A DNA stretch of 64,000 nt from Pelagibacterium sp. (GTDB lineage Bacteria > Pseudomonadota > Alphaproteobacteria > Rhizobiales > Devosiaceae). Position 1 is the stretch's first letter. Each line of letters begins with the position of its first letter. Below, piece after piece: positions 1 through 64,000 of this stretch. The notes beneath the pieces are model-generated. The model made no database searches. It was not told where the DNA came from and saw nothing but the letters and a program-made list of their open reading frames with translations. The stretch is from the NCBI GenBank assembly GCA_002723255.1, contig PBNW01000031.1:1-64000 (forward strand). Direction: 5' to 3'. The translations under genes were made by a program, and so were the position numbers.

Positions 1-2205
1 GAGCCGCTGAGTGAGGCGCGTGAAGTAGGTGGCGACGTCGAGTTCTCGCTCTCCATCCGACCCCGTCGTGCCCTCGGGTACATCATAGAGCAGTATGAAA
101 TCGAGATCGGAGGTCAGCGTCATCTCCCGGCTGGCCATCTTGCCGAAACCGAGCAGTCCAACCTGCGCGCCGGGGACCGACCCGTGCCGTTGCGCAAAAT
201 TTTCGCGCACAGCAGCAAACAGCCGGGCCAGCAGCGTTTCGGCCAGTGCCGTAAACTGGCGGCCCGCCTGTTGCGCCGACAACGCGCCGCCCACAAGGCC
301 CGCAGCGATGAGAAACTTCTGTTCCTGCCCGATGATGCGCGCCCGGTCGATCAGATCCTCGAAGCTGCGGGCTTCGCTCAGAAAGGCATCGACGCTGGCC
401 ACCAGGTTTTCCGAGGTTACAATATCGCCGGCAAAGGACGGATCGATCAGCCCGTCCACCACATGGGCCCGATGGATCACAGCCTCGGCCAGCCTCGGCG
501 CCGAGGACATGAAATCGAGCAGCAACTGGCGCAGATGGGCGTGATTGCGCAGCAGCGCAAACATCTGCACGCCCGCCGGAAGCCGGGTCAGGAAATCGTT
601 GAACCGGGTAAAGGCGATATCGGCGTTGCCACTATCGGCAAAGGTCTTGAGCAGCCCGGGGATCAACTCGGTCAGATGCTCGCGCGCCTTTGAGGCGCGG
701 GTTGCCGCATAGCCCCCATAATGCCATTTGCGAATGGTGGCCGAAACGGCAGCGGGATTGGCGAACCCCAGATTTGCGAGGGTTTCGAGCGTATCCGGGT
801 CATCGTCCGAACCGGTAAACACCAGATTGCCCAGATCTCCCGAAAGGCTCTCGCCCTCGGAAAACAGCTCGGCGTAATAATCAGAAACCCGGGCCAGAGC
901 GGCGCGATAGTCGGCCTCGAACGCCTCGCGGGTCGCGCAGCCCATTAGCAGCGCGATCTGCGCGACGCCCTCTTCGGTCTCGGGCATCACATGGGTTTGT
1001 TCGTCGCGCAGCATCTGGAGCCGGTTTTCCACGGCCCTCAGGAACCAGTAGGTTTGCTCAAGATCCTTTGCCGCCTCGGGGCTGATCCATTTACCCTCGA
1101 CCAGCGCCGCCAGCGCCTCTACCGTTGGCCGGATACGCAGGGCGGGATCGCGCCCACCGGCGATCAATTGCTGGGTCTGGACGAAAAACTCGATCTCGCG
1201 GATACCGCCGCGCCCCAGCTTGACGTTATGGCCCAGCACACGCTGTTCACCCACCTTGCGGTGAATGTTGATCTGGCGCTTCATGGCCTGAATATCGGCG
1301 ATCATCGCGAAGTCGAGATGTTTGCGCCAGATGAAGGGCGCGAGTTCCTTTAAAAACTGATTGCCCACTCCGATGTCGCCGGCGCAGGGCCGCGCCTTGA
1401 TCCAGGCCGCCCGTTCCCAGTTCTGGCCGCGCGATTCATAATAGCCCAGCGCTGCATCGAACGATATCGCCACCGGGGTCGAGCCCGGGTCGGGGCGCAG
1501 GCGCACGTCGGTGCGGAACACATATCCATCGGCCGTTCGGTCCTGCATGATGGACACCAGCCGGCGGATGATCCGGACATAGAATTTGTTGTGATCGGCG
1601 TCCTCGGGCAGCACCGCCACCATCGGATCGTAGAACGCGACAATGTCGATATCGGAGGAATAGTTGAGTTCCTGCCCGCCATGCTTGCCGAGTGCAAAGA
1701 TCGCAAGACCCGAATTGGCGGCGCTGGCCTGTTCGACTCCCTGGGCCAGCTTGCCCTCGCGCGCGGCCTCGTCCATCAGGAAATCGAGCGTTGCCTCCAG
1801 GGCTGCGTCCGCAAGATCTGACATGCAGCGCGTGGTTTCCCGTGATGTCCAGACACCGCCGATTTCGGCCACCGCCGACAGCAGTGCCCCGCGCGCCTTG
1901 CCGACCCGCAGCCGCTTTGCCAGTTCGGCCTCGGTCTCACAGGAGCCCGCCGAAATCATCTCGGCGATCACCCTGGAAAAAGCCGATTGGGGTTCATCCT
2001 GCAGGGCCTCGGCGAACCATTGGGCATGCTGGACTGCGAGGTCGCGCAGATAGGGGGCGGTCGCAAAGATCGGGCCCAGAGTGGCCGCAGCGGTTTCAAA
2101 CGCTGCACGCTCACTCTCGCCCAGTGTCTCGGTCACATCGTCCGGCAGCGCCATGTTTTCGGGCGCTGCATCGAGTGCACGCAATCGCGGCCCCAGTGCC
2201 GTCAT
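1..2205 (-). CDS. glnE: Bifunctional glutamine synthetase adenylyltransferase/adenylyl-removing enzyme, 3' end outside window
   Basis: GlnE adds AMP to, and removes it from, glutamine synthetase according to nitrogen status. The reading frame is open from an ATG at 2205 to position 1, giving 735 residues of a protein usually near 950-980, so only the C-terminus is missing. The nucleotidyltransferase signature GKHGGQELNYSSDIDIVAFY lies near residue 175 and is followed by a conserved LRPDPGSTP stretch and RGGIREIEFF. The last visible residues, VATYFTRLTQRL, belong to the start of the second catalytic domain. The gene follows the sensor kinase gene by 12 bp and is probably its distal operon partner, an order known from Sinorhizobium and Brucella. 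Family assignment is secure. Confidence 0.96.
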   Translation of the reverse strand, partial: MTALGPRLRALDAAPENMALPDDVTETLGESERAAFETAAATLGPIFATAPYLRDLAVQHAQWFAEALQDEPQSAFSRVIAEMISAGSCETEAELAKRLRVGKARGALLSAVAEIGGVWTSRETTRCMSDLADAALEATLDFLMDEAAREGKLAQGVEQASAANSGLAIFALGKHGGQELNYSSDIDIVAFYDPMVAVLPEDADHNKFYVRIIRRLVSIMQDRTADGYVFRTDVRLRPDPGSTPVAISFDAALGYYESRGQNWERAAWIKARPCAGDIGVGNQFLKELAPFIWRKHLDFAMIADIQAMKRQINIHRKVGEQRVLGHNVKLGRGGIREIEFFVQTQQLIAGGRDPALRIRPTVEALAALVEGKWISPEAAKDLEQTYWFLRAVENRLQMLRDEQTHVMPETEEGVAQIALLMGCATREAFEADYRAALARVSDYYAELFSEGESLSGDLGNLVFTGSDDDPDTLETLANLGFANPAAVSATIRKWHYGGYAATRASKAREHLTELIPGLLKTFADSGNADIAFTRFNDFLTRLPAGVQMFALLRNHAHLRQLLLDFMSSAPRLAEAVIHRAHVVDGLIDPSFAGDIVTSENLVASVDAFLSEARSFEDLIDRARIIGQEQKFLIAAGLVGGALSAQQAGRQFTALAETLLARLFAAVRENFAQRHGSVPGAQVGLLGFGKMASREMTLTSDLDFILLYDVPEGTTGSDGERELDVATYFTRLTQRL

Positions 2206-2217
2206 GGCAGAACCACT

Positions 2218-3633
2218 CTAGCCTGCGGGAAAGGTAATGACAGCCCTGGCACCGGGCGCATTGTCCTCAAAGCGGATATCGCCCCTGTGCAACCGCACAA
2301 CCGCCGAGACAAGCGCAAGTCCCAGCCCGGCCCCCGGTTCGGTACGACTGGTTTCCAGCCGCGCGAAGCGTTCAAAGACCCGTGCACGATCGGCCTCGGG
2401 TATGCCCGGCCCCCGGTCAGCAACTTCAATGATGATCCTCCCCGCTTCGCGGCGGGCGGAAATCGATATGCCGCCGCCTTCGGTGCTCTGACCGTACTTT
2501 ATGGCATTTTCGACAAGATTTACAAGGGCTTGACCGATGAGTTCGCGATTTGCGTCAAGCGTGATTCCAGGAGTGATGGCGGTTTGCAGCGTGATCCCGG
2601 CGTCCTCGGCCACCGGGGTGTAGAGTTCGGCCACATCGGCCACCACTTCACTCAGGTCGATATCGGAAAACGCCCCGGTCGAGGTCCCCGCCTCGGCCCG
2701 GGCAATGAGCAGCAGCGCGTTGAAGGTGCGAATGAGCTGGTCGGATTCGGCGATGGAGGTTTCGAGCGCCACCCGCCGCGCTTCGGGATCGGGATTGCGC
2801 AACGCCGCCTCGGCCTTGTTGCGCAGCCGGGTCAATGGGGTCTTGAGGTCGTGGGCGACATTGTCTGTCACTTCCTTGAGCCCGGCCATCAGCCGCTCGA
2901 TGCGTTCGAGCATGGCGTTGAGGCTGGTGGCCACCGCGTCGAATTCGTCATTGCGGCCGGTCACCGGCACGCGCTCGGACAGATTGCCCGACATGATCTT
3001 GTTGGAGGTGTCGGTAATGGCGTCGATGCGGCGCAGCACGTAGCGTGCGGTCAGTCCGCCTGCCAAAACCGACAGCACCACGATGCCGATAACGCCGCCG
3101 AAAAAGGTCCGCAGGATGATGGCGTTAAAGCCGCGCCGCTCGCCGACGTCGCGGCCGATAATCAGCCGCAGCCCGTTGGGCAGTTCAAGCGATTCCACCA
3201 TGGCCGTTCCGCTTGTGGGCACGGAGTCCTCCGGCCCGCCGTAGATTTCCCGGCCGCGCTCGTAATTGAGTTCGTAGCGTCCGGGTTCGGCGAGGACAAT
3301 GGCGGGAAAGTCGGTGACGTTACCGGCGATCATGACGCCGGTGGGGTCGCCGAGATAATAGATTCCCGGTCCAGGTCTGTCGGCCAGCCTTTGGACGGCG
3401 AAGGCGACGGCCCGCACGCCCGACTGGTTGGCGAGCAGGCGAATCTGGGCAATTTCGCGTTCGACATCGCGCAATTGCTCGCGCTGGATCTGGATAGCGC
3501 TCTGATAGGCGATCAGGCCCAGAAGGACGATGGCAAAGCCCACAAAAATCGCGATGAACATCGCCGTGAGCCGGACCGTCGTGGTTCGCCACAAGGAGCG
3601 CAGACGAAACGGTCTGGGCGTCGCGTCAGTCAC
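2218..3633 (-). CDS. Membrane sensor histidine kinase (HAMP/HisKA/HATPase)
   Basis: 471-residue two-component sensor. A membrane segment near residues 20-45 is followed by a periplasmic domain of about 120 residues, a second membrane segment near 165-190, a HAMP linker, and an H-box (DNVAHDLKTPLTRLRNKAE) holding the phospho-acceptor His. The ATPase part shows an N-box (LVNLVENAIKYG) and G-boxes (DRGPGIPEADR, GAGLGLALV). The GTG start overlaps the end of the response regulator gene by 8 bp, so the two are translationally coupled cognate partners. The stimulus is unknown. Its place between degP and glnE is conserved in rhizobia, which suggests an envelope-stress link, but that is inference. Confidence 0.93.
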   Translation of the reverse strand: MTDATPRPFRLRSLWRTTTVRLTAMFIAIFVGFAIVLLGLIAYQSAIQIQREQLRDVEREIAQIRLLANQSGVRAVAFAVQRLADRPGPGIYYLGDPTGVMIAGNVTDFPAIVLAEPGRYELNYERGREIYGGPEDSVPTSGTAMVESLELPNGLRLIIGRDVGERRGFNAIILRTFFGGVIGIVVLSVLAGGLTARYVLRRIDAITDTSNKIMSGNLSERVPVTGRNDEFDAVATSLNAMLERIERLMAGLKEVTDNVAHDLKTPLTRLRNKAEAALRNPDPEARRVALETSIAESDQLIRTFNALLLIARAEAGTSTGAFSDIDLSEVVADVAELYTPVAEDAGITLQTAITPGITLDANRELIGQALVNLVENAIKYGQSTEGGGISISARREAGRIIIEVADRGPGIPEADRARVFERFARLETSRTEPGAGLGLALVSAVVRLHRGDIRFEDNAPGARAVITFPAG

Positions 3634-4297
3634 GGATCATGTACCCCGCGCCGCGCACGGTCTGGAGCAGCTGGCGCTGATGGCCCTTGTCCACCTTGCC
3701 GCGCAGGCGCGACATATGCACGTCGATCACATTGGTCTGGGGGTCGAAGTGATAATCCCAGACATTTTCGAGCAGCATGGTGCGGGTGACGACGCGCCCT
3801 GCATTTTTCATGAGATATTCGAGGAGGCGAAATTCGCGGGGCTGCAGAATTATGGTTTCCCCTGCCCGCTCGACCTTGCGCGATAGCCGATCGAGGGTCA
3901 GATCGCCCACCTGATAGGATGTCGCGGCCTCGCTTGGGGCAGAGCGGCGCGCCATGACCTCGATACGGGCCAGAAGTTCGGAAAAGGCGTAGGGCTTGAC
4001 CAGATAATCGTCACCACCAGCGCGCAGTCCGGTGACCCGGTCATCGACCTCGCCAAGAGCCGAGAGGATGAGAACGGGGGTGTTGTCGTCTTCGGCCCGC
4101 AACGATTCGATGATCGAAAGGCCATCGCGGCGCGGCAGCATGCGGTCGACGATCAGCACGTCATATTCCATGCCCGAAGCCATGGCGTAGCCGGTCTCGC
4201 CATCGCTGGCATGATGGGTAACATGACCGCATTCATCGAGCGCCTGAATGAGATAGGTGGCCGCTTCGCGGTCGTCTTCGATGAGCAGTATTTTCAC
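3626..4297 (-). CDS. OmpR/PhoB-family response regulator
   Basis: 223-residue DNA-binding response regulator. The receiver domain starts VKILLIEDD, has the phospho-acceptor Asp in DVLIVDRMLPRRDG and the conserved Lys in YLVKPYAFSELLARI. The C-terminal winged helix ends with the typical VDVHMSRLRGKVD / TVRGAGYMI motifs. I chose the GTG at 4297 because receiver homology begins there. The frame stays open further upstream, but that stretch reads through a GC-rich hairpin and is not receiver-like. It pairs with the downstream kinase and may control the adjacent degP; the target is inferred only from position. Confidence 0.93.
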   Translation of the reverse strand: MKILLIEDDREAATYLIQALDECGHVTHHASDGETGYAMASGMEYDVLIVDRMLPRRDGLSIIESLRAEDDNTPVLILSALGEVDDRVTGLRAGGDDYLVKPYAFSELLARIEVMARRSAPSEAATSYQVGDLTLDRLSRKVERAGETIILQPREFRLLEYLMKNAGRVVTRTMLLENVWDYHFDPQTNVIDVHMSRLRGKVDKGHQRQLLQTVRGAGYMIRD

Positions 4298-4319
4298 TCT
4301 TGGCGCCCCCGCAAAAGGA

Positions 4320-4346
4320 GGGCCGGCCCGAGTCCCGGGCCGGCCC
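4320..4346 (-). terminator. GC-rich hairpin between degP and the response regulator
   Basis: Perfect 11-bp inverted repeat (GGGCCGGCCCG / CGGGCCGGCCC) with a 5-nt loop, in the 58-bp gap after the degP stop. On the minus strand it is followed by TCCTTTTGC, a weak U-tract, and ends 22 nt before the GTG of the response regulator. It could terminate or attenuate degP transcripts, or hide the ribosome entry region of the regulator gene. Confidence 0.7.
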
Positions 4347-4355
4347 AAATGGGTC

Positions 4356-5876
4356 TTATTCCTCTGCGCTAAGAGGCACGCCGACAAAGCGGACCACCCC
4401 ATCGCGGCTGATGCGGAGCGAGATCGCCGACTTGCCTTGTTCGGTGGCTGCGTCGATTGCCGCGACAAAATCGTCGGGGGTCGACACAACGCCGCCATTG
4501 GCCTGCTCGATGACATCACCACGGATGATGCCGCTGTTGGCTGCCAAAGAGTCCGGCTCGACCGACGCAACGACGATTCCGTCACCCTCGGGGTTGGCCA
4601 TCACGGAAAGACCGATCTCCGAACCCGTGGCCTGGGGTTCTTCAGGCTCTGGCTGTTCGGCAGACGCAGGGGCTTCGGGCTCTTCATCCTCAAGACGGTC
4701 GAGACTAACCGAGATGTCGATTTCCTCGCCGTTGCGAATGATGCCGAGTTCGACAGTGGAACCTGGCGAGCGCTGCGAAATGACACGCGAAAGATCGCGA
4801 CCCGATTCGACACCCTCACCATCGACCGAAACGATGACGTCACCGGACTGAACGCCGGCGTCACTGGCCGGAGCGCCTTCGATCGGCTGAGTGACCAGAG
4901 CACCATTGGTGTTGGCGAGACCCAACGCATCGGAAAGATCCTGATTGAGATCCTGCAGCGACACGCCAAGGAACCCGCGCGTTACAACACCGTCCTCACG
5001 CAACTGCGAGATCACATCGGTCGCAACCGAGGCGGGAATGGCGAACGCAATACCCACATTGCCACCGGACGGTGAGAAGATCGCGGTGTTGACGCCGACC
5101 ACTTCTCCTTGGGTGTTGAACGAGGGACCGCCCGAGTTGCCGCGGTTCACGGCAGCGTCGATCTGCAGGAAGTCGTCATAGGCCGATGCGTTGATGTCCC
5201 GGCCACGCGCCGAAACGATACCCGCCGTCACCGTTCCACCGAGTCCGAAGGGATTGCCCACCGCGACGACCCAGTCGCCAACGCGGGCCTCATCGGCGGA
5301 AAATTCGACATAGGGCAGATCGTCCCGGTCGTCCTGGACCTTGAGCAGGGCCAGATCGGTTCGCGGATCGGTGCCAACGATATCGACAGCCAGTTCGGTA
5401 TCATCCTCGAGCAGCACCGTCACTTCGGTCGCATCCTGCACGACGTGGTTGTTGGTCACGATGTAGCCGTCGGCCGAGATGATGAAGCCTGAGCCAACGG
5501 CCTGCATGAAATCACGCGGGCGGTTGGGCCGCTCCGGATTTGGCGCATTGAAGGGCTCTTCGAACTGGTCGAAGAACCGGCGCAGGGGGTGGTCTTCGGG
5601 CAGATCCGGGAACTCGAACTCGAAGTTGGGGCCACGCTGGATCTGCTGAACGGGAACCTCGGCGCTGACCTGCACGGAAACGACGGCCGGCGAAACCGAC
5701 TCGACCAGATCGGCGAAGCCGCTCATCGGGGGCGACCCCACATCGGTTCCAACCTGTTGGGCAATTGCGGGCTGGGTGTTCACGAAGCCGGCGCCAAGCG
5801 TACCTGCCGCGACAGTCATTGCCATTGCAGATGCGGCGATCCACTTGCGCTTCGGGGTAGAAAGCATGTTGGACAT
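4356..5876 (-). CDS. degP: DegP/HtrA-type periplasmic serine protease
   Basis: 506-residue Do-family protease/chaperone that degrades misfolded envelope proteins. An N-terminal signal peptide (about residues 1-40, ending near QPAIAQQ) directs export. The trypsin-like domain carries the catalytic triad: His in VTNNHVVQ (about 143), Asp in PRTDLALLK (about 173) and Ser in NRGNSGGP (about 247). Two PDZ domains follow, near residues 300-390 and 425-500, joined by a Pro/Glu-rich linker (EEPEAPASAEQPEPEEPQ). Length and architecture match full-size DegP/MucD. Upstream of the two-component genes and glnE it completes a block conserved in Rhizobiales. Confidence 0.96.
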   Translation of the reverse strand: MSNMLSTPKRKWIAASAMAMTVAAGTLGAGFVNTQPAIAQQVGTDVGSPPMSGFADLVESVSPAVVSVQVSAEVPVQQIQRGPNFEFEFPDLPEDHPLRRFFDQFEEPFNAPNPERPNRPRDFMQAVGSGFIISADGYIVTNNHVVQDATEVTVLLEDDTELAVDIVGTDPRTDLALLKVQDDRDDLPYVEFSADEARVGDWVVAVGNPFGLGGTVTAGIVSARGRDINASAYDDFLQIDAAVNRGNSGGPSFNTQGEVVGVNTAIFSPSGGNVGIAFAIPASVATDVISQLREDGVVTRGFLGVSLQDLNQDLSDALGLANTNGALVTQPIEGAPASDAGVQSGDVIVSVDGEGVESGRDLSRVISQRSPGSTVELGIIRNGEEIDISVSLDRLEDEEPEAPASAEQPEPEEPQATGSEIGLSVMANPEGDGIVVASVEPDSLAANSGIIRGDVIEQANGGVVSTPDDFVAAIDAATEQGKSAISLRISRDGVVRFVGVPLSAEE

Positions 5877-6027
5877 GTTGGAAAGATCCTCTCAGTTACA
5901 GACAGTTTGTTTCTGCTGCTGGCGTCTATGTAATACGCGCGGGCTTTCCGCACAGTTGCACGCGAATTAAATCTTGGTAATGGAGCGGGCCGAATTGTGG
6001 CCGGACGACCCCGCCGATAGGGCGGCT

Positions 6028-6786
6028 CTAGCCCCAGACCGCCTGTCGCAGCATTTCGAGCGCCATCAGGGTCAGAATGATCTTGAACCCTCGGCGGAAT
6101 GTAACCTCGGATACCCGATCCAGGATGCGGCTGCCCAAGATGGTTCCAGCAAAGCCGGTCAGGATCATGGCCAGCACCACGGGCAGATATTGCGCAAATG
6201 CAAACCCGAAAAATGTGAAGGTTGCGACCTTGGCAATGTTGTTGAGCGTCATCAGGCTTGCCTGAGTGGCGATCAACTGACGGCGATCATCGAGCTTGCG
6301 CAGAAAATTGGCAACAAGGGGCCCTACCGCCCCAACGAACATGCCGACCCCACCGATGATCGTACCCGCGGCGAAATTTGCAATCGGCCCACGTCCGGTC
6401 ACACGTGGTTGGGGCACCCAGACGCAATAGAGGATGAACAGCCCGATCACCCCCTGAAACAGGGCCTCGGGGATCGATACGGCGAGGCTGCCGCCCAGAA
6501 CGATGCCCAGCACGCTGCCCGCACCGAACCAGGCCATCAGATGCCACTGGATATGGGCGCGCTGGATAATGGCGCGGCCGCCATTGGATCCAAGCTGGAC
6601 GAGCCCATGGACTGGAATCACCACAGCGGGCGGAAACACCAGTCCCAACGTTGCCAACATGGCGATCCCGCCGCCCAGAGAGAACATCGCGGTTATCATC
6701 GATGTGATGAAGCTGACGGCGATCAGCGCCAGCGCTATGGGCAAGGACAGGCCATCGGGCAAGAGCTGAACGGCGTCGAAATTCAT
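6028..6786 (-). CDS. TSUP-family (TauE/SafE) membrane permease
   Basis: 252-residue integral membrane protein with about eight hydrophobic segments in two repeated halves, as in the sulfite exporter TauE/SafE family (transport of sulfite, sulfonates or other organo-sulfur or carboxylate anions). The ATG at 6786 has an AGGGAG ribosome site 8 nt upstream; an in-frame start 48 bp further upstream lacks such a signal. It sits between ccmH and degP, which are direct neighbours in the rhizobial order I know, so it looks like an insertion into that block. The substrate cannot be told from sequence. Confidence 0.85.
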   Translation of the reverse strand: MNFDAVQLLPDGLSLPIALALIAVSFITSMITAMFSLGGGIAMLATLGLVFPPAVVIPVHGLVQLGSNGGRAIIQRAHIQWHLMAWFGAGSVLGIVLGGSLAVSIPEALFQGVIGLFILYCVWVPQPRVTGRGPIANFAAGTIIGGVGMFVGAVGPLVANFLRKLDDRRQLIATQASLMTLNNIAKVATFTFFGFAFAQYLPVVLAMILTGFAGTILGSRILDRVSEVTFRRGFKIILTLMALEMLRQAVWG

Positions 6787-6879
6787 ATGGCAGGCTCCCT
6801 GCCCTTTGATGGCAGAGCCCGCGCGCAAGAACAAGCGCGCTGGTTGGCCGGATTTCCGCGCTGTGGGAAAACGTGCGCC

Positions 6880-7344
6880 TCAGCTCTTGCGGAGCCTTTC
6901 GAGGGCGCTTTCCTCTTCCGCAGAGAGCCCCGATTTGCCCGTGACCGTCTTGCGGCGGCGGATGGCCCATATGGCCAGACCGATCAGCCCGCCGCCCAGC
7001 AGAATGGGTGTTGCGACCCACAGGATGATCGTGTGCCCGGCAAAAACCGGATTGAGCAGCACGAACTCGCCGTAGCGCGCCACGACGAAATCATAGACTT
7101 CCGTGTCTGTGTCGCCCGCCACCAGCCGCTCGCGCACCAGCAGCCGCAGGTCGCGGGCCAGTTCGGCGTCGGAATCGTCAATCGACTGGTTTTGGCACAC
7201 AAGGCAGCGCAGATTGCCCGAAATCGAGCGCGCCCGCTGTTCGAGCACGGGATTGTCGAGCACTTCGTCGGGCTGTACGGCGCCGGCTGTCATCGGCACC
7301 AAGAGCGCCAGCAGCGTGGCCAGGGCAAGGACGAAACGCTTCAC
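6880..7344 (-). CDS. ccmH: Cytochrome c maturation protein CcmH (CycL)
   Basis: 154-residue membrane-anchored thiol-disulfide protein that reduces apocytochrome c heme-binding cysteines. A signal peptide (MKRFVLALATLLALLVPM) is followed by the family motif LRCLVCQNQSIDDSDAELA with the redox-active CxxC, and a C-terminal membrane helix (IILWVATPILLGGGLIGLAIW). The start overlaps the ccmF stop by 4 bp, so this is the last gene of a ccmI-E-F-H operon read on the minus strand. Confidence 0.95.
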   Translation of the reverse strand: MKRFVLALATLLALLVPMTAGAVQPDEVLDNPVLEQRARSISGNLRCLVCQNQSIDDSDAELARDLRLLVRERLVAGDTDTEVYDFVVARYGEFVLLNPVFAGHTIILWVATPILLGGGLIGLAIWAIRRRKTVTGKSGLSAEEESALERLRKS

Positions 7345-9317
7345 TGGCCCGCCTCCGCCGGCTTGGCTTTGGCCCTGGCAGGTGCGCCGATCCGCATGCG
7401 CCGGTCGCTCAGCGAGAGGAACCCGGCTCCCGCCATCAGGACGGCGCCCAGCCAGATCAGCAGTACGAACGGCTTGTGCCAGAGGCGCACGACCCTACCG
7501 TCATCGCCGAAACGCTCGCCAAATTGCACATACATCTGGCTGAACCCGTAAGTCGCGATCCCCGCCTCGGTGGTTGGCGTGCCGCTCACCGCATAAACGC
7601 GGCGCTCGGAGGTCAATTGCCGGTCACCGCCCCAGGGTGCATCGATCCCGAACGTGCCCTGATCGGCGGTGAAGTTAGGCCCCTCAAAATGGGCCTCACC
7701 CTCATAGGTGATCGAATAGCCCGCGATCTCGACGGTTTCCCCGGCCTGCATCGACGTGACGGTTTCGGTTTGGAACGCCGTGGCGCAGACAATGCCGATC
7801 ACCGACACGCCAACGCCGAAATGGGCGATGGAGGTGGACCATGCAGTCTTGGGCAGGCCCTTGAGTCGCTGCCAGCTTTGCGCCCACTTTACCTTGCCGA
7901 TCGCGGCACGTTCGGCCAGTTCGGCGATGGCGCCGACCATGACCCAGATGCCGATGCCGAGCCCGATGGGCGCGAGTGAAATCGGAAAGCCCAGAAAGCC
8001 GAAGACCACGAGGGTCAGAACCAGCGTTACGATAATCGCGCCAAAGAGCCGCTGGCCCACGGCAACCAGATCCCCCCTCTTCCAGGCGAGGAACGGGCCA
8101 AACGGGATCAGCAGCAGCAGCGGCACCATCAGCGCGCCGAATGTCAGATCGAAGAAAGGCGCTCCGACTGTGATGCGCGCGCCTGTCAGGCCTTCGAGGA
8201 CCAGCGGATAGAGCGTGCCGATCAGAACGCCCGCCGTGGCCGCCGAGAGAAACAGATTGTTCAAAATCAGCGCGCCCTCGCGGCTGATCGGTGCAAACAG
8301 GCCGCCATGGCGCAGCGTGGACGCGCTCAGGGCAAACAACGAGAAGGCCCCGCCGATAAACGCCGCGAGCATGGCAAGGATTATGATTCCGCGCGTTGGG
8401 TCCGAGGCAAACGAATGCACCGAGGTCAGGATCCCCGAGCGCACCAGGAACGTGCCAAGCAGGCTGAGCGAGAATGTGATGATGGCAAGAAAGATCGTCC
8501 AGATCTTGAGCGCATTGCGCTTTTCCATGACGACGGCCGAATGAAGCAGCGCGGTGCCGGCCAGCCAGGGCATGAAGCTGGCGTTTTCCACCGGATCCCA
8601 GAACCACCAGCCGCCCCAGCCCAGTTCGTAATAGGCCCAATACGAACCCATGGCGATCCCGAGCGTCAGGAACGACCAGCTTGCCAGCGTCCATGGCCGC
8701 ACCCAGCGCGCCCAGGCTGCATCGATCCGCCCCGATACCAACGCAGCCACAGCAAAGGAAAAGCAGATCGAAAAACCCACATAGCCCAGATAGAGCAGCG
8801 GAGGATGGATGGCGAGGCCGATGTCCTGGAGGACCGGATTGAGTTCGGTTCCGTTGAACGGCGCCGGATCGAGCCGCCAGAACGGGTTAGATGTGAACAG
8901 TACGAACCCCGAAAACGCGGCGACCATCAACCCCTGATTGGAAAGCACCAGCGTCTTGAGCTCGTTGGGCAGGTTGCGCCCGAACGCGGCCACCGCCGCC
9001 CCGAACAGGGTCAGGATGACCACAAAGAGCAGCATGGAGCCTTCGTGGTTTCCCCAGGTGGAGGTGATCTTGTAAAGCATGGGCTGGAGCGAATGGGAGT
9101 GCTCGACCACCAGCCGCACCGAAAAATCGTCGACGGCAAACGCCGAAAGCAGTGCGGCAAAGGCCAACCCGACCAGCGCGAACTGCAATATAGCCGCCTG
9201 GGAAACGAACCGTTGCGCCAACTCGCTCTGCCGCCAGAAGGCAAAGCCCGCACCCGCCTGTACGATGGCCAGAACGAAGGCCAGAACGAAGGCAAAATGT
9301 CCCAGTTCGATGGTCAC
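7341..9317 (-). CDS. ccmF: Heme lyase CcmF (CycK)
   Basis: 658-residue polytopic membrane protein of the System I cytochrome c heme lyase. The tryptophan-rich signature WGWGGWWFWDPVENASFMPW lies near residues 230-250, preceded by a periplasmic segment with PPLLYLGYVG. About 14 hydrophobic segments and a large periplasmic region near the C-terminus match the family, and length is normal (about 650). CcmF takes heme from CcmE and, with CcmH and CcmI, attaches it to CxxCH motifs. It lies 6 bp after ccmE and overlaps ccmH. Confidence 0.96.
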   Translation of the reverse strand: MTIELGHFAFVLAFVLAIVQAGAGFAFWRQSELAQRFVSQAAILQFALVGLAFAALLSAFAVDDFSVRLVVEHSHSLQPMLYKITSTWGNHEGSMLLFVVILTLFGAAVAAFGRNLPNELKTLVLSNQGLMVAAFSGFVLFTSNPFWRLDPAPFNGTELNPVLQDIGLAIHPPLLYLGYVGFSICFSFAVAALVSGRIDAAWARWVRPWTLASWSFLTLGIAMGSYWAYYELGWGGWWFWDPVENASFMPWLAGTALLHSAVVMEKRNALKIWTIFLAIITFSLSLLGTFLVRSGILTSVHSFASDPTRGIIILAMLAAFIGGAFSLFALSASTLRHGGLFAPISREGALILNNLFLSAATAGVLIGTLYPLVLEGLTGARITVGAPFFDLTFGALMVPLLLLIPFGPFLAWKRGDLVAVGQRLFGAIIVTLVLTLVVFGFLGFPISLAPIGLGIGIWVMVGAIAELAERAAIGKVKWAQSWQRLKGLPKTAWSTSIAHFGVGVSVIGIVCATAFQTETVTSMQAGETVEIAGYSITYEGEAHFEGPNFTADQGTFGIDAPWGGDRQLTSERRVYAVSGTPTTEAGIATYGFSQMYVQFGERFGDDGRVVRLWHKPFVLLIWLGAVLMAGAGFLSLSDRRMRIGAPARAKAKPAEAGQ

Positions 9318-9323
9318 GCTGCG

Positions 9324-9767
9324 CTATCCTTCCTCGCCCTGCCAGACGCCTTGCGCGCGCAGCGAATCGGCGACCTCACGGGGCATGTAGGTTTCGTCAT
9401 GCTTGGCGAGCACATTGGTCGCCAGAAATGTGCCATCGGGCTGCACGCTGCCCTCGGCCACCACGCCCTGTCCCTCGCGAAACAGGTCGGGCAGGATGCC
9501 GGTATAGCGCGCTGTCATCTCTCCGGCCCCGTCATGGACGACGAAAACATTGTTTTCCCCATCCTGTTGCCAGCTGTCCTCGAGCACAAGCCCCCCCAGC
9601 CGGATGGGCGTGCCGGGTGAAATTCCCGCTTCGGCGATCTCGGTGGGTGAATAGAAAACCACGATCTGATCGCGCAGGGCCGTCAGGATCAGGCCCGCCG
9701 CCAGGGCGAGAACGACACCGAGGCCGGCAATGACGCCGAGACGTTTCTGTTTGCGTGTCCAGGCCAT
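9324..9767 (-). CDS. ccmE: Cytochrome c-type heme chaperone CcmE (CycJ)
   Basis: 147-residue membrane-anchored OB-fold protein that carries heme covalently in the periplasm. The N-terminus has a Lys/Arg-rich cytosolic stretch and one membrane helix (VIAGLGVVLALAAGLIL). The heme-binding His and nearby Tyr are present in LAKHDETYMP. The gene starts 4 bp after ccmI and precedes ccmF. Length is typical of the family. Confidence 0.95.
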   Translation of the reverse strand: MAWTRKQKRLGVIAGLGVVLALAAGLILTALRDQIVVFYSPTEIAEAGISPGTPIRLGGLVLEDSWQQDGENNVFVVHDGAGEMTARYTGILPDLFREGQGVVAEGSVQPDGTFLATNVLAKHDETYMPREVADSLRAQGVWQGEEG

Positions 9768-9771
9768 CGCC

Positions 9772-10854
9772 TTACTCCATCAATCCGGTTTCGCGCCCGA
9801 AATCTTCCAGCGCCAGTCTTTCCTGCCCCGAAAGTGCGGCAAGACCGCGTTCGAGATCGGCGCGTGCCGCTTGTTCGCCATCGAGTTCGATGCGCGAGCG
9901 GACCAATTGTATCCACTCGGCCGCGCTGCCGCCTTCATCGTATAGCCGCGCGGCGAGCCCATCGACCATGCCGCGGATCATCACATCCATTGTGGCATCC
10001 GGCTCGCTGTCGCCAAGCGTTCCGCTTTCAAGCCCGGCCTGTGCGGCCACCAGCCCCGAGCGCGCCGTGTCGATCCAGGCTTCCTCGCCCGTCGCAAGAC
10101 CGAGCAATTGGTTCCAGAGCGCCACGGCCTCCTCATATTGGCCCGTTTGGGTCAATTGGCCAGCCAGATAAAAACGCGAACGGACATGGATCGGATCGGC
10201 TTCGACCGCGCTGCGCAAGAGCGTCATTGCTTCGGCGTCGGCCACCCCGTCATTGCCCAGTATCAAGGCCTCGGCCAGGTTGGTTTCACGGTCTGCCGTG
10301 GGCGGTTCGAGCGCGAGGACGCGTCGCCAGGCATTGGCTGCTTCGGCAAAGCGTCCCTGTTCCATATAGATCGGCGCCAGAACCAGCCAGCCGCGCACAT
10401 CGTCGGGCGTCTGCTCCATCTGCGCTTCGACAGTGGCAACGGCCGCCTCGATATCGCTGGCCGATATCTGGGCTGGCTGCTCGCGTTCGGCCAACGGCAG
10501 GGCCGGCAGGTCGGCCCGCCCGATCCAGGCGTAAAGCCCCAGACTGGCCACGGCGACAACCGGCAGGGCCGCCAGCATTACTGCCCGTCCGCTGAACCCG
10601 CCCTTTTTGCCTCCGGCTTCCTTTTCCTGAGCCATCACTTCACGCGCCAGTTCGGCCCTGGCCGCTGTCGCTTCATCGGCCGAAAGCCGGCCGGCGGTCA
10701 GATCGCGCTCGATCCCATCGAGCTGATGGCGGAAAAAGGCTCGCGCCGCATCGGGGCTTTCGCCCGTGGGTTCGGAGCGCGGTGCACCGCGCAGCCCGGC
10801 GCCAAGCACACCCAGGCATGCCAGAACCAGCAATATCGCGAAAATCCAGAACAA
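9772..10854 (-). CDS. ccmI: Cytochrome c biogenesis protein CcmI (CycH)
   Basis: 360-residue membrane protein with an N-terminal helix (MFWIFAILLVLACLGVLGAG), a cytosolic leucine-rich stretch (about residues 35-90), a second helix near 100-120, and a periplasmic region of TPR-like repeats (IEAAVATVEAQMEQTPDDVRG... MEQGRFAEAANAWRRVLAL). CcmI acts as a chaperone holding apocytochrome c for CcmF/CcmH. It is the first gene of the ccm operon; the 123-bp gap to the divergent flavoprotein gene should hold both promoters, but no clear -35/-10 pair was seen. Confidence 0.92.
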   Translation of the reverse strand: MFWIFAILLVLACLGVLGAGLRGAPRSEPTGESPDAARAFFRHQLDGIERDLTAGRLSADEATAARAELAREVMAQEKEAGGKKGGFSGRAVMLAALPVVAVASLGLYAWIGRADLPALPLAEREQPAQISASDIEAAVATVEAQMEQTPDDVRGWLVLAPIYMEQGRFAEAANAWRRVLALEPPTADRETNLAEALILGNDGVADAEAMTLLRSAVEADPIHVRSRFYLAGQLTQTGQYEEAVALWNQLLGLATGEEAWIDTARSGLVAAQAGLESGTLGDSEPDATMDVMIRGMVDGLAARLYDEGGSAAEWIQLVRSRIELDGEQAARADLERGLAALSGQERLALEDFGRETGLME

Positions 10855-10977
10855 GTGTGAGACTAACCCTTGAAAACCAATGAGATGCCGTTTCTATAGG
10901 CCAAATTCGCGCAGATTGCAGTCGGCGATTGGCGCGCGCTTTGCCGCACCGCAGAGTAAGGGCCGGACGGGACGGAC

Positions 10978-12036
10978 ATGACCGAGCAAGTCAAAACCAT
11001 TGCCGTGGTCGGCGCCTCCCCGTTTGCGTGGCTTCTAGCAGGGCTTTTGGCTTCTGACCATTCACGAGCAATTGTGCTGCTCAGCCCGCCGCCCAATCCC
11101 TACGCCCTGCGCGCCCTGCCCTCGCTTTCGCTCGCCCCGGTGACACGCCCGCAAACCTGGTCGATGCTTCTCGGTCACGCACGGCCCGCAGTGCGGCGCC
11201 TGTCGCGCATCGTACCCACAATCGGCGAGCGTATCGACGTTCGCATGTTCGCCCGATCCGCCGAGGCGTCCACGGCGTTGAGCCATATGCGCCATATCGC
11301 CGACGGATTTGGCTATCCCGCCGATCCGGTTGAAAAGACACCCCTCGGCACAAGCGTCGGACTGCGCGATGTCCGGATGATCGATGCCGGTGCGCTCCAC
11401 GCTGTCGCGCCGTCGTGGCTCACCGCGGCCAATGTCGCCGTGCTCAATTCCATGGACGGCCTCAAGATCAGACGCGATGGCAGCGCGCGGTTTGGCACGA
11501 CGGCGATCGATCAGGTGATTCTGGCCGATGACGATGCAATCGTTCAATGGCTGGACCCCGATGAAATCGGCACCTTCGCCCGCCTCGAGACCTGGACCGG
11601 CGTCGAAACCGCTCCCCAAAGGCATGCGCGCTACCGGGCAGGGTTCAATCTCGATACCGGAGCGGTCTTTGCCCAGGCAAGCGACGGCATCGTTCGCGCC
11701 GCGGCGCGCAATGACGATGGAAAGGCGCTGACCCGCATTGCCGATTGCCTGACGCTGAACCCTGCGCCGCGACTTGCCGCCCAATCGGGATTTACGCGGC
11801 TGTGTTCCCATGATGGCGCCCCGGTTCTCGGCCCCACGCGCCGTGGCAAACTGTTTGTCGTCGCCGGGCTCGGCGTACTCGATCTGGTCCTTGCGCCTCT
11901 GGTCGCCGGCATCATTTCGGAGCGGGCAAGCGGGCTCGAGGTGGAATGGGCAGCGGCGCATGGCGCCGACCTGCGCCAGCCCCGGCGTGAAGTCGCCGAA
12001 TTTCATCCCGGGCGCCTTGCCGGGGGCGCCCCATGA
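10978..12036 (+). CDS. Degenerate DAO-type FAD-dependent oxidoreductase subunit (SoxB-like)
   Basis: 352 residues. The N-terminus (IAVVGASPFAWLLAGLLAS) resembles a Rossmann dinucleotide fold but lacks the full GxGxxG pattern. The C-terminal part (AAQSGFTRLCSHDGAPVLGPTRRGKLFVVAGLG) matches the end of D-amino-acid-oxidase / sarcosine-oxidase-beta-like flavoproteins, where such a stretch completes FAD binding. The stop overlaps the start of the next gene by 4 bp, implying a two-subunit enzyme. Substrate unknown; the adjacent SoxA-like subunit suggests amine or imino acid oxidation. Whether it still binds flavin is uncertain. Confidence 0.7.
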   Translation: MTEQVKTIAVVGASPFAWLLAGLLASDHSRAIVLLSPPPNPYALRALPSLSLAPVTRPQTWSMLLGHARPAVRRLSRIVPTIGERIDVRMFARSAEASTALSHMRHIADGFGYPADPVEKTPLGTSVGLRDVRMIDAGALHAVAPSWLTAANVAVLNSMDGLKIRRDGSARFGTTAIDQVILADDDAIVQWLDPDEIGTFARLETWTGVETAPQRHARYRAGFNLDTGAVFAQASDGIVRAAARNDDGKALTRIADCLTLNPAPRLAAQSGFTRLCSHDGAPVLGPTRRGKLFVVAGLGVLDLVLAPLVAGIISERASGLEVEWAAAHGADLRQPRREVAEFHPGRLAGGAP

Positions 12037-14015
12037 GCGAAAGCGCACGCCTCGGCGGCACCCTGCCGCCCGAATTTTCGCGACCGGTCATCGATCGCAC
12101 CCGCCCCGTGCGGTTCCGGCTGAACGGGCGCGCGTTTGCCGGCTTTGAAGGCGACACCGTCTTCACCGCGCTTCTTGCCAACGGCGTTCACACCGCCGGG
12201 AAGTTTGGAGCCGATAGTGTCGCGCTCGACGCATACACCGCTCCCCCCATCGCTTTGGAAGGCAACGAAGGCCGGCCCGATCTCGCCATGCCCATGACGA
12301 TCTGCCCGGCCGTCAATGGCGCGTCCCTGGTCTCGGTCGGCCCCGTCCCGGCCGTTACAAACACGCTGGCGGCGCGGCTGCTGCCCCGACGCAAGGATAC
12401 GCTGGGCCTGGTCTACAAGACCGGTGCGGCTGAGCCGGGCGGATGGATCGACAGCGCAGCGACCCGCACAATCTGGGCCGATGTTGCAATCGTGGGGGGC
12501 GGTGTTGCCGGGCTCTCGGCAGCCCTTGCCGCCGCCCGCAAGGGTCTGCGCGTCTGTCTTGTCGAAAAGGAAACAACGCTTGGCGGCCTGTCGGAATTTT
12601 TCGGTAAGGCCGAGGGCGAGCCGGACCCCGAGGATACGATAAGCCAGCTGGCCAGCCAGATTGGAGAATCGGGTCTGATTACCCTGCTGCTCGGCACCAT
12701 GGCCTTCGATCTTTCCGGCAAGTCGATCCGGGCCATTCGCGTCCTTAGGACCGGTGCCCTTCCCCAGCCCGAGCATCTCTCGATAGCAGCCGATACCATC
12801 GTTCTGGCCACCGGAATGGTTGGCCGCATGCCGATCTTTTCTGGCAACAGGCTGGCTGGCGTGGACGAGGCGAGTGCCGCCTGGCGGCTGGCAGCGCGCC
12901 ACAACATATGGCCGGGCACCAGCGCGCATATCCATTCAACCACCAATGCGGGCTACCGCATGGCGCTGCTCGGCGCGGCGAGCGGCAAATCGATCGCCCG
13001 CACCAGCGATCCGCGCATCGATCCGCAGACCCGGTTCATCGAATTCTGCAAGGCCTATGGTTATCGGCTCGGCTGGGGCATGACACTCGAATCGGCGGTG
13101 CCGGCCCGGCGCGCCGGGCTTGCCATCCATCTGGCCAATGCGGAAAACGGAGCCCCGGCCGACGACGCCATTTCTTGCGACCGCCTGATCGTTTCTGGCG
13201 GCTGGCAGCCCGATCTCGATCTATGGCTCAAGGCGTCCGGGCCGGTGAGATGGGATGGCAAGGCACAGACGCTCGTCCCGCATGGCGCGCTCGACGGCGT
13301 GGTTCTTGCTGGCAGCGTTGCCGGTTATCTCAGCCTTGCCGGCTGCATCGCGCACGGCAAGGCGGCGCTGCAAACAGCCCTTGATGGCCAGGATCGCCCT
13401 GTCGACGATCCGCGCATCGACCCGGTTTTCGATACTCCTGATGGGCCGTTGCTCGTTTCGCGCCCCGGCCAGCCCAATACCGCCGCCGCCTTTATTGCTC
13501 CGGGCGCCTCAGGCGCACTGTCCGCTCCGGCGGCGCGCGGCTGGGCCCGGCTCGCTGGTCCACAGCAAAACCATGCCAGCGCCGCCCTTGCCGGGCCACT
13601 CGGTCCGCTGGAGGTTGTGGGAGAAATCGTCGCCCAGCGCCTCGATCCCGCTTTGGCACCGGCGCTGTGCGCCGAACGCTGTATCCTGCCACGCACACTG
13701 CACAGATCGGCAGATAACGCGCCTTTTTCAGCCCATGTCCCCGGGGGCATCCCGCTCTTTCTCGAACACCGCTTCGGTGCCGACCAGGTCCAATGGCTCG
13801 TCATCGTCGGCCAGCCGCGGCACTTCGATCCGGGATGTCTGGTTTTCGCCAACACGGACCATCGCTCACCACTCGAGGCGATTGGCGTGGTGCTCGCCGA
13901 TGAGGGGGACAGGCTTCGTGTGTTGCTCGCCAACATGGCGATGACCCCGGGCGCCACCGTTTATATCCGGGACGGGCTCACCGTTCTTGCGGCCCGTCTC
14001 GAACGGACGGTCTAG
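12033..14015 (+). CDS. SoxA-like flavoprotein lacking the GcvT-like half and Fe-S cysteines
   Basis: 660 residues. Residues about 25-110 resemble the Fer2_4 domain of sarcosine oxidase alpha and hydrogen cyanide synthase A (VRFRLNGRAFAGFEGDTVFT, ALLANGVHTAGKF), but only one Cys is present there, so a 2Fe-2S cluster is unlikely. From about residue 145 an intact FAD-binding Rossmann motif follows (DVAIVGGGVAGLSAALAAAR), then TGMVGRMPIFSGNRLAGVDEA as in the SoxA NAD(P)/FAD core. True SoxA continues with a tetrahydrofolate-binding GcvT-like domain to about 1000 residues; here a shorter unrelated-looking tail ends at 660. The stop codon is supplied by the palindromic element at 14012. Confidence 0.72.
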   Translation: MSESARLGGTLPPEFSRPVIDRTRPVRFRLNGRAFAGFEGDTVFTALLANGVHTAGKFGADSVALDAYTAPPIALEGNEGRPDLAMPMTICPAVNGASLVSVGPVPAVTNTLAARLLPRRKDTLGLVYKTGAAEPGGWIDSAATRTIWADVAIVGGGVAGLSAALAAARKGLRVCLVEKETTLGGLSEFFGKAEGEPDPEDTISQLASQIGESGLITLLLGTMAFDLSGKSIRAIRVLRTGALPQPEHLSIAADTIVLATGMVGRMPIFSGNRLAGVDEASAAWRLAARHNIWPGTSAHIHSTTNAGYRMALLGAASGKSIARTSDPRIDPQTRFIEFCKAYGYRLGWGMTLESAVPARRAGLAIHLANAENGAPADDAISCDRLIVSGGWQPDLDLWLKASGPVRWDGKAQTLVPHGALDGVVLAGSVAGYLSLAGCIAHGKAALQTALDGQDRPVDDPRIDPVFDTPDGPLLVSRPGQPNTAAAFIAPGASGALSAPAARGWARLAGPQQNHASAALAGPLGPLEVVGEIVAQRLDPALAPALCAERCILPRTLHRSADNAPFSAHVPGGIPLFLEHRFGADQVQWLVIVGQPRHFDPGCLVFANTDHRSPLEAIGVVLADEGDRLRVLLANMAMTPGATVYIRDGLTVLAARLERTV

Positions 14016-14141
14016 AGCCGTTCAGGATTTGATTGGATCAAATCCCTGGCTCCAAACCCTTGTTTTGTCGCGTGTTGCGAACCGCAAAACCGTTTCCATC
14101 CCCGATCGCGTCGAGGACATGGTTTGCTGGACACGCCCTAG
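14012..14141. repeat. Palindromic intergenic element, copy 1 (130 bp)
   Basis: Bounded by CTAG at both ends. Read on the minus strand it matches copy 4 at 46463-46569 closely: CTAGGGCGTGTCCAGCAAAC... , GAAACGGTTTTGCGGTTCGC..., ACAAGGGTTTGGAGC, ATTTGATCCAATCAAATCC, GAACGGCTCTAG. It carries an extra ~25 bp near 14098-14122. Short interspersed elements of this kind are common in Rhizobiales. The left CTAG gives the TAG of the plus-strand flavoprotein gene, and the right CTAG gives the TAG of the convergent minus-strand gene. Confidence 0.85.
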
Positions 14142-15375
14142 CCTTGAGCGGTCCGGCGCTCGGCCCCGTCGCGGGCCCGGCGCAAGATATCGGCATATTC
14201 GGGATTGAAGCGGATCTCGGCCATCTTGATCCCGGCGTCCAGCCGCTCGCGCGCCACCGGATCGGCGGGTGCTCCGCGATACATGTCGAGCGCGCGGGTC
14301 ACCAGCACCTCAACGGTCTGCCCCGTATCGGCCCAGGCCTGATCGAGCAGCGCATTGACGGCCAGGGAGTCGCGGCATTTCCTCACGGTCATGAGCAGAT
14401 AAAGCCCGTTGAGCGCGGCCAGCACGTCATCGGCGTCGACCCGATCATTGCCATCCCGGGGCCGCCGCAGCGCCTGAGTGACATTGAGCGTGATTTCTTT
14501 CATCGGGCGTTCGAGTCGTTCGGACAGCCGCGCCGTCAGATCGGTCATGATCGTGCCCCACACGGACCGCCGCTCGATTTCGAGATTGTAGTTGATGGCC
14601 CGCATCAGCCTGTGAAACCGGTCGATCGCCTTGCACGAAAAGTCGACGTCGGAAAACAGGTTGGGCTGGCTGGCCAGCTTGCCGATCTGGCTCTGGGCAT
14701 GGCTGAGCACGGCCTCGACCAATGCGCCATAGCCGGCGTTGGTGATCCGCGTTTCGCCATTGCCGCCCGCGATCGCCACCGCGGCGGCCATGGCGCGGCT
14801 GGGGTTGGCCATGTGACCGACCATGACCTGCATCCAGAGCGCCCGGGTCAAAGGATTGGTGATCGAGATCGATTGCAGCGCCGTGGCCATGGCCGCTTCA
14901 TCGGACATCGAGCCGACAGCGATGCCGAATTTGCCAGCCTGCGCCAGCAGGGGACGGCGGCGCATGGCCATGATGACGGCTGCGAGGCGCTGGCGCGCCT
15001 CTTCGCCCCCCATCTGGATCGAATTGCGGCGCTCGAGTTCGCGATCGTCCTTTCGGCGACGGCGTTGGCTTTGAGTTTTTCGAGTATCTCGGGCAGCAGC
15101 AGGTCGAAGGCCTCGACCGCGTCAGCACCCGAATCAATGGCATCGGCCAGCCGCGCGGCTTCGTCATCGGCGATGTCGCGCGCCATCCATGTCCATATCT
15201 TGCCCGCCGTCTCGCGCTCGATGGCACCGGCAAACGCATGCGGAACGGGCGGATCCACAAGAATTCCCTCCAGCGCTTCCAAAAATGCGTCCTTGCCTGC
15301 GTCGATCCGGCGCTTGGCGCCGCCTGCGCCGTGCGGCTGGTTCTTTACGCCGGGAAATGTATCGGGGAGAGCCAT
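14138..15375 (-). pseudogene. Unrecognised ~412-residue protein, single-base frameshift
   Basis: Two overlapping minus-strand frames make one protein. The first (ATG 15375, MALPDTFPGVKNQPHGAGGA) reads well to about LEKLKANAVAE near 15055; the second continues as KDDRELERRNSIQMGGEEAR to the stop at 14138. Adding one A to the run in GAAAGG at about 15051-15054 (A3 to A4) joins them. The product looks soluble and helical with no membrane segment; I do not recognise a family. It is either a recently broken gene or a homopolymer sequencing error, since the downstream frame still looks intact. Confidence 0.7.
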
Positions 15376-15456
15376 GAAATCCTGTAACCGGTGCGCTGCG
15401 TGAGGGACCGAAGGCCGAACGTATCCGCAATGGGGTAAAAAAACCTTTCAAGGTGT

Positions 15457-15487
15457 TAAAAAAAGGGTGCCGCCAGCGGCGACACCC
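15457..15487 (-). terminator. Rho-independent terminator of the lipoprotein gene
   Basis: On the minus strand the imperfect hairpin GGGTGTCGCC GCTG GCGGCACCC (15465-15487) is followed directly by seven Ts. It lies 30 bp after the stop of the lipoprotein gene at 15517. Confidence 0.88.
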
Positions 15488-15516
15488 GTCAATCATTTTT
15501 GCGCTGGGGCAAATGT

Positions 15517-15996
15517 CTACGCAGTTACACCCCAGGCTCCGTCGACCTCGCGGCAGGCCTGTCCCGAACGGGTGTAGGTCTGCCCGCCCAGGGTCACGCG
15601 GTGCGAAAATTCGCGGCAGTCGAGATTGTTGACCCGCACATAGGGACCCACCGAAACCTGACCGGTCGCGCCGCCCGAAGACCAGGTGCGCGGAGCACCG
15701 GGGCGCCCGAACTGGAGGGCGTAGAACTGGGCATCATTGGCGGCCGAGCGCTGGGCCGGCGTCAACTGACCGAGGATCGAGGAATCGATATATTCATAGC
15801 TGCCCGGCTCCAGACGCGCCTGCTGAATCGGCGTCGAATCGGAAGGTGTGTTCACCGTGGGCTGCTCGGGCAGCGGATCGGTCATGACAGTGGGCTGCGG
15901 CATCATGGGCTGGTTCGTCTGGAAATTGGCCGTACGGGTACAACCGGCGACCACCAGAGCCAGCGAAACAAGTGCAATCGCCCTCAACATCTTCAT
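15517..15996 (-). CDS. Small outer-membrane lipoprotein of unknown function
   Basis: 159 residues from the ATG at 15996, which has GAAAGG about 9 nt upstream; a longer in-frame start would overlap feuQ and is less likely. A lipoprotein signal peptide ends in the lipobox VVAGC (Cys near residue 19). A Pro/Gln/Thr-rich linker follows, then a globular domain with two Cys (NNLDCREFSH, SGQACREVDGAWGV). This ending resembles rickettsial 17-kDa-antigen-like surface proteins, where Cys-Arg-Glu stretches close the domain. It may be part of the Fe/osmo-responsive envelope set near feuPQ, but this is only proximity. Confidence 0.8.
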   Translation of the reverse strand: MKMLRAIALVSLALVVAGCTRTANFQTNQPMMPQPTVMTDPLPEQPTVNTPSDSTPIQQARLEPGSYEYIDSSILGQLTPAQRSAANDAQFYALQFGRPGAPRTWSSGGATGQVSVGPYVRVNNLDCREFSHRVTLGGQTYTRSGQACREVDGAWGVTA

Positions 15997-16081
15997 TGCG
16001 CAATACCTTTCGTAACGGCCAATAAGCCTTTTAATGTCTATCTCAGCCAATACGGCCAAATTGCGGTTTGTCGCCGCCGGT

Positions 16082-17449
16082 TCAAGTCTGTTGCCGTGCC
16101 TGTCGCGCAGCAGGAAGCCGAAGTGTTGCCCGAAGGCCACCCAGATCCGAGCGTGTCAGTGTCAGATCGCCTCCGTAGATATCGACGAGTTCCTTGACGA
16201 TATCGAGTCCCAGTCCGCTCCCCGGCGTTTTTTCGTCCAGCCTGACCCCGCGCCGCAACACCTGCCCGGCTTCGGCCGCGGTCAGACCCGGTCCGTTATC
16301 TTCAACGACGATCTCGACGCTCCGGTTCCCTGAATTGCTGGCCTCGCGCGCCGAAAGGCGAACTTCCGAGCGCGCCCATTTGCAGCCATTATCCAAAAGA
16401 TTGCCGGCCATCTCCTCAAGATCGCTCTCATCACCCCGGAACCAGGGCACATCGGACGGCAGGTCGATGGCCATGTCGCATTGCTTGTTGAGCTTGCCCA
16501 TCACGCGCCCCAGCCGCTCGAGTACCGCACGGGTATCGGCCCGCTTGCCGACCACGCTCGAACGCGCCGCCAGCCGCGCCTTGTCGAGATAGGTCGAAAC
16601 GATGCGGCTCATATTGTCGGTTTCGTGCAGCACCGTCGTGGCGAGCGCTGTCTTGCCCCCATCGGCCTCGTTGCGCAACACGGCCAGCGGGGTTTTCAGG
16701 CCGTGGGCGAGGTTGCCCACCTGGGCGCGCGAGCGTTCGACAATCTGGGTGTTGGACCGCAGCAGTTCGTTGACCTCGTCGGCGAGAGGCGCGATTTCCT
16801 GAGGGAAGCTGCCCTCGACGCTGGGCCTGTCGCCTTCGCGCACCGCCTCGATGGCCTCACGCAGCCGCTCGATCGGCCGCAGCGCAAAGCGCGCGATCAT
16901 GCCGCTCATGGCAGCCAGGATCAGGGCCACAAACGCCAAAACGATGATCGCCTGCCCCCGAAACGCGGCGGCGCGGCCTTCCACATCGGTGTAATTGCCG
17001 GTCACCGTGATGACATAGCGCCCCAGATCGTCCAACGTCACCCAGCGCTCAACGGCCCGCAATGTCTGGTCGCCATAGTCGTCGGCGATCATGCCCGAAC
17101 GGGTTCCCGAAGCATTAAAGGTACCCTCGAGATCGGGCAGCACCGTTCCAACCATCGAGGGAGAAAAATTGACCAGCGCGCCCGCCTCGTTGCGGATCTG
17201 CCAGTACCAGCCAGAGGTGGGGCGCGAAAATCGCGCATCGGCCAGACCGATCTCCCCGGACGCCGCCGAATCGAGTTCGAAAGTCTGCCCGACCAGCGAT
17301 GAAATCTGTAAATCGAGGCTTTCGGTCAGATCCCTGTCGAGGGCCTGCGAGTAAAGCTCGGTCAAAAGAAACGCGGTCGCGACGAGCGCAACGATCAGCC
17401 AGCCCGCCGAAAGCCAGAAGAGCCGGAAAGCGATGGAGCCACGAGTCAC
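16082..17449 (-). CDS. feuQ: FeuQ-type sensor histidine kinase
   Basis: 455 residues from the GTG at 17449. Two membrane segments (about residues 10-30 and 155-175) flank a periplasmic domain; HAMP, H-box (GNLAHGLKTPLAVLRNEADG), N-box (NLLDNGCKWARS) and G-boxes (EDNGPGLTAAEAG, GSGLGLDIVKEL) follow. The partner regulator gene upstream is clearly FeuP-like. In rhizobia FeuPQ controls cyclic glucan export and osmoadaptation; in R. leguminosarum it was linked to iron uptake. The frame remains open upstream to a TTG at 17554 through a repeat element, which would add 35 residues; I judged the GTG more likely. Confidence 0.88.
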   Translation of the reverse strand: MTRGSIAFRLFWLSAGWLIVALVATAFLLTELYSQALDRDLTESLDLQISSLVGQTFELDSAASGEIGLADARFSRPTSGWYWQIRNEAGALVNFSPSMVGTVLPDLEGTFNASGTRSGMIADDYGDQTLRAVERWVTLDDLGRYVITVTGNYTDVEGRAAAFRGQAIIVLAFVALILAAMSGMIARFALRPIERLREAIEAVREGDRPSVEGSFPQEIAPLADEVNELLRSNTQIVERSRAQVGNLAHGLKTPLAVLRNEADGGKTALATTVLHETDNMSRIVSTYLDKARLAARSSVVGKRADTRAVLERLGRVMGKLNKQCDMAIDLPSDVPWFRGDESDLEEMAGNLLDNGCKWARSEVRLSAREASNSGNRSVEIVVEDNGPGLTAAEAGQVLRRGVRLDEKTPGSGLGLDIVKELVDIYGGDLTLTRSDLGGLRATLRLPAARQARQQT

Positions 17450-17505
17450 TAGAGCAGGTCCAGGAAAAGTGGGAACCGGTTTTCCGTCCGGACCTGCGAC
17501 CACAA
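17449..17505. repeat. Palindromic intergenic element, copy 2 (partial)
   Basis: Begins CTAGAGCAGGTCCAGGAAAA and contains GTGGGAACCGGTTTTCCGTC and CGGACCTGCG, matching the first half of copy 4 with compensating changes in both palindrome arms (GGTCC/GGACC). It occupies most of the 101-bp gap between feuP and feuQ and abuts the feuQ start codon. Confidence 0.8.
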
Positions 17506-17550
17506 GGAAAATTGAGCCAGTTTCGGGTTTCGCAGAAAGCTGAACACGGC

Positions 17551-18210
17551 TCAATCCGCCAGGATCTGATAGCCGAGCCCGCGAATGGTCTGGATCAGTT
17601 CTTCGGGCAGCTTCTTGCGCAGCCTGCCAACAAACACTTCGATCGTATTGGAATCCCGATCAAAATCCTGATCGTAAAGATGCTCGGTCAACTCGGTGCG
17701 CGAGATCACCTTGCCCTTGTGCATCATGAGGTAGGACAAAAGCCGGAACTCGTGGCTGGTCAGCTTTATCGCCTGCCCGCCCACAGTCACCCGGCCCGCC
17801 TTGGTGTCGAGCCGAACATTTCCCGCTATGATCTCGTTGGACGCATGGCCCGCCGCCCGGCGCACCAGTGCGCGCAGCCGCGCCAGCACTTCTTCCATAT
17901 GAAAGGGCTTGGCCACATAATCGTCGGCGCCGGCGTCGATGCCCTGCACCTTGTCGCTCCAGCGGTCCCGCGCCGTCAGCAGCAGCACCGGCATCATGCG
18001 GTTTTCGCGGCGCCAGGCTTCGAGCACCGAAATCCCGTCCATACGCGGCAGCCCGATATCGAGCACCACGGCATCATAGGGTTCGGTATCGCCCAGGAAG
18101 TGTCCTTCCTCGCCGTCCGTGGCGCTGTCGCAGACATAGCCCGCGTCGGTCAGCGCTTCACAAATCTGCCTGTTGAGGTTTTCGTCGTCTTCAACAACAA
18201 GAATTCGCAT
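17551..18210 (-). CDS. feuP: FeuP-type response regulator
   Basis: 219-residue OmpR-family regulator. The receiver domain has the acidic pocket (VVEDDE), phospho-acceptor Asp in DAVVLDIGLPRMDG and Lys in YVAKPFHMEEVLARLRALVRR. The winged-helix C-terminus has LTSHEFRLLSYLMMHKGKVI and EVFVGRLRKKLPEELIQTIR. The stretch GEEGHFLGDTEPYDAVVLDI and the ending are close to rhizobial FeuP as I recall it. The feuN-like gene lies upstream and feuQ downstream, the S. meliloti order, here separated by repeat copies. Confidence 0.92.
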   Translation of the reverse strand: MRILVVEDDENLNRQICEALTDAGYVCDSATDGEEGHFLGDTEPYDAVVLDIGLPRMDGISVLEAWRRENRMMPVLLLTARDRWSDKVQGIDAGADDYVAKPFHMEEVLARLRALVRRAAGHASNEIIAGNVRLDTKAGRVTVGGQAIKLTSHEFRLLSYLMMHKGKVISRTELTEHLYDQDFDRDSNTIEVFVGRLRKKLPEELIQTIRGLGYQILAD

Positions 18211-18251
18211 GGTCCCGCCCCGCCCGCGTGTGGCCTAGATTTTTATTTCAT

Positions 18252-18301
18252 CGCGCGTCCGAACCGATAAAATGGAATCCACTTTGTCCGGACACGCTCT
18301 A
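18252..18301. repeat. Palindromic intergenic element, copy 3 (partial)
   Basis: Read on the minus strand it runs TAGAGCGTGTCCGGACAAAG, TGGATTCC, then GGTTCGGACGCGCG, the same order as copy 4 but shorter. It fills much of the 88-bp gap between the FeuN-like gene and feuP, and its first TAG (18299-18301) is the stop codon of the FeuN-like gene. Confidence 0.75.
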
Positions 18302-18598
18302 TTGTGCATTCAACGTCAGATTGCGCGCCTGGCCCGAGGTTTCCAGCACCGCAAGCACATAGACCAGCGCTCCGCCCTGCTCACAGACCTTGACGCTGAG
18401 CACTTCGGTCGAAGGATCGATCCCCTCGCGCGAGAGCACTGCAGCCACCGGCTGTATGCGCCCTTCAGCGAGGGCGGACTGGATGGCCGAATTGTCCCAG
18501 CATCCTTCCTGCGCCACGGCTGGCATCGCGCCCAGCGGCAAAGAAAGGCTCAAAGCCAGGGCCAGCGATGTGAGTCGGGACAGGAGAGCGTTTTTCAT
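18299..18598 (-). CDS. feuN: Small periplasmic FeuN-like protein (PepSY-like), modulator of FeuPQ
   Basis: 99 residues: a signal peptide (ending AMPAVAQEG) and a compact domain with two Cys (GCWDNSAIQSALAEGRIQPV, LSVKVCEQGG) and the PepSY-like ending GALVYVLAVLETSGQARNL. In S. meliloti the small periplasmic protein FeuN, encoded just upstream of feuP, restrains FeuQ signalling and is essential. Size, export signal and position fit this role; orthology by sequence was not tested. Its stop codon is provided by a repeat element, so the native C-terminus may have been changed. Confidence 0.68.
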   Translation of the reverse strand: MKNALLSRLTSLALALSLSLPLGAMPAVAQEGCWDNSAIQSALAEGRIQPVAAVLSREGIDPSTEVLSVKVCEQGGALVYVLAVLETSGQARNLTLNAQ

Positions 18599-18679
18599 GC
18601 CCCGACTATTACCGTCAGTTTGCTGAACTGCAAATGAATGGTTCGCCCAAATTGTGGCGGAGGTGCGTAGGGTCAGGAC

Positions 18680-19429
18680 CTAGCCTTTGCCAAGTTCTGT
18701 CTTGAGCCCGCGCCGCAGGAAGATGATCGCAAGCGCCTCCATCACCATCTGCGGCCCCGAATATTCGCCCAACATGGCAATGTCGATGCCAAAGCTCTGG
18801 GCGATGCCGACAACCAGCATCAGCGCGCCCACGATATAGGTCTTGTAGCCCTCGAAAATCGTCATCTCGTTGATATCCTTTTCGGTTTGAGATGGAGGTT
18901 GCAGCGTGACGGCCGACAGTGCCGTGGCCCGAATATCGCTGACGAGGCTGGTCCAGCCGCGCCCGAAACTGGCCCAATTGGCCAGCCTTTGAAGAAATCC
19001 CATGCGCTGGTCGCACAGCGCTTCGATCAGCGCGCGCGTGTCGCGCTTTCCAACCGCCGCGAGCGTTAGCGGCCCCACGAACCCGTCCTGCACCACGCCC
19101 ACCAGCGCCTGCAGCACCCGCACCGCCCGATCGGGTCCGGAATTGACACCATAATCGGACACCGCAAGGTCCAGTCCCACCGGAAGCGAGCCCGCCTTGC
19201 AGCGCTCCCAGTACAGCGCCTTGTAGATCGCCGCGGCCTCGGCCCGCTCCAGCGCCCGGACCTCCGATTTCGGCAGATCCCACCACGGATCGATGCCGCG
19301 CCATCGGGCGAGCGTCTTGTGGGTGATCCCCATATTGGTCGCCCCACCGGGATCGGAGGGATGGTCGGCATAACCGCCCTCGTGCTCCAGAATCTTGGCA
19401 AGGCAAAGCGTCCAGCGCGAAGCCGGCAT
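18680..19429 (-). CDS. GH108-type phage/GTA endolysin fused to a holin-like membrane tail
   Basis: 249 residues. Residues about 10-75 form a glycoside hydrolase 108 domain with the catalytic Glu in LEHEGGYADHPSDPGGATNM; residues about 100-160 contain a peptidoglycan-binding 3 region (VVQDGFVGPLTLAAVG). After a linker, residues about 190-249 start MTIFEGYKTYIVGALMLVVG and carry a hydrophobic helix and an amphipathic C-terminus, like small phage membrane proteins that are usually separate genes. It lies next to the GTA remnant, whose lysis gene it probably was. Confidence 0.82.
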   Translation of the reverse strand: MPASRWTLCLAKILEHEGGYADHPSDPGGATNMGITHKTLARWRGIDPWWDLPKSEVRALERAEAAAIYKALYWERCKAGSLPVGLDLAVSDYGVNSGPDRAVRVLQALVGVVQDGFVGPLTLAAVGKRDTRALIEALCDQRMGFLQRLANWASFGRGWTSLVSDIRATALSAVTLQPPSQTEKDINEMTIFEGYKTYIVGALMLVVGIAQSFGIDIAMLGEYSGPQMVMEALAIIFLRRGLKTELGKG

Positions 19430-19484
19430 ATTGCTTCTCCCTTTTGAATCAAAAATTGGACAAAGCCCCGCCTAACCCACGCCC

Positions 19485-19583
19485 GTCACCCCGGCCTTGA
19501 GCCGGGGCCCAGTACAGTCTGCGTATGAGACAGAACCACCAAGGCTGCCGGTCACTGGGTCCCGGGCCTTCGCCCGGGATGAC
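19485..19583. repeat. Second short repeat family, copy A
   Basis: GTCACCCCGGCCTTGAGCCG GGGCCCAGTAC ... ACTGGGTCCCGGGCCTTCGC CCGGGATGAC: two GC-rich hairpins around a variable centre of about 30 bp. The outer parts match copy B at 21781-21876 in inverted orientation. It lies between the endolysin gene and the fused GTA tail gene, in a 200-bp gap that holds nothing else visible. Confidence 0.8.
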
Positions 19584-19629
19584 GCTGGAGAAGAGGAAGC
19601 TCAGGGGGCTTTTCCGCGCCCCGTGAAAA

Positions 19630-20685
19630 TCAGCCGTTGCTGGAAAACGAAAGTTCGATCCAGTCGCTGCCGCGCCGCACCAGCATGAGCGCGTCCTCGA
19701 AAGCATCGAGAACCCGGTTGCCGCCCAGCTTGAGATTGCCGGTCCCGTCGCGGAAGGTCAGCGCATTGCCCGCCGTTCCCGTGACGATCAGCACGGCGCC
19801 ATCGAACCCGCCGTCAATGCTATCGATATCGTCAGTCGTCCCGCTTTGAGGTGCCGGAACCACATAGCCGCTCTCAGCCGCCAGAACGCCTCCGGCAATC
19901 GTGGGAAAGCTCACTGCGCACCCCGCAAAGCTTGAGAACCGCACAAACCCGGTCGCGCCCTCCAAACGCATCGCAGATTTGAAATCGGCCCCGTCATCGG
20001 AGACCTTGAAGGTGAAATCATCGTCCCCCGCCAGCCCGATCTCAGCTCGCCCAGACCAGCCCGACTGGAAGATCAACGTCGCGCTGTCGGCCGCGCCTTA
20101 CCGACCACGACGTGACGCTGGGGTTCGGGGAGACCGAATTTGCGCCTGCGCATGGGCTCGATGGCGGGGAGATTGTGCAAAAGCTCGGCGCGCAGACCGA
20201 GACCGCCGAGGTGCTTGGCGTGCTCCATTCCGAGGCGATCAGCGAGGATGACATTGCGCTGGGCCGCTATGATGGCGCGCGGGTTCAAAGCTGGCGGGTG
20301 AACTGGCGGGCTCTCGAACAGCGCGAGCTGATCCGGACCGATACAATCGGCGAGATTACCCGCGAGGACGGGGTGTTCCGGGCCGAATTGCGCTCGGGCC
20401 AGCACGCGATGAACGTGCCGCGCGGGCGGCTCTATCAGCATATGTGCGACGCGCGACTGGGGGTCGGAACGGAGCCCGACGCGACCAACCGGCTGGCCGT
20501 GCGCTCCGAAGCGGCGCTGTTTACTGCCATCCCCGATGCGGAAGGCGGCAACGGCAATGTGCGGCTGACGCTGAACAAGGAAAGCCCAGCGTCACCCCAT
20601 CGGTGCGCTCAATCCGCCAACACCAGCACAGCGTTGTCGCCCCGCTCGCGATATGGGTGGCAAAATCGTCGCCAAACTGTCTCAT
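19630..20685 (-). pseudogene. GTA tail fusion: gp13 (DUF2163) N-terminus joined to DUF2793 C-terminus, broken by an inversion
   Basis: The start on the minus strand at 20685 reads MRQFGDDFATHIASGATTLC...DGVTLGF, the N-terminus of the DUF2163/BR0599 hub protein. It then breaks: the next expected part (TDHDVTLGFGETEF...GRLYQHMCDARLG) is on the plus strand at 20100-20580. That plus segment runs on into DATNRLAVRSEAALF...VRLTLNK, which is DUF2793, and DUF2793 resumes on the minus strand at 20099 (GAADSATLIFQSGWSGRAEI) to the stop at 19630. Flipping 20100-20580 restores one open 351-residue frame. So a deletion first fused the two genes in frame near 20460, and an inversion then split the product. 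Confidence 0.85.
20100..20580 (+). other. 481-bp inverted segment inside the GTA tail fusion gene
   Basis: Codes on the plus strand for TDHDVTLGFGETEFAPAHGL through LTLNK while both flanks read on the minus strand. Breakpoints at 20099/20100 and 20580/20581 are set by restoration of the family motif LGF-TDHD at one end and NKE-GAADSATL at the other. Short AAGG/CCTT sequences sit at the two breakpoints. Confidence 0.85.
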
Positions 20686-20848
20686 TCGCCAATCACCTCG
20701 ATCAGGGGGATGGCGGGCGCAACGGCCGCGTCGAACCCCGACATCTCGACATCGAGCCTGTCGGTATCGAACCGCACCGGCACGTCGAATTGGAACCCCG
20801 CCGTCACCACCGCGCCCGCGTCCGGCGCCTCAGCCAGGTCGCGTTCTG
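20682..20848 (-). pseudogene. C-terminal fragment of GTA gp12 (DUF2460)
   Basis: About 54 residues (DLAEAPDAGAVVTAGFQFDV, PVRFDTDRLDVEMSGFDAAV, APAIPLIEVIGE) that match the end of the DUF2460 distal tail family. The stop overlaps the gp13 ATG (ATGA), the native gp12-gp13 coupling. Upstream the frame runs straight into the capsid gene, so the first three quarters of gp12 are gone. Confidence 0.82.
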
Positions 20849-21727
20849 GCGATAGCCGGCCTTGAGCGCATAGACCAGATCGACCAGCGCGTCGGCCGGA
20901 TCATTGGCGTCGAACCCGGCATCCGCCCCCGTCGAAATGGTACCCAGCTTTTCCCAGGCCCAGCTCGCCTCATCGACAGTATCGGCGTCGAGAAAGCCCG
21001 AGGGCTTGTTGACCCCATCGCCGAGAATGAACGCCGTCGTTTCCTGCTCGGCGAAGGCGGCATTGACCTCCTCGGCAATCCACTGGCCCACATCGACCGC
21101 CGCATCGTCGAGAAACGCCTGGGTCGCCGCCGGCATGGCGTAAAGCTCGGTCGTGGGAAATGTCAGCTCGTCGATCACCTGGGAATTGGTCTGGGTGCGC
21201 GCCGCCGTCTCCCCGACCCAGCCCACCTGAGGCCCCGTGACCGTGATGGGCTTTTTATAGACCGAGGAAGACACCTGCCGCACGCCGCAGATGGCCCGCA
21301 TGGGCGAAATCGCGGTCAGGAGCTTGGTGATTTCGGTTTCGGTTTCCCCGGGCACCAGATAGCCGCCATCGGGGTTCGAGCCGATCGAAAGCGCCTTTTC
21401 CTCGCCGCGCTTCACATAGGCGGAAAACGCGTCCTTGTACTCATCGCTCGCAACCGCCCGGCCCCCCTCGAGCGCCGGACGGGCCTTGTCCACCGCCGCC
21501 TTGTCGAGCGCCGATTTGTGCCCGTCGAGCACCGCATTGAGCCGATCAAGCTTGCCTTCGAGCAGCGTATCGGCGGACCCACGTTTTTCCAGTTCGCCCA
21601 GCCGCTGGTCGTTGGTCGATTTGAACTCCTCGAATGCGGTCATGAAATCGGCGAACGGGGCATCCACATCCCCAGCCGGAAGCGCCGCCACCTTGGTCTC
21701 AAGGCGCGGTTCGATAGATTTGGTCAT
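20804..21727 (-). CDS. GTA/HK97-type major capsid protein, C-terminus deleted
   Basis: 307 codons. An N-terminal coiled-coil scaffold region (ADFMTAFEEFKSTNDQRLGE) leads into the HK97-fold shell domain (GGYLVPGETETEITKLLTAI, KPITVTGPQVGWVGETAART, DVGQWIAEEVNAAFAEQE, PSGFLDA). The RcGTA gp5 family is about 400 residues and continues after ALKAGYRQNATW; here that point, near 20846, is joined to gp12 sequence and the frame ends with a short foreign tail (LRRRTRARW). About 90-100 residues of the shell are missing, so a normal capsid is unlikely. The prohead protease gene lies upstream, separated by repeat copy B. Confidence 0.88.
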   Translation of the reverse strand: MTKSIEPRLETKVAALPAGDVDAPFADFMTAFEEFKSTNDQRLGELEKRGSADTLLEGKLDRLNAVLDGHKSALDKAAVDKARPALEGGRAVASDEYKDAFSAYVKRGEEKALSIGSNPDGGYLVPGETETEITKLLTAISPMRAICGVRQVSSSVYKKPITVTGPQVGWVGETAARTQTNSQVIDELTFPTTELYAMPAATQAFLDDAAVDVGQWIAEEVNAAFAEQETTAFILGDGVNKPSGFLDADTVDEASWAWEKLGTISTGADAGFDANDPADALVDLVYALKAGYRQNATWLRRRTRARW

Positions 21728-21780
21728 CAGTTTTCCCTTGTTGATATTGCGTGGGGTCGCAGCCCTGCCTCCCCACCACT

Positions 21781-21876
21781 GTCATCCCGGGCGAAGACCC
21801 GGGATCCAGTATCCTCACGCGCTCATGGTCCTCACCGGCATTGAGCGTACTGGGCCCCGGCTCATGGCCGGGGTGA
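21781..21876. repeat. Second short repeat family, copy B
   Basis: GTCATCCCGGGCGAAGACCC GGGATCCAGTAT ... GTACTGGGCCCCGGCTCATG GCCGGGGTGAC. Reverse complement of copy A in its outer parts, with a different centre. It lies in the 171-bp gap between the prohead protease and capsid genes. Confidence 0.8.
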
Positions 21877-21898
21877 CTCCTGGAGCAGACGCAAAGCC

Positions 21899-22387
21899 CT
21901 ACGACGTCATCAGTCGCGCCGCCGCGCCAAGCGTTGCGGCCAGTTTGGCGTTGCCGCCCGGCCCGGAGCCAATCCGCGCCGCCTCCATCATCGGAAAGGT
22001 GACGATGGAAATTTCCCAAAGATCCACGGCCCACAATCGCCGCGTCCCCGTCCTGCCCTCGCGGGTGGCCCGCACGGCCCGAAACCCGATGGAAAGCCCG
22101 TCGATGGCCCGCTGTGAGATCAGCGCCCTAAGGCTCGCCGCGCGCGGCACCCCCTCGAGCAGCCGCCCAGACACCTTGAGTCCGAACCCGTCCTCGGCAA
22201 TCTCGTCCCACAGCCCGATGGGTTCCTTGGGATCGTGCTGAAACAACAGCCGCACCCGGCTCGCGCCGCGCGATTTCAGCGTGTCGCGAAACGCGCCAGG
22301 CATCACGATATCCCCGCCCCCGTCGAGCCGCCCGAACACCGAGGCGTAGCCCGAAAACCGCCCATCGGCGTCAATCGCAACGCTCAT
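21899..22387 (-). CDS. GTA/HK97-type prohead protease
   Basis: 162 residues, similar to RcGTA gp4 and the HK97 prohead protease family. The start (MSVAIDADGRFSGYASVFGR), FQHDPKEPIGLWDEI with the likely catalytic His, and SQRAIDGLSIGFRA with the likely Ser region are in family order. It would process capsid N-terminal scaffold during head maturation. Its ATG overlaps the stop of the 45-residue gene upstream by 4 bp, so translation is coupled. Confidence 0.88.
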   Translation of the reverse strand: MSVAIDADGRFSGYASVFGRLDGGGDIVMPGAFRDTLKSRGASRVRLLFQHDPKEPIGLWDEIAEDGFGLKVSGRLLEGVPRAASLRALISQRAIDGLSIGFRAVRATREGRTGTRRLWAVDLWEISIVTFPMMEAARIGSGPGGNAKLAATLGAAARLMTS

Positions 22388-22521
22388 CTGGCGCTCTCCG
22401 GCTTGCCTCTTGCCGATTTGGTCGGCCGTTTGGCCAGCGATCCCGCCAGGTTCCAGGCAAACTGGCGAAACACCTGCGTGGCTTCTCCCGGATTGCTCTT
22501 TGCGGTCTTTTTTGTCCCCAT
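22384..22521 (-). CDS. 45-residue basic protein of the GTA cluster
   Basis: Starts MGTKKTAKSNPGEATQVFRQ, Lys/Arg-rich, ends RPTKSARGKPESAR. Overlaps the upstream 62-residue gene (TGATG) and the downstream protease gene (ATGA), which supports translation. Position between portal and protease corresponds to the small g3.5-type genes of RcGTA. No function is recognised. Confidence 0.6.
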   Translation of the reverse strand: MGTKKTAKSNPGEATQVFRQFAWNLAGSLAKRPTKSARGKPESAR

Positions 22522-22709
22522 CAGTCCTTGTCCCTGAACAGTTTGTTGAGGTGGGCGATTTCGGTCACGAAGGTGTTGAAGCGCCGATTGGCCGCCGAAA
22601 GCTCCTTGAGCAGCGTAAACACCGCCACGCTCGCCCCGCCCGCCCACAAAAACAGCGCCACATGCGCCAGATCCCCCTTGGCGAGCACCGTCGAAATGAT
22701 CGCGTCCAT
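22521..22709 (-). CDS. 62-residue membrane protein of the GTA cluster
   Basis: Starts MDAIISTVLAKGDLAHVALF at the ATG 22709, preceded by AAAGGGACGGAA. One hydrophobic helix (VALFLWAGGASVAVFTLL) is followed by a charged helix (KELSAANRRFNTFVTEIAHL). Located 19 bp after the portal gene and coupled to the next gene. It resembles the small unnamed genes found after the portal gene in rhizobial GTA clusters. Confidence 0.65.
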   Translation of the reverse strand: MDAIISTVLAKGDLAHVALFLWAGGASVAVFTLLKELSAANRRFNTFVTEIAHLNKLFRDKD

Positions 22710-22728
22710 TTCCGTCCCTTTCTGGCGT

Positions 22729-23895
22729 CTAGGCCTTCGCCCCGAACCCCAACAGCTCCCGCTTCTCCGCATCGCTCAAGAACGACGCATTCCCCACCCG
22801 CTCCCAGTCCATCGCCCGATCGGCGGCCAGCGCCTCGATGCCGTCGAAATCGGGCACCAGTTCCACCCCGCCGAACCCCGGCGCGAGCCAATGGGTCAGC
22901 GATCCCACAACCGCCCGCACCAGCGGAATGACCGTCTGCCGCCAGAGCGCCCGGCTGGCCTCGGCGTAGTTCGCGTAAGTGTTGTCCCCCGGAATCCCCA
23001 GCAGCATGGGCGGCACGCCGAAGGCCAGCGCGATCTCGCGCGCCGCCGCGTTCTTGGCGTCGAGAAAGTCCATTTCCGCCGGGGTCAGCGCCATGGCCTT
23101 CCAGTCCAGGCCGCCTTCGAGCACCATGGGCCGCCCGGCGTTGATCGCCCCGGCAAACCCCTCCTCGAGCTCGGATTTGAGCCTTTGGTACTGATCCTCG
23201 GTCAGATTGCCCGCCGCCGCGTTGTAAACCAGCGCCCCCGAAGGCCGCGCCGCGTTTTCCAGCAAGGCCCGGTTCCAGGCGGTCGCCGCGTTGTGCGTCT
23301 CAAGGCTCCCCTGTGCCACCTGCAACGGCGCCTGCCCGTAATGATCGTCGAGCGGATCGAACAGGGTAAGATGCAAAACCCGCCCCACTGGCCCGGTATC
23401 GAGCATCAGCTTGTGGGTCCGCCCACCCGCCGTATAGGCATAGCCGATCGGCCAGCCATCCTTGCCCGCAATCACCGCCATGCGGTCGGGCCGCAATCCG
23501 TAAAGCCCCTTGACCTGCCCCTCGACGATCGCCGCGTCGAGATAGGCATTTCCGGCCAGTTGCAGATAGGAAAAGACGCTTTCGAGCAGCGCCTTGCCGT
23601 CCTGGCGCGGATTGGGGCGTCCGAGCAGGGCAAGCAGCGGATGCTCGCTCAGCACCTTGTCGCCATCGCGCACCTCGAGCGGCACCCTTGCCGCGTTTTC
23701 CGCCACCATGCGCACACAGCGATAGACAATGGGGTTTTTCGCGAACCCCTCATTGGCCAGCGCCGCAAATCCCTTCTTGCCGCTCCCGCCAATCCCCAGC
23801 GGCGCCAGCTGAAACAGCGTCTGCGGCGCCGCCGATTTGTGTTCAGCGCCCACACGCGATCGCCCGCCCACAAGGCGCCCCAGCCAATCGGCCAT
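22729..23895 (-). CDS. GTA/HK97-type portal protein
   Basis: 388 residues, close in length to RcGTA gp3. Conserved stretches include PLLALLGRPNPRQDGKALLE, SYLQLAGNAYLDA, AAREIALAFGVPPMLLGIPG and NTYANYAEASRALWRQTVIP, typical of phage portal families. I prefer the ATG at 23895 (MADWLGRLVGG), which has AAGGATGGG upstream, over an in-frame ATG at 23946. The protein forms the DNA-entry ring of the head. A conserved motif lies 72-92 bp upstream. Confidence 0.9.
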   Translation of the reverse strand: MADWLGRLVGGRSRVGAEHKSAAPQTLFQLAPLGIGGSGKKGFAALANEGFAKNPIVYRCVRMVAENAARVPLEVRDGDKVLSEHPLLALLGRPNPRQDGKALLESVFSYLQLAGNAYLDAAIVEGQVKGLYGLRPDRMAVIAGKDGWPIGYAYTAGGRTHKLMLDTGPVGRVLHLTLFDPLDDHYGQAPLQVAQGSLETHNAATAWNRALLENAARPSGALVYNAAAGNLTEDQYQRLKSELEEGFAGAINAGRPMVLEGGLDWKAMALTPAEMDFLDAKNAAAREIALAFGVPPMLLGIPGDNTYANYAEASRALWRQTVIPLVRAVVGSLTHWLAPGFGGVELVPDFDGIEALAADRAMDWERVGNASFLSDAEKRELLGFGAKA

Positions 23896-23966
23896 CGTCC
23901 CATCCTTTTTGATTGTTGCTGGAGATCGCCGCAGCATCTCCATCATGGCTGAACCTTACCCCACCA

Positions 23967-23987
23967 GCGTGACGCGGGGATAAGTCC
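23967..23987 (-). promoter_or_regulatory. GTA motif copy 2, upstream of the portal gene
   Basis: GGACTTATCCCCGCGTCACGC on the minus strand (split here as GGACTTATCC + CCGCGTCACGC), identical over 21 bp to 25853-25873. Both copies are followed after 5-6 nt by a second shared element, GGTAAGGTT here and GGTTAGGTT at the other copy. Each lies upstream of a GTA structural gene on the same strand, which suggests a promoter or operator. Confidence 0.6.
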
Positions 23988-23995
23988 CAAAAAAA

Positions 23996-25300
23996 TCAAA
24001 CCCGCACCCTTGGCACCGGCCCATCGCGCAGCAGCAATTCGGTCACCGCCCACACCAGCGCATCGAGCCGGTCGGGCGAATGGCCCTCGGCCAGACCGTC
24101 CGGCCCGAAGGCGCACAATTCGTCCTCGAGCTCGGCAAACATGCCCGCATGTTTGACCCGCCCCTGCGCATAAAGCGCGGCGACCGGTTCGGCGCGCACC
24201 CATTTGCCGCGATTGGCCCGCGCTTCGCGCACCGGCACGCTGGCATCGACCTGCTGCATGAGATTTTTCACCAGATCGCCGCCCTGGTTCACCTCTGCCA
24301 GGATCGTATCGGCATCGAACTCGTGAAACGCGGCAATCGCCACGCGCGCCCAGCCGACAGGGGTCACGCCCTGCACCGTCCGGTCGGCCAAAACCACCGC
24401 ATTCTGCCCGGATCGGCCTGCAACGATGATCCCGCAGGCGTCCGAATTCTTGCCCCCGGTCACTGGCGGATCGACCGCCACCACGATCCGGGTCAACCCC
24501 GGCACATCGGCAATCCGCCCCGCTTCGATCTGGCTGCGGTTCCACAGCGCACCGGGCACCTCCTCGACCATCTCGCCATCGAGTTCCTGCCGTCCGAGCA
24601 CCGTTTCATTGTATCGCGCCACGATCGCTTCGAGAAACGCCGGCGCCAGATTGTCCCGGTTGGCCTTCGTTTTCATTCGCGTCACTACCGTATTGGGGTC
24701 CGTCATCAGGCGTTTTAAAAGCCGTGTCGGTTTGGGCGTCGTGGTCACCAACTGGCGTGGCCGCGTGCCGATCCGCAGCCCGAATTGCAGCATGTCCCAT
24801 GCCGCCTCCGCCTTGGGCCATTTGGCCAGCTCGTCGCACCATGCAGCGGCAAATTGCGGTCCGCGAAACCGTTCGGGATCGTTGGCCGGCATCAACCAGG
24901 CTTCCGCCCCATTGGGCCAGACGACAATTCCGCGCGCCTTGTCCAGCCTTGGCCGCTCGGACACCGGGTACACCGAAACGATCCCCGAAACCCCTTCCAC
25001 CATAATGGCGCGCGCCTCGTGCATGGTTTCGCCCACCAACGCGATGGGCGAAACCGGACGCCTGCCCGAAACCAGTTCGCGCACCCATTCGGCCCCGGCC
25101 CGCGTCTTGCCCGCGCCGCGCCCACCGAGCATGAGCCAGGTCGTCCAATCGCCCTCCGGCGCCCGTTGCATCGGGTGGCCCCAAAGGTCCCAGCAGATCT
25201 TGAAATTTTCGAGATCGGAGGCTTCGAGTACCTGCGCGCGCCGCATCATCTCGGCCTTGCGCGCCCTGGTCAGAGGCGGCAGATCAATCTTCGGTTTCAA
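23996..25300 (-). CDS. GTA large terminase subunit
   Basis: 434-residue DNA-packaging ATPase/nuclease like RcGTA gp2 and the Terminase_6 family. Walker A is LMLGGRGAGKTRAGAEWV (about residues 56-73), Walker B AAAWCDEL (about 150), and the C-terminal nuclease carries Asp residues in IVVAVDPPVTGGKNSD and PDRLDALVWAVTEL. The length is complete with no frame break. The start overlaps the small terminase gene by 17 bp. Confidence 0.93.
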   Translation of the reverse strand: MKPKIDLPPLTRARKAEMMRRAQVLEASDLENFKICWDLWGHPMQRAPEGDWTTWLMLGGRGAGKTRAGAEWVRELVSGRRPVSPIALVGETMHEARAIMVEGVSGIVSVYPVSERPRLDKARGIVVWPNGAEAWLMPANDPERFRGPQFAAAWCDELAKWPKAEAAWDMLQFGLRIGTRPRQLVTTTPKPTRLLKRLMTDPNTVVTRMKTKANRDNLAPAFLEAIVARYNETVLGRQELDGEMVEEVPGALWNRSQIEAGRIADVPGLTRIVVAVDPPVTGGKNSDACGIIVAGRSGQNAVVLADRTVQGVTPVGWARVAIAAFHEFDADTILAEVNQGGDLVKNLMQQVDASVPVREARANRGKWVRAEPVAALYAQGRVKHAGMFAELEDELCAFGPDGLAEGHSPDRLDALVWAVTELLLRDGPVPRVRV

Positions 25301-25724
25301 GCTTTGAAATCCGGTCGACCAGGCGCTCGCGAATGGCTTCGAGTTCGGGGTCCATGCGCACCCGCTTTTTCACCACTTTCTTTTCCGCCGCTTCCAGCGC
25401 CGTGATCTTGTCGAGCGCCTTGGTCATGGATTCAAGCATGCGCATTTCGGTTGCACTCATGGGTTCCTCTAAAAGTTTGCGTTCGAGTTGGGTGATCTGG
25501 GCCTCGATCAGCCCGAGCATGCGGGCCAGAAGGCTCTGGCGCCGCTGCCGGCCCACTCCGGGCTTGCGCAGCACCCAGTGCTCCTTGCGGCGTCTTGTGT
25601 TGAGCCGGTTGAGCGTCAGCCCGTGGGCGGCAGCGATCTGGACTATGGGCGTGTCGGTGTCCTCATACTCCGCCCGCACGGCATCCCAGTCCGGCTCCAC
25701 CGTTCCGCTCATCGCCCGATCCAT
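25284..25724 (-). CDS. GTA small terminase-like protein (gp1)
   Basis: 146 residues from the ATG at 25724 (MDRAMSG); an ATG at 25712 is an equal alternative and a longer frame reaches 25829. An N-terminal helix-turn-helix-like region (EYEDTDTPIVQIAAAHGLTL, NRLNTRRRKEHW) is followed by long charged helices (LIEAQITQLERKLLEEPMSA), as in small terminase subunits that bind DNA and assemble rings. It overlaps the large terminase gene, as in other GTA clusters. Confidence 0.75.
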   Translation of the reverse strand: MDRAMSGTVEPDWDAVRAEYEDTDTPIVQIAAAHGLTLNRLNTRRRKEHWVLRKPGVGRQRRQSLLARMLGLIEAQITQLERKLLEEPMSATEMRMLESMTKALDKITALEAAEKKVVKKRVRMDPELEAIRERLVDRISKLETED

Positions 25725-25852
25725 CGCTGTCGTGAAAAAGGTCCGGTGAGACCCCGCGCCCCAGAGCACCGTGGAGGGGCCGCTGCTCTCGAGTGCGACC
25801 AAACACGATCGCGTCCGCAGTAATCTCACCGTGCCACAAACCTAACCGGGAT

Positions 25853-25873
25853 GCGTGACGCGGGGATAAGTCC
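25853..25873 (-). promoter_or_regulatory. GTA motif copy 1, upstream of the small terminase gene
   Basis: Identical 21-bp sequence to 23967-23987, 129 bp upstream of the gp1 start, followed by GGTTAGGTT after 5 nt. Candidate start of the GTA operon. Confidence 0.6.
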
Positions 25874-25996
25874 TGCGATATTTCGTGAAACCCTCCCCCG
25901 TCCGGCGCGTTGGAAACGCCACACTGCCCATGCTCGCCCGTAAGGTCGTCGCGCCGATGCGGACTTATCGGACAGACGCTGATACGGAGTTCACCC

Positions 25997-26986
25997 ATGC
26001 ACCGCGCTCTCACCACCGCCCTTCTCGCCTCGCTTTCAATGCCCGTCATTGCCCAGAATTCCGACACGCTCGATATGGGCCGGGAGCGCTCCGAAGCGTT
26101 CCTTGCCGGCGATCTCGAGCCGATCTGGGAGGACATGACACCGCAAATGCAGGACGGCCTTGGCTCGCTCGATGATTTTTCGGCCTTCCGCCAGCAGGTC
26201 GTTACCGACCTCGGCGAGGAAACCGCAGTCCTGGACGAGCAATTCACCGCCGAAGGCGACTTTGGCGTCTATACGCGCGTTGGCGAATGGTCTTTGCTCG
26301 ACACGCCCATCGTCATGCAATGGTCCTTCGATTCCGGGGGCATGATCGCCGGATTTTTCGTCCAGCCCCAGCCCCAAGCGGCGCCCTCGGCCTATCTCGA
26401 TTATCAAACCGGAACCGATTTGCGCCTGCCCTTTGAGGGGGAGTGGTTCGTCTTCTGGGGCGGGCACGATATCGCCGACAATTACCATGCCGCCGATCCC
26501 GCCCAGCGCTTCGCCTATGATTTCGTTGTCCGCGAGGACGGCCGATCCTACAGCGGCGATCCTCAACGTCTTGAGAACTACCACTGCTGGGGCCGGGAAA
26601 TCCTGGCACCGGCCGATGGACAGGTGATCGCCATGGTCAACGATCTGGCAGACCAGCCGATCGGGGAAACCGATGCGGAAAATCCCGCGGGCAATCACGT
26701 CATCCTCGCTCTGGCCGACAATGAATTCGCCTTTCTCGCCCATATGCAGCAAGACACGATCACCGTGCAGCGCGGCCAGGAGGTTTCGGCGGGCGATGTG
26801 CTTGGATTGTGCGGCAATTCGGGCAACACCTCCGAACCGCACCTGCATTTCCACCTGCAGACCACGCCTGACCTGAGCGAGGGCGAGGGTCTTCCCGCCC
26901 AGTTTCAGAACATCGAAATCGACGGTGAGCCCGTTGCGCGCGGCGAACCGGTTCGCGGACAGACGGTCGCTCCGGCCACACCCTGA
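25997..26986 (+). CDS. Secreted M23 (LytM-type) metallopeptidase
   Basis: 329 residues. The ATG at 25997 has GGAG 7 nt upstream and begins a signal peptide (MHRALTTALLASLSMPVIAQ). Residues about 25-125 form a DUF3887-like domain (AEF-type: SEAFLAGDLEPIWEDMTPQM). The C-terminal half is a LytM peptidase: RFAYDFVVREDG near 175 and the metal-binding HxH in SEPHLHFHLQ near 280, with GDVLGLCGNSGNT before it. It likely cleaves peptidoglycan cross-links or acts on another periplasmic peptide. It is transcribed divergently from the GTA genes and is not part of them. Confidence 0.86.
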   Translation: MHRALTTALLASLSMPVIAQNSDTLDMGRERSEAFLAGDLEPIWEDMTPQMQDGLGSLDDFSAFRQQVVTDLGEETAVLDEQFTAEGDFGVYTRVGEWSLLDTPIVMQWSFDSGGMIAGFFVQPQPQAAPSAYLDYQTGTDLRLPFEGEWFVFWGGHDIADNYHAADPAQRFAYDFVVREDGRSYSGDPQRLENYHCWGREILAPADGQVIAMVNDLADQPIGETDAENPAGNHVILALADNEFAFLAHMQQDTITVQRGQEVSAGDVLGLCGNSGNTSEPHLHFHLQTTPDLSEGEGLPAQFQNIEIDGEPVARGEPVRGQTVAPATP

Positions 26987-27072
26987 CCTCGGGCATTCAC
27001 CTGGGAAATTTAAGGAACCTGTCGGCGCCGATCGTGTTGTGCCCTGTGAGGCAATCGCACCGGGAGAGCATC

Positions 27073-29706
27073 ATGGACGACACGCATCGCGCGCGCCGCG
27101 GCTTCGGCTTTTGGGCCGCAATGGTCATCGGAGCCATCATCTTGATTTTCGGGGTTCCCATCCTGGGCGGCGGGGTCTGGCTCGCGGCACTTGGCGGATC
27201 CTGGTATTACATTCTGGCCGGTATCGGCCTTGTGCTCACCGCGTTTTTTCTGTTCCGACGCTCCATGCTCGCCGTCTGGGTTTATCTCGTAACCTTTGCG
27301 GGCACCGTCGCCTGGGCGCTCTGGGAGGCCGGGCTTGACGGCTGGGCACAGGTTCCGCGCCTTGTTGCGCCTACCGTCGTGCTCGTTCTGGTCCTTGCAA
27401 CCATCCCCGCCCTGCGCGGACGCCTGGCCCGCCCTGCCGGCACCGCCGCCGCAGCGATTGCCGGCGGGCTGGCGCTTGTCGGCTCGCTCTCGGTTCTGAC
27501 CCTGTCACAGCAGGGCACCGCCATCGCCCAGGACGCCCCGGCGGCCGATGAGCCGGCGCCGATCCAAGAAACCCAAGCGCCGGTGACCGAAATTCTCCCT
27601 GAGGAGCCCGGCGAAGTGCCGGAAGGCCAGGTGCCTGCGGTCGAAGCCGAAGAACCGGCAGCGGACGAGGAGACTGCGCCATTGTCGCCCGAACCGCCGG
27701 CCGCGCCTGACGCCGCCGAAGACACCGCGACCGAGACCACGCCGACCGGCGTCGAGGCCCGCGCCCCGCTCGATACGATGGAGATCGGTGAGAACTGGCC
27801 CGCCTATGGCGGCAATTATCGTGGCACGCGCTATTCGCCGCTCACCGGGTTCACCCCGGAAAATGTCAGCGAATTGACCCGCGTATGGGAGTTCAATTCG
27901 GGCGATATGCCCGGAGAAGATGCGTCCAGCTATTCGCCCGAGAACACGCCGCTCAAGGTTGGCGACGATCTTTTTCACTGCACCGCCATGGGCATCATGG
28001 TGGCCATCGACGCGGCAACCGGCCTTGAGGAATGGCGCTACGATCCGGACGTCCCCACCGACGCCATTCCCTATGGCGCAACCTGCCGCGGCGCCGCCTA
28101 TTTCGAAGTGCCCGACGCCGATCCGGACACCATCTGCGCCACCCGCGTCCTGTGGGGCACGCTCGACGCCCGCCTGATCGCCGTCGATACGCGCACCGGC
28201 CAGCCCTGCCCCGATTTCGGGATGAATGGCGAAGCCTATCTCGAAGACGGCCTGGGCGACACGGTACCGGGCTGGTACGCAATCACATCGCCCCCCACCA
28301 TCGTGCGCGGCATCGCGGTCATGGGTGCCCAGGTCAATGACGGCCAGGCCGAAGACGCCCCTTCGGGTGTCGTGCGTGGCTATGATGCGGTCACGGGCGA
28401 ACTCGCCTGGGCCTGGGATCTGGAAAATCCCGACAGCCGCACCGCGCCCCCCCAAGGCGAGACCTATTCGCGCGGCACGCCCAACATGTGGACCATCGCC
28501 GCGGCCGATGAGGAGCTGGGCCTGGTCTATCTGCCCCTGGGCAATTCGGCCGTCGATTATTACGGCTCGAACCGCTCGGACCTGGAAAACGAATACGCCA
28601 CCTCGATCGTCGCCGTTGACGTGACCACCGGGGACGACGTCTGGCATTTCCAGACGGTCCATAACGATGTCTGGGATTACGATCTGGGCAGCCAGCCTGC
28701 GCTTGTCGATTTCCCCACCGGCGATGGCAGTGTTCCCGCCATCATCGTTTCCTCCAAACAGGGCGATATCTATGTTCTCGACCGCGAGACCGGTGAGCCG
28801 CTGTTTGCCCCTGAGGAGCGCGAGGTGCCCCAGGGCGGCGTTGAACCCGAGTATCTTTCGCCCACCCAGCCCTTTTCGACCTATCACACGCTCGCCTTCG
28901 AGCCGCTGGAAGAAAAGGACATGTGGGGCATGACCCCGCTCGACCAGCTCTGGTGCCGCATCCAGTTCCAGCAGGCCCATTACGAGGGCATGTATACCCC
29001 GCCAACCTCCGATCAGCACTGGATCCAGTATCCGGGCTACAATGGCGGGCAGGACTGGGGATCGCTGGCCATCGACGAAGACCGCGGCATCATGATCGCC
29101 AATTACAACAACATGCCCAACCACAACCGACTTGTCCCGCGTGAAGAGGCCGACGAAATGGGCGTGCAGGCCATTTTCGAGCCCGGCTGGGAGCGCGGGG
29201 CCGAAGGTCCGGGTCCGCAGCTCGGGTCGCCCTACGCCATCTCGGTCAATGCCGGCTGGCGTCAGTGGACCGGCCTTCTGTGCAGCGAGCCACCCTATGG
29301 CGGCATCCGGGCCATCGATCTGGAGACAGGCGAGACCCTTTGGGACAAACCCTTCGGCAGCGCCCGCAAGAATGGTCCCTGGGGCATCCCCTCCATGCTG
29401 CCCATCGATATCGGCACGCCCAACAATGGCGGCCCGGTCGTCACCGCCGGCGGTCTGATCTTTATCGCCGCCACCACCGACGATCTGATCCGGGCCATCG
29501 ATATCGAAACCGGCGAAACGGTCTGGCAGGACACCCTGCCCGGCGGCGGGCAGACCACGCCCATCGTCTATGAAGTGGCCGGCCGCGAATTCCTGGTCGT
29601 CGCACCGGGCGGCCACCACTTCATGGAAACACCGGTCTCGGACGCCGTCATCGCCTGGGCCCTGCCCGAAACCGGCGAAGCGGTCGAGGGCGCCGCCAGC
29701 CAATAA
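27073..29706 (+). CDS. gcd: Membrane-bound PQQ-dependent dehydrogenase, glucose/quinate/shikimate family
   Basis: 877 residues from the ATG at 27073 (GGGAG upstream). Four to five membrane helices (about residues 15-150) form the quinone-binding anchor. A Pro/Glu/Ala-rich acidic linker of about 80 residues (roughly 155-240) follows, longer than in the ~800-residue E. coli enzyme. The eight-bladed propeller domain begins near WPAYGGNYRGTRYSPLTGFT and has the conserved VHNDVWDYDLGSQPALVDFP with active-site Asp, and WGMTPLDQLWCRIQFQ. It oxidises a sugar or cyclic polyol in the periplasm and feeds electrons to ubiquinone. The exact substrate is not certain. Confidence 0.9.
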   Translation: MDDTHRARRGFGFWAAMVIGAIILIFGVPILGGGVWLAALGGSWYYILAGIGLVLTAFFLFRRSMLAVWVYLVTFAGTVAWALWEAGLDGWAQVPRLVAPTVVLVLVLATIPALRGRLARPAGTAAAAIAGGLALVGSLSVLTLSQQGTAIAQDAPAADEPAPIQETQAPVTEILPEEPGEVPEGQVPAVEAEEPAADEETAPLSPEPPAAPDAAEDTATETTPTGVEARAPLDTMEIGENWPAYGGNYRGTRYSPLTGFTPENVSELTRVWEFNSGDMPGEDASSYSPENTPLKVGDDLFHCTAMGIMVAIDAATGLEEWRYDPDVPTDAIPYGATCRGAAYFEVPDADPDTICATRVLWGTLDARLIAVDTRTGQPCPDFGMNGEAYLEDGLGDTVPGWYAITSPPTIVRGIAVMGAQVNDGQAEDAPSGVVRGYDAVTGELAWAWDLENPDSRTAPPQGETYSRGTPNMWTIAAADEELGLVYLPLGNSAVDYYGSNRSDLENEYATSIVAVDVTTGDDVWHFQTVHNDVWDYDLGSQPALVDFPTGDGSVPAIIVSSKQGDIYVLDRETGEPLFAPEEREVPQGGVEPEYLSPTQPFSTYHTLAFEPLEEKDMWGMTPLDQLWCRIQFQQAHYEGMYTPPTSDQHWIQYPGYNGGQDWGSLAIDEDRGIMIANYNNMPNHNRLVPREEADEMGVQAIFEPGWERGAEGPGPQLGSPYAISVNAGWRQWTGLLCSEPPYGGIRAIDLETGETLWDKPFGSARKNGPWGIPSMLPIDIGTPNNGGPVVTAGGLIFIAATTDDLIRAIDIETGETVWQDTLPGGGQTTPIVYEVAGREFLVVAPGGHHFMETPVSDAVIAWALPETGEAVEGAASQ

Positions 29707-29714
29707 ACGAAAAT

Positions 29715-29740
29715 ACCACCCGCCTTGCCAGGCGGGTGGT
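29715..29740 (+). terminator. Hairpin after the PQQ dehydrogenase gene
   Basis: Perfect 10-bp stem ACCACCCGCC / GGCGGGTGGT with a 6-nt loop, 9 bp after the stop codon. No U-tract follows on the plus strand, so termination may be incomplete or the hairpin may protect the 3' end. Confidence 0.65.
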
Positions 29741-29865
29741 GCCCCTGCCCTGTCCAGCCGCACAACCCGCCGGCGCATCCCTGCGCCACCAACGCCCCTT
29801 GACCGGCCCCATCAAATCCGATTTGGCTTTCCGCGCCCGAAATCACTTCAGGAACCTGTCCCAAG

Positions 29866-30663
29866 ATGCGCGGCCAGCTCGCTCTCCTGCTCTCCTCCCG
29901 TCGCTGGGAGCAGTTCATCATCGCGGTGATCGTCATCAACGCCATCACCCTGGGGCTCGAAACCTCTCCCGAAATCATGGCCGCCATCGGCCCGGTGCTG
30001 ATCGCGCTCGATGCGATCATCCTGACGATCTTCGTTGTCGAGATCGCATTGCGCCTTTACGCGCATGGGCTCAAATTTTTCCGCGACCCGTGGTCGATCT
30101 TCGATTTCGCCATCGTCGCCATCGCGCTCGTCCCGTCCTCGGGCCCGTTCACCGTGTTGCGCGCCCTGCGAATCCTGCGGGTGCTGCGCCTGATCTCGGT
30201 CATTCCCTCGCTGCGCAAGGTGATCGGCGGGCTCGTTGCCTCGCTGCCTGGGCTCGCTTCGATCTTTGTCCTGCTGCTGCTGGTGTTTTACGTTTTCGCC
30301 GTCATGGCGACCAAGCTCTACGGCCCGAGCTTTCCCGACTGGTTCGGCACGATCGGCGCTTCGCTCTATACCCTGTTCCAGGTCATGACGCTCGAAAGCT
30401 GGTCGATGGGAATCGTGCGCCCGGTCATGGAGGTCCATCCCGAGGCCTGGATGTTCTTTATCCCCTTCATCGCCTGCACCGCGTTCACCGTGCTCAACCT
30501 GTTCATCGGTGTGATCGTCTCGGCCATGCAGGAAGAACACGATTCCGAAGCCACCACGCAGCGCCAGGAACTGCGCGGCGAAACCGAACTCGTGCTGGCC
30601 GAAGTCCGCGCCCTGCGCGCCGAAGTCGCCGAGCTGCGCCGCGAGCGGTCGGCAGGGCAATAG
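29866..30663 (+). CDS. NaChBac-type voltage-gated sodium channel
   Basis: 265 residues forming one six-helix subunit of a homotetrameric channel. S4 is LRALRILRVLRLISVIPSLR (about residues 97-116) with regularly spaced Arg gating charges. The pore selectivity filter is TLESWSM (about 174-180), the same as in NavAb. After S6 (FTVLNLFIGVIVSAMQEE) a charged coiled-coil tail (LAEVRALRAEVAELRRERSA) fits the family's C-terminal four-helix bundle. In marine bacteria such channels have been linked to motility and pH homeostasis. It stands alone here with no obvious partner. Confidence 0.94.
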   Translation: MRGQLALLLSSRRWEQFIIAVIVINAITLGLETSPEIMAAIGPVLIALDAIILTIFVVEIALRLYAHGLKFFRDPWSIFDFAIVAIALVPSSGPFTVLRALRILRVLRLISVIPSLRKVIGGLVASLPGLASIFVLLLLVFYVFAVMATKLYGPSFPDWFGTIGASLYTLFQVMTLESWSMGIVRPVMEVHPEAWMFFIPFIACTAFTVLNLFIGVIVSAMQEEHDSEATTQRQELRGETELVLAEVRALRAEVAELRRERSAGQ

Positions 30664-30686
30664 CGGCGTCGGGCGCAAGTTTTCCA

Positions 30687-30726
30687 CCGTCATCGAACCG
30701 TCACCGGCAGGTGACCTGACTGTCAC
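30687..30726 (+). promoter_or_regulatory. Four tandem Pho-box half-sites upstream of the alkaline phosphatase gene
   Basis: CCGTCAT (30687), CCGTCAC (30698), AGGTGAC (30709) and CTGTCAC (30720) are spaced exactly 11 bp apart, the arrangement bound by PhoB (consensus CTGTCAT repeated every 11 bp). The last half-site ends 47 bp before the start codon. Confidence 0.85.
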
Positions 30727-30773
30727 ACAAGCCAAATAGCGTCCGCATCGATCGAAACCCCATGGAGGCAACC

Positions 30774-32255
30774 ATGTTTCGTCGGACGCTAGTGTCTACC
30801 CTTACCATCGCGCTTTGCGCATCCACCGCTCTCGCTCAGGACGTCGCCCAAAGCGGCAGCGAATATTTCACCGCCGGTCAGGACCAGATCGCCGAGCGGA
30901 TCGCCGCAGAGCCCAATACCAACCAGGCCAAGAACGTCATCCTGTTCGTCGTCTACGGCATGGGCGTGAACACCAATTATGGCATCCGCCTGTTCCAGGG
31001 CCAGGAAATGGGCCTTCTGGGCGAAGAACATAACCTTCCCCATGATTTGTACCCGAACTCGGCGATCATCAAGACCTACAACATCAACGCCCAGACCCCC
31101 GATTCCGCACCGACCGCCGGCGCGATGAACACCGGCGTCAAGCAGGTCTTCAACACCATCAACATGGCCGACACCGTCATCCACGACGATTGCTCGACCG
31201 AAGCCCCGCTGACCCTGTTCTCGGAAATGCTTTCGGAAGCCGGCAAGTCGGTCGGCGTCGTTTCCACGGCCCGCATCACCCACGCCACGGGCGCTGCCGT
31301 CTACGCCAAGACCGCCAACCGCAACTGGGAAAACAACGCTCCCGAAGGCTGCGTTGATATCGCTACCCAGCTGGTCGACCAGATGGAAGCCGGCGTTATC
31401 GACATCGCTCTTGGTGGCGGCGCGCGTTCGTTTGCGCCCGAAGGCACCGAAATCGAAGTCGGCACCGGCAACCGCCCGGACGATGTGAACCTGATCGATC
31501 GCGCCACCGAAATCGGTGCCCAGGTCGTTTACAACGCCGAGCAGCTTTCTTCGGCCGACATGACCGCTCCGGTCCTCGGACTGTTCACCAATTCGGACAT
31601 GAACTACGAGCATGACCGTCCTGAAGGCGAGCCTTCCATCGCCGACATGACCGAAGCCGCCATCACGTCCCTGCAGGGCAACGAAGAAGGCTTCTACCTG
31701 ATGGTCGAGCCGGGCCGCGTCGATCACGCCAGCCACGGCGGCAACGCCCACCGCACCTTCACCGACGGCGTCGCTTTCGCCGAGGCCCTCGCTCTGGCCG
31801 ACGAAATGACCGATGACGAAGATACCCTCATCATCGTCACCGGCGACCACGAACACGCCATCGTCTTCAACGGCTATTGCGGCCGCGGCACGCCGATCAC
31901 CGGTCTTTGCATGGACGTTGCCGCTGGTCAGGTCGAGCATTCGGGTGAACCCGTTCTCGCTGCCGACGGCAAGCCCTACACCGTCGTCGGTTTCGGCAAT
32001 GGCGCCGGCTCGGTTCTGGTCGAACAGGAAGACGGCTCCTACTCGGGCGAACGTCCTGAACTGACCCAGGAAGAAGCTCAGGATCCCGATTACCTGCAGC
32101 AGGCGCTGATCCCGGCCTCCTCGGAAAGCCACTCGGGCGTTGACGTTGGTCTCTGGGCCAAGGGCCCCTGGGCGCACCTGTTCGGTGGCACGATGGATCA
32201 GGAAATGATCTTCCACGTCATGCACCACGCCACGCTGGATGCCGCTGCCGAATAA
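30774..32255 (+). CDS. phoA: PhoA-family alkaline phosphatase with an altered metal site
   Basis: 493 residues from the ATG at 30774 (GGAGG upstream). A signal peptide ends near STALAQDV. The nucleophile Ser is in TPDSAPTAGAMNTGVKQ (residue 111), and further metal ligands are present in MVEPGRVDHASHGGN, TGDHEHAIVF and SSESHSGVDVGLWAKG. However, the first metal-ligand motif, normally GDGMG, reads VVYGMG: Tyr replaces the Asp equivalent to E. coli Asp51 (codon TAC at 30954-30956, residue 61). The upstream Pho boxes imply phosphate-starvation control. It may have low or changed activity, or use another ligand. Confidence 0.9.
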   Translation: MFRRTLVSTLTIALCASTALAQDVAQSGSEYFTAGQDQIAERIAAEPNTNQAKNVILFVVYGMGVNTNYGIRLFQGQEMGLLGEEHNLPHDLYPNSAIIKTYNINAQTPDSAPTAGAMNTGVKQVFNTINMADTVIHDDCSTEAPLTLFSEMLSEAGKSVGVVSTARITHATGAAVYAKTANRNWENNAPEGCVDIATQLVDQMEAGVIDIALGGGARSFAPEGTEIEVGTGNRPDDVNLIDRATEIGAQVVYNAEQLSSADMTAPVLGLFTNSDMNYEHDRPEGEPSIADMTEAAITSLQGNEEGFYLMVEPGRVDHASHGGNAHRTFTDGVAFAEALALADEMTDDEDTLIIVTGDHEHAIVFNGYCGRGTPITGLCMDVAAGQVEHSGEPVLAADGKPYTVVGFGNGAGSVLVEQEDGSYSGERPELTQEEAQDPDYLQQALIPASSESHSGVDVGLWAKGPWAHLFGGTMDQEMIFHVMHHATLDAAAE

Positions 32256-32278
32256 CGGCCCCGATCACAAATTTCGGA

Positions 32279-32304
32279 GGGGCCGGATTTCCGGCCCCTT
32301 TTTC
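32279..32304 (+). terminator. Rho-independent terminator of the alkaline phosphatase gene
   Basis: AGGGGCCGGA TT TCCGGCCCCT followed by TTTT, 24 bp after the stop codon. Confidence 0.93.
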
Positions 32305-32318
32305 ATTGGACTGTCACA
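32301..32318 (+). promoter_or_regulatory. Possible weak Pho box before the Tat-exported protein gene
   Basis: TTTTCAT (32301) and CTGTCAC (32312) are 11 bp apart; the second is identical to the last half-site of the alkaline phosphatase promoter. The first overlaps the terminator T-tract, so it may be chance. Confidence 0.35.
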
Positions 32319-32390
32319 CAGCACGGGCCGCGACCTGTTAAAAGTGGTCTCGAACCGATTTCGTCCACTCCGGCACAAGGAATTTGAGTC

Positions 32391-32828
32391 ATGAACAGAC
32401 GCGGATTTTTTGCCACTGCCTCCGGCGCCGTTCTGGCCGCCCCCTTCATCGCCACGGGCGCCATCGCCGCCGAGCCCCAGGTGCGCCTGCGCGAACTCTA
32501 CGAAAAGGACATGAGCTTTACGCCCTTCGCCCAGCAGAACGAGGGCGCGCGCGTCGCCATCGAGGGCTTCATGGCGCCCCCGCTCAAGGCCGATTCCAAT
32601 TTCTACGTTCTGACCAACATCCCCATGGCGGTCTGCCCGTTCTGTTCGTCCGAAGCCGATTGGCCCAACGATATTCTGGCCGTCTATGCCCAGCGTGTCG
32701 TCGATAACATCCCCTTCAACGTCAAGATCATCACCCGTGGCACGCTCGAGTTGGGCACCTATACCGATCCCGAACTGGGCTTTGTCTCCCGCGTCCGCCT
32801 TGTCGACGCCGTGCAGGAACGCGCCTGA
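32391..32828 (+). CDS. Tat-exported DUF3299-like protein of a metal ABC operon
   Basis: 145 residues. The N-terminus MNRRGFFATASGAVLAAPFI is a twin-arginine-type signal (RRGFF). The mature part contains EGARVAIEGFMAPPLKADSN and TNIPMAVCPFCSSEADWPND with a CxxC pair that could bind metal. The region resembles DUF3299 proteins, one of which (ZrgE) accompanies the Vibrio Zrg zinc ABC system; that match is by eye and tentative. An ABC ATPase, a permease and a His-rich periplasmic protein follow. Confidence 0.6.
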   Translation: MNRRGFFATASGAVLAAPFIATGAIAAEPQVRLRELYEKDMSFTPFAQQNEGARVAIEGFMAPPLKADSNFYVLTNIPMAVCPFCSSEADWPNDILAVYAQRVVDNIPFNVKIITRGTLELGTYTDPELGFVSRVRLVDAVQERA

Positions 32829-33049
32829 CATGCGCCGGGCGCACCCAGCGCGGAGCGCGCCCGCCGGCTGGCTGACCGACATGCCGGCGCTCGTCGACAT
32901 ACCCGCATCGACCCCGCCCCCGCGCTTTCCGGGCGAAGGCCGGGATTCAAAGCCCGGTGCCCCTCTCAAACGGGTGCGCCGCCCGCAGCGTCGGGCCAGG
33001 CCCCTTTCGCCCTCCCGGCCCTTGTCCCTATCCGAACCGACCTGACCCC

Positions 33050-33730
33050 ATGAGCATCGGCCTTTCCGTCAGCGGCCTCGAGGTCAAGGCACCTTCGGGC
33101 CGGACCCTTCTTGCGGTTCCCGATTTCGCGCTTGCGCCCGGCACCTGCCTGGGCGTGCGTGGTCCCTCGGGCGCCGGCAAATCGACATTTCTTTTCGCCC
33201 TTGCCGGTCTCGCGGAGAACGCCACGGGCTCGGTCGCCTGGGAGGCAACCGATCTGATGCCTCTTTCGGGCGAAGCGCGCGCCAAATTCCGCCGCCACCA
33301 TGTGGGCATGGTGTTCCAGGATTTCCTCTTGTTCGAGGAGCTCTCCGCCGCCGCCAACGCCGCCCTGCCCGGTGCCTACGCGTCCCGAACCCGGCAGGCG
33401 GGCATTGCAAAAACCGCCCGATCGGTCCTGACCCGCCTTGGCATCACCCATGGCGCGCGCACGGTCGAAAGCTTTTCGGGCGGCGAACGCCAGCGCGTCG
33501 CCATCGCCCGCGCCCTTGCGGCAAACCCGGAAATCATCCTCGCCGATGAGCCCACCGCCAGTCTCGACCGCAAGACGGCCGACGCGCTGATAAACGATCT
33601 GGTCGCCCTCGCCCGCGACGAGGGCAAGACCCTGATCGCCGTCAGCCACGATCCGGCCGTCTATTCGCGCATGGATCGGGTGATCGAAATCATCGATGGC
33701 CGCATCGCGTCGGACGAGGGCAATCCATGA
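33050..33730 (+). CDS. ABC transporter ATP-binding protein (LolD/MacB-type)
   Basis: 226 residues from the ATG at 33050; the frame is open upstream but homology starts at MSIGLSVSGLEV. Walker A GPSGAGKST, Q-loop GMVFQDFLLFEEL, signature SFSGGERQRVAIARAL, Walker B EIILADEPTASLD and H-loop SHDPAVY are all intact. The stop overlaps the permease start by 4 bp. The 221-bp gap upstream holds only GC-rich sequence with no clear promoter. Confidence 0.88.
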   Translation: MSIGLSVSGLEVKAPSGRTLLAVPDFALAPGTCLGVRGPSGAGKSTFLFALAGLAENATGSVAWEATDLMPLSGEARAKFRRHHVGMVFQDFLLFEELSAAANAALPGAYASRTRQAGIAKTARSVLTRLGITHGARTVESFSGGERQRVAIARALAANPEIILADEPTASLDRKTADALINDLVALARDEGKTLIAVSHDPAVYSRMDRVIEIIDGRIASDEGNP

Positions 33731-35055
33731 ACCCCCTCGCCCCGCTTTTCCGCGCCATCGAGTGGATGCCGGTGCTCTGGCAGGACGTTACAGTCCTTCT
33801 CGTCCTGCTGCTGCCCGCCCTCATTGTGGGCGCCCTGGTCCTGATCGGCTTTCGCCCCTTCACCCTGGTGCGCGCCATGCTGTGGCGCTTTCGCTGGACC
33901 AATGTGCTCTTTGCCACCCTGATCGCCGTGTCCGTCGGCATCGGGGTGGGCCTGATCGCCCAGGAGCGCGGCCTGCGCCAGGGCACCGCGCAGGCCGCCG
34001 ACCCGTTCGATCTGGTCGTCGCCGCACCGGGCAGCGAAATCACCATGCTGTTTGCAGCGGTCTATCTCCAGCCTTCCGACGTCCCCCTGCTCTCGGGCGA
34101 AATCTACGATACCGTCGCCACCGCGCCCGACGTATCGCTTGCCGCCCCCATCGCTTATGGCGACAGCTACAATGCCTTCCCCGTCGTGGGCTCGACCGCC
34201 CAGTTCGTCACTCACATGTCGGACACCCTTGCAGAGGGCGAAATGTTTGCCGCCCATACCGACGCTGTCATCGGCGCCCGTGTCGATCTTTCGGTCGGCG
34301 ACAGCTTCTCGCCCGCCCATGGCGTTGGCGATGCCGCCGAGGACGACGCGCACGCCCATTTCGAGTACACCGTATCGGGCCGTATGGCGCCGACGGGTAG
34401 CCCGTGGGACCGTGCCATTATCGTGCCGGTCGAAGCGGTGTGGGAAATCCACGGCCTTGCCAATGGCCACGCCCCCGAAAATTCCGACCGGCTCGGCCCG
34501 CCCTTCGATCCCGATTATTTCCCCGGCACCCCGGCCATCCTGGTTTCCGCCGAACAGCTTTACGCCAATTACGCCCTGCGCGCCCAGTTCACCACATCGG
34601 AAACCATGGCCTTTTTCCCCGGCTCGGTTCTGGCCAGCCTGCACTCTCTGATGGGCGATGTGCGCCAGGTTATGAGCGTCATGGCGGTCGTGACGCAAAT
34701 CCTCGTCACCGCCGGTGTCCTGACCGGCCTTGTCATCCTCACGCGCCTGTTCGCCCGCCGCCTTGCCCTCTTGCGCGCGCTTGGCGCTCCGGCCCGGTTC
34801 GTCTTTTCCGTCGTCTGGTCCTACGCGGCCACGTTGATCGTTGTCGGCGCCATTGGCGGCGTTGCCGTGGGCTATGCCGCTTCGGCGATCATTTCCCGCG
34901 TGGTGACCGAGCGCACCGATATTCTGGTCAATGCCACGCTGGGCTGGCCAGAATTCCATCTGGTGGCGGGCTTTGTCAGCCTCACGGTCATCCTGGCTCT
35001 CCTCCCCGCCTTCATCGCTCTGTCACGCCCCGTTGCTACCGATCTGCGCAGTTAA
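33727..35055 (+). CDS. FtsX/MacB-type ABC permease
   Basis: 442 residues. One N-terminal membrane helix region (VLLVLLLPALIVGALVLIGF, then FATLIAVSVGIGVGLI), a large periplasmic domain (about residues 75-300) and three C-terminal helices (MAVVTQILVTAGVLTGLVIL, YAATLIVVGAIGGVAVGYAA, VAGFVSLTVILALLPAFIAL) give the FtsX layout. Such transporters use mechanotransmission at the outer face of the membrane rather than a channel. The periplasmic domain has several His (VGDAAEDDAHAHFEY) that could touch metal. It is coupled to the ATPase, and the His-rich protein gene follows after 28 bp. Confidence 0.85.
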   Translation: MNPLAPLFRAIEWMPVLWQDVTVLLVLLLPALIVGALVLIGFRPFTLVRAMLWRFRWTNVLFATLIAVSVGIGVGLIAQERGLRQGTAQAADPFDLVVAAPGSEITMLFAAVYLQPSDVPLLSGEIYDTVATAPDVSLAAPIAYGDSYNAFPVVGSTAQFVTHMSDTLAEGEMFAAHTDAVIGARVDLSVGDSFSPAHGVGDAAEDDAHAHFEYTVSGRMAPTGSPWDRAIIVPVEAVWEIHGLANGHAPENSDRLGPPFDPDYFPGTPAILVSAEQLYANYALRAQFTTSETMAFFPGSVLASLHSLMGDVRQVMSVMAVVTQILVTAGVLTGLVILTRLFARRLALLRALGAPARFVFSVVWSYAATLIVVGAIGGVAVGYAASAIISRVVTERTDILVNATLGWPEFHLVAGFVSLTVILALLPAFIALSRPVATDLRS

Positions 35056-35083
35056 GATATAACATTTACACTGGAGCACGATC

Positions 35084-35623
35084 ATGATCCGCGCTGTTCT
35101 GTTTTCCTTCGCCCTCATCGCAAGCCCGGCCTTCGCGCAGGAGGACCATGCCGACGAGCATCACGAAGAGCATGAGGACCACGACGAGCACGGCCATGAG
35201 GATGGCGAGCACGACGAACATGTCGCGCAAGCCAATGGCGTCCGTGCCATCCACGCCTGGGCCAACGCCACCGACGCCTCGGGTGCTCTTGTTTATGTCG
35301 ATATCGAAAACACATCGGACGCGCTTGTGACCCTCGTGGGCGCGGAAACCGACATCGCCGCTTCAGCCGAAATCGTCGGGCTCGAAAACACCGGCGGCGA
35401 GCTGACCTTCACCGCCATTCCCGCCCTGCCGATCCCGGCCGGCGCCGATATGGTCTTTGCGCCCAACGGTCTCGCCATCGCGCTTTCCGGTCTCACCGCG
35501 CCGCTTGCCGAAGGCGAGCATTTCGATCTCGAACTGGAATTCGAGAGCTTCCATCTCGACCTCGAAGTCGAAATCGAATCCGCCACCGCCACCCAGCACA
35601 GCCACGCCGGCCACAATCACTGA
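35084..35623 (+). CDS. Secreted His-rich protein with a PCuAC-like fold lacking the copper ligands
   Basis: 179 residues: a signal peptide (ends SPAFAQ), an extremely His/Asp/Glu-rich stretch (EDHADEHHEEHEDHDEHGHE, residues about 21-47), a PCuAC-like beta domain (VRAIHAWANATDASGALVYV ... IPAGADMVFAPNGLAIALSG ... LAEGEHFDLELEFESF) and a His-rich end (HSHAGHNH). In canonical PCuAC copper chaperones the motif is H-M-HxM; here those positions read VG, LTF and LAI, so the usual Cu(I) site is gone. Metal binding probably moved to the tails. With the ABC genes upstream, zinc or another divalent metal is the most likely cargo; this is inference. Confidence 0.78.
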   Translation: MIRAVLFSFALIASPAFAQEDHADEHHEEHEDHDEHGHEDGEHDEHVAQANGVRAIHAWANATDASGALVYVDIENTSDALVTLVGAETDIAASAEIVGLENTGGELTFTAIPALPIPAGADMVFAPNGLAIALSGLTAPLAEGEHFDLELEFESFHLDLEVEIESATATQHSHAGHNH

Positions 35624-35651
35624 GCGGCAGCCGGTCTGCCCGTTTCGGCGA

Positions 35652-35984
35652 TCACCGGATTTTCAGCCTGGTGATCGCGTCCCCATCGAGGGTGAACGAA
35701 AACGTCAGCTTGACCGGACTGCCGGCGAATTGGCCCGCCACCGGACCCTTGAGGATCCAGATTCCCGCCTCTTCGTGCGCTGTTTCCGGGGTGAATATCG
35801 CGCGCACCGCGATGGTGGCACTCTCTATCCATGCCTCGATTTCCGCCCTGCCCTGCGGATGGTGCCCGTCGCCCGAATCGTCGACCACCGCATCCTCGGC
35901 GAAGGCGGCCGCCATGCCTTCGGCATCCAGCCTCTGGCCAGCGGCGATATAGGCGGCAATCGGGGCGGGCAAATCGAGGGGCAT
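35652..35984 (-). CDS. SnoaL/NTF2-like small protein
   Basis: 110 residues with the NTF2-like pattern: an N-terminal helix (PIAAYIAAGQRLDAEGMAAA), FAEDAVVDDSGDGHHPQGRA, and a curved sheet ending LTFSFTLDGDAITRLKI. Such proteins bind small hydrophobic ligands or act as simple enzymes. It is divergent from an HxlR regulator, which may control it. Confidence 0.8.
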   Translation of the reverse strand: MPLDLPAPIAAYIAAGQRLDAEGMAAAFAEDAVVDDSGDGHHPQGRAEIEAWIESATIAVRAIFTPETAHEEAGIWILKGPVAGQFAGSPVKLTFSFTLDGDAITRLKIR

Positions 35985-36042
35985 TTTCGTCTCCAGGTGG
36001 ATCGGTGTTGCGGGAAACAGAAGATGGCTCTAGGCTGTGCTT

Positions 36043-36462
36043 ATGACAAGTACAGACGAAAAAGTAGGGTACTTACCAAAAGGTGAGCGTCATACCTATT
36101 CCGCGCTCAGCGGCGCCCAAAGCGTTCAGAACACGCTTCGGATCGTCGAGGGCCGCTGGAAGCTGGTCATTCTGTTCCAGTTGTTCGGCGGCCAGTGCCG
36201 CCGCTTTTCCGAACTCGAGCGGGCCATTCCCGGCATTTCCCAGAAAATGCTCATTCAGCAGCTTCGGCGGCTCGAAGAGGACGGGGTCGTGGCCCGCATC
36301 GTCCATCATCAGGTTCCGCCCAAGGTCGAGTATCACCTGACCGAATGGGGCCAGGCGCTCTGCCCGGCACTCGACGCCCTACTTGTCTGGGCCGAAGCCG
36401 CACCCGAGGCCGTTCGCAATGCGCTGATATCGAGTGATCCAGCCTTGGCGCAAGAGGCTTGA
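36043..36462 (+). CDS. HxlR-family transcriptional regulator
   Basis: 139 residues. The winged helix has QNTLRIVEGRWKLVILFQLF (start of the HxlR domain), FSELERAIPGISQKMLIQQL (recognition region) and YHLTEWGQALCPALDALLVW. HxlR proteins sense redox, aldehydes or xenobiotics, and often control a divergent enzyme gene, here the SnoaL-like gene 58 bp away. An inverted repeat AAGTAC-N15-GTACTT (36048-36074) lies just inside the coding start and might be an operator. ATG 36043 was chosen over a GTG 6 bp upstream. Confidence 0.88.
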   Translation: MTSTDEKVGYLPKGERHTYSALSGAQSVQNTLRIVEGRWKLVILFQLFGGQCRRFSELERAIPGISQKMLIQQLRRLEEDGVVARIVHHQVPPKVEYHLTEWGQALCPALDALLVWAEAAPEAVRNALISSDPALAQEA

Positions 36463-36568
36463 AGTTCGCCCTGCGCGGTCCCCGGTTAACCCAGGCTGGG
36501 CGTGTGCAACGAAACAGCGGCCGGCCGTTTTCCCCTGCACACCGAACCTCACAAAAGGAGTTCGCGCC

Positions 36569-36775
36569 ATGCAAGGCAAGAAAACCCACGAGCAGTTCAA
36601 AAGAAATCTCGAGCACAAATCCGACGTGCCCAAACCGGGCGAGGTCGACCACCATCCCGAGCAGTCCCACGGCCGGGCTCCGCGCGACAAGGATGCCCGC
36701 GAGAGCGAGTACGCCGTCAGCCGCCACGGCATGGATCAGGAAGATCGCCAGCACAATTCAGGCGGCGATTCCTGA
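36569..36775 (+). CDS. 68-residue hydrophilic protein of unknown function
   Basis: Strong ribosome site AAAAGGAG 7 nt before ATG 36569. The product (MQGKKTHEQFKRNLEHKSDV...) is very charged, with many His, Lys, Asp and Glu, no signal peptide and no hydrophobic core, so it is probably disordered. The LysE gene on the other strand ends a few bases away only if its frameshift is corrected; uncorrected, the frames overlap. Confidence 0.65.
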   Translation: MQGKKTHEQFKRNLEHKSDVPKPGEVDHHPEQSHGRAPRDKDARESEYAVSRHGMDQEDRQHNSGGDS

Positions 36776-36781
36776 GGCCAA

Positions 36782-37433
36782 TCAACTCGCTGGACGTTTG
36801 GCGAGGGTCAGCCCAACGCCAAGCGCAATCATAGCGCCCCCCCGATCCCTGCCGCAGGCGGCGGATCAAGCCCGGATTGCGGGCGGCTCCGGTTCGTATG
36901 CCTCCGGCGGCGATGGCTACAAAGATATCGGCCAGTGTGTTGAGCGCAACCGATACGAAGCCGAGCACAAGGAATTGCAGGGCTATATTGCCCGAAGCCG
37001 GGTCGACGAACTGCGGAATGAAGGCGAGGAAGAACGCCGCCGTCTTGGGGTTAAGCGCCTCGACCACCACCCCTTCGCGAAACGCCCGCCGCGGACCGAC
37101 CGGAGGTTCGGCCGGGGCACCCGATAATGCCTTGGCCGCATCTCGGCGCGCCGAAAGAATGGTTCGGACGCCGATCCACACCAGATAGGCCGCGCCGATC
37201 ACCTTCAGTAGGGTGAACAATTGGGCGCTGGCCAGCACGATTGCAGACACTCCCAAAGCGCCAGCCAGAACATGAACCATGCCGCCCAGCCCCGTGCCGA
37301 AACTCGAAGCAATCCCCTCGGCGCGCCCGCCAGCCAGCGTGCGCGCCGCAACGTAAAACAGTCCGGGTCCGGGCGTAATCGCGAGCAAAACGCACGCACC
37401 GACATAAAGGGCAATCTGGGTCAAATCAGGCAT
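36782..37433 (-). pseudogene. LysE/RhtB-family amino acid exporter with one-base frameshift in a G7 tract
   Basis: From ATG 37433 (MPDLTQIALYVGACVLLAIT) the frame encodes a LysE-family carrier: PGPGLFYVAARTLAGGRAEG, GVRTILSARRDA, FREGVVVEALNPKTAAFFLA, FIPQFVDPASGN. After GLIRRLRQGSGG the frame runs into unrelated sequence and overlaps the next gene. Removing one G from the run of seven at 36837-36843 restores AMIALGVGLTLAKRPAS and a stop at 36782, the normal family ending, for 216 residues. So only the last ~17 residues are affected. Confidence 0.8.
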
Positions 37434-37560
37434 TTCGGTCTTAATGCTCCATTCCACGATAACGAGGGGCCCCACGCCGACGAGCCGCCATTTACGCTAA
37501 AGGAAATTCGCGGGTGGCGTGATCTCCAGTTGCTGCCAATTTCAGGGAACCAGTTCGGAG

Positions 37561-38055
37561 CTATTTGAACGGCGCAAGGGGGGCCATTATTTCGGCCCTG
37601 GTGCTCGGATCGTCCCAATCCACCGCCCCCTGCCGCCGAAACACGATCTCCCCGCCGCCATCGACAACGAATGTGCTCGGATAGCCCAGTATCCCCAGCA
37701 CGCTACCCACATTGCCCTCGATCTGCTGGTGGCTCTCCAGCCCCACCCCGAGATCGCCGAGATAATCGGTGATCCGCTCATACCCGGCGGTATCGACCGA
37801 AACCACCACCAGGTCCCCCGGCTCCAGCCCCTGCGCAAAGGCATCGAGTTGCGGCAATTCCTCAAGGCATGGCGCGCACCACGTCGCCCAGAAATGGATG
37901 ATCGTCGGCCCGTCAACCAGATCGCCCAGCGCCGCCGTCTCCCCCGCCGCGTCGCGCACCGTGACCGCCGAAAGATCGACGCCCGTCTCCTGTCCCGCGG
38001 CAGGCCCCGGGACGACCAGCAAAGTTGCGGCAAGGCAGAAACCGGCGAGTCTCAT
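37561..38055 (-). CDS. TlpA-like periplasmic thioredoxin-fold protein
   Basis: 164 residues: a signal peptide (MRLAGFCLAATLLVVPGPAA), then a TlpA/ResA-type fold with the redox motif in IIHFWATWCAPCLEELPQLD and the conserved cis-Pro region GYPSTFVVDGGGEIVFR. It probably reduces disulfides in periplasmic metalloproteins or apocytochromes. Its start overlaps the antitoxin gene stop by 4 bp, an unusual pairing that may mean read-through expression from the toxin-antitoxin promoter. Confidence 0.88.
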   Translation of the reverse strand: MRLAGFCLAATLLVVPGPAAGQETGVDLSAVTVRDAAGETAALGDLVDGPTIIHFWATWCAPCLEELPQLDAFAQGLEPGDLVVVSVDTAGYERITDYLGDLGVGLESHQQIEGNVGSVLGILGYPSTFVVDGGGEIVFRRQGAVDWDDPSTRAEIMAPLAPFK

Positions 38056-38348
38056 GCTGCAGACTTGAATCCGAGACGCAGCCCCAGCGCATGGGCAATT
38101 TTTACAATCGTGGCAAAGCTGGGATTTCCATCCTCTGAAAGCGCTTTGTAGAGTCCCTCACGGCTCATTCCGGCATCGCGCGCCAGCTGGCTCATATTTC
38201 GGGCGCGGGCGATCGTTCCAAGCGCCTGCGCGATAAAGGCAGGGTCGTCGTCGCCTTCTTCCATCACCGCTTCGAGATAAGCGATGATGTCCTCATCACT
38301 CTTGAGATAATCTGCCGTATCGTAGCGGCTGAATGTTTCGTTGTTCAT
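38052..38348 (-). CDS. HigA-like antitoxin (addiction-module antidote, HTH)
   Basis: 98 residues from ATG 38348 (MNNETFSRYDTADYLKSDED). A helix-turn-helix of the probable addiction module antidote family is visible in QALGTIARARNMSQLARDAG, MSREGLYKALSEDGNPSFAT, ending with VKIAHALGLRLGF. It follows the toxin gene by 4 bp in toxin-first order. It should neutralise the toxin and repress the shared promoter at the palindrome near 38679. Confidence 0.88.
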   Translation of the reverse strand: MNNETFSRYDTADYLKSDEDIIAYLEAVMEEGDDDPAFIAQALGTIARARNMSQLARDAGMSREGLYKALSEDGNPSFATIVKIAHALGLRLGFKSAA

Positions 38349-38352
38349 CGTT

Positions 38353-38649
38353 TCAATCCTTCCACTGCGCGGCAATTTCCCTGGCCCGGACGATATCGGC
38401 TTTCTGCGAAGACTTGTCGCCACCTGAAAGCAGAATGACAACGACCGGTCCTTTTTGCATGTAGTAAACGCGGAAGCCCGGACCATAATCGATCCGCATT
38501 TCGGAAATCCCGCCGCCGACGGGTTTGACGTCACCGGGATTCCCGTTCGCAAGCCGATCCAGCCTTGCCAGAATGCGCGCCATGGCCCGTCTGTCACGCA
38601 GATCATGCAGCCAATTGTCAAATACGGCACTCTTTATCAGCGCGATCAT
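38353..38649 (-). CDS. RelE/HigB-type toxin (addiction-module killer protein)
   Basis: 98 residues, start MIALIKSAVFDNWLHDLRDR. Family hallmarks: ARILARLDRLANGNPGDVKP, VGGGISEMRIDYGPGFRVYY, VILLSGGDKSSQKADI. These toxins are usually ribosome-dependent mRNA interferases. The ATG lies only 6 nt after a good -10 hexamer, so the transcript is likely leaderless. Confidence 0.9.
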   Translation of the reverse strand: MIALIKSAVFDNWLHDLRDRRAMARILARLDRLANGNPGDVKPVGGGISEMRIDYGPGFRVYYMQKGPVVVILLSGGDKSSQKADIVRAREIAAQWKD

Positions 38650-38655
38650 ATGTTA

Positions 38656-38696
38656 ACTGTAGTTATCACCTTGGAGTGTGTCAACCATGGTTGACA
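38656..38696 (-). promoter_or_regulatory. Toxin-antitoxin promoter with palindromic operator
   Basis: Minus-strand -35 TTGACA (38684-38679), exact 17-nt spacer, -10 TACAGT (38661-38656). The -35 is one half of a perfect 18-bp palindrome TGTCAACCATGGTTGACA (38679-38696), a likely antitoxin-binding site that would block RNA polymerase. Confidence 0.82.
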
Positions 38697-38790
38697 GAAG
38701 CAGCCGGCGTGCCAATGCGTCGCGACGCCCAAGTGACACACACGCCCATCGGCGCTATGTCGGGGACACGACGCGACCGAAGGCTTTGTC

Positions 38791-40317
38791 ATGCACGAAA
38801 TCATCCGCTCCATCCTCTCCTCGTCGGTCTATGACGTTGCGGTCGAGACCCCGCTCGAAAAGATGGGCCCGCTGTCCGACAAGCTCTCCCGCCCGGTGTT
38901 TCTCAAGCGCGAGGATCTCCAGCCGGTCTTTTCCTTCAAGCTGCGCGGCGCCTACAACAAGCTTGCCGCGCTCACCGATGCAGAGCGCGCAAAAGGCGTC
39001 ATCTGCGCCTCGGCCGGCAATCACGCGCAGGGGCTCGCCTATTCGGCCACCCGCATGGGCACGCGCGCGGTCATCGTCATGCCCACCACCACGCCCTCGA
39101 TCAAGGTCGAGGCGGTCAAACGCCTGGGCGGCGAAGTGGTGATAAAGGGCGACAGTTTCGACGATGCCCGCATCCACGCGCTGGCCCTGTGCGAAAAAGA
39201 AAACCTCACCTTCGTCCACCCTTATGACGATCCACAGGTCATCGCCGGTCAGGGGACCATCGGGGTGGAAATCCTGCGCCAGCACGGCGGCCCCATCGCC
39301 GCGATCTACCTGCCCATCGGCGGCGGCGGTCTTGCCGCCGGCGTCGCGGCCTACGCCAAATTCCTGCGCCCCGACATCAAACTGATCGGGGTCGAGCCCG
39401 AAGACGCCGCCTCGATGAAGGCCGCGCTGGCCGCCGGGCGCCCCGTGCCGCTCAACGAAGTGGGCATCTTTGCCGATGGTGTCGCGGTCAAACAGGCGGG
39501 CGCCCACACCTTCGAAATCCTCAAGGACACGCTCGACGACATCGTCACCGTCTCGACCGACGAAATCTGCGCCGCCATCAAGGATGTGTTCGAGCACACC
39601 CGCGCCATTGCCGAACCGGCGGGCGCGGTATCCCTTGCCGGCCTGCGCAAGCACGCCCCGACCCTTGAAGCCCGTTGCGCCGCCATCGCCATCTGCTCGG
39701 GCGCCAACATCAATTTCGACAGGCTGCGCCACGTCGCCGAACGGGCCGAACTGGGCGAGCGCGCCGAAGCGGTTCTGGCTGTCACGATCCCCGAAAAACC
39801 CGGCGCCTATCGCGCCTTCATCCGACTGATGGGTGCCCGCGCCATCACTGAATTCAACTACCGCATCGCGCCGGGCAATTCGGCCAATATTTTCGTCGGC
39901 ATCGGATTGAAGCGCGGCGAGGCGGAAAAGGCCGAGATCATCGCCATGCTGCGCGAGCATGGCCACAAGGTGCTCGATCTGAGCGACAATGAAGTCGCCA
40001 AGCTCCACATCCGCTACATGGTCGGCGGTCGCGTCGAGGGGCTGGAAAACGAACTTCTCTACCGCTTCGAATTTCCCGAACGCCCCGGAGCGCTATTGCG
40101 ATTCCTCGAGGGCCTGGCGCCCGACTGGAACATTTCCCTGTTCCACTACCGCAATCATGGCTCCGATTACGGCCGTGTCCTCACGGGCGTCCAGGTTCCC
40201 CCCGCCGAGCGCGAAGCCTTCGAGGCCTATCTCGATACGCTCGGCTATGCCCATTGGGACGAAAGCGAAACCCCCGCCTATACGATGTTCCTCGCCGCCA
40301 GTCCGCCCTCGACTTGA
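38791..40317 (+). CDS. ilvA: Biosynthetic threonine dehydratase (two ACT-like domains)
   Basis: 508 residues. PLP enzyme that deaminates threonine to 2-oxobutanoate for isoleucine synthesis. The PLP Lys lies in PVFSFKLRGAYNK (near residue 50), the phosphate loop in LPIGGGGLAAG (near 176), and CASAGNHAQGLAYSA is conserved. The C-terminal third (from about 325) holds two regulatory ACT-like regions (VTIPEKPGAYRAFIRLMGAR, EFPERPGALLRFLEGLAPDW) for isoleucine feedback. Full length, no partner genes of the ilv pathway nearby. Confidence 0.94.
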   Translation: MHEIIRSILSSSVYDVAVETPLEKMGPLSDKLSRPVFLKREDLQPVFSFKLRGAYNKLAALTDAERAKGVICASAGNHAQGLAYSATRMGTRAVIVMPTTTPSIKVEAVKRLGGEVVIKGDSFDDARIHALALCEKENLTFVHPYDDPQVIAGQGTIGVEILRQHGGPIAAIYLPIGGGGLAAGVAAYAKFLRPDIKLIGVEPEDAASMKAALAAGRPVPLNEVGIFADGVAVKQAGAHTFEILKDTLDDIVTVSTDEICAAIKDVFEHTRAIAEPAGAVSLAGLRKHAPTLEARCAAIAICSGANINFDRLRHVAERAELGERAEAVLAVTIPEKPGAYRAFIRLMGARAITEFNYRIAPGNSANIFVGIGLKRGEAEKAEIIAMLREHGHKVLDLSDNEVAKLHIRYMVGGRVEGLENELLYRFEFPERPGALLRFLEGLAPDWNISLFHYRNHGSDYGRVLTGVQVPPAEREAFEAYLDTLGYAHWDESETPAYTMFLAASPPST

Positions 40318-40382
40318 CCGGCCCGGCAATCTGATCCACACCCACGGCAGGGCTTCCGCCCGGCGCCAACCACAGTCTCCCT

Positions 40383-41651
40383 ATGTCCCTGACGTCACCA
40401 TCACCCCCCTTGCGCGAACTCACCGGCCGCCAGCGAAGCTGGATCGGCGGCGGGTATCTGGCAATGTTTTCCTCGCTTGCCGGGCAGACCCTGTTCATTG
40501 CCCTTTTCGGCGCCGCCATCCGCGCGGAATTTTCCCTGACATCGGGCCAGTACGGGCTGATTTACACCGCGGCGACGCTGTGCTCGGCCATTGTCCTGAT
40601 GTGGGCGGGCGGGCTGGCCGACAGGGTTCCGGCGGCCCATCTGGCTGCGGGCTCGGCCATCGGCGCCGCCATGATGTGCATCCTGATGAGCGTGGCGCCC
40701 AACGTGGCAATACTGGGGATCGCATTGTTCGGGCTGCGGTTTTTCGGGCAGGGCATGCTCACCCACAGTGCCGCCACCGCGCTCAGCCGGTGGTTCAACA
40801 GGTTTCGTGGCCGCGCGCTGGCCATTGCACAGCTGGGCCTGAACACGGGCGAGGCGGTTCTGCCGGTCCTTGTGGCGTTCGGGATCGCGGCGATCGGCTG
40901 GCGTCAGGTCTGGCTGGTCGCGGCCGCGGCACTGATCGTCGTGCTTGCACCGGTCATCGCCTATCTGTTCTCGAGCCCCCCGGACGGAAAACGCGCGCGG
41001 GCAGCCGGTGAAATCAATCCCGATCCCGCCGAAACCCACGCCACGGGAGACCAGTGGACCCGGCGTAAGGTGCTCGCCGACCCCCTGTTCTGGCCGGTCC
41101 TGATCGGGCTTTTGGCCATGCCGGCGATTTCCACCGCGATCTTTTTTCACCAGTCGGTTCTGGTTGCCGAAAAGGGCTGGGGCCTTTTGACCTTCGCCGC
41201 CTTCTTCCCGGTCATGTCGGTCGCCTCGGTGATATCCTCGATTGCCGGAGGCTGGCTCGTCGACAGGTTTGGCGCCTACCGGCTGCTGCCCCTTCTGCTG
41301 GTCCCGGCGAGCATGGCCTATATCGTCATCGCCACAACATCGGCCTTCTGGGCCATCCCGGCGTTCTTCCTGCTCTCGGGGCTGACCAATGGCGCGAATG
41401 GAACGGTGATGAACGCCATGTGGGCCGAACTCTATGGCACGCGTCATCTGGGGGCGGTGCGCGCCATTGCGACATCGGCAATGGTCCTGTCCTCCGCCGT
41501 CGGACCCGGGATCGTGGGCTTTTTCGTCGATGCCGGCGTTTCAATCGGCCAGCAGGCGCCCTTCTTTTCGGCCTATTGTCTGGGCGCTTCCCTGGTTTTC
41601 TTCATTTTGCAGAGCCAATTGGGTCGCCGCCGCGCTTCATTTATCGTTTGA
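40383..41651 (+). CDS. MFS transporter
   Basis: 422 residues with 12 predicted membrane helices; the MFS A-motif-like loop after helix 2 reads WAGGLADRVPAAHLA, and the second half has GGWLVDRFGAYRLLP. It resembles the oxalate/formate or NarK-like branches of small-solute carriers, but the substrate is not assignable. It lies 65 bp after ilvA on the same strand and converges with the TRAP genes; a GC hairpin at 41684-41699 could serve both ends. Confidence 0.85.
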   Translation: MSLTSPSPPLRELTGRQRSWIGGGYLAMFSSLAGQTLFIALFGAAIRAEFSLTSGQYGLIYTAATLCSAIVLMWAGGLADRVPAAHLAAGSAIGAAMMCILMSVAPNVAILGIALFGLRFFGQGMLTHSAATALSRWFNRFRGRALAIAQLGLNTGEAVLPVLVAFGIAAIGWRQVWLVAAAALIVVLAPVIAYLFSSPPDGKRARAAGEINPDPAETHATGDQWTRRKVLADPLFWPVLIGLLAMPAISTAIFFHQSVLVAEKGWGLLTFAAFFPVMSVASVISSIAGGWLVDRFGAYRLLPLLLVPASMAYIVIATTSAFWAIPAFFLLSGLTNGANGTVMNAMWAELYGTRHLGAVRAIATSAMVLSSAVGPGIVGFFVDAGVSIGQQAPFFSAYCLGASLVFFILQSQLGRRRASFIV

Positions 41652-41715
41652 AGGACCGGCCCCGGCGCAGCACCGTCCCGGACGGGGCCTGCGCCCCGCC
41701 CGGTCCGTGATGGGC

Positions 41716-42987
41716 TCACCGCATAAGACCCGGCAAAAAGGTCACGATCTGCGGGAAGATCACCATCAGAATGGTAATCCCCATCGTAATCGCCACAAAC
41801 GGCCAGATATCGACCTTGAACACCGAAATCTTGGCGATGTCGGCGGCGATGAACAATTGCAGCCCCACCGGTGGAGTAATCGTCCCCACCATGATGGTGA
41901 TGATGACGATCATGGCGAACTGGAGCTGATCGATCCCGAAACCTGCCACGAGCGGCATGAAAATCGGCACGAAGATCAGCATGGCCGCCGTGCCTTCCAC
42001 AAACAGCCCGATCACCAGAAACAGCCCGATGACGATCACCATGAACACCAGCGGATCGTCGGTCACCGCCCGCAGCCAGTCCTGCATCAAAAAGCCGAAC
42101 CCCGAAGTGGTCAGCGCAAAGCCGAACACCGAGCCCGCCGCGATGATGAACACCGGCACCGCCGTTGCCTCGACCGTTTCGGCAAGGATGGGCAGCATGT
42201 CTTTGGGTTTGAGTTCGCGATAGACCACGAAACCCAGAAACAGGGCATAGGCGCACGCGATCACCCCGGCTTCTGTCGGAGTGGTGGCGCCGCTGAAGAT
42301 TCCGCCCAGGATCAGCACCGGCGCCAGAAGCGCCGGGATCGCCGAAACCACCGGCCAGATACGCTTGGTCCAGGGCGTATAGTCGTCGCGCGGATAGCCC
42401 CGGCGCACCGCCAGAAACCACACCACCAGCATCATGCCGATGCCCACGATCAGCCCCGGCACGATCCCGGCCAGAAACAGGGCCCCGACCGAGATATTGG
42501 TCACCGACCCGTAGATCACCATGGTGATCGAGGGCGGGATGATCGCCCCGATGGTGGCCGAGGCCGAATTGACGCCGGCGGCAAAGCCCTTGTCATAGCC
42601 CTGCCGCTCCATATGCGGGATCAGGATGCGCCCCTGCGAAGCCGCGTCGGCGGTTGCCGAACCCGACATGCCGGCAAAAAAGATCGAGGCCAGCACGTCC
42701 ACCTGTGCCGTCCCGCCCGGCAGATGCCCCACGAATACCTTGGCAACACCCAACAGCCGGTCGGTCAGCCCGCCCCGGTTCATGATGACGGCGGCGAAGA
42801 TGAAAAACGGCACCGCCAGCAGCGTATAGGAGTTGACCGAGCCCAGCATGCGTTCGGCGACGATAGTGATGGGCAGCCCGCCCACAAACAGCGAGAGAAC
42901 CCCCGATACCAGCATTGCCGCGGCCACCGAGGTGCCGGTGAGCAGCAACACGACAAAGGAAGCCAGAAGCACTGCGAGTTCCATCAC
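41716..42987 (-). CDS. dctM: TRAP transporter large permease (DctM)
   Basis: 423 residues with about 12 hydrophobic segments typical of DctM: LLASFVVLLLTGTSVAAAML, LLAVPFFIFAAVIMNRGGLT, GMSGSATADAASQGRILIPH and IIPPSITMVIYGSVTNISVG. It is the Na+-driven translocation subunit. The start overlaps dctQ by 4 bp; genes run dctP-dctQ-dctM. Confidence 0.94.
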   Translation of the reverse strand: MMELAVLLASFVVLLLTGTSVAAAMLVSGVLSLFVGGLPITIVAERMLGSVNSYTLLAVPFFIFAAVIMNRGGLTDRLLGVAKVFVGHLPGGTAQVDVLASIFFAGMSGSATADAASQGRILIPHMERQGYDKGFAAGVNSASATIGAIIPPSITMVIYGSVTNISVGALFLAGIVPGLIVGIGMMLVVWFLAVRRGYPRDDYTPWTKRIWPVVSAIPALLAPVLILGGIFSGATTPTEAGVIACAYALFLGFVVYRELKPKDMLPILAETVEATAVPVFIIAAGSVFGFALTTSGFGFLMQDWLRAVTDDPLVFMVIVIGLFLVIGLFVEGTAAMLIFVPIFMPLVAGFGIDQLQFAMIVIITIMVGTITPPVGLQLFIAADIAKISVFKVDIWPFVAITMGITILMVIFPQIVTFLPGLMR

Positions 42988-43490
42988 AGCACCTCCATCT
43001 GGGTCGTCTCGGCCTTGGTGTGGCGGGTCATCAGCCCACGCACCACATAGACCAGCGCGATCAGCCCTCCCACCGGAACGGCGAGATAGAAAACGACGCG
43101 GGGCACGCCCTGCACCGTATAAAATGTCGTCGTACGATACTGCCAGGCCACCAGCACGCCCGAATAGAGCATCATGACCATGGCCGCCAGCTCGACAAGT
43201 CGCCGGAATTTATCGAACACGCTCCATGGCCGCTCGGGCAACAATCCGACCAGCGCATCGAGACGGATATGGGAATCGCGTGAAAAGGCCACGGCGATGC
43301 CCAGAAAGGTAATCCAGACAAAAAGGTAGCGGCTGACTTCCTCGGCCCAGGCCTGGGGATTGCCGAAAAAGTAACGCAGGACAACCTGTATGAAGGTCAG
43401 AAGGACGATGGCTGCGACCAGCGCCGACCCGACCGCAAGGAGCAGCCGCACGGGGCGGCTGTCCTTTTTGTCGGAGACCGGCTCGGTCAT
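42984..43490 (-). CDS. dctQ: TRAP transporter small permease (DctQ)
   Basis: 168 residues, four membrane helices, with the family signature FFGNPQAWAEEVSRYLFVWI. Overlaps both dctP and dctM by 4 bp, so the three genes form one translationally coupled unit. Confidence 0.93.
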   Translation of the reverse strand: MTEPVSDKKDSRPVRLLLAVGSALVAAIVLLTFIQVVLRYFFGNPQAWAEEVSRYLFVWITFLGIAVAFSRDSHIRLDALVGLLPERPWSVFDKFRRLVELAAMVMMLYSGVLVAWQYRTTTFYTVQGVPRVVFYLAVPVGGLIALVYVVRGLMTRHTKAETTQMEVL

Positions 43491-44473
43491 TGGGCCGCCA
43501 GAAGGTCGAGCAGTTCGGCCGCCCCGTCACCACGGGCCCGGATTTCCTCGATCAGGGGGGCCATCGCATCGCGGAATTCCTGCGGATCGGCGGGATCGGC
43601 CACCGTCACGCCCGCTTCGGTCAGCCGGTCATAGGCCGCTTCTTCGGCCGGGATCGACACGTCTTGGTCGAGCCACAATGTCGTCTGCAATCCCGCTTCC
43701 TTCATGAGCGCCTGATCGTCTTCCGACAGCGCCTCGAATTTCTGCTTGTTCATGGCAAACAGCATGGCGCCGAACATGTGCCCGGTCTTGAGCAGGGAAC
43801 CAGTCACTTCCTCGAAATGCATGTCGAGCGCCGTGGCGGGCGGAGAATCGAGCCCTTCGGCAACCCCGGTCTGCATTGCTGTATAAACCTCGCCCCAGGT
43901 CACCGGCGTGGGCCGGGCGCCCATCAACTCGAACATGCGGATAAAGACGTAGCTCTCGGGCGAACGGATGGTCATGCCGTCCATTTCGGCCATGGAGGTC
44001 GGCGGCGTATCGGCGGTAAACAGCAGATCGCGGAACCCGAGCCCGAAATAGCCGAGCACTTCGGTGTTGCTCGCTTCACGCAGGCCATCGGTCAGCCTTT
44101 GGCCGAATTCGCCGGCAAAGGCGTCCATGGCGTGTTCCCAGTCGCGGAACACGAAGGGCAGCGAGGTTATCGACATCGGCGCATAGGCGGAATCGATGAT
44201 ACCGGTCGAAGTAATGGAAATATCGACCGCCCCCTGGTTGACCAGATCGTAGGCCTCGCGTTCCTGGCCAAGCTGTGCGGCGGGGAAAACCCGGATGGTG
44301 ATCCGTCCGTCACTCATCTCCCCCACCAGTTCGGCAAAATGATTGGCCGCGAGATCGGCGGCGCCCCCAACGGCGTGGTGATGACCCAGCCGGAAGGTCT
44401 GGGCATTGGCCAGACCCGGCATCATGGCAGCAACCACAAGCGCGGCAGTGCCCAACAAGCGCGATAGACCCAT
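43487..44473 (-). CDS. dctP: TRAP substrate-binding protein (DctP)
   Basis: 328 residues from ATG 44473 (AAAGGAGAG upstream). A signal peptide (MGLSRLLGTAALVVAAMMPG) is followed by the DctP fold: FRLGHHHAVGGAADLAANHF, RITIRVFPAAQLGQEREAYD, and the substrate-carboxylate Arg region GMTIRSPESYVFIRMFELMG, GARPTPVTWGEVYTAMQTGV. The ligand is probably a carboxylate; the upstream M24 peptidase gene suggests a link to a peptide-like or amide-bearing compound, which is inference. Confidence 0.93.
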   Translation of the reverse strand: MGLSRLLGTAALVVAAMMPGLANAQTFRLGHHHAVGGAADLAANHFAELVGEMSDGRITIRVFPAAQLGQEREAYDLVNQGAVDISITSTGIIDSAYAPMSITSLPFVFRDWEHAMDAFAGEFGQRLTDGLREASNTEVLGYFGLGFRDLLFTADTPPTSMAEMDGMTIRSPESYVFIRMFELMGARPTPVTWGEVYTAMQTGVAEGLDSPPATALDMHFEEVTGSLLKTGHMFGAMLFAMNKQKFEALSEDDQALMKEAGLQTTLWLDQDVSIPAEEAAYDRLTEAGVTVADPADPQEFRDAMAPLIEEIRARGDGAAELLDLLAAQ

Positions 44474-44513
44474 GATATTCTCTCCTTTGATTTTGTTCTG
44501 ATGTCCCATTCAA

Positions 44514-44545
44514 AAAGAGCCACGGCCCCTCAGCCGCAGCTCTTT
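44514..44545 (-). terminator. Possible terminator between the M24 peptidase gene and dctP
   Basis: Stem AAAGAGC / GCTCTTT with an inner GG..CC pairing; on the minus strand it is followed by TTTTTG. It lies 5 bp after the M24 gene stop, so dctP may be partly uncoupled from that gene. Confidence 0.6.
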
Positions 44546-44550
44546 GAAAT

Positions 44551-45687
44551 TCAGTAGGTGATCGTCTGGCCGATCACGGGAAGCTCCCGTGGTGCCAGGC
44601 CGAGTGTGAGGAGCCTGAAGCCGGTATCGGTCACCACCAGAAGGTCTTCGGTGTGATACATCGCTCCATCCTCGTCGCGGGTGCCGGGCTCGATGTTGAT
44701 GACCATGCCCGGCTTGAGCGGCGTCTTGTCGCCCGGTCGCAGCATCGGGGTTTCGTGCAATTCCACCCCGAAGCTATGCCCGATATGGGGCATGTGGAAA
44801 GGGATGCCGTGCTTGTCGAACTCGGCAACGCACAGGTGAAACAGATCTTCGGCCAGAACGCCGGGTTTTACCGCTTCGATTGTCGCCTTCTGGGCATCGC
44901 ACAATGCGGCATAGGTCTGTTTCTGCATGTCGGAGGGTGAGCCGGCCGAATAGGTGCGGGCGAAATCGCTCGCATAGGCGCCATACGTGCCGCCCACGTC
45001 GAACCGGATCGTTTCGCCTTCCTGGGGGAATTTGTCGATCTCGGCGATGTGGTGCGGCTCGGCGGTGCGTTCCCCGCTCGAAAAGCACATGAACAGCGTG
45101 CCGTCGGCGCCGCCCTGGATGATGTTGGTGGCGATCCTGTCGGCCATCTGGCGCTCGGAATCCCCGAGCTTTGCCGCGGCCATGGCATCGAGCACGGCCT
45201 GGTGGGTCTGCTTTGTGGTCTTTTCGAGCAGGTCCACTTCCATGTCGGTCTTGATGGCGCGGACGGCGGCGATCTCTTCTGTGGTGTTGACCAGCGTCAG
45301 CTCAGGCAATGCCGCCATCAGCCGCGCATGTGAGCTGGCGGGCAGATAGTCGAGGTCCATGCCAAGCCGCCCCTTGCCCAGGCCGGCGCCCTTGAGCGCC
45401 TCGATCAGCATGTCGATGGGATTGTCGGCAAATTCGATATAGGTGCGCAGGTCGGTGATCCAGCTTTCCGACCGGGTGGTTCCCTCCTCGATCTTGCAGA
45501 TCACGGCGAAGGGGTCGGCGTTGACCGGCAGCACGGCGAAGGCCTGGCGCGGTCGGATCTGCTTGACGGTCAGCACATAGGCGCCGGTCACGTAGGTGAA
45601 ATTTTCCGGGCTCATGGCAATCAGGGCATCAAGGCCATGTGCCTTTGCCAACTGCATCAAACCATCCCGGTTGGGTACAAACTTCAT
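44551..45687 (-). CDS. M24-family metallopeptidase (Xaa-Pro dipeptidase-like)
   Basis: 378 residues from ATG 45687 (AGGA upstream). N-terminal creatinase-like domain (residues 1-150) and a pita-bread catalytic domain with the five metal ligands in RFDVGGTYGAYASDFARTYS, PHIGHSFGVELHE and VINIEPGTRDEDGAMYHTED. Enzymes of this fold hydrolyse Xaa-Pro dipeptides, creatine or other amide compounds. Upstream of a TRAP transporter and divergent from a MarR-type gene, it is likely the catabolic enzyme for the imported compound. The substrate is unknown. Confidence 0.87.
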   Translation of the reverse strand: MKFVPNRDGLMQLAKAHGLDALIAMSPENFTYVTGAYVLTVKQIRPRQAFAVLPVNADPFAVICKIEEGTTRSESWITDLRTYIEFADNPIDMLIEALKGAGLGKGRLGMDLDYLPASSHARLMAALPELTLVNTTEEIAAVRAIKTDMEVDLLEKTTKQTHQAVLDAMAAAKLGDSERQMADRIATNIIQGGADGTLFMCFSSGERTAEPHHIAEIDKFPQEGETIRFDVGGTYGAYASDFARTYSAGSPSDMQKQTYAALCDAQKATIEAVKPGVLAEDLFHLCVAEFDKHGIPFHMPHIGHSFGVELHETPMLRPGDKTPLKPGMVINIEPGTRDEDGAMYHTEDLLVVTDTGFRLLTLGLAPRELPVIGQTITY

Positions 45688-45770
45688 AGTCACTTTTCCT
45701 CGCTTTGCGACCCGAAGGCCGTGTACCTCCTTACGCTTGCATCATTCTAAATACATTTCAACGGTAATTT

Positions 45771-45816
45771 GCATTCAATAAGTGCCCAATATAGGTGCAT
45801 AATGCTTATTGATTGC
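45771..45816. promoter_or_regulatory. Inverted repeat in the M24/MarR divergent promoter region
   Basis: GCATTCAATAAG (45771-45782) and CTTATTGATTGC (45805-45816) pair at 11 of 12 positions with a 22-bp spacer. The region is AT-rich compared with its surroundings. It is the best candidate operator for the adjacent MarR-type regulator. Confidence 0.6.
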
Positions 45817-45903
45817 GCACCAAAAACAAACATTGTATGGCAGCGCAAACCACAAAAAATCTGCTAGAGGAGATGGTAAGTGTTAATCAGCCTGGAGGGT
45901 GTG

Positions 45904-46413
45904 ATGTCTCCGAAGTCCGATCTGGACACCGATGCCGTGATCATGGAAAATTCCCAGCTCATGACCCAGTTCGAGCAGGCGCTCAGCGTCTCCAAGAACG
46001 CTTTCGAGCAGTGGGTCGTGCGCTGCGGCGCTGCGGCGGGGATGAAGGGCTATTCGGCTCTCGAACTGCTTGTATTGCACAAGGTATCGGGCAAGGAGCG
46101 TCCCAAGCGGATCGCCGACATCTGCTTTTCGATCAAGATCGAGGACACGCACCTCGTGTCCTACGCCCTGCGCAAGCTGGCCAAGGCCGGCTACGTCCAG
46201 AGCCGCAAGCAGGGCAAGGAAACCTTCTATTCGGCCACGCCGGCGGGCGGCGAGGTGATCGATCGCTACAAGGCCGTGCGGCGCAAATATCTCATCCGCT
46301 CGCTCTCGATGCTGTCCTCGAGCGAGGTCGATCTCGAACATCTCGCCTCGATCCTGCATGCACTTTCGGGCATTTACGAACAGGCCGCCCGCAACGTCGA
46401 GTATTCGCTTTAG
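45904..46413 (+). CDS. MarR-type winged-helix regulator
   Basis: 169 residues from ATG 45904, preceded by GGAGGG. A winged helix is visible in ELLVLHKVSGKERPKRIADI, EDTHLVSYALRKLAKAGYVQ and SRKQGKETFYSATPAGGEVI. It starts 216 bp from the divergent M24 gene, and probably controls the M24-TRAP genes. The unusually long N-terminal helix (about 45 residues) would give a dimer interface. Confidence 0.82.
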   Translation: MSPKSDLDTDAVIMENSQLMTQFEQALSVSKNAFEQWVVRCGAAAGMKGYSALELLVLHKVSGKERPKRIADICFSIKIEDTHLVSYALRKLAKAGYVQSRKQGKETFYSATPAGGEVIDRYKAVRRKYLIRSLSMLSSSEVDLEHLASILHALSGIYEQAARNVEYSL

Positions 46414-46430
46414 CGTTTCAGCACAAAAAA

Positions 46431-46455
46431 GCCCCGCCGGAATTGCCGGCGAGGC
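46431..46455. terminator. Bidirectional terminator after the MarR gene
   Basis: GCCCCGCCGG / CCGGCGAGGC stem (one mismatch) with a 5-nt loop; TTTG follows on the plus strand and six Ts follow on the minus strand. It lies 17 bp after the MarR stop. Confidence 0.82.
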
Positions 46456-46462
46456 TTTGTCG

Positions 46463-46569
46463 CTAGAGCGTGTCCAGCAAAAGTGGAAACGGTTTTGCGG
46501 TTCGGACACGCGATAAAACAAGGGTTTAGAGCAAAGGATTTGAGTCAATCAAATCCTGAACGGCTCTAG
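46463..46569. repeat. Palindromic intergenic element, copy 4 (most complete, 107 bp)
   Basis: CTAG-bounded. First part: GAGCGTGTCCAGCAAAAGTG ... GCGGTTCGGACACGCGATAA (arms CGTGTCC/GGACACG). Second part: AGGATTTGAGTCAATCAAAT CC with arms GGATTTGA/TCAAATCC, and GAGC..GCTC ends. Its reverse complement matches copy 1; copies 2 and 3 match its first part. It sits between the MarR and SCO genes. Confidence 0.88.
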
Positions 46570-46582
46570 ACATGGTTCGCGA

Positions 46583-47209
46583 TCAGCCCTCGGCGATCAG
46601 CCGCCGGATCTTGCCCAGCGCCGCATCGGGGTTTTCCTGATAGGCGATGGTGCCGAACAATTGCCCGGCACTGTCGATCAGGAACACGGACGCCGTGTGG
46701 TTGACGTTGTACCCGCCGCCCTCGAGCGGCGCCTTTTCGGCAAACACGCCCCAGGCATCGATGATCTTGTCGACTTCCGCGGGCTCGCCGGTGATCCCGG
46801 TGATCCGCTCGGAGACCCAGCCCACATATTCGCCCAGCACCTCAGGCGTGTCGCGTTCGGGATCGACCGAGACGAAAAAACCGTTCACCGCATCGGCGTC
46901 GTCGCCCAGTTCGGCGTACCAGTGCTGCATGTCGGCGAGCGTGGTCGGGCACACATCGGGGCAATGGGTGAACCCGAAAAACACCATCGAGGGCTTTCCG
47001 GTAAACACCGTCTGGTCCACCGGCGACCCGGTATGGTCGACAAGCTGGTAGTCGCCGGCTCCGTATTGGCCTTCGGGCGCCGCCGCCAGCTGGGTGGAGG
47101 GGCCGGGACGCATCTGGGTCGAATACCACAGAACCCCCGCCCCGGCGGCCGCAACCACGACAAGGGTCCAGAGCACGATCCGCACTGTGTGAAGCATCGA
47201 ATTGGCCAT
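46583..47209 (-). CDS. SCO1/SenC/PrrC-type copper metallochaperone
   Basis: 208 residues. N-terminal anchor (IVLWTLVVVAAAGAGVLWYS) and thioredoxin fold with copper-binding CPDVCPTTLADM and the distant His in GGYNVNHTASVFLID. It delivers copper to the CuA site of cytochrome oxidase or handles periplasmic thiols. It follows the YcnI-PCuAC gene by 4 bp, a typical copper-delivery operon. ATG 47209 was used; an in-frame start 18 bp upstream is possible. Confidence 0.93.
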   Translation of the reverse strand: MANSMLHTVRIVLWTLVVVAAAGAGVLWYSTQMRPGPSTQLAAAPEGQYGAGDYQLVDHTGSPVDQTVFTGKPSMVFFGFTHCPDVCPTTLADMQHWYAELGDDADAVNGFFVSVDPERDTPEVLGEYVGWVSERITGITGEPAEVDKIIDAWGVFAEKAPLEGGGYNVNHTASVFLIDSAGQLFGTIAYQENPDAALGKIRRLIAEG

Positions 47210-47213
47210 CGGA

Positions 47214-48092
47214 TCAGTGCCCCTCATGGCTGGACATATCCATGCCCGATGCCCCGAAGGCCTGCACCGCCAGGTCGATCTCGACCGCCCCGGCCCTCTC
47301 GAACACCAGCGTCACCGGCACGCTCTCGCCTTGAACGAAGGGCTGGGAAATGTTCATGAACATCATGTGCAGCCCGCCCGGGGCCAGCGTCACCGTCTCA
47401 CCGGCCGGAATCTCCAGCCCCTCGGGCAAGTGCCGCATGTCCATCACGTCATTGACCACCGCCATCTCGTGGATCTGCACATCGGGCGAAAACGACGATT
47501 GCGCCGAGACCAGCCGGTCGGCCTCGTCCCCCGTGTTGGGGATCGTCACATAGCCCCCGCCAACCGGCGCGTTGGGCAGCGTGGCGCGGGTAAAGGCGCC
47601 GGACAGTTCCAGATCGCCAACCGTGATGGTGTCGCCGCCATGGTGTCCGTGATCGGCCGGTGCGTCGCCCAGGCTCACCGCCGGCTCCCATCCCAGCACG
47701 ACATCGCCACACATCTGCTCGACGGCAAACAGAATATCGGTCTCGGGCAGATCGTCCGCGAATGTGCCGGTAAAGGCGAAGGTCTCGTGCCCGTCATCGG
47801 GCACCGCGCCGCCCGACCAGACGATCTGGCTGCCTTCGCCATCGTTGCCCGGCGTTTCCAGCGTCCAGCCGTCCTTGGCCTCGGCGCTCACATCGGTAAA
47901 GCCGTGAGGCAGCGTGACGCGAATTGTATCGGTTGGTGCGCCGTCGCAGCCATGGGGCAGAACCAGCACACCCCGGAACTGTTCACCGGGCGCCGATTGC
48001 GCGGTCTCGAAACTCATATGCGCCATGGCGGGCGATGCGATGGCAAGTGCGGAAGCGGCGGCAAGCGCCGCGCGGGAAGCGATGCGGATCAT
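47214..48092 (-). CDS. YcnI (DUF1775)-PCuAC fusion copper-handling protein
   Basis: 292 residues. After a signal peptide the mature protein starts AHMSFETAQSAPG, the His-first YcnI metal site, and continues with LVLPHGCDGAPTDTIRVTLP and VVLGWEPAVSL (DUF1775, about residues 20-165). The PCuAC domain (about 175-275) has the complete Cu(I) motif: IHEM near VQIHEMAVVNDVMDM, then MRHLPEGLEIPAGE and GLHMMFMN. A Met/His tail (SGMDMSSHEGH) follows. It would collect copper and pass it to the SCO protein encoded next. Confidence 0.92.
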   Translation of the reverse strand: MIRIASRAALAAASALAIASPAMAHMSFETAQSAPGEQFRGVLVLPHGCDGAPTDTIRVTLPHGFTDVSAEAKDGWTLETPGNDGEGSQIVWSGGAVPDDGHETFAFTGTFADDLPETDILFAVEQMCGDVVLGWEPAVSLGDAPADHGHHGGDTITVGDLELSGAFTRATLPNAPVGGGYVTIPNTGDEADRLVSAQSSFSPDVQIHEMAVVNDVMDMRHLPEGLEIPAGETVTLAPGGLHMMFMNISQPFVQGESVPVTLVFERAGAVEIDLAVQAFGASGMDMSSHEGH

Positions 48093-48136
48093 GAGTGATC
48101 TCCAGCATAATAGAGGACTGAACGGTATTTTTGGGT

Positions 48137-48490
48137 TCAGGCCAGAGCCGGCGGCGCCCGCGACTTGTGGATCGAGAACGGGTGCTGTTCGACCACCAGA
48201 TCGTCGGCAAGCGTAAATCGGGCCCGCGTAAACCGGGCATAGGCAGGCTCGGACACACAGGGCACCGGCGGCAGATCGGCGATACCGGCCCGGCAGGCAT
48301 GGCATGGCGCGTGGCCGCTGCCGTCTTCGTCGGGCGCTCCGCCACAGAACGAAAGATCGGCCACCGAGACTGAAAAACCGTCATCGGGCACATCGAGAAC
48401 AATGGGCTGATGGGCGAACGAGAGAAACACCACCGCCAGCACGGCCAGCGCCTTGATGATTTCTGTGCCAATGTCGCGTGCAAGGCCCAT
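48137..48490 (-). CDS. DUF2946-like small membrane-associated protein of the copper cluster
   Basis: 117 residues from ATG 48490 (MGLARDIGTEIIKALAVLAV); a longer frame reaches 48571. One N-terminal hydrophobic segment is followed by a Cys/His-rich stretch (LSFCGGAPDEDGSGHAPCHA, CRAGIADLPPVPC), as in DUF2946 proteins that accompany copper chaperone genes. It lies 44 bp upstream of the YcnI-PCuAC gene. Role unknown, metal binding likely. Confidence 0.62.
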   Translation of the reverse strand: MGLARDIGTEIIKALAVLAVVFLSFAHQPIVLDVPDDGFSVSVADLSFCGGAPDEDGSGHAPCHACRAGIADLPPVPCVSEPAYARFTRARFTLADDLVVEQHPFSIHKSRAPPALA

Positions 48491-48843
48491 GCCCACGCTT
48501 TCCCGCCATTCCGATCCCAGCGCTTTTACAGCAAAGGCACAAAAAGCCAATGCGGCTTTTTGTGCCCGCATCCCTGCGCTTGCGCGCTCAACGGCGCGAC
48601 CAATTTAGTCATACTTTTTGACCTATTTTTGGCCTTTCCAATCGCTTTCCTCCTCCGTCTTCGGCGGCCCATGCCGGCCGCTATGGGCAAAATGTAACCG
48701 ATAACAGGCCGCAATTCCGGGCTTTAATGTTCCCGGGTGCACAAGTTTTTCGGGCTTTACATATAGTAATACTATATGCAATCTTCCTTTCCGCGGCACG
48801 GCCAGGGGGAGGCTCTGGTCGGCGCCATCAGGAGGAAAAATTC
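48491..48843. other. Divergent intergenic region between the copper cluster and ytfQ
   Basis: 353 bp. The first ~110 bp could encode an N-terminal extension of the DUF2946-like protein. The middle is AT-rich (CATACTTTTTGACCTATTTT). The right part holds the palindrome at 48760-48778 and a strong AGGAGG ribosome site before ytfQ. Nothing else recognised. Confidence 0.6.
48760..48778. promoter_or_regulatory. Perfect 19-bp palindrome upstream of ytfQ
   Basis: CATATAGTA-A-TACTATATG, 65 bp before the ytfQ start and AT-rich against a GC-rich background. Likely operator for a sugar-responsive regulator not encoded in this window. Confidence 0.72.
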
Positions 48844-49818
48844 ATGAAATTGTTCAAGCAGCTTGCGCTCGGCGTGAGCACATTTGCCCTACTGGGGTCC
48901 GCCGCCATGGCGCAGGAAGGCCTTGAAGGCATGACCATCGGCTTCTCGCAGATCGGCTCGGAATCGGGCTGGCGCGCCGCCGAAACCTCGGTCACCCGCC
49001 AGCAGGCCGAGGAATGGGGCGTCAACCTGCAGTTCTCGGACGCCCAGCAGCGCCAGGAAAACCAGATTCGCGCCATCCGCTCGTTCGTCGCGCAGGGCGT
49101 CGATGCCATCCTGCTCGCCCCCGTGGTCGCCACCGGCTGGGAAGAGGTTCTGAGCGAGGCCAAAGACGCCGACATTCCCGTGGTGCTGCTCGACCGCGGC
49201 ATCGAGGCGCCCGAAGATCTCTATCTCACCTCCGTCGCATCCGATCAGGTCCTTGAAGGCCGCGTCGCGGGCGAGTGGCTGGCCGAAACGGTCGGTGACG
49301 AAGACTGCCGCGTCGTCGAACTTCAGGGCACCGTGGGCTCCTCGCCCGCCATCAACCGCAAGCAGGGCTTTGAAGAAGCCATCGCCGAACACGACAATAT
49401 CGAGATCGTGCGCTCCCAGACCGGCGATTTCACCCGCGCCCTGGGCAAGCAGGTGATGGAAGGCTTTTTGCGCGCCGAAAACGGCGGCCAGGACATCTGC
49501 GCCCTTTACGCCCACAATGACGATATGGCCGTGGGCGCCATCCAGGCCATCAGCGAAGCGGGCCTGAACCCGGGCGAAGACATTCTGGTGGTCTCGATCG
49601 ACGCCGTCCCCGATATCTTCACCGCCATTGCGGCGGGCGATGCCAATGCCACGGTGGAACTCACCCCCAACATGGCCGGTCCCGCTTTCGAGGCGCTGGC
49701 CGCCTATCTCAACGATGGTGTCGAACCCGAAAAGTTCATCATCACCGAGTCCAAGCTCTATACGGCCGAGGACGATCCTGAAGGCGAAGCCGAACGCCGC
49801 CGCGATCTGGGGTATTGA
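48844..49818 (+). CDS. ytfQ: Galactofuranose-type ABC transporter substrate-binding protein
   Basis: 324 residues from ATG 48844 (AGGAGG 8 nt upstream). A signal peptide ends SAAMAQEG. The mature protein is close to E. coli YtfQ as I recall it: IGFSQIGSESGWRAAETSVT, RQENQIRAIRSFVAQGVDAI, LAPVVATGWEEVLSEAKDAD, VELQGTVGSSPAINRKQGF and ANATVELTPNMAGPAFEALA. It binds galactofuranose or a similar sugar for the ATPase/permease genes downstream. Confidence 0.94.
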   Translation: MKLFKQLALGVSTFALLGSAAMAQEGLEGMTIGFSQIGSESGWRAAETSVTRQQAEEWGVNLQFSDAQQRQENQIRAIRSFVAQGVDAILLAPVVATGWEEVLSEAKDADIPVVLLDRGIEAPEDLYLTSVASDQVLEGRVAGEWLAETVGDEDCRVVELQGTVGSSPAINRKQGFEEAIAEHDNIEIVRSQTGDFTRALGKQVMEGFLRAENGGQDICALYAHNDDMAVGAIQAISEAGLNPGEDILVVSIDAVPDIFTAIAAGDANATVELTPNMAGPAFEALAAYLNDGVEPEKFIITESKLYTAEDDPEGEAERRRDLGY

Positions 49819-49824
49819 TCCCAA

Positions 49825-49849
49825 GCGGGGGAGCCCTTCGCTCCCCCGC
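49825..49849 (+). terminator. Stable hairpin between ytfQ and ytfR
   Basis: Perfect 10-bp stem GCGGGGGAGC / GCTCCCCCGC, 5-nt loop, 6 bp after the ytfQ stop, no U-tract. Such hairpins after binding-protein genes usually stabilise the upstream mRNA and lower expression of the distal genes. Confidence 0.75.
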
Positions 49850-49912
49850 CCACACCTCGCCCGAGGCGAAACAGAGGTCCGATGAGGAGCGCGGCGCCCG
49901 CTCTTACGGCCA

Positions 49913-51451
49913 ATGTCCAAATACGAGACCCTTATGCCCCAACCCGCCCCCATCCTCGCCGCCTCGGGAATTGCGAAATCCTTCCTTTCCCACAAGGTCC
50001 TCGACGATGTCGGCATCGAACTGGTCCCCGGCGAGGTTCATGCCCTGCTCGGCGAGAACGGCGCGGGCAAATCGACCCTGATCAAGATCCTCACCGGCGC
50101 CTACACCCATGACGCCGGCACCATCACGCTCGATGGCGCCCCCATTCATCCGCGCGATACCCGCCACGCGCAGGAAATGGGCATCGGCACGGTCTATCAG
50201 GAGGTCAATCTCCTCCCCAATATGAGCGTCGCCGACAATCTCTATATCGGCCGCCAGCCCATGAAATGGGGACTGCTCGACACAAAAAAGATGCAGCGCG
50301 ACGCCCGCGCCCTCCTCTCCCGCTACGATCTGAAAATCGATCCCGGCGCCCAGCTCGACAGCTTTTCGGTCGCCGTCCAGCAGATCGTCGCCATCGCCCG
50401 CGCGGTCGATATTTCGGGCAAGGTTCTGATCCTTGACGAACCCACCGCCAGCCTTGACCAGCACGAGGTCGAAATCCTGTTCGAGATCGTCCGGCAGCTC
50501 AAATCCCAGGGCATGGCGATCGTTTTCATCACCCACTTCCTCGATCAGGTCTATGACATCGCCGACCGTGTCACCGTGCTGCGCAATGGCCGCCACGTCG
50601 GTTCGCGCCCCATCGAGGGGCTGGGCCGCATGGACCTTGTCACCATGATGCTGGGCGAGGCGCTCGAACACGAAGACGCCATGCGCATCGGGGTCACCCG
50701 CCAGCCCGGCGAACTTTACGCCTCGTTCAAGAACTATTCGCTCACCGGCAAGGCCGCCCCGTTCGATCTCGATCTGCACAGGGGCGAAATCGTTGGCGTT
50801 GCGGGCCTCCTCGGGTCGGGCCGTACGGAAATGGCGCGCCTGCTGTTCGGCATCGACAGACCCGATACCGGCCAATTGACCGTCGCGGGCCAGCCCGCCA
50901 CGCTGCGCGAACCGCGCGACGCCATTGCGCTCGCCTTCGCCTTCGCGCCGGAGGATCGCAAGCTCGACGGCATCGTGGGCGATCTCACCGTGCGCGAAAA
51001 CATCATGCTGGCGCTCCAGGCCCATCGCGGCTGGACCAGGCCCATGAGCCGCACCGAACAGGCCGAGTTGGCCGATCGCTACATCAAGGCGCTCGATATC
51101 CGCTGCACCGGCCCCGAACAGCCGGTCAAATTCCTTTCGGGCGGCAATCAGCAAAAGGTGGTCCTCGCCCGCTGGCTGGCGACAAATCCCAAGCTCCTGA
51201 TCCTGGACGAACCCACCCGCGGCATCGACGTCGGCGCCCACGCCTAAATCATCAAGATGATCAACAGGCTGTGCGATGACGGCATGAGCCTGTTCGTCAT
51301 TTCCTCCGAGCTCGACGAAATCACCGCCTATTCCTCCCGCGTTCTCGTCCTGCGCGAGCGCGCCATAGCCGGGGAGCTGACGGGCGAGGCAATCAACACC
51401 AAGGCGATCATGGAAATGATCGCCAGCGAGCCCGAGGCAAGGCCCCAATGA
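49913..51451 (+). pseudogene. ytfR: Galactofuranose-type ABC transporter ATPase with internal TAA
   Basis: A 512-codon frame for a tandem-NBD sugar ABC ATPase. NBD1: Walker A HALLGENGAGKSTLIKIL (about residue 50), signature DSFSVAVQQIVAIARAV, Walker B ILDEPTASLDQHE. NBD2: GVAGLLGSGRTEMARLLFGI, SGGNQQKVVLARWLATNPKL, LILDEPTRGIDVGAHA. Directly after GAHA a TAA (51245-51247) replaces what is usually a Glu codon (GAA); the frame then resumes with IIKMINRLCDDGMSLFVISS and ends at 51451 overlapping ytfT. One G-to-T change explains it. An ATG at 51257 could restart translation. Confidence 0.88.
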
Positions 51452-52461
51452 CCCGCTCGATCTTTTCGGTCGTCAAACCGCAATTTGTTGCGCTGATCGC
51501 CATTCTGCTCATCAACTGGATCCTGTTTCCCGGGTTCTTCAACCTCTTCATCCGCGATGGCCGGGTCTATGGCTCGCTGATCGACGTGCTCAATCGCGGC
51601 GCCCCGGTCGCCATTCTCGCCATCGGCATGACCGCCGTCATCGCCACGCGCGGGGTCGATCTCTCGGTCGGGGCGGTGATGGCCATTGCCGGCGCGGTCG
51701 CCGCCACAATGGTGCAGGGCGATGGCAACGCGCTCATTGTCGTGGTTGGCGCCGCGCTCGGCGTCGGCCTTCTGTGCGGGCTGTGGAACGGCGCCCTTGT
51801 CGCCGTGCTCGGCCTGCAGCCGATCATCGCCACTTTGATCCTCATGGTAGCCGGGCGCGGCATCGCCCAAACCATCACCGAAGGTTTCATCGTCACCTTC
51901 AACGATCCGGGCCTGATCTTTTTAGGCTCGGGCTCCATCCTCGGGCTGCCGACCCCCATCATCATCATGTTGGTCCTTGCCCTCATCACCACACTGGTCA
52001 TGCGCCTGACCGCTTTGGGCCTGTTCATCGAATCGGTCGGCATCAACCGTTCGGCCTCGTCCTATGCGGGCCTGCGCGCCCGTTCGCTGCTCATTGGGGT
52101 TTATGCCTTCGCCGGCTTCTGCGCGGCCATTTCCGGCATCATCGCCGCCGCCGACATTCGCGGCGCGGATGCCAACAATGTGGGGCTCTGGCTCGAACTC
52201 GATGCCATTCTCGCTGTGGTCATCGGCGGCACATCGCTGATGGGTGGGCGGTTTTCCATTCCCATGTCGGTGATCGGCGCGCTGATCATTCAGGCCATGA
52301 ACACCGGCATTCTGGTCTCGGGCTTCCCGCCCGAATTCAACCTTCTGGTCAAGGCCGCGCTCATCATCATCATCCTGATCGTCCAATCGCCGCTGGCCGG
52401 CCGCCTCTGGCACTTCGCCACCCGCTCCCGCACCAAACGCCCTGAGGTCAGCTCGAGATGA
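51448..52461 (+). CDS. ytfT: Galactofuranose-type ABC transporter permease
   Basis: 337 residues, about 8-10 helices, RbsC/YtfT family: RGAPVAILAIGMTAVIATRG, VDLSVGAVMAIAGAVAATMV and ESVGINRSASSYAGLRARSL are characteristic. Its ATG overlaps the end of the ytfR frame (ATGA), showing that ytfR was recently translated to 51451. Overlaps yjfF by 4 bp. Confidence 0.92.
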   Translation: MTRSIFSVVKPQFVALIAILLINWILFPGFFNLFIRDGRVYGSLIDVLNRGAPVAILAIGMTAVIATRGVDLSVGAVMAIAGAVAATMVQGDGNALIVVVGAALGVGLLCGLWNGALVAVLGLQPIIATLILMVAGRGIAQTITEGFIVTFNDPGLIFLGSGSILGLPTPIIIMLVLALITTLVMRLTALGLFIESVGINRSASSYAGLRARSLLIGVYAFAGFCAAISGIIAAADIRGADANNVGLWLELDAILAVVIGGTSLMGGRFSIPMSVIGALIIQAMNTGILVSGFPPEFNLLVKAALIIIILIVQSPLAGRLWHFATRSRTKRPEVSSR

Positions 52462-53447
52462 ACCCACGCTACTGGCCGCTGATCGCCACCATCACCATTT
52501 TCGTCCTCGCCTATGGGCTGGCCGTCATGCAGTTCCCGGCGCTGTTTTCCACGCGCGTTCTGGGCAATCTCCTGACCGACAACGCCTTTCTCGGCGTCGC
52601 TGCGGTCGGCATGACCTTCGTCATTTTGTCGGGCGGCATCGATCTGTCGGTGGGCTCGGTCATCGCCTTTTCCTCGGTGCTGATCGCGGTGCTGGTCACC
52701 CAGCTCGGCATCCACCCCCTGCCCGCCTTCGCCATAACGCTCTTGGCCACCACCCTGTTCGGCGCGTCGATGGGCGCCATGATCCATTATCTGGAAGTCC
52801 CGCCCTTCATCGTCACCCTGGCCGGCATGTTCCTGGCGCGCGGGCTGACGTTCCTGCTCACCCAGGATTCGATCTCGGTCAGCCATGATTTCTACACCTG
52901 GGTGCGCCAGTTCTATTACGTCATGCCCGGCGGCGGGCGCCTCACCTTCAATGGCGGGCTGATGCTTTTGGTCTTTGCCATCGGCATCGTGGTCTGCCAC
53001 CGCACCCGGTTCGGCGCTTACGTCTACGCTCTGGGCGGCAATGCCCAGTCCGCCGCCCTGCTCGGTGTTCCCGTGGCCCGCACAACCATTGGCATCTATG
53101 CCGTTTCGAGCTTTCTCGCCGGGCTCTCTGGCGTGGTCTATTCGCTCTACACGTCCTCGGGCTACCCGCTGGCCGCCGTCGGTGTCGAACTCGATACCAT
53201 CGCCGCCGTGGTCATCGGCGGCACGCTGCTCTCGGGCGGGTTCGGGTTCATGCTCGGCTCGCTCGTCGGCGTCTTCATCCAGGGGATGATCCAGACCTAC
53301 ATCGTTTTCGACGGGACGCTCTCGAGCTGGTGGACCAAGATCGTCATCGGCGGATTGCTGTTCGGCTTTATCGTCCTCCAGCGCGTCATCATCGCCGCCT
53401 CCAAACGCGACTGGCGCAAAAAGAAGGTGGAGGCCGTTCGGGCCTGA
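52458..53447 (+). CDS. yjfF: Galactofuranose-type ABC transporter permease
   Basis: 329 residues, second permease of the YtfQRT-YjfF system. Family stretches: VGMTFVILSGGIDLSVGSVI, YVYALGGNAQSAALLGVPVA and VVIGGTLLSGGFGFMLGSLV. Ends in a basic tail (KRDWRKKKVEAVRA). Last gene of the transporter operon; it converges with the GNAT gene 10 bp away. Confidence 0.92.
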   Translation: MNPRYWPLIATITIFVLAYGLAVMQFPALFSTRVLGNLLTDNAFLGVAAVGMTFVILSGGIDLSVGSVIAFSSVLIAVLVTQLGIHPLPAFAITLLATTLFGASMGAMIHYLEVPPFIVTLAGMFLARGLTFLLTQDSISVSHDFYTWVRQFYYVMPGGGRLTFNGGLMLLVFAIGIVVCHRTRFGAYVYALGGNAQSAALLGVPVARTTIGIYAVSSFLAGLSGVVYSLYTSSGYPLAAVGVELDTIAAVVIGGTLLSGGFGFMLGSLVGVFIQGMIQTYIVFDGTLSSWWTKIVIGGLLFGFIVLQRVIIAASKRDWRKKKVEAVRA

Positions 53448-53457
53448 ATTGAAATGC

Positions 53458-53748
53458 CTACCCCCGCACCACATCCTGCCATTCGGGGTGGCGTTCGATC
53501 TGTGCCTTGGCGAACGGGCACAGCGGGATGATCTTGACCCCCTCGGCGCGCGCGTCCTCGATGCCGCGCAGCACCAGCGCCTCGCCCACCCCGCGTCCCC
53601 GCAGGGCATCGGGCACGCCGGTATGGTCGATGATCCGCTGGCGCGTGCCCACCATGGTATAGGTCATCTCCGCTTCATGCCCGTCGATGCGGACCACATA
53701 GCGCCCCTTGCCCTCACCATCCTCGCGCTCGATGGAAAAGTCGCTCAT
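53458..53748 (-). CDS. Small GNAT acetyltransferase (YjdJ-like, DUF4442/Acetyltransf_CG type)
   Basis: 96 residues, a minimal GNAT fold: AEMTYTMVGTRQRIIDHTGV, PDALRGRGVGEALVLRGIED with the acetyl-CoA loop RGRGVG, and IIPLCPFAKAQIERHPEW with the conserved Cys-Pro. This short type (YjdJ/GTLF3B-like) acetylates unknown small or protein targets. Confidence 0.85.
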   Translation of the reverse strand: MSDFSIEREDGEGKGRYVVRIDGHEAEMTYTMVGTRQRIIDHTGVPDALRGRGVGEALVLRGIEDARAEGVKIIPLCPFAKAQIERHPEWQDVVRG

Positions 53749-54161
53749 TTGAAAGTCCTTTCAGATCGCCCGGATGGGCATCGGAAAACAAGGCGGGATA
53801 ATCGATCCCCCAGGATCTGGCGATGAAGATGCAGAGCCGCGGTCATCGGGTGCACTCTTTTCGATTTCAGGAGCCGATTTTGCGCAGGTTGCAAAGGCGA
53901 GGGCAAGTCCACGGCCCGGCGCCGGCCTTGTGGAAAACCCGCCGCCGAATGTGTATCGGGCGCCATGATTTCCCCAGCCCGGAGCCCCCCGGATCGATAA
54001 TTGAAGACTCCTGCGACAATTTGCGCTTAACTTGTCGTTAAGGGGTCAAAATGGGTATGCCGGGCTGTTGCGGATAATAGAAAACCAGATGGCGCCCTGT
54101 TGCGGCGCGAAGCCCCCTTCATCCGATCCGTACTTGTGCTGGCGAGTTGAGGGGAAAATGG
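53749..54161. other. 413-bp intergenic region between the GNAT and UspA genes
   Basis: Divergent promoters expected. I see a CtrA-like site at 54027-54041 and no convincing gene; short open frames on both strands lack ribosome sites and recognisable sequence. No hairpin terminator or repeat was noticed. Confidence 0.6.
54027..54041 (+). promoter_or_regulatory. CtrA-like binding site upstream of the UspA gene
   Basis: TTAA-CTTGTCG-TTAA exactly matches the alphaproteobacterial CtrA spacing TTAA-N7-TTAA, in a GC-rich region where such a match is uncommon. It lies 121 bp before the UspA start. Confidence 0.55.
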
Positions 54162-54593
54162 ATGTCGGACATCTATATAGTGGGCTTCGACGGGACCGAA
54201 GCTTCGGGGCGCGCCGCTGATCTTGCGGCCGATCTCGCCAAGACCTCGGGGGCCACGCTGCATCTTGTGCTGGTGCTCGAATGGTCACCTTACAGTTTCC
54301 TGAGCCAGGAAGAATTGGCCGAGCGTCACAAGCGGCGTGAGGAGGAACTGGTTCGCGCCGCCAAGGTCGTCGAGCCCATTGCCGCAAAATACCGCGCCAT
54401 GAGCATCACCACCACCCATGAGGTGCGCTACGGCCATGCCGGTGAAATCATATCGGACATCGCCACATCCTCGGGGGCAAAGCAGATCTTTGTCGGCCGC
54501 CAGGGCTCGCGAAAACTCACCGACCGCCTTTTGGGCGGGTTGACCATGGCGCTCGTCCAGATCGCCACGGTGCCGGTCACCGTGGTTCCGTAA
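54162..54593 (+). CDS. UspA-type universal stress protein
   Basis: 143 residues from ATG 54162 (GAGGGG upstream). Starts [20 protein letters not shown] with the usual Asp near residue 10, and has the nucleotide-binding ending [20 protein letters not shown] followed by VTVVP. The GxxGS-like glycine-rich loop suggests ATP binding. It could be controlled by CtrA. Confidence 0.9.
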
Positions 54594-54675
54594 GCGGGAC
54601 ACCCAAGGCAAAACCAGACTTCGCCCGCGGCCGACGGCAAAACGGCCCGGAGTGAGCGTTCAAGGGGACATTGAA

Positions 54676-56253
54676 ATGAGAAAACTGCTTTTGGCACTGG
54701 CGCTGCTGCTGCCGCTGTTCGCCCTCCCCGCCTTCGGGCAGGAAGCGGCCGGGGAGGCCGCTGAAACCGCCGTCGAGGCTCAGGAAACCATCGAGGAAAC
54801 CACCCGCACTGTCGACATGATGGTCAACGACGCCATTTCGCCGATCTCCAACGCGGTCGTCAGCGTCATCTTCTATTCCGTGCCCATCGCCGGGGTCGAC
54901 TTCCCCCTCATCGTGGGTTGGCTGGTCGTCGCTGCGACCATCTTCACGGTCTATTTCGGCTTCATCCAGTTCAGGGTGTTCGGTCACGCCATCGCACTTG
55001 TGCGCGGCGATTATTCCGATCCCAAGGATGCCGGCGAGGTCTCCCACTTCCAGGCGCTCGCCACCGCGCTGTCGGGAACGGTGGGGCTGGGCAACATCGC
55101 CGGGGTCGGCGTTGCCATCGCGGTCGGGGGGCCGGGCGCCACCTTCTGGATGATTCTGGCCGGTCTTCTGGGCATGGCGTCCAAGTTCACCGAGTGCACA
55201 TTGGGCGTCAAATACCGCAACGAGCTGCCCGACGGGCGCGTCTCGGGCGGTCCGATGTACTATCTGTCCAAGGGCCTGGCCGAGCGCGGCATGGCCGGGC
55301 TGGGCAAGTTCTTCGCCATCTTCTTTGCCATCTGCTGCATCGGCGGGGCGCTGGGCGGGGGCAACATGTTCCAGTCCAACCAGTCCTTCCAGCAGCTCGT
55401 CAACATCACCGGCGGCAACGATGTCAGCCCGCTCGCCGGCTTTGGCTGGCTGTTCGGCATCATCATGGCGCTGATCGTCGGCGCCGTGATCATCGGCGGC
55501 ATCAAGTCGATCGCCAAGGTCACAGAAAAGATCGTGCCTCTCATGGGCGTTCTCTATGTGGGCACGGCGCTGGTCATCATCCTGATGAACATCGGTTCCA
55601 TCGGCTGGGCCTTCTCCCAGATCATCGGCGGGGCGTTCTCGCCCGAAGGCGTTGCGGGCGGGGCGATCGGCGCGCTGATCCAGGGGTTCCGCCGGGCGGC
55701 GTTCTCCAATGAAGCCGGCATCGGCTCGGCGGCCATCGCCCACTCGGCGGTGCGCACCAAGGAGCCGGCAACCGAAGGCATCGTCTCGCTACTCGAGCCG
55801 TTCATCGATACGGTGGTGATCTGCACGATGACCGCGCTGGTCATCATCTTCACCGGCGCACTGAGCACCGGGCTTACGGGCGTGGAGCTGACATCGGCCG
55901 CTTTCGGTGCGCAGTTCAGCTTCTTTCCCTATCTGCTGGCTCTGGCCGTGCTGTTGTTCGCCTTCTCGACAATGCTCAGCTGGTCCTATTACGGGCTCAA
56001 ATCGTGGACCTATCTGTTCGGCGAGGGCAAGACGAAGGAAAATGTCTTCAAGATCATCTTCTGCGTCTTCGTGGTGATCGGCGCCTCGATGAGCCTTGGC
56101 CCGGTCATCGATTTCTCGGATTCGATGATCTTTGCCATGGCCCTGCCCAACATCATCGGGCTCTACCTCTTGATGCCGGTCGTCAAGCGCGAGGTGAACC
56201 AGTACTTCGCCAAGATCAAATCGGGCGAGATCAGGAAGGTAAAGGGGCACTGA
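54676..56253 (+). CDS. AGCS-family sodium/alanine symporter with signal-like N-terminal extension
   Basis: 525 residues. The N-terminus ([20 protein letters not shown]) looks like a cleavable signal, followed by a Glu/Ala-rich stretch before the first carrier helix. The AGCS core has [56 protein letters not shown] and [20 protein letters not shown]. It imports alanine or glycine with Na+. It stands alone and ends in a clear terminator. Confidence 0.92.
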
Positions 56254-56287
56254 GCGAGAAAACGCTGGCCTCATAAGAGGGTTGCGA

Positions 56288-56312
56288 GGGGCGGGACAAC
56301 ACCCGCCCCTTT
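56288..56312 (+). terminator. Rho-independent terminator of the AGCS symporter gene
   Basis: GGGGCGGG ACAACA CCCGCCCC followed by TTT, 35 bp after the stop codon. Confidence 0.88.
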
Positions 56313-56518
56313 GCCATTGCATCAGCGCTCCTTGTAACGGCAGCGTCCGATCACCATATATTACAATACGCTGTGCCGCTCATCGGAGCGCAATTCTGTC
56401 CGGCGTTGTCTCTTTGCGATCAGAAATAGATTTGATTGGTTTTCCTGAGACAGGAAACGCAATCGTTGTGCTCCAGGGTTTCGACAGCTGGGGGCGGCGA
56501 TCTGTAGAGGTACGCCTG

Positions 56519-57478
56519 ATGATCGCCTATTTTGTGCTGGTTCACCGTTATCCCGCGCAGTTCAAACGTCTCTTCAAGGCGATTTACCTGCCTGGCAATC
56601 AATATGTCATTCACGTGGACAAGAGTTCGGGGCCTGAGTTGGCAGAGGACATCGCAGCGTTCCTCAAGCCCTATCAGGACGTGGAACTGCTCGAGGCGCA
56701 AGATGCTCTCTGGGGTGGATACAGTCTGGTCGATGCAGAACTGCGTGGCATGGCCCGCCTGCTCGAAATGGACGGCCACTGGACCCATTACATCAATCTC
56801 TCTGGGCAGGATTTTCCGCTCAAGAGTCAGAATTACATCCGCGAGTTCTTCGCCGCCAACCCCGGCAAGCAGTTCATTCGCGCGCTCGACCAGCGCAAGG
56901 AACGTCCCGACACTCTCAACCGCATCAGCCATCTCTTCGTCGAAGAGCAGGGAAAGATGACCGCAACCGGCGTTGCCCGCCCGTTCCTGTCAAGCGATAC
57001 GCCGTTTATTGGGACTCAGTGGAAAGCCGTCACCCGCAGCTTTTGCGAATTTGTCTGTCATGATCCCCGGGCCGACCGGTTCAAGACGTTCTATCGGAAC
57101 AGCTTCATCGCGGACGAAGCGTTTTTCCAGACCGTGATCATGAACAGCGGCGACCAGGGCATCGTCATGAACGACGATTTGCGCATGATCGACTGGGTTC
57201 CCGATGGCGATATCAAGCTGCGCCCGCGCAATTACGGCGAGAAAGATCTCGACCAGCTCCAACAAAGCCCCGATCTTTTCGCGCGCAAATTCGATGCAGA
57301 GGACGACACGGCAATCCTTTCCCTGCTCGAACGCCATCTGCAATCGCCGGCAGCCAATACTTACCGCATCCCGGCGCCGGCACCCAGGACACCTTCCTAT
57401 TCGAACACGGTGGACATGGCCTTCGTTGATCGGCCGACCCGTGATGATCGAGTGCACCCGTCGTCATTGACCAACTGA
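56519..57478 (+). CDS. GT14-type beta-1,6-N-acetylglucosaminyltransferase-like (core-2/I-branching) enzyme
   Basis: 319 residues from ATG 56519 (GAGG upstream); a frame open further upstream lacks homology. The sequence follows the bacterial core-2/I-branching family: IAYFVLVHRYPAQFKRLFKA, NQYVIHVDKSSGPEL, WGGYSLVDAELRGMARLLEM, YINLSGQDFPLKSQNYIREF and FIADEAFFQTVIMNS. Such enzymes probably decorate a surface polysaccharide. It has a lower GC content than its neighbours and stands alone between a terminator and a MerR gene, compatible with transfer. Confidence 0.86.
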   Translation: MIAYFVLVHRYPAQFKRLFKAIYLPGNQYVIHVDKSSGPELAEDIAAFLKPYQDVELLEAQDALWGGYSLVDAELRGMARLLEMDGHWTHYINLSGQDFPLKSQNYIREFFAANPGKQFIRALDQRKERPDTLNRISHLFVEEQGKMTATGVARPFLSSDTPFIGTQWKAVTRSFCEFVCHDPRADRFKTFYRNSFIADEAFFQTVIMNSGDQGIVMNDDLRMIDWVPDGDIKLRPRNYGEKDLDQLQQSPDLFARKFDAEDDTAILSLLERHLQSPAANTYRIPAPAPRTPSYSNTVDMAFVDRPTRDDRVHPSSLTN

Positions 57479-57592
57479 TTCCAGTTGTGTCGCATCTGGC
57501 ATGAATGCCGGCGTTGGGGGCAAATTGTGCGATTGTTCCCTCGCCAACGGCCCACGCCTTCAAGCTTTCCATGCCTTGACGCTGCGCCGGTT

Positions 57593-57997
57593 TCAATCGC
57601 AACCGTCCGCGGCGGCGTATTTCAGGCTGGGATGCTCGAGTTCGGGTGGATCACCGTTCGAGCCTGCATTGATCCATTCGATTTTCTCATCAAGGTAGCG
57701 GGCGAGTCGCAGCAGGTCTTCGCCGCGCGCCCGCAAATCGTCGCGGCGCTCCTTGAGGATTTCGAGCTGGCTCTCGTAAGGGGCATGCAAGACCGCGGAA
57801 ATTTCCTTGAGCGACATCCCCAGCGCCTGACCAAACCTGATGACGTCGGCGACCCGGATGTCGGCCTCTGAGAACTCCTGATACGGGTTCCGCCCGCCCC
57901 TGGTGCCTTGCTGAGGCGTCATCAGGCCGGCCCTGACGTAATAGCGGACGGTGTCGACGCTGAGCGCCGTGCGGCGGGCAAATTCGGAAATAAGCAT
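57593..57997 (-). CDS. MerR-family transcriptional regulator
   Basis: 134 residues. The N-terminal winged helix (MLISEFARRTALSVDTVRYY, VRAGLMTPQ) and helix 2 (DIRVADVIRFGQALGMSLKE) are typical; the dimer helix (ERRDDLRARGEDLLRLARYL) follows. No metal-binding Cys cluster in the C-terminus, apart from a terminal Cys, so an organic or redox signal is more likely. It is divergent from an SDR gene 79 bp away with a MerR-type promoter. Confidence 0.9.
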   Translation of the reverse strand: MLISEFARRTALSVDTVRYYVRAGLMTPQQGTRGGRNPYQEFSEADIRVADVIRFGQALGMSLKEISAVLHAPYESQLEILKERRDDLRARGEDLLRLARYLDEKIEWINAGSNGDPPELEHPSLKYAAADGCD

Positions 57998-58006
57998 TTT
58001 CTTCCA

Positions 58007-58037
58007 TTGACCATGGACCTTACTCCTGGGTTACTAG
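58007..58037 (+). promoter_or_regulatory. MerR-type promoter of the SDR gene (19-bp spacer)
   Basis: -35 TTGACC (58007-58012) and -10 TACTAG (58032-58037) are separated by 19 bp, the long spacing that MerR activators correct by bending DNA. The site overlaps the start region of the divergent MerR gene. Confidence 0.65.
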
Positions 58038-58076
58038 CTGGTCTCCAGTCCCGCCGCAAGGCCAATGGAGATCAGC

Positions 58077-59066
58077 ATGCAACATCAACAGACCGTCATC
58101 ATCACCGGGGGCAATTCAGGACTGGGCCTGGCGTGTGCCAAAGCTCTTCTAGCCAATTCACCCGATCTGCAAGTGGTCATTGCCGCCCGGGACGCAGGGC
58201 GGGCCCGCGCTGCGGTCGAAGCGCTGCGGCAGGCAGCGCCGCAGAACGGCGCGAATGTCGAAGCGATGATGCTCGATCTGGCGTCGTTGGCTTCGGTGCG
58301 CGCCTTTGCCGAAGAACTGGATCGCCGGCTGGCGGCGGGCAGTTTGCCGCCCGTCAAAGGGCTCGTCTGCAATGCTGGCTTTCAGGGCGCTCGCGGGCTG
58401 ACGGCAGATGGCTACGAGAGAACATTCGGCGTCAACCACCTGGGCCATTACCTGCTGGTCAATCTGATGCTTCCCCTGCTCGCCCCCTCGGCGCGCATTG
58501 CAATCGTGGCCAGCGGCGTGCATGATCGTGCTCAACTGGCAACCCTTCCGTCTGCCCTTGCAGCCACAATGCCCGGTCCGGCATGGAACGAACCCATAAA
58601 GCTTGCCCATGGAGAAATGGGTCCCGAGGCCGGAAATGACGATGAAGCCGCCGACCGGGGCCGGCGCTATTCAACCTCAAAGCTTGCCAACATCTACTTC
58701 GCCTACGAACTTGCGCGGCGCCTTCCGGCCGGTACGACAGCGAACGCATTCGATCCGGGGCTGATGCCCGGTACGGGCCTTGCCCGCGAATATCCGGCGC
58801 CGGCCCGCTTTCTGTGGCGGGTGGTGCTGCCCAGGCTCCTGCCCCTCATGCGCCGGCTCGTCACACCCAACATCCATTCCACCACGGAATCGGGCGCAGC
58901 CCTTGCCCGGCTCATTGTCGATCCCGCCCTGGAAAACACCAATGGCCGCTACTTTGAAGGCCTGCGGGAAATCCGCTCCTCGACAGAATCCTACGACCCC
59001 AAAAGGGCCCGGGACCTTTGGGACACCAGCGCTCTTCTGACCGGTCTGGCCCCCGTTCCGGCATAG
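58077..59066 (+). CDS. Short-chain dehydrogenase/reductase (protochlorophyllide reductase-like)
   Basis: 329 residues from ATG 58077 (GGAG 6 nt upstream). Cofactor loop TVIITGGNSGLGLACAKALL, catalytic pair in YSTSKLANIYFAYELARRLP (YxxxK), and NAGFQGARGLTADGYERTFG. Close to light-dependent protochlorophyllide oxidoreductase/retinol dehydrogenase-like SDRs. Probably oxidises or reduces an organic substrate detected by the divergent MerR protein. Confidence 0.88.
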   Translation: MQHQQTVIITGGNSGLGLACAKALLANSPDLQVVIAARDAGRARAAVEALRQAAPQNGANVEAMMLDLASLASVRAFAEELDRRLAAGSLPPVKGLVCNAGFQGARGLTADGYERTFGVNHLGHYLLVNLMLPLLAPSARIAIVASGVHDRAQLATLPSALAATMPGPAWNEPIKLAHGEMGPEAGNDDEAADRGRRYSTSKLANIYFAYELARRLPAGTTANAFDPGLMPGTGLAREYPAPARFLWRVVLPRLLPLMRRLVTPNIHSTTESGAALARLIVDPALENTNGRYFEGLREIRSSTESYDPKRARDLWDTSALLTGLAPVPA

Positions 59067-59093
59067 GAGTCAAGAGCCGTTGACCCTGTTCAG

Positions 59094-59477
59094 TCAGGCA
59101 CTGTTCAAGTGCAAAATGTTCCCGTCGGGGTCCTTGAACCAGACCATCTTGAACCCGCCCGCGCTGTGGATGCCGTCCTTATAATCGACGCCCATATCGG
59201 GATAGTGCTCGAAGGTGACGCCCTTGTCGCGCAGGTCGGCGACAATCGCCTCGATATCGCCGCCGCAATCGAACACCACCGCGTTGGCCTTGTTGGTACC
59301 GGCAAAGTCCGAAGGATAGACGAGCAGGTGGGTGCTGCCGGTTCGGTAGACCAGAACGCCGCCCATTCCGTCCTCCTTTAGGTCGAGGCCGAGTGTTTCG
59401 CTGTAGAATGTGCGCGCCCGTTCGATGTCGCTGACCGCGACGATGGCCGACGAAACCTTGTCTTTGAGCTGGGCCAT
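59094..59477 (-). CDS. VOC-family (glyoxalase-like) protein
   Basis: 127 residues with the paired beta-alpha-beta-beta-beta modules: VSSAIVAVSDIERARTFYSE, TLGLDLKEDGMGGVLVYRTG and FKMVWFKDPDGNILHLNSA. Metal ligands of glyoxalase I are incomplete (one Glu/His pair unclear). Function could be resistance or dioxygenase-like; not assignable. Confidence 0.85.
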   Translation of the reverse strand: MAQLKDKVSSAIVAVSDIERARTFYSETLGLDLKEDGMGGVLVYRTGSTHLLVYPSDFAGTNKANAVVFDCGGDIEAIVADLRDKGVTFEHYPDMGVDYKDGIHSAGGFKMVWFKDPDGNILHLNSA

Positions 59478-59540
59478 GATGGTTCTCCTGTGTGATTACC
59501 CTTCAAGGACGCAGGGTGCAGGACCGTTCCGACACGGACC

Positions 59541-59569
59541 AAAAAAAAGGCGGGATCGCTCCCGCCTTT
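59541..59569 (-). terminator. Rho-independent terminator of the PQQ sugar dehydrogenase gene
   Basis: Minus-strand stem AAAGGCGGG / CCCGCCTTT with a 6-nt loop and an 8-T run, 29 bp after the stop at 59598. Confidence 0.92.
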
Positions 59570-59597
59570 CAGAACTTCGGTTAAAAAGCGTTCCGCC

Positions 59598-61493
59598 TCA
59601 GCGGGCCGCCGCAACGTCTTCGGTGGTCAGAATACCGAAATCATTGCCGAACGAATTGCGGATATAGGTGCCGATCTCGGCGATATCGTCATCGCTGAGC
59701 TGGTTACCGAAGGCGGGCATATAGCCGAAGCCGTGAACGATGGTGTTGGCCACAAAGCCGGCATCGGCGAGTTCGCCATTGCCAGCCAGGACCGCACCGG
59801 CGCCACCCTGCCCGGCCGGGCCGTGGCACATGGCACAATTGGCCGCGAATTTGGGCGCACCCAGATTGGCGACTTCGGTAACGTCGGACTCGCTGGTGAT
59901 GCCAGTGGCCGCCGCTTCGTCGCCCGAGTCATCCTCGGCCGGCGCAGGTTCATTGCCCGTGTTGGGATCCTCGAACTCGGCCGGGCCCGCTTCAGCCTGC
60001 GGGCTCGCGTTGAAGTCGTTGCCTTCGACAACGCCGCCCAGGCCGCCGCCCTCTTCACCATAGGTGAACATCAGGATCGCACCGGGGTTGTGCAACACCG
60101 AGGTGTTGAGACCTTCGCCGAACTTCTGTGCGGCCGAACCGAACGCATCGGTTGCGATGAACACAGTCTTGTTGTCGGGCGAAATGATGACGTCGCGATA
60201 GCGGTTCTGGGTCGAGAGCCAGGCGGTCGGCAGGCCATCGGCCTCGGTTCCGTCTTCGCTCAGCGCCTGCACATAGAGCGTGCCGTGCTTGAGGGTCGGG
60301 ATCAGGACCGAATTGTCCCATTCGGTGATGCCGTCTTCACCCGCGTCGTAATACAGGATCGAGGACGGTGCGATGGTGGGGTCGCAGATATAGCCGCAGA
60401 TCTCGCCGATCGGATAGTCGTCTTCGACGGCAAAATAGGCAGCCAGCGGATCGACCATGTCGCCTTCGAAATCGCTTTCCTCGAACTGCGGCACGCTGTC
60501 GGGCAGCGGGTCGGTATTCTGGTCGACGTCTTCGGGAGCTTCGCTCCAGTTGATGTAGGTGTAAGCCTGATCGTCGATGAAGCCGGACACATTGGGCCAG
60601 CCATAATTGCCACCGGGCTCGATGATGTTGAGCTCATCGCCGCTGGCCGGACCGTGCTCGGCCTCATAGAGCGTGCCATCGGGGCCGAACGCGATCCCCT
60701 GCGGGTTGCGGTGACCGTAGCTCAGGATGTGGCTCTTGACGCCATCGATCTCGGGATTGTCCTCGGGGATCGAACCATCGAGGTTGAGGCGCAGGATCTT
60801 GCCCGAATAGGTGTGGTAATCCTCGCTGTCGACCTCGTCCTGGGTGGGAAGGGCCTGGGCCAGGTTGGGCCGGCGGAAATTGCGGCCGAAATTGGCGCCC
60901 TGTTCACCGATGGAATAATAGATCTTTTCGTCGGGACCGAACACCACACGACCCGCGTTGTGGTCGTTCCAGGCCGGAAGTCCCTCGATCAGGATCATCG
61001 GATCGACCAGCTGCTGGAGGTTTTCGTCATAGGTATAGCGCACGATCTGGGCCGAGGGATCGGGCTCTTCGGCAGTGCCGTTGTTGATCGTATAGCCGAT
61101 ATAGACGTAGTCGTTGCCTGTGCCTTCGAGCAATTCGGGATGCAGCGCCATGCCGAGCAGACCCTCATGCTGGGGGCCGGTATAGACGTCCTCGAGAGTG
61201 AGGAGCACCTGTTTGGCGCCCGAAACCGGGTCGACACGCGTGACTTCACCGCCGGTGCGCTCGGTCACCCAGATCATGTCATCGGGGCCCCAGCGCAGTG
61301 CCCATGGATTGTCCAGACCGGTGGTCAGCACGCGCGAGGAAAACAGCGAATTGTCGCCGCTTTCGATCTCGACCGGCGTCACCTGGGCAGCAACCATGCT
61401 CGTGGAAAGCATAAGGGCTGCGGCGACCGCGCCTCCCATTAGCACTTTCGCAATAGGCGCCCTGCCTTCGCGTCCCGTTTGTCGCGTAGCCAT
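59598..61493 (-). CDS. Soluble PQQ-dependent sugar dehydrogenase fused to a C-terminal cytochrome c domain
   Basis: 631 residues from ATG 61493 (AGGAG upstream). A signal peptide (ending STSMVAAQVT) precedes a GSDH/YliI-type six-bladed propeller: DNPWALRWGPDDMIWVTERT, HEGLLGMALHPE, WNDHNAGRVVFGPDEKIYYS, SYGHRNPQGIAFGPDGTLYE and EHGPASGDELNIIEPGGNYG. After an acidic Pro/Glu-rich linker (about residues 500-540) a small cytochrome c domain has FAANCAMCHGPAGQGGAGAV (CxxCH) and the axial Met in GYMPAFGNQLS. It would pass electrons from sugar oxidation to the respiratory chain directly. Confidence 0.92.
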   Translation of the reverse strand: MATRQTGREGRAPIAKVLMGGAVAAALMLSTSMVAAQVTPVEIESGDNSLFSSRVLTTGLDNPWALRWGPDDMIWVTERTGGEVTRVDPVSGAKQVLLTLEDVYTGPQHEGLLGMALHPELLEGTGNDYVYIGYTINNGTAEEPDPSAQIVRYTYDENLQQLVDPMILIEGLPAWNDHNAGRVVFGPDEKIYYSIGEQGANFGRNFRRPNLAQALPTQDEVDSEDYHTYSGKILRLNLDGSIPEDNPEIDGVKSHILSYGHRNPQGIAFGPDGTLYEAEHGPASGDELNIIEPGGNYGWPNVSGFIDDQAYTYINWSEAPEDVDQNTDPLPDSVPQFEESDFEGDMVDPLAAYFAVEDDYPIGEICGYICDPTIAPSSILYYDAGEDGITEWDNSVLIPTLKHGTLYVQALSEDGTEADGLPTAWLSTQNRYRDVIISPDNKTVFIATDAFGSAAQKFGEGLNTSVLHNPGAILMFTYGEEGGGLGGVVEGNDFNASPQAEAGPAEFEDPNTGNEPAPAEDDSGDEAAATGITSESDVTEVANLGAPKFAANCAMCHGPAGQGGAGAVLAGNGELADAGFVANTIVHGFGYMPAFGNQLSDDDIAEIGTYIRNSFGNDFGILTTEDVAAAR

Positions 61494-61645
61494 GAGCAAT
61501 CTCCTGTAAATTTTTGAAAATAGTCTGTGAGGATGCGGCCGCGAAACAGTGCGGCTGCCCGCGCAGGAAACGCACATGCGGCCCGCGCGTTCCACAACAA
61601 TCAGACTTTAGTTCTATCAAACAAATGTGACAATCGCGAACTGCC

Positions 61646-62284
61646 CTACCACCCGCATGCCTCGCGGACCGGCTGCAGCGCGGCCTCGATTCCCTCGAGC
61701 TGAAAACTGACCGTCACCGAACGCTGGGACTGCGGCGTGGCCCGGACCAGAAGGCGCTCGCTCTGTCGCAATTGCCCGATCACCGCCCGGGCGGCTTCCG
61801 TCTCGAAAAATCCGACGGCCAGCCGGTCGGGGGCAAGAGCGACCGATTGGGTCCGGGGCGGCTGGCGGTCGTATTGCAGCGTGAGTGCGGCGCTGTTGGA
61901 TGTGGGGGTGCCCATCGCCGAACCGGCGAAGCCGAACTGCACGGTCGTCTCGCCATCGAGGCACAATATCGTCAGCCGCGCCGGTGCGCGCCCACCGGCC
62001 AGGGCGGGGATAAGCTGCTCGGATTCGAGCGTGGCGAACGGCACTTCGGTCCCCTCGATCTGCGAGACCTCGATCCCGCTCGTCCAGAGCCCCTGGTCGG
62101 CATCGGTCTGACTGCCGCCGCCGGTAAACTGGCCCGAGCGGAAAATCGAATCATAGCATGCCAGTCTCTCGCTGGCCGGTCCGATGGCGGCACAACGTTC
62201 GGGCGCCATCTGGGCCAGAGCGGGCACCGGCGCTGCCGAAAATCCGGCTAACGCCATTATCGCCGCCAACCCAAATCTATTCAT
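61646..62284 (-). CDS. Secreted VasI/TagO-like protein
   Basis: 212 residues. A signal peptide (ending PVPALAQMA) is followed by the VasI-type motif CAAIGPASERLACYDSIF and a C-terminal beta domain (LTILCLDGETTVQFGFAGSA, DRLAVGFFETEAARAVIGQL). VasI/TagO proteins accompany type VI secretion in some Proteobacteria, but no other T6SS gene is in this window, so the function here is open. Confidence 0.72.
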   Translation of the reverse strand: MNRFGLAAIMALAGFSAAPVPALAQMAPERCAAIGPASERLACYDSIFRSGQFTGGGSQTDADQGLWTSGIEVSQIEGTEVPFATLESEQLIPALAGGRAPARLTILCLDGETTVQFGFAGSAMGTPTSNSAALTLQYDRQPPRTQSVALAPDRLAVGFFETEAARAVIGQLRQSERLLVRATPQSQRSVTVSFQLEGIEAALQPVREACGW

Positions 62285-62439
62285 CCGCCCGGTCTCCCGC
62301 GATATTTCTCATTGTTGGGCAATGTGGTGGCCCCGAACGCTCAAGTCCATACATTTTCACGACATTGTTTGGGGGAGGTTGGCAGCGGCCATGCCCGCTC
62401 CTACATTGGCGCACACGTCCCGCCCAAGAGGAGCCCTTC

Positions 62440-64000
62440 ATGCCGCACCATCCCGCCTTTGAGCTGATCGCCGAGGAAAAGATCAACGAGATCAATTCCT
62501 TGGCGCGCCATTACCGGCATAAAAAGACCGGTGCGGAAGTGCTTTCGCTCATCAATGACGATGAAAACAAGGTGTTCGGCATCTCCTTTGCCACGCCCCC
62601 CCAGGATTCGACCGGTTTGCCCCATATCCTGGAACATTCGGTCCTTTGCGGCTCGGAAAAATTCCCTGTCAAAAAGCCGTTCGTGGAGATGCTCAAAGGC
62701 TCGCTGCACACCTTCCTCAACGCCATGACCTTCCCCGACAAGACGGTCTATCCGGTGGCCAGCCAGAACCTTGCGGACTTCTACAATCTCACCGAAGTCT
62801 ATATGGACGCAGTGTTTTTTCCGCTCCTGACCCGCGAGACCTTCCAGCAGGAAGGCTGGCATTACGAGATCGAGAACCCGCACGATTCCATGATCTTCAA
62901 GGGCGTGGTCTTTAACGAAATGAAGGGCGGATTCTCATCACCCGACCAGGTCAATTACGCCTACGCCCTGCAATCACTTTTCCCCGATGCGGTCTATTCG
63001 AACTATAGTGGTGGCGATCCGCGGGTCATGCCCGATCTCACATACGAACAGTTCAGGGATTTTCACAAACGCTACTATCACCCCTCCAACGCCCAGATCA
63101 TATTCTACGGCGACGATGATCCCGAAAAGCGGCTCGAACTGCTCGACGCCGTGCTATCACGCTTTGAAAAAGGCGAGAAAGCACAAGCACATACGCCGCA
63201 AAAGCGCTTCGATTCCCCGCGCCGGTTCGAAAAGACCTATCCGGCCGAGGACGCCAACAAACGCTCGTCTTTCGTCACGCTCAACTGGATGGTCGATCCC
63301 ACCGACGACATCGAGGAGCAGCTGGCCCGCACCGTGATGCGCCGTGCGCTGGTCGGCAATTCCGCAGCGCCGCTGCACAAGGCCCTGATCGAATCCGGGC
63401 TGGGTGAAGCCATCATCTCGTCGGCCATCGAACTCTCCCAGCCGGTCCTCAATTTCGGGCTGCGCGGCGCCAATGGTGACGACGCCGACCGGATCGAAAC
63501 GCTGATCCTGAACACCCTCGCCCACCTTGCCGAGCACGGCATTGATGACGCGACCATCGAAGCCACACTCAACTCGCTCGAGTTCGAACTCCGAGAGCAG
63601 AACACCGGCGGCTATCCTCGCGGAATCGCTTACTTTTTCGGCGCCCTGAACAATTGGCTCTATGGTCGCGATCCCCTTGACGGACTGCGTTTCGAAGCGG
63701 CGCTGGCCAGTCTCAAGGCCCGCATCGCGTCGGGCGAGAAGGTCATTGAAAATCTCATCCGAACCACCCTTCTCGACAACCCCCACCGCACCACGCTGGT
63801 CCTGCGGCCCGATCCCGAACAGGCAGAGCGCGAGGAAGCCGCCGAACGCGCCCGGCTCGATGCAGCCCGCGCCGCGATGAACGACAACGATATCGCCGCC
63901 GCCATCGAGACAACCAAAAAGCTCAAGGCTCTCCAGAACGCCGCCGACAAGCCCGAAAATCTGGCGAAAATCCCGACCCTGACCGTCGCCGACCTGCCGC
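62440..64000 (+). CDS. M16C (presequence protease-type) metallopeptidase, 3' end outside window
   Basis: 520 residues visible of about 970. The inverted zinc motif HxxEH is HILEHSVLCGSEKFPVKKPF (about residue 55) with a later Glu in FKGVVFNEMKGGFSSPD; these define PreP/insulinase M16C enzymes that degrade signal or transit peptides and short peptides in a closed chamber. The ATG 62440 has AGAGGAG 7 nt upstream. The linker hairpin region (EREEAAERARLDAARAAMND) is the start of the hinge between the two halves. Confidence 0.93.
   Translation, partial: MPHHPAFELIAEEKINEINSLARHYRHKKTGAEVLSLINDDENKVFGISFATPPQDSTGLPHILEHSVLCGSEKFPVKKPFVEMLKGSLHTFLNAMTFPDKTVYPVASQNLADFYNLTEVYMDAVFFPLLTRETFQQEGWHYEIENPHDSMIFKGVVFNEMKGGFSSPDQVNYAYALQSLFPDAVYSNYSGGDPRVMPDLTYEQFRDFHKRYYHPSNAQIIFYGDDDPEKRLELLDAVLSRFEKGEKAQAHTPQKRFDSPRRFEKTYPAEDANKRSSFVTLNWMVDPTDDIEEQLARTVMRRALVGNSAAPLHKALIESGLGEAIISSAIELSQPVLNFGLRGANGDDADRIETLILNTLAHLAEHGIDDATIEATLNSLEFELREQNTGGYPRGIAYFFGALNNWLYGRDPLDGLRFEAALASLKARIASGEKVIENLIRTTLLDNPHRTTLVLRPDPEQAEREEAAERARLDAARAAMNDNDIAAAIETTKKLKALQNAADKPENLAKIPTLTVADLP

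Follow-up and report, generated by a model that had tools for sequence, protein, structure and literature searches.

A chromosomal gene transfer agent (GTA) cluster of the Rhodobacter capsulatus type (RcGTA) was, in our reading, recently inactivated in one Pelagibacterium strain by two deletions and an inversion, an explanation to which we assign a probability of about 0.87. The cluster lies in the window, i.e., the whole 64,000-nucleotide stretch of DNA analysed here, which corresponds to contig positions 1 to 64,000 of the 3.02 Mb draft genome G000 (80 contigs, 84.4% complete). As a case of GTA decay, which is known from elsewhere, it is new and unusually well resolved, provided that the draft assembly is correct.

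Parts of the cluster and its breakpoints

The minus strand carries g1, g2 and g3, then g3.5 with a further tiny ORF, g4 and the larger part of g5; after these come remnants of g12, g13 and DUF2793 and, last, a GH108 endolysin. The g-numbers are those of the RcGTA genes. The features are the following:

25284..25724, minus strand (start at 25724 or 25712): g1, small terminase, intact; 43% identical to g1 of G006; PHROG terminase small subunit, E 0.0024
23996..25300, minus strand: g2, large terminase, intact, 434 aa; Terminase_6N 9.9e-32, Terminase_6C 4.7e-23; 99.3% identical to G061
22729..23946, minus strand: g3, portal, intact (homologues start at about 23895); Phage_portal 3.3e-84, portal_HK97
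22521..22709, minus strand: g3.5-like small gene, intact; 72.6% identical to the G006 homologue
22384..22521, minus strand: second tiny ORF, about 45 aa; similar ORF at the same place in G006 (ORF lists, by eye)
21899..22387, minus strand: g4, prohead protease, intact; Peptidase_S78 3.5e-29
20804..21727, minus strand: g5, major capsid, truncated; Phage_capsid positions 1-174 of 280; comparison with G061
20830..20832, minus strand: join left by deletion 1 (4.6 kb, from the end of g5 through g6-g11 into the start of g12); microhomology of 3 bp, TCA (plus strand)
20682..20829, minus strand: C-terminal scrap of g12, codons ~161-211; protein comparison with G003/G006
20581..20685, minus strand: N-terminal scrap of g13, codons 1-35; protein comparison with G003/G006
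20100..20582, plus strand (about 20100-20591 by protein matches): inverted 0.49 kb piece, g13 codons 36-181 and DUF2793 codons ~119-163
20458..20463, plus strand: join left by deletion 2 (5.0 kb, from the end of g13 through g14 and g15 into the start of DUF2793); microhomology of 6 bp, TGGGGG
19633..20094, minus strand: C-terminal scrap of DUF2793, codons ~161-314; protein comparison with G003/G006
18680..19429, minus strand: GH108 endolysin, intact, 249 aa; Glyco_hydro_108 2.6e-27, PG_binding_3 1.4e-8; 97.6% identical to G061

The locus descends from an RcGTA-type cluster: homologues of g1 to g5 follow the RcGTA order on one strand, g1 being recognised by a weak PHROG match and by its relatives. 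Since each piece finds its best protein match in relatives at 43-81% identity and in syntenic order, this likeness is not a chance one. The portal is 75-81% identical to four Pelagibacterium records, the intact capsid of G008 matches the RcGTA capsid Rcc01687 (6tb9) at E 9.1e-87, and g15 of G006 carries GTA_TIM, Phage-tail_3 and Rcc01698_C. Unlike RcGTA, the window is devoid of g6-g11, g14, g15 and most of g12, and holds mere scraps of g13 and DUF2793; in this genus, moreover, the DUF2793 and GH108 genes come after g15. A prophage remnant, which would be patchy and variable in place, is not supported: a portal match of at least 47% identity occurs in 51 of 61 genomes (its own included), with nothing but weaker matches in 4, and the cluster of G061 sits at the same place.

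We compared the locus with G061, classed as the same species, and with G008, of the same genus, whose intact clusters are orthologous to the window locus. Complete clusters in the genus, where read through to the end, span about 15 kb and consist of g1-g15 followed by DUF2793 and the endolysin; g1-g15 are intact in G008 and are all full open frames in G061, whose DUF2793 carries an insertion. Colinearity with G061 holds on both flanks of the cluster, with G008 on the endolysin flank alone; most of the 68 kb contig runs colinear with G061, the long matches away from the cluster being 96.6-99.1% identical. The g1-g4 proteins are 98-100% identical between the two strains, g1 being identical across the compared stretch. 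Both deletions and the 0.49 kb inversion are absent from G061. Elsewhere on the contig, the two differ by insertions or short unmatched stretches only: window positions 38014-38727, 18238-18298 and the short 53444-53458 are unmatched in G061, which itself has two insertions, one in DUF2793 and one at 46565. We consider the loss recent because the same-species cluster is intact and the contig largely colinear.

The two deletions removed g6-g11, g14 and g15, together with parts of g5, g12, g13 and DUF2793. Microhomology at both deletion joins is direct; the inversion has reciprocal breakpoints with 2-3 bp of inverted microhomology (read by eye from the G061 alignment), and this reciprocity makes chained template switching or an amplification chimera unlikely. 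Relative to G061, g5 keeps 299 of its 408 native codons (codons 1-307 of 414 in the numbering of the G003/G006 proteins), then runs into an aberrant, frameshifted tail of 8 residues and a stop, so that the last 109 codons are lost. Of g6 to g15, only the g12 and g13 scraps are left in the cluster. For a functional GTA, PMC10883770 requires 14 of 17 head-tail genes. That paper also describes pseudogenised or lost alphaproteobacterial clusters in lineages whose relatives retain the GTA, as here; compared with the clusters it covers, the loss in the window is resolved to breakpoints within one species.

Profile matches, the proteins of relatives and the comparison with G061 bear out most of the original prediction, namely that g1-g4 and most of g5 persist on the minus strand in RcGTA order, that g6-g11, most of g12, g14 and g15 are gone while the endolysin is kept, that fragments of g12, g13 and DUF2793 are joined, and that the decay is recent; the inverted plus-strand piece is to be added to it. 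Such a cluster could presumably no longer make a particle, and the remaining g1-g4 and endolysin would be passive leftovers whose erosion is yet to come.

Loss of the cluster across the family

We searched 136 genomes of the family for g15 and for the capsid (E 1e-10), counting as GTA-type those capsid matches of about 61-100% identity, the remaining ones being at 49% or less. Both genes, or pieces of both, were present in 95 genomes; 4 had a GTA-type capsid without g15 (G000, G005, G036, G131), 23 lacked a GTA-type capsid but had all or part of g15, and 14 had neither, including G012, which retains g1-g3.5. Fragmented assemblies are part of this tally (G031, G036, G106, G110, G112, G119, G120 and G139, among others). 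With 23 against 4, loss of the capsid is no rarer than loss of g15, and the proposal that the head part outlasts the tail part does not hold as a rule. In the genus itself, G010 lost most of g3 to g11 (g3 codon 120 is joined to g12) and kept g12-g15, G005 has g6 codon 68 joined to endolysin codon 217, and G009 and G011 were reduced through a terminase-g15 fusion.

We read 23 eroded loci (G000, G005, G009, G010, G011, G012, G026, G032, G066, G070, G073, G079, G084, G091, G097, G104, G106, G112, G113, G129, G130, G131 and G136); whole-cluster losses are absent from this list, so that the retention of the two ends is partly a matter of ascertainment. The endolysin is unbroken in 17 of the 22 whose contig reaches that far (G073 stops short), the others having a C-terminal piece only (G005, G012), two frames (G066, G106) or a stop (G136). 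At the other end, g1 was found in 20 of the 22 loci where it would be visible (partial in G005, with one stop in G070); G106 has an N-terminal piece only, G136 has none, and the contig of G112 begins inside g2. Viewed but not tallied as eroded were G092 (stops in g14 and g15), G115 (g5 in two frames), G120 (starting inside g15 at a contig end), and G007 and G002 (g5 in several frames). DUF6456, given as a GafA-type regulator in PMC9638019, is found in 27 of 28 genomes regardless of the state of the cluster and is uninformative. The loss in the window is apparently one of many independent GTA losses in the same family.

Why GTAs persist although their producers die is the question at stake. Loss may be neutral, or it may be favoured since producer cells die by lysis. 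A tentative refinement of the main reading, which we hold to be conceivable, is that the deletion was selected as a cheater, stopping lytic GTA production while DNA receipt is kept, an idea stated for pseudogenised GTA clusters in PMC10883770. The recurrent losses scattered over the family tree speak for it, including those of the sisters G130 and G131, which are 95-96% identical around the locus and carry different deletions; but a neutral loss driven by deletion bias would leave the same picture, and the endolysin, the lytic part, is unbroken in 17 of the 22 loci. Pairs of intact and broken clusters, such as G061 and the window strain, or of differently broken ones, such as G130 and G131, would allow the costs and benefits of a GTA to be measured directly.

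Assembly, other copies and selection on the remaining genes

All the junctions come from a single draft assembly of 80 contigs that is 84% complete, and one has to ask whether the strain has an intact cluster whose pieces were misjoined. The fragmented and incomplete state of the draft, in which no rpoB-domain match was found, would fit such an artefact, but the junction overlaps are of just 3 and 6 bp, the inversion is reciprocal, the rest of the 68 kb contig shows no other inversion or deletion join against G061, and the missing genes were not found on the remaining contigs. Assemblers work with words far longer than overlaps of 3-6 bp. We hold an artefact to be improbable.

The search for the missing genes, which the original prediction had called for along with a search for a second complete cluster, used the DNA of G008 against the rest of the assembly: g15 gave no copy, only a stray match of 50 bp, and g6-g11 gave no match (a search run without a positive control), both within an assembly that is 84% complete. 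A copy of these genes may lie in the unassembled part of the window genome. No second complete GTA cluster was found in the assembly: the sole other Phage_capsid match, C58:4376-5188, is 35% identical to the GTA capsid, the ORFs around it differ from the GTA set, and judging from these we take the region for a prophage.

We then polarised changes with the complete cluster of G008 as outgroup. Summed over g1 to the truncated g5, synonymous and non-synonymous changes number 35 and 3 in the window lineage and 39 and 5 in the G061 lineage; for the truncated g5 alone, the counts are 7 and 1 in the window and 8 and 1 in G061. The scraps, which are too short to be judged by, gave synonymous and non-synonymous counts in the window lineage of 1.5 and 2.5 (g12), 0 and 0 (g13), and 7 and 3 (DUF2793). 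Selection is relaxed neither in the head genes g1-g4 nor in the broken capsid gene. The dN/dS of g1-g4, suggested earlier as a check, is low; since the broken capsid gene is as constrained as its intact counterpart in G061, the low value reflects recency rather than function, and most of the divergence predates the deletion. Unrelaxed g1-g4 and an unbroken endolysin would equally fit retention for use. That terminase, portal, protease and capsid now serve a new, tail-less purpose, as also proposed, is very improbable: g1-g4 are open and conserved, with a strong purifying signal in both lineages, but the capsid gene is short of 109 of its 408 codons and ends in a shifted frame, its non-synonymous rate is equally low, the signal mostly predates the deletion, and these junctions occur in none of the other eroded loci read.

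A terminase-g15 fusion in relatives

The more interesting result, and one that would surprise a specialist, lies in the relatives: an identical in-frame fusion of g2 codon ~151 to g15 codon ~605 is present in 9 of the 136 family genomes (G009, G011, G066, G070, G073, G084, G104, G112 and G113). Since G009 and G011 share 99.9% identity across 13 kb, they were counted once. Where complete (7 cases, the contigs of G073 and G112 ending within it), the fusion is one open frame of 777-798 aa from its first start codon, encoded between g1 and the endolysin and combining the ATPase half of the terminase with the C-terminal half of g15. Pfam searches on two hybrids (G070, G113) returned Terminase_6N, the last part of GTA_TIM, Phage-tail_3 and Rcc01698_C. 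The cut in g2 falls directly after what are presumably the Walker B residues, and the join in g15 falls at the TIM-barrel domain. In G079 and G129, the same g2 site is joined to g15 codon ~80.

Both flanks match those of an intact relative in G084 (G127), G113 (G102) and G104 (G135, at 67-77% identity), and one flank does so in G009 (G008, endolysin side) and G073 (G126, g1 side; the contig stops within g15); for G066 and G070 the comparison was limited to the pair itself, and G112 was left aside. Against those relatives, about 11-14 kb of DNA is missing from the fused loci.

In an rpoB tree of 25 genomes, the junction appears in six separate places (G009, G104, G066 with G070, G073, G084 and G113); some nodes are weak, e.g., 0.66 for that of G104, and G112 and G011 have no rpoB match. 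Over g2 codons 125-151, just upstream of the junction, all 8 distinct fused alleles have a non-fused genome as their nearest sequence. Just downstream (g15 codons 616-640), this is so for 5 of the 8 (G009, G112, G113, G084, G073), while G066 and G070 give ties and G104 is nearest to a fused genome; some genomes of the non-fused set are eroded in other ways. Further downstream, G066 and G070 are often mutually nearest, and they were scored as one origin. The codon after the junction tracks the lineage in two cases, being TTG in G009 and G008 and ATC in G073 and G126, but not clearly in G084, and in G113 the C-terminal half of g15 is 95.6% identical to that of contig L129, which is intact from g9 to the endolysin. 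With fused alleles mostly nearest to non-fused genomes, the spread of one deletion allele by transfer is not supported; judging from these comparisons, the fusion apparently arose by at least six separate deletions.

Microhomology alone is insufficient as a cause: in eight intact relatives, which are not the actual ancestors, g2 and g15 match over 3-6 bp at the junction, and matches as long are shared by 4,767-127,227 pairs of g2 and g15 positions. The repeated use of a single codon pair among thousands of equal sites would mean that the hybrid was selected. Such selection, whether because the hybrid does something new or because it blocks the making of GTAs, is in our view rather unlikely but worth entertaining. 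Among positions invariant in intact genomes, the fused genomes changed 0-1 of 35 in the g2 half (0 of 14 in G112), the intact genomes themselves 0-2 of 35-37, and in the g15 half the hybrids changed 0-1 of 67-78. These conserved positions do not prove function, because some fusions are young: since its intact relative, the G113 branch has gained about 23 synonymous and 6 non-synonymous changes, and L129 14 and 7 (L130 as outgroup). Parsimony counts in the terminase half look raised in G009, G113 and G084, not in G073 or G129, with synonymous sites near saturation, and intact pairs are likewise variable in this half. Selection for coupled translation of the endolysin, whose start is overlapped by the stop of the fusion by 8 bp in all six cases checked (G079, G129, G104, G070, G113, G084), is a possible explanation as well, and so is an unknown hot spot. 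If the fusion was selected, it would show that a domesticated virus can be taken apart, time and again in one way, to yield a new gene, and the wreck in the window would be another outcome of the same pressure.

A literature search found no title naming a terminase-g15 fusion and none recognisable as a study of Pelagibacterium GTAs, which is not proof of absence from print. In an order-level sample of 249 genomes, G084 was the sole fusion among the matches listed; seven of these align well past the junction, in frames of 476-498 aa, the ordinary size of a terminase. A candidate fusion on a viral contig, L217, turned out to be an ordinary cluster. Among distinct joins onto g15, 6 of 7 are in frame (the two recurrent ones and those of G130, G091, G026 and G106, not that of G097), and G032 retains a separate small g15 frame.

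Fusions of terminase genes to g15

An identical in-frame join, leading from codon ~151 of the large terminase gene to codon ~605 of g15 (the tail gene carrying the GTA_TIM domain), is found in nine genomes of the family (loci L066, L072, L067, L073, L074, L075, L076, L077, and L078), and this fusion apparently has at least six origins. At the junction site, only 3–6 bp are common to both genes in intact relatives. The same terminase codon (~151) is joined in frame to g15 codon ~80 in G079 and G129 (L060, L061), and the small terminase gene, g1, takes part in another join onto g15:

L079 (genome G106), minus strand: in-frame fusion ORF made of an N-terminal piece of g1 and g15 from codon ~753.

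Deletions in sister genomes

Deletions of the GTA cluster differ between the sister genomes G130 and G131 (L062 and L063), which are 95–96% identical at the locus: the former runs from early g4 (prohead protease) to g15 codon 298, the latter from g5 (capsid) to the endolysin gene.

The cluster and its flanks in Pelagibacterium

In the same-species genome G061 (L034/L036), the DUF2793 gene carries an insertion of ~1.66 kb, probably an insertion sequence, with a 3 bp overlap opposite window positions 19992–19994; the cluster is otherwise intact. Stretches of ~100 bp in the cluster spacers (window 19468–19599 and 21781–21877) match other G061 places at 74–80% and look like dispersed repeats.

Similarity to the congeneric G008 ends just upstream of g1 (window 25760 onward), where G061 is still colinear; by this sequence comparison, the g1-side flank varies between Pelagibacterium species. 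Window 38014–38727 (~0.7 kb) has no match in G061, which is largely colinear elsewhere.

In P. luteolum (G007, L016), g5 is spread over three frames and g10.1 contains a stop; pseudogenes or sequencing errors are both possible. Finally, a prophage-like region of the window's own genome (L003, G000:C58:1-20000) encodes an HK97-type capsid just 35% identical to the GTA capsid.
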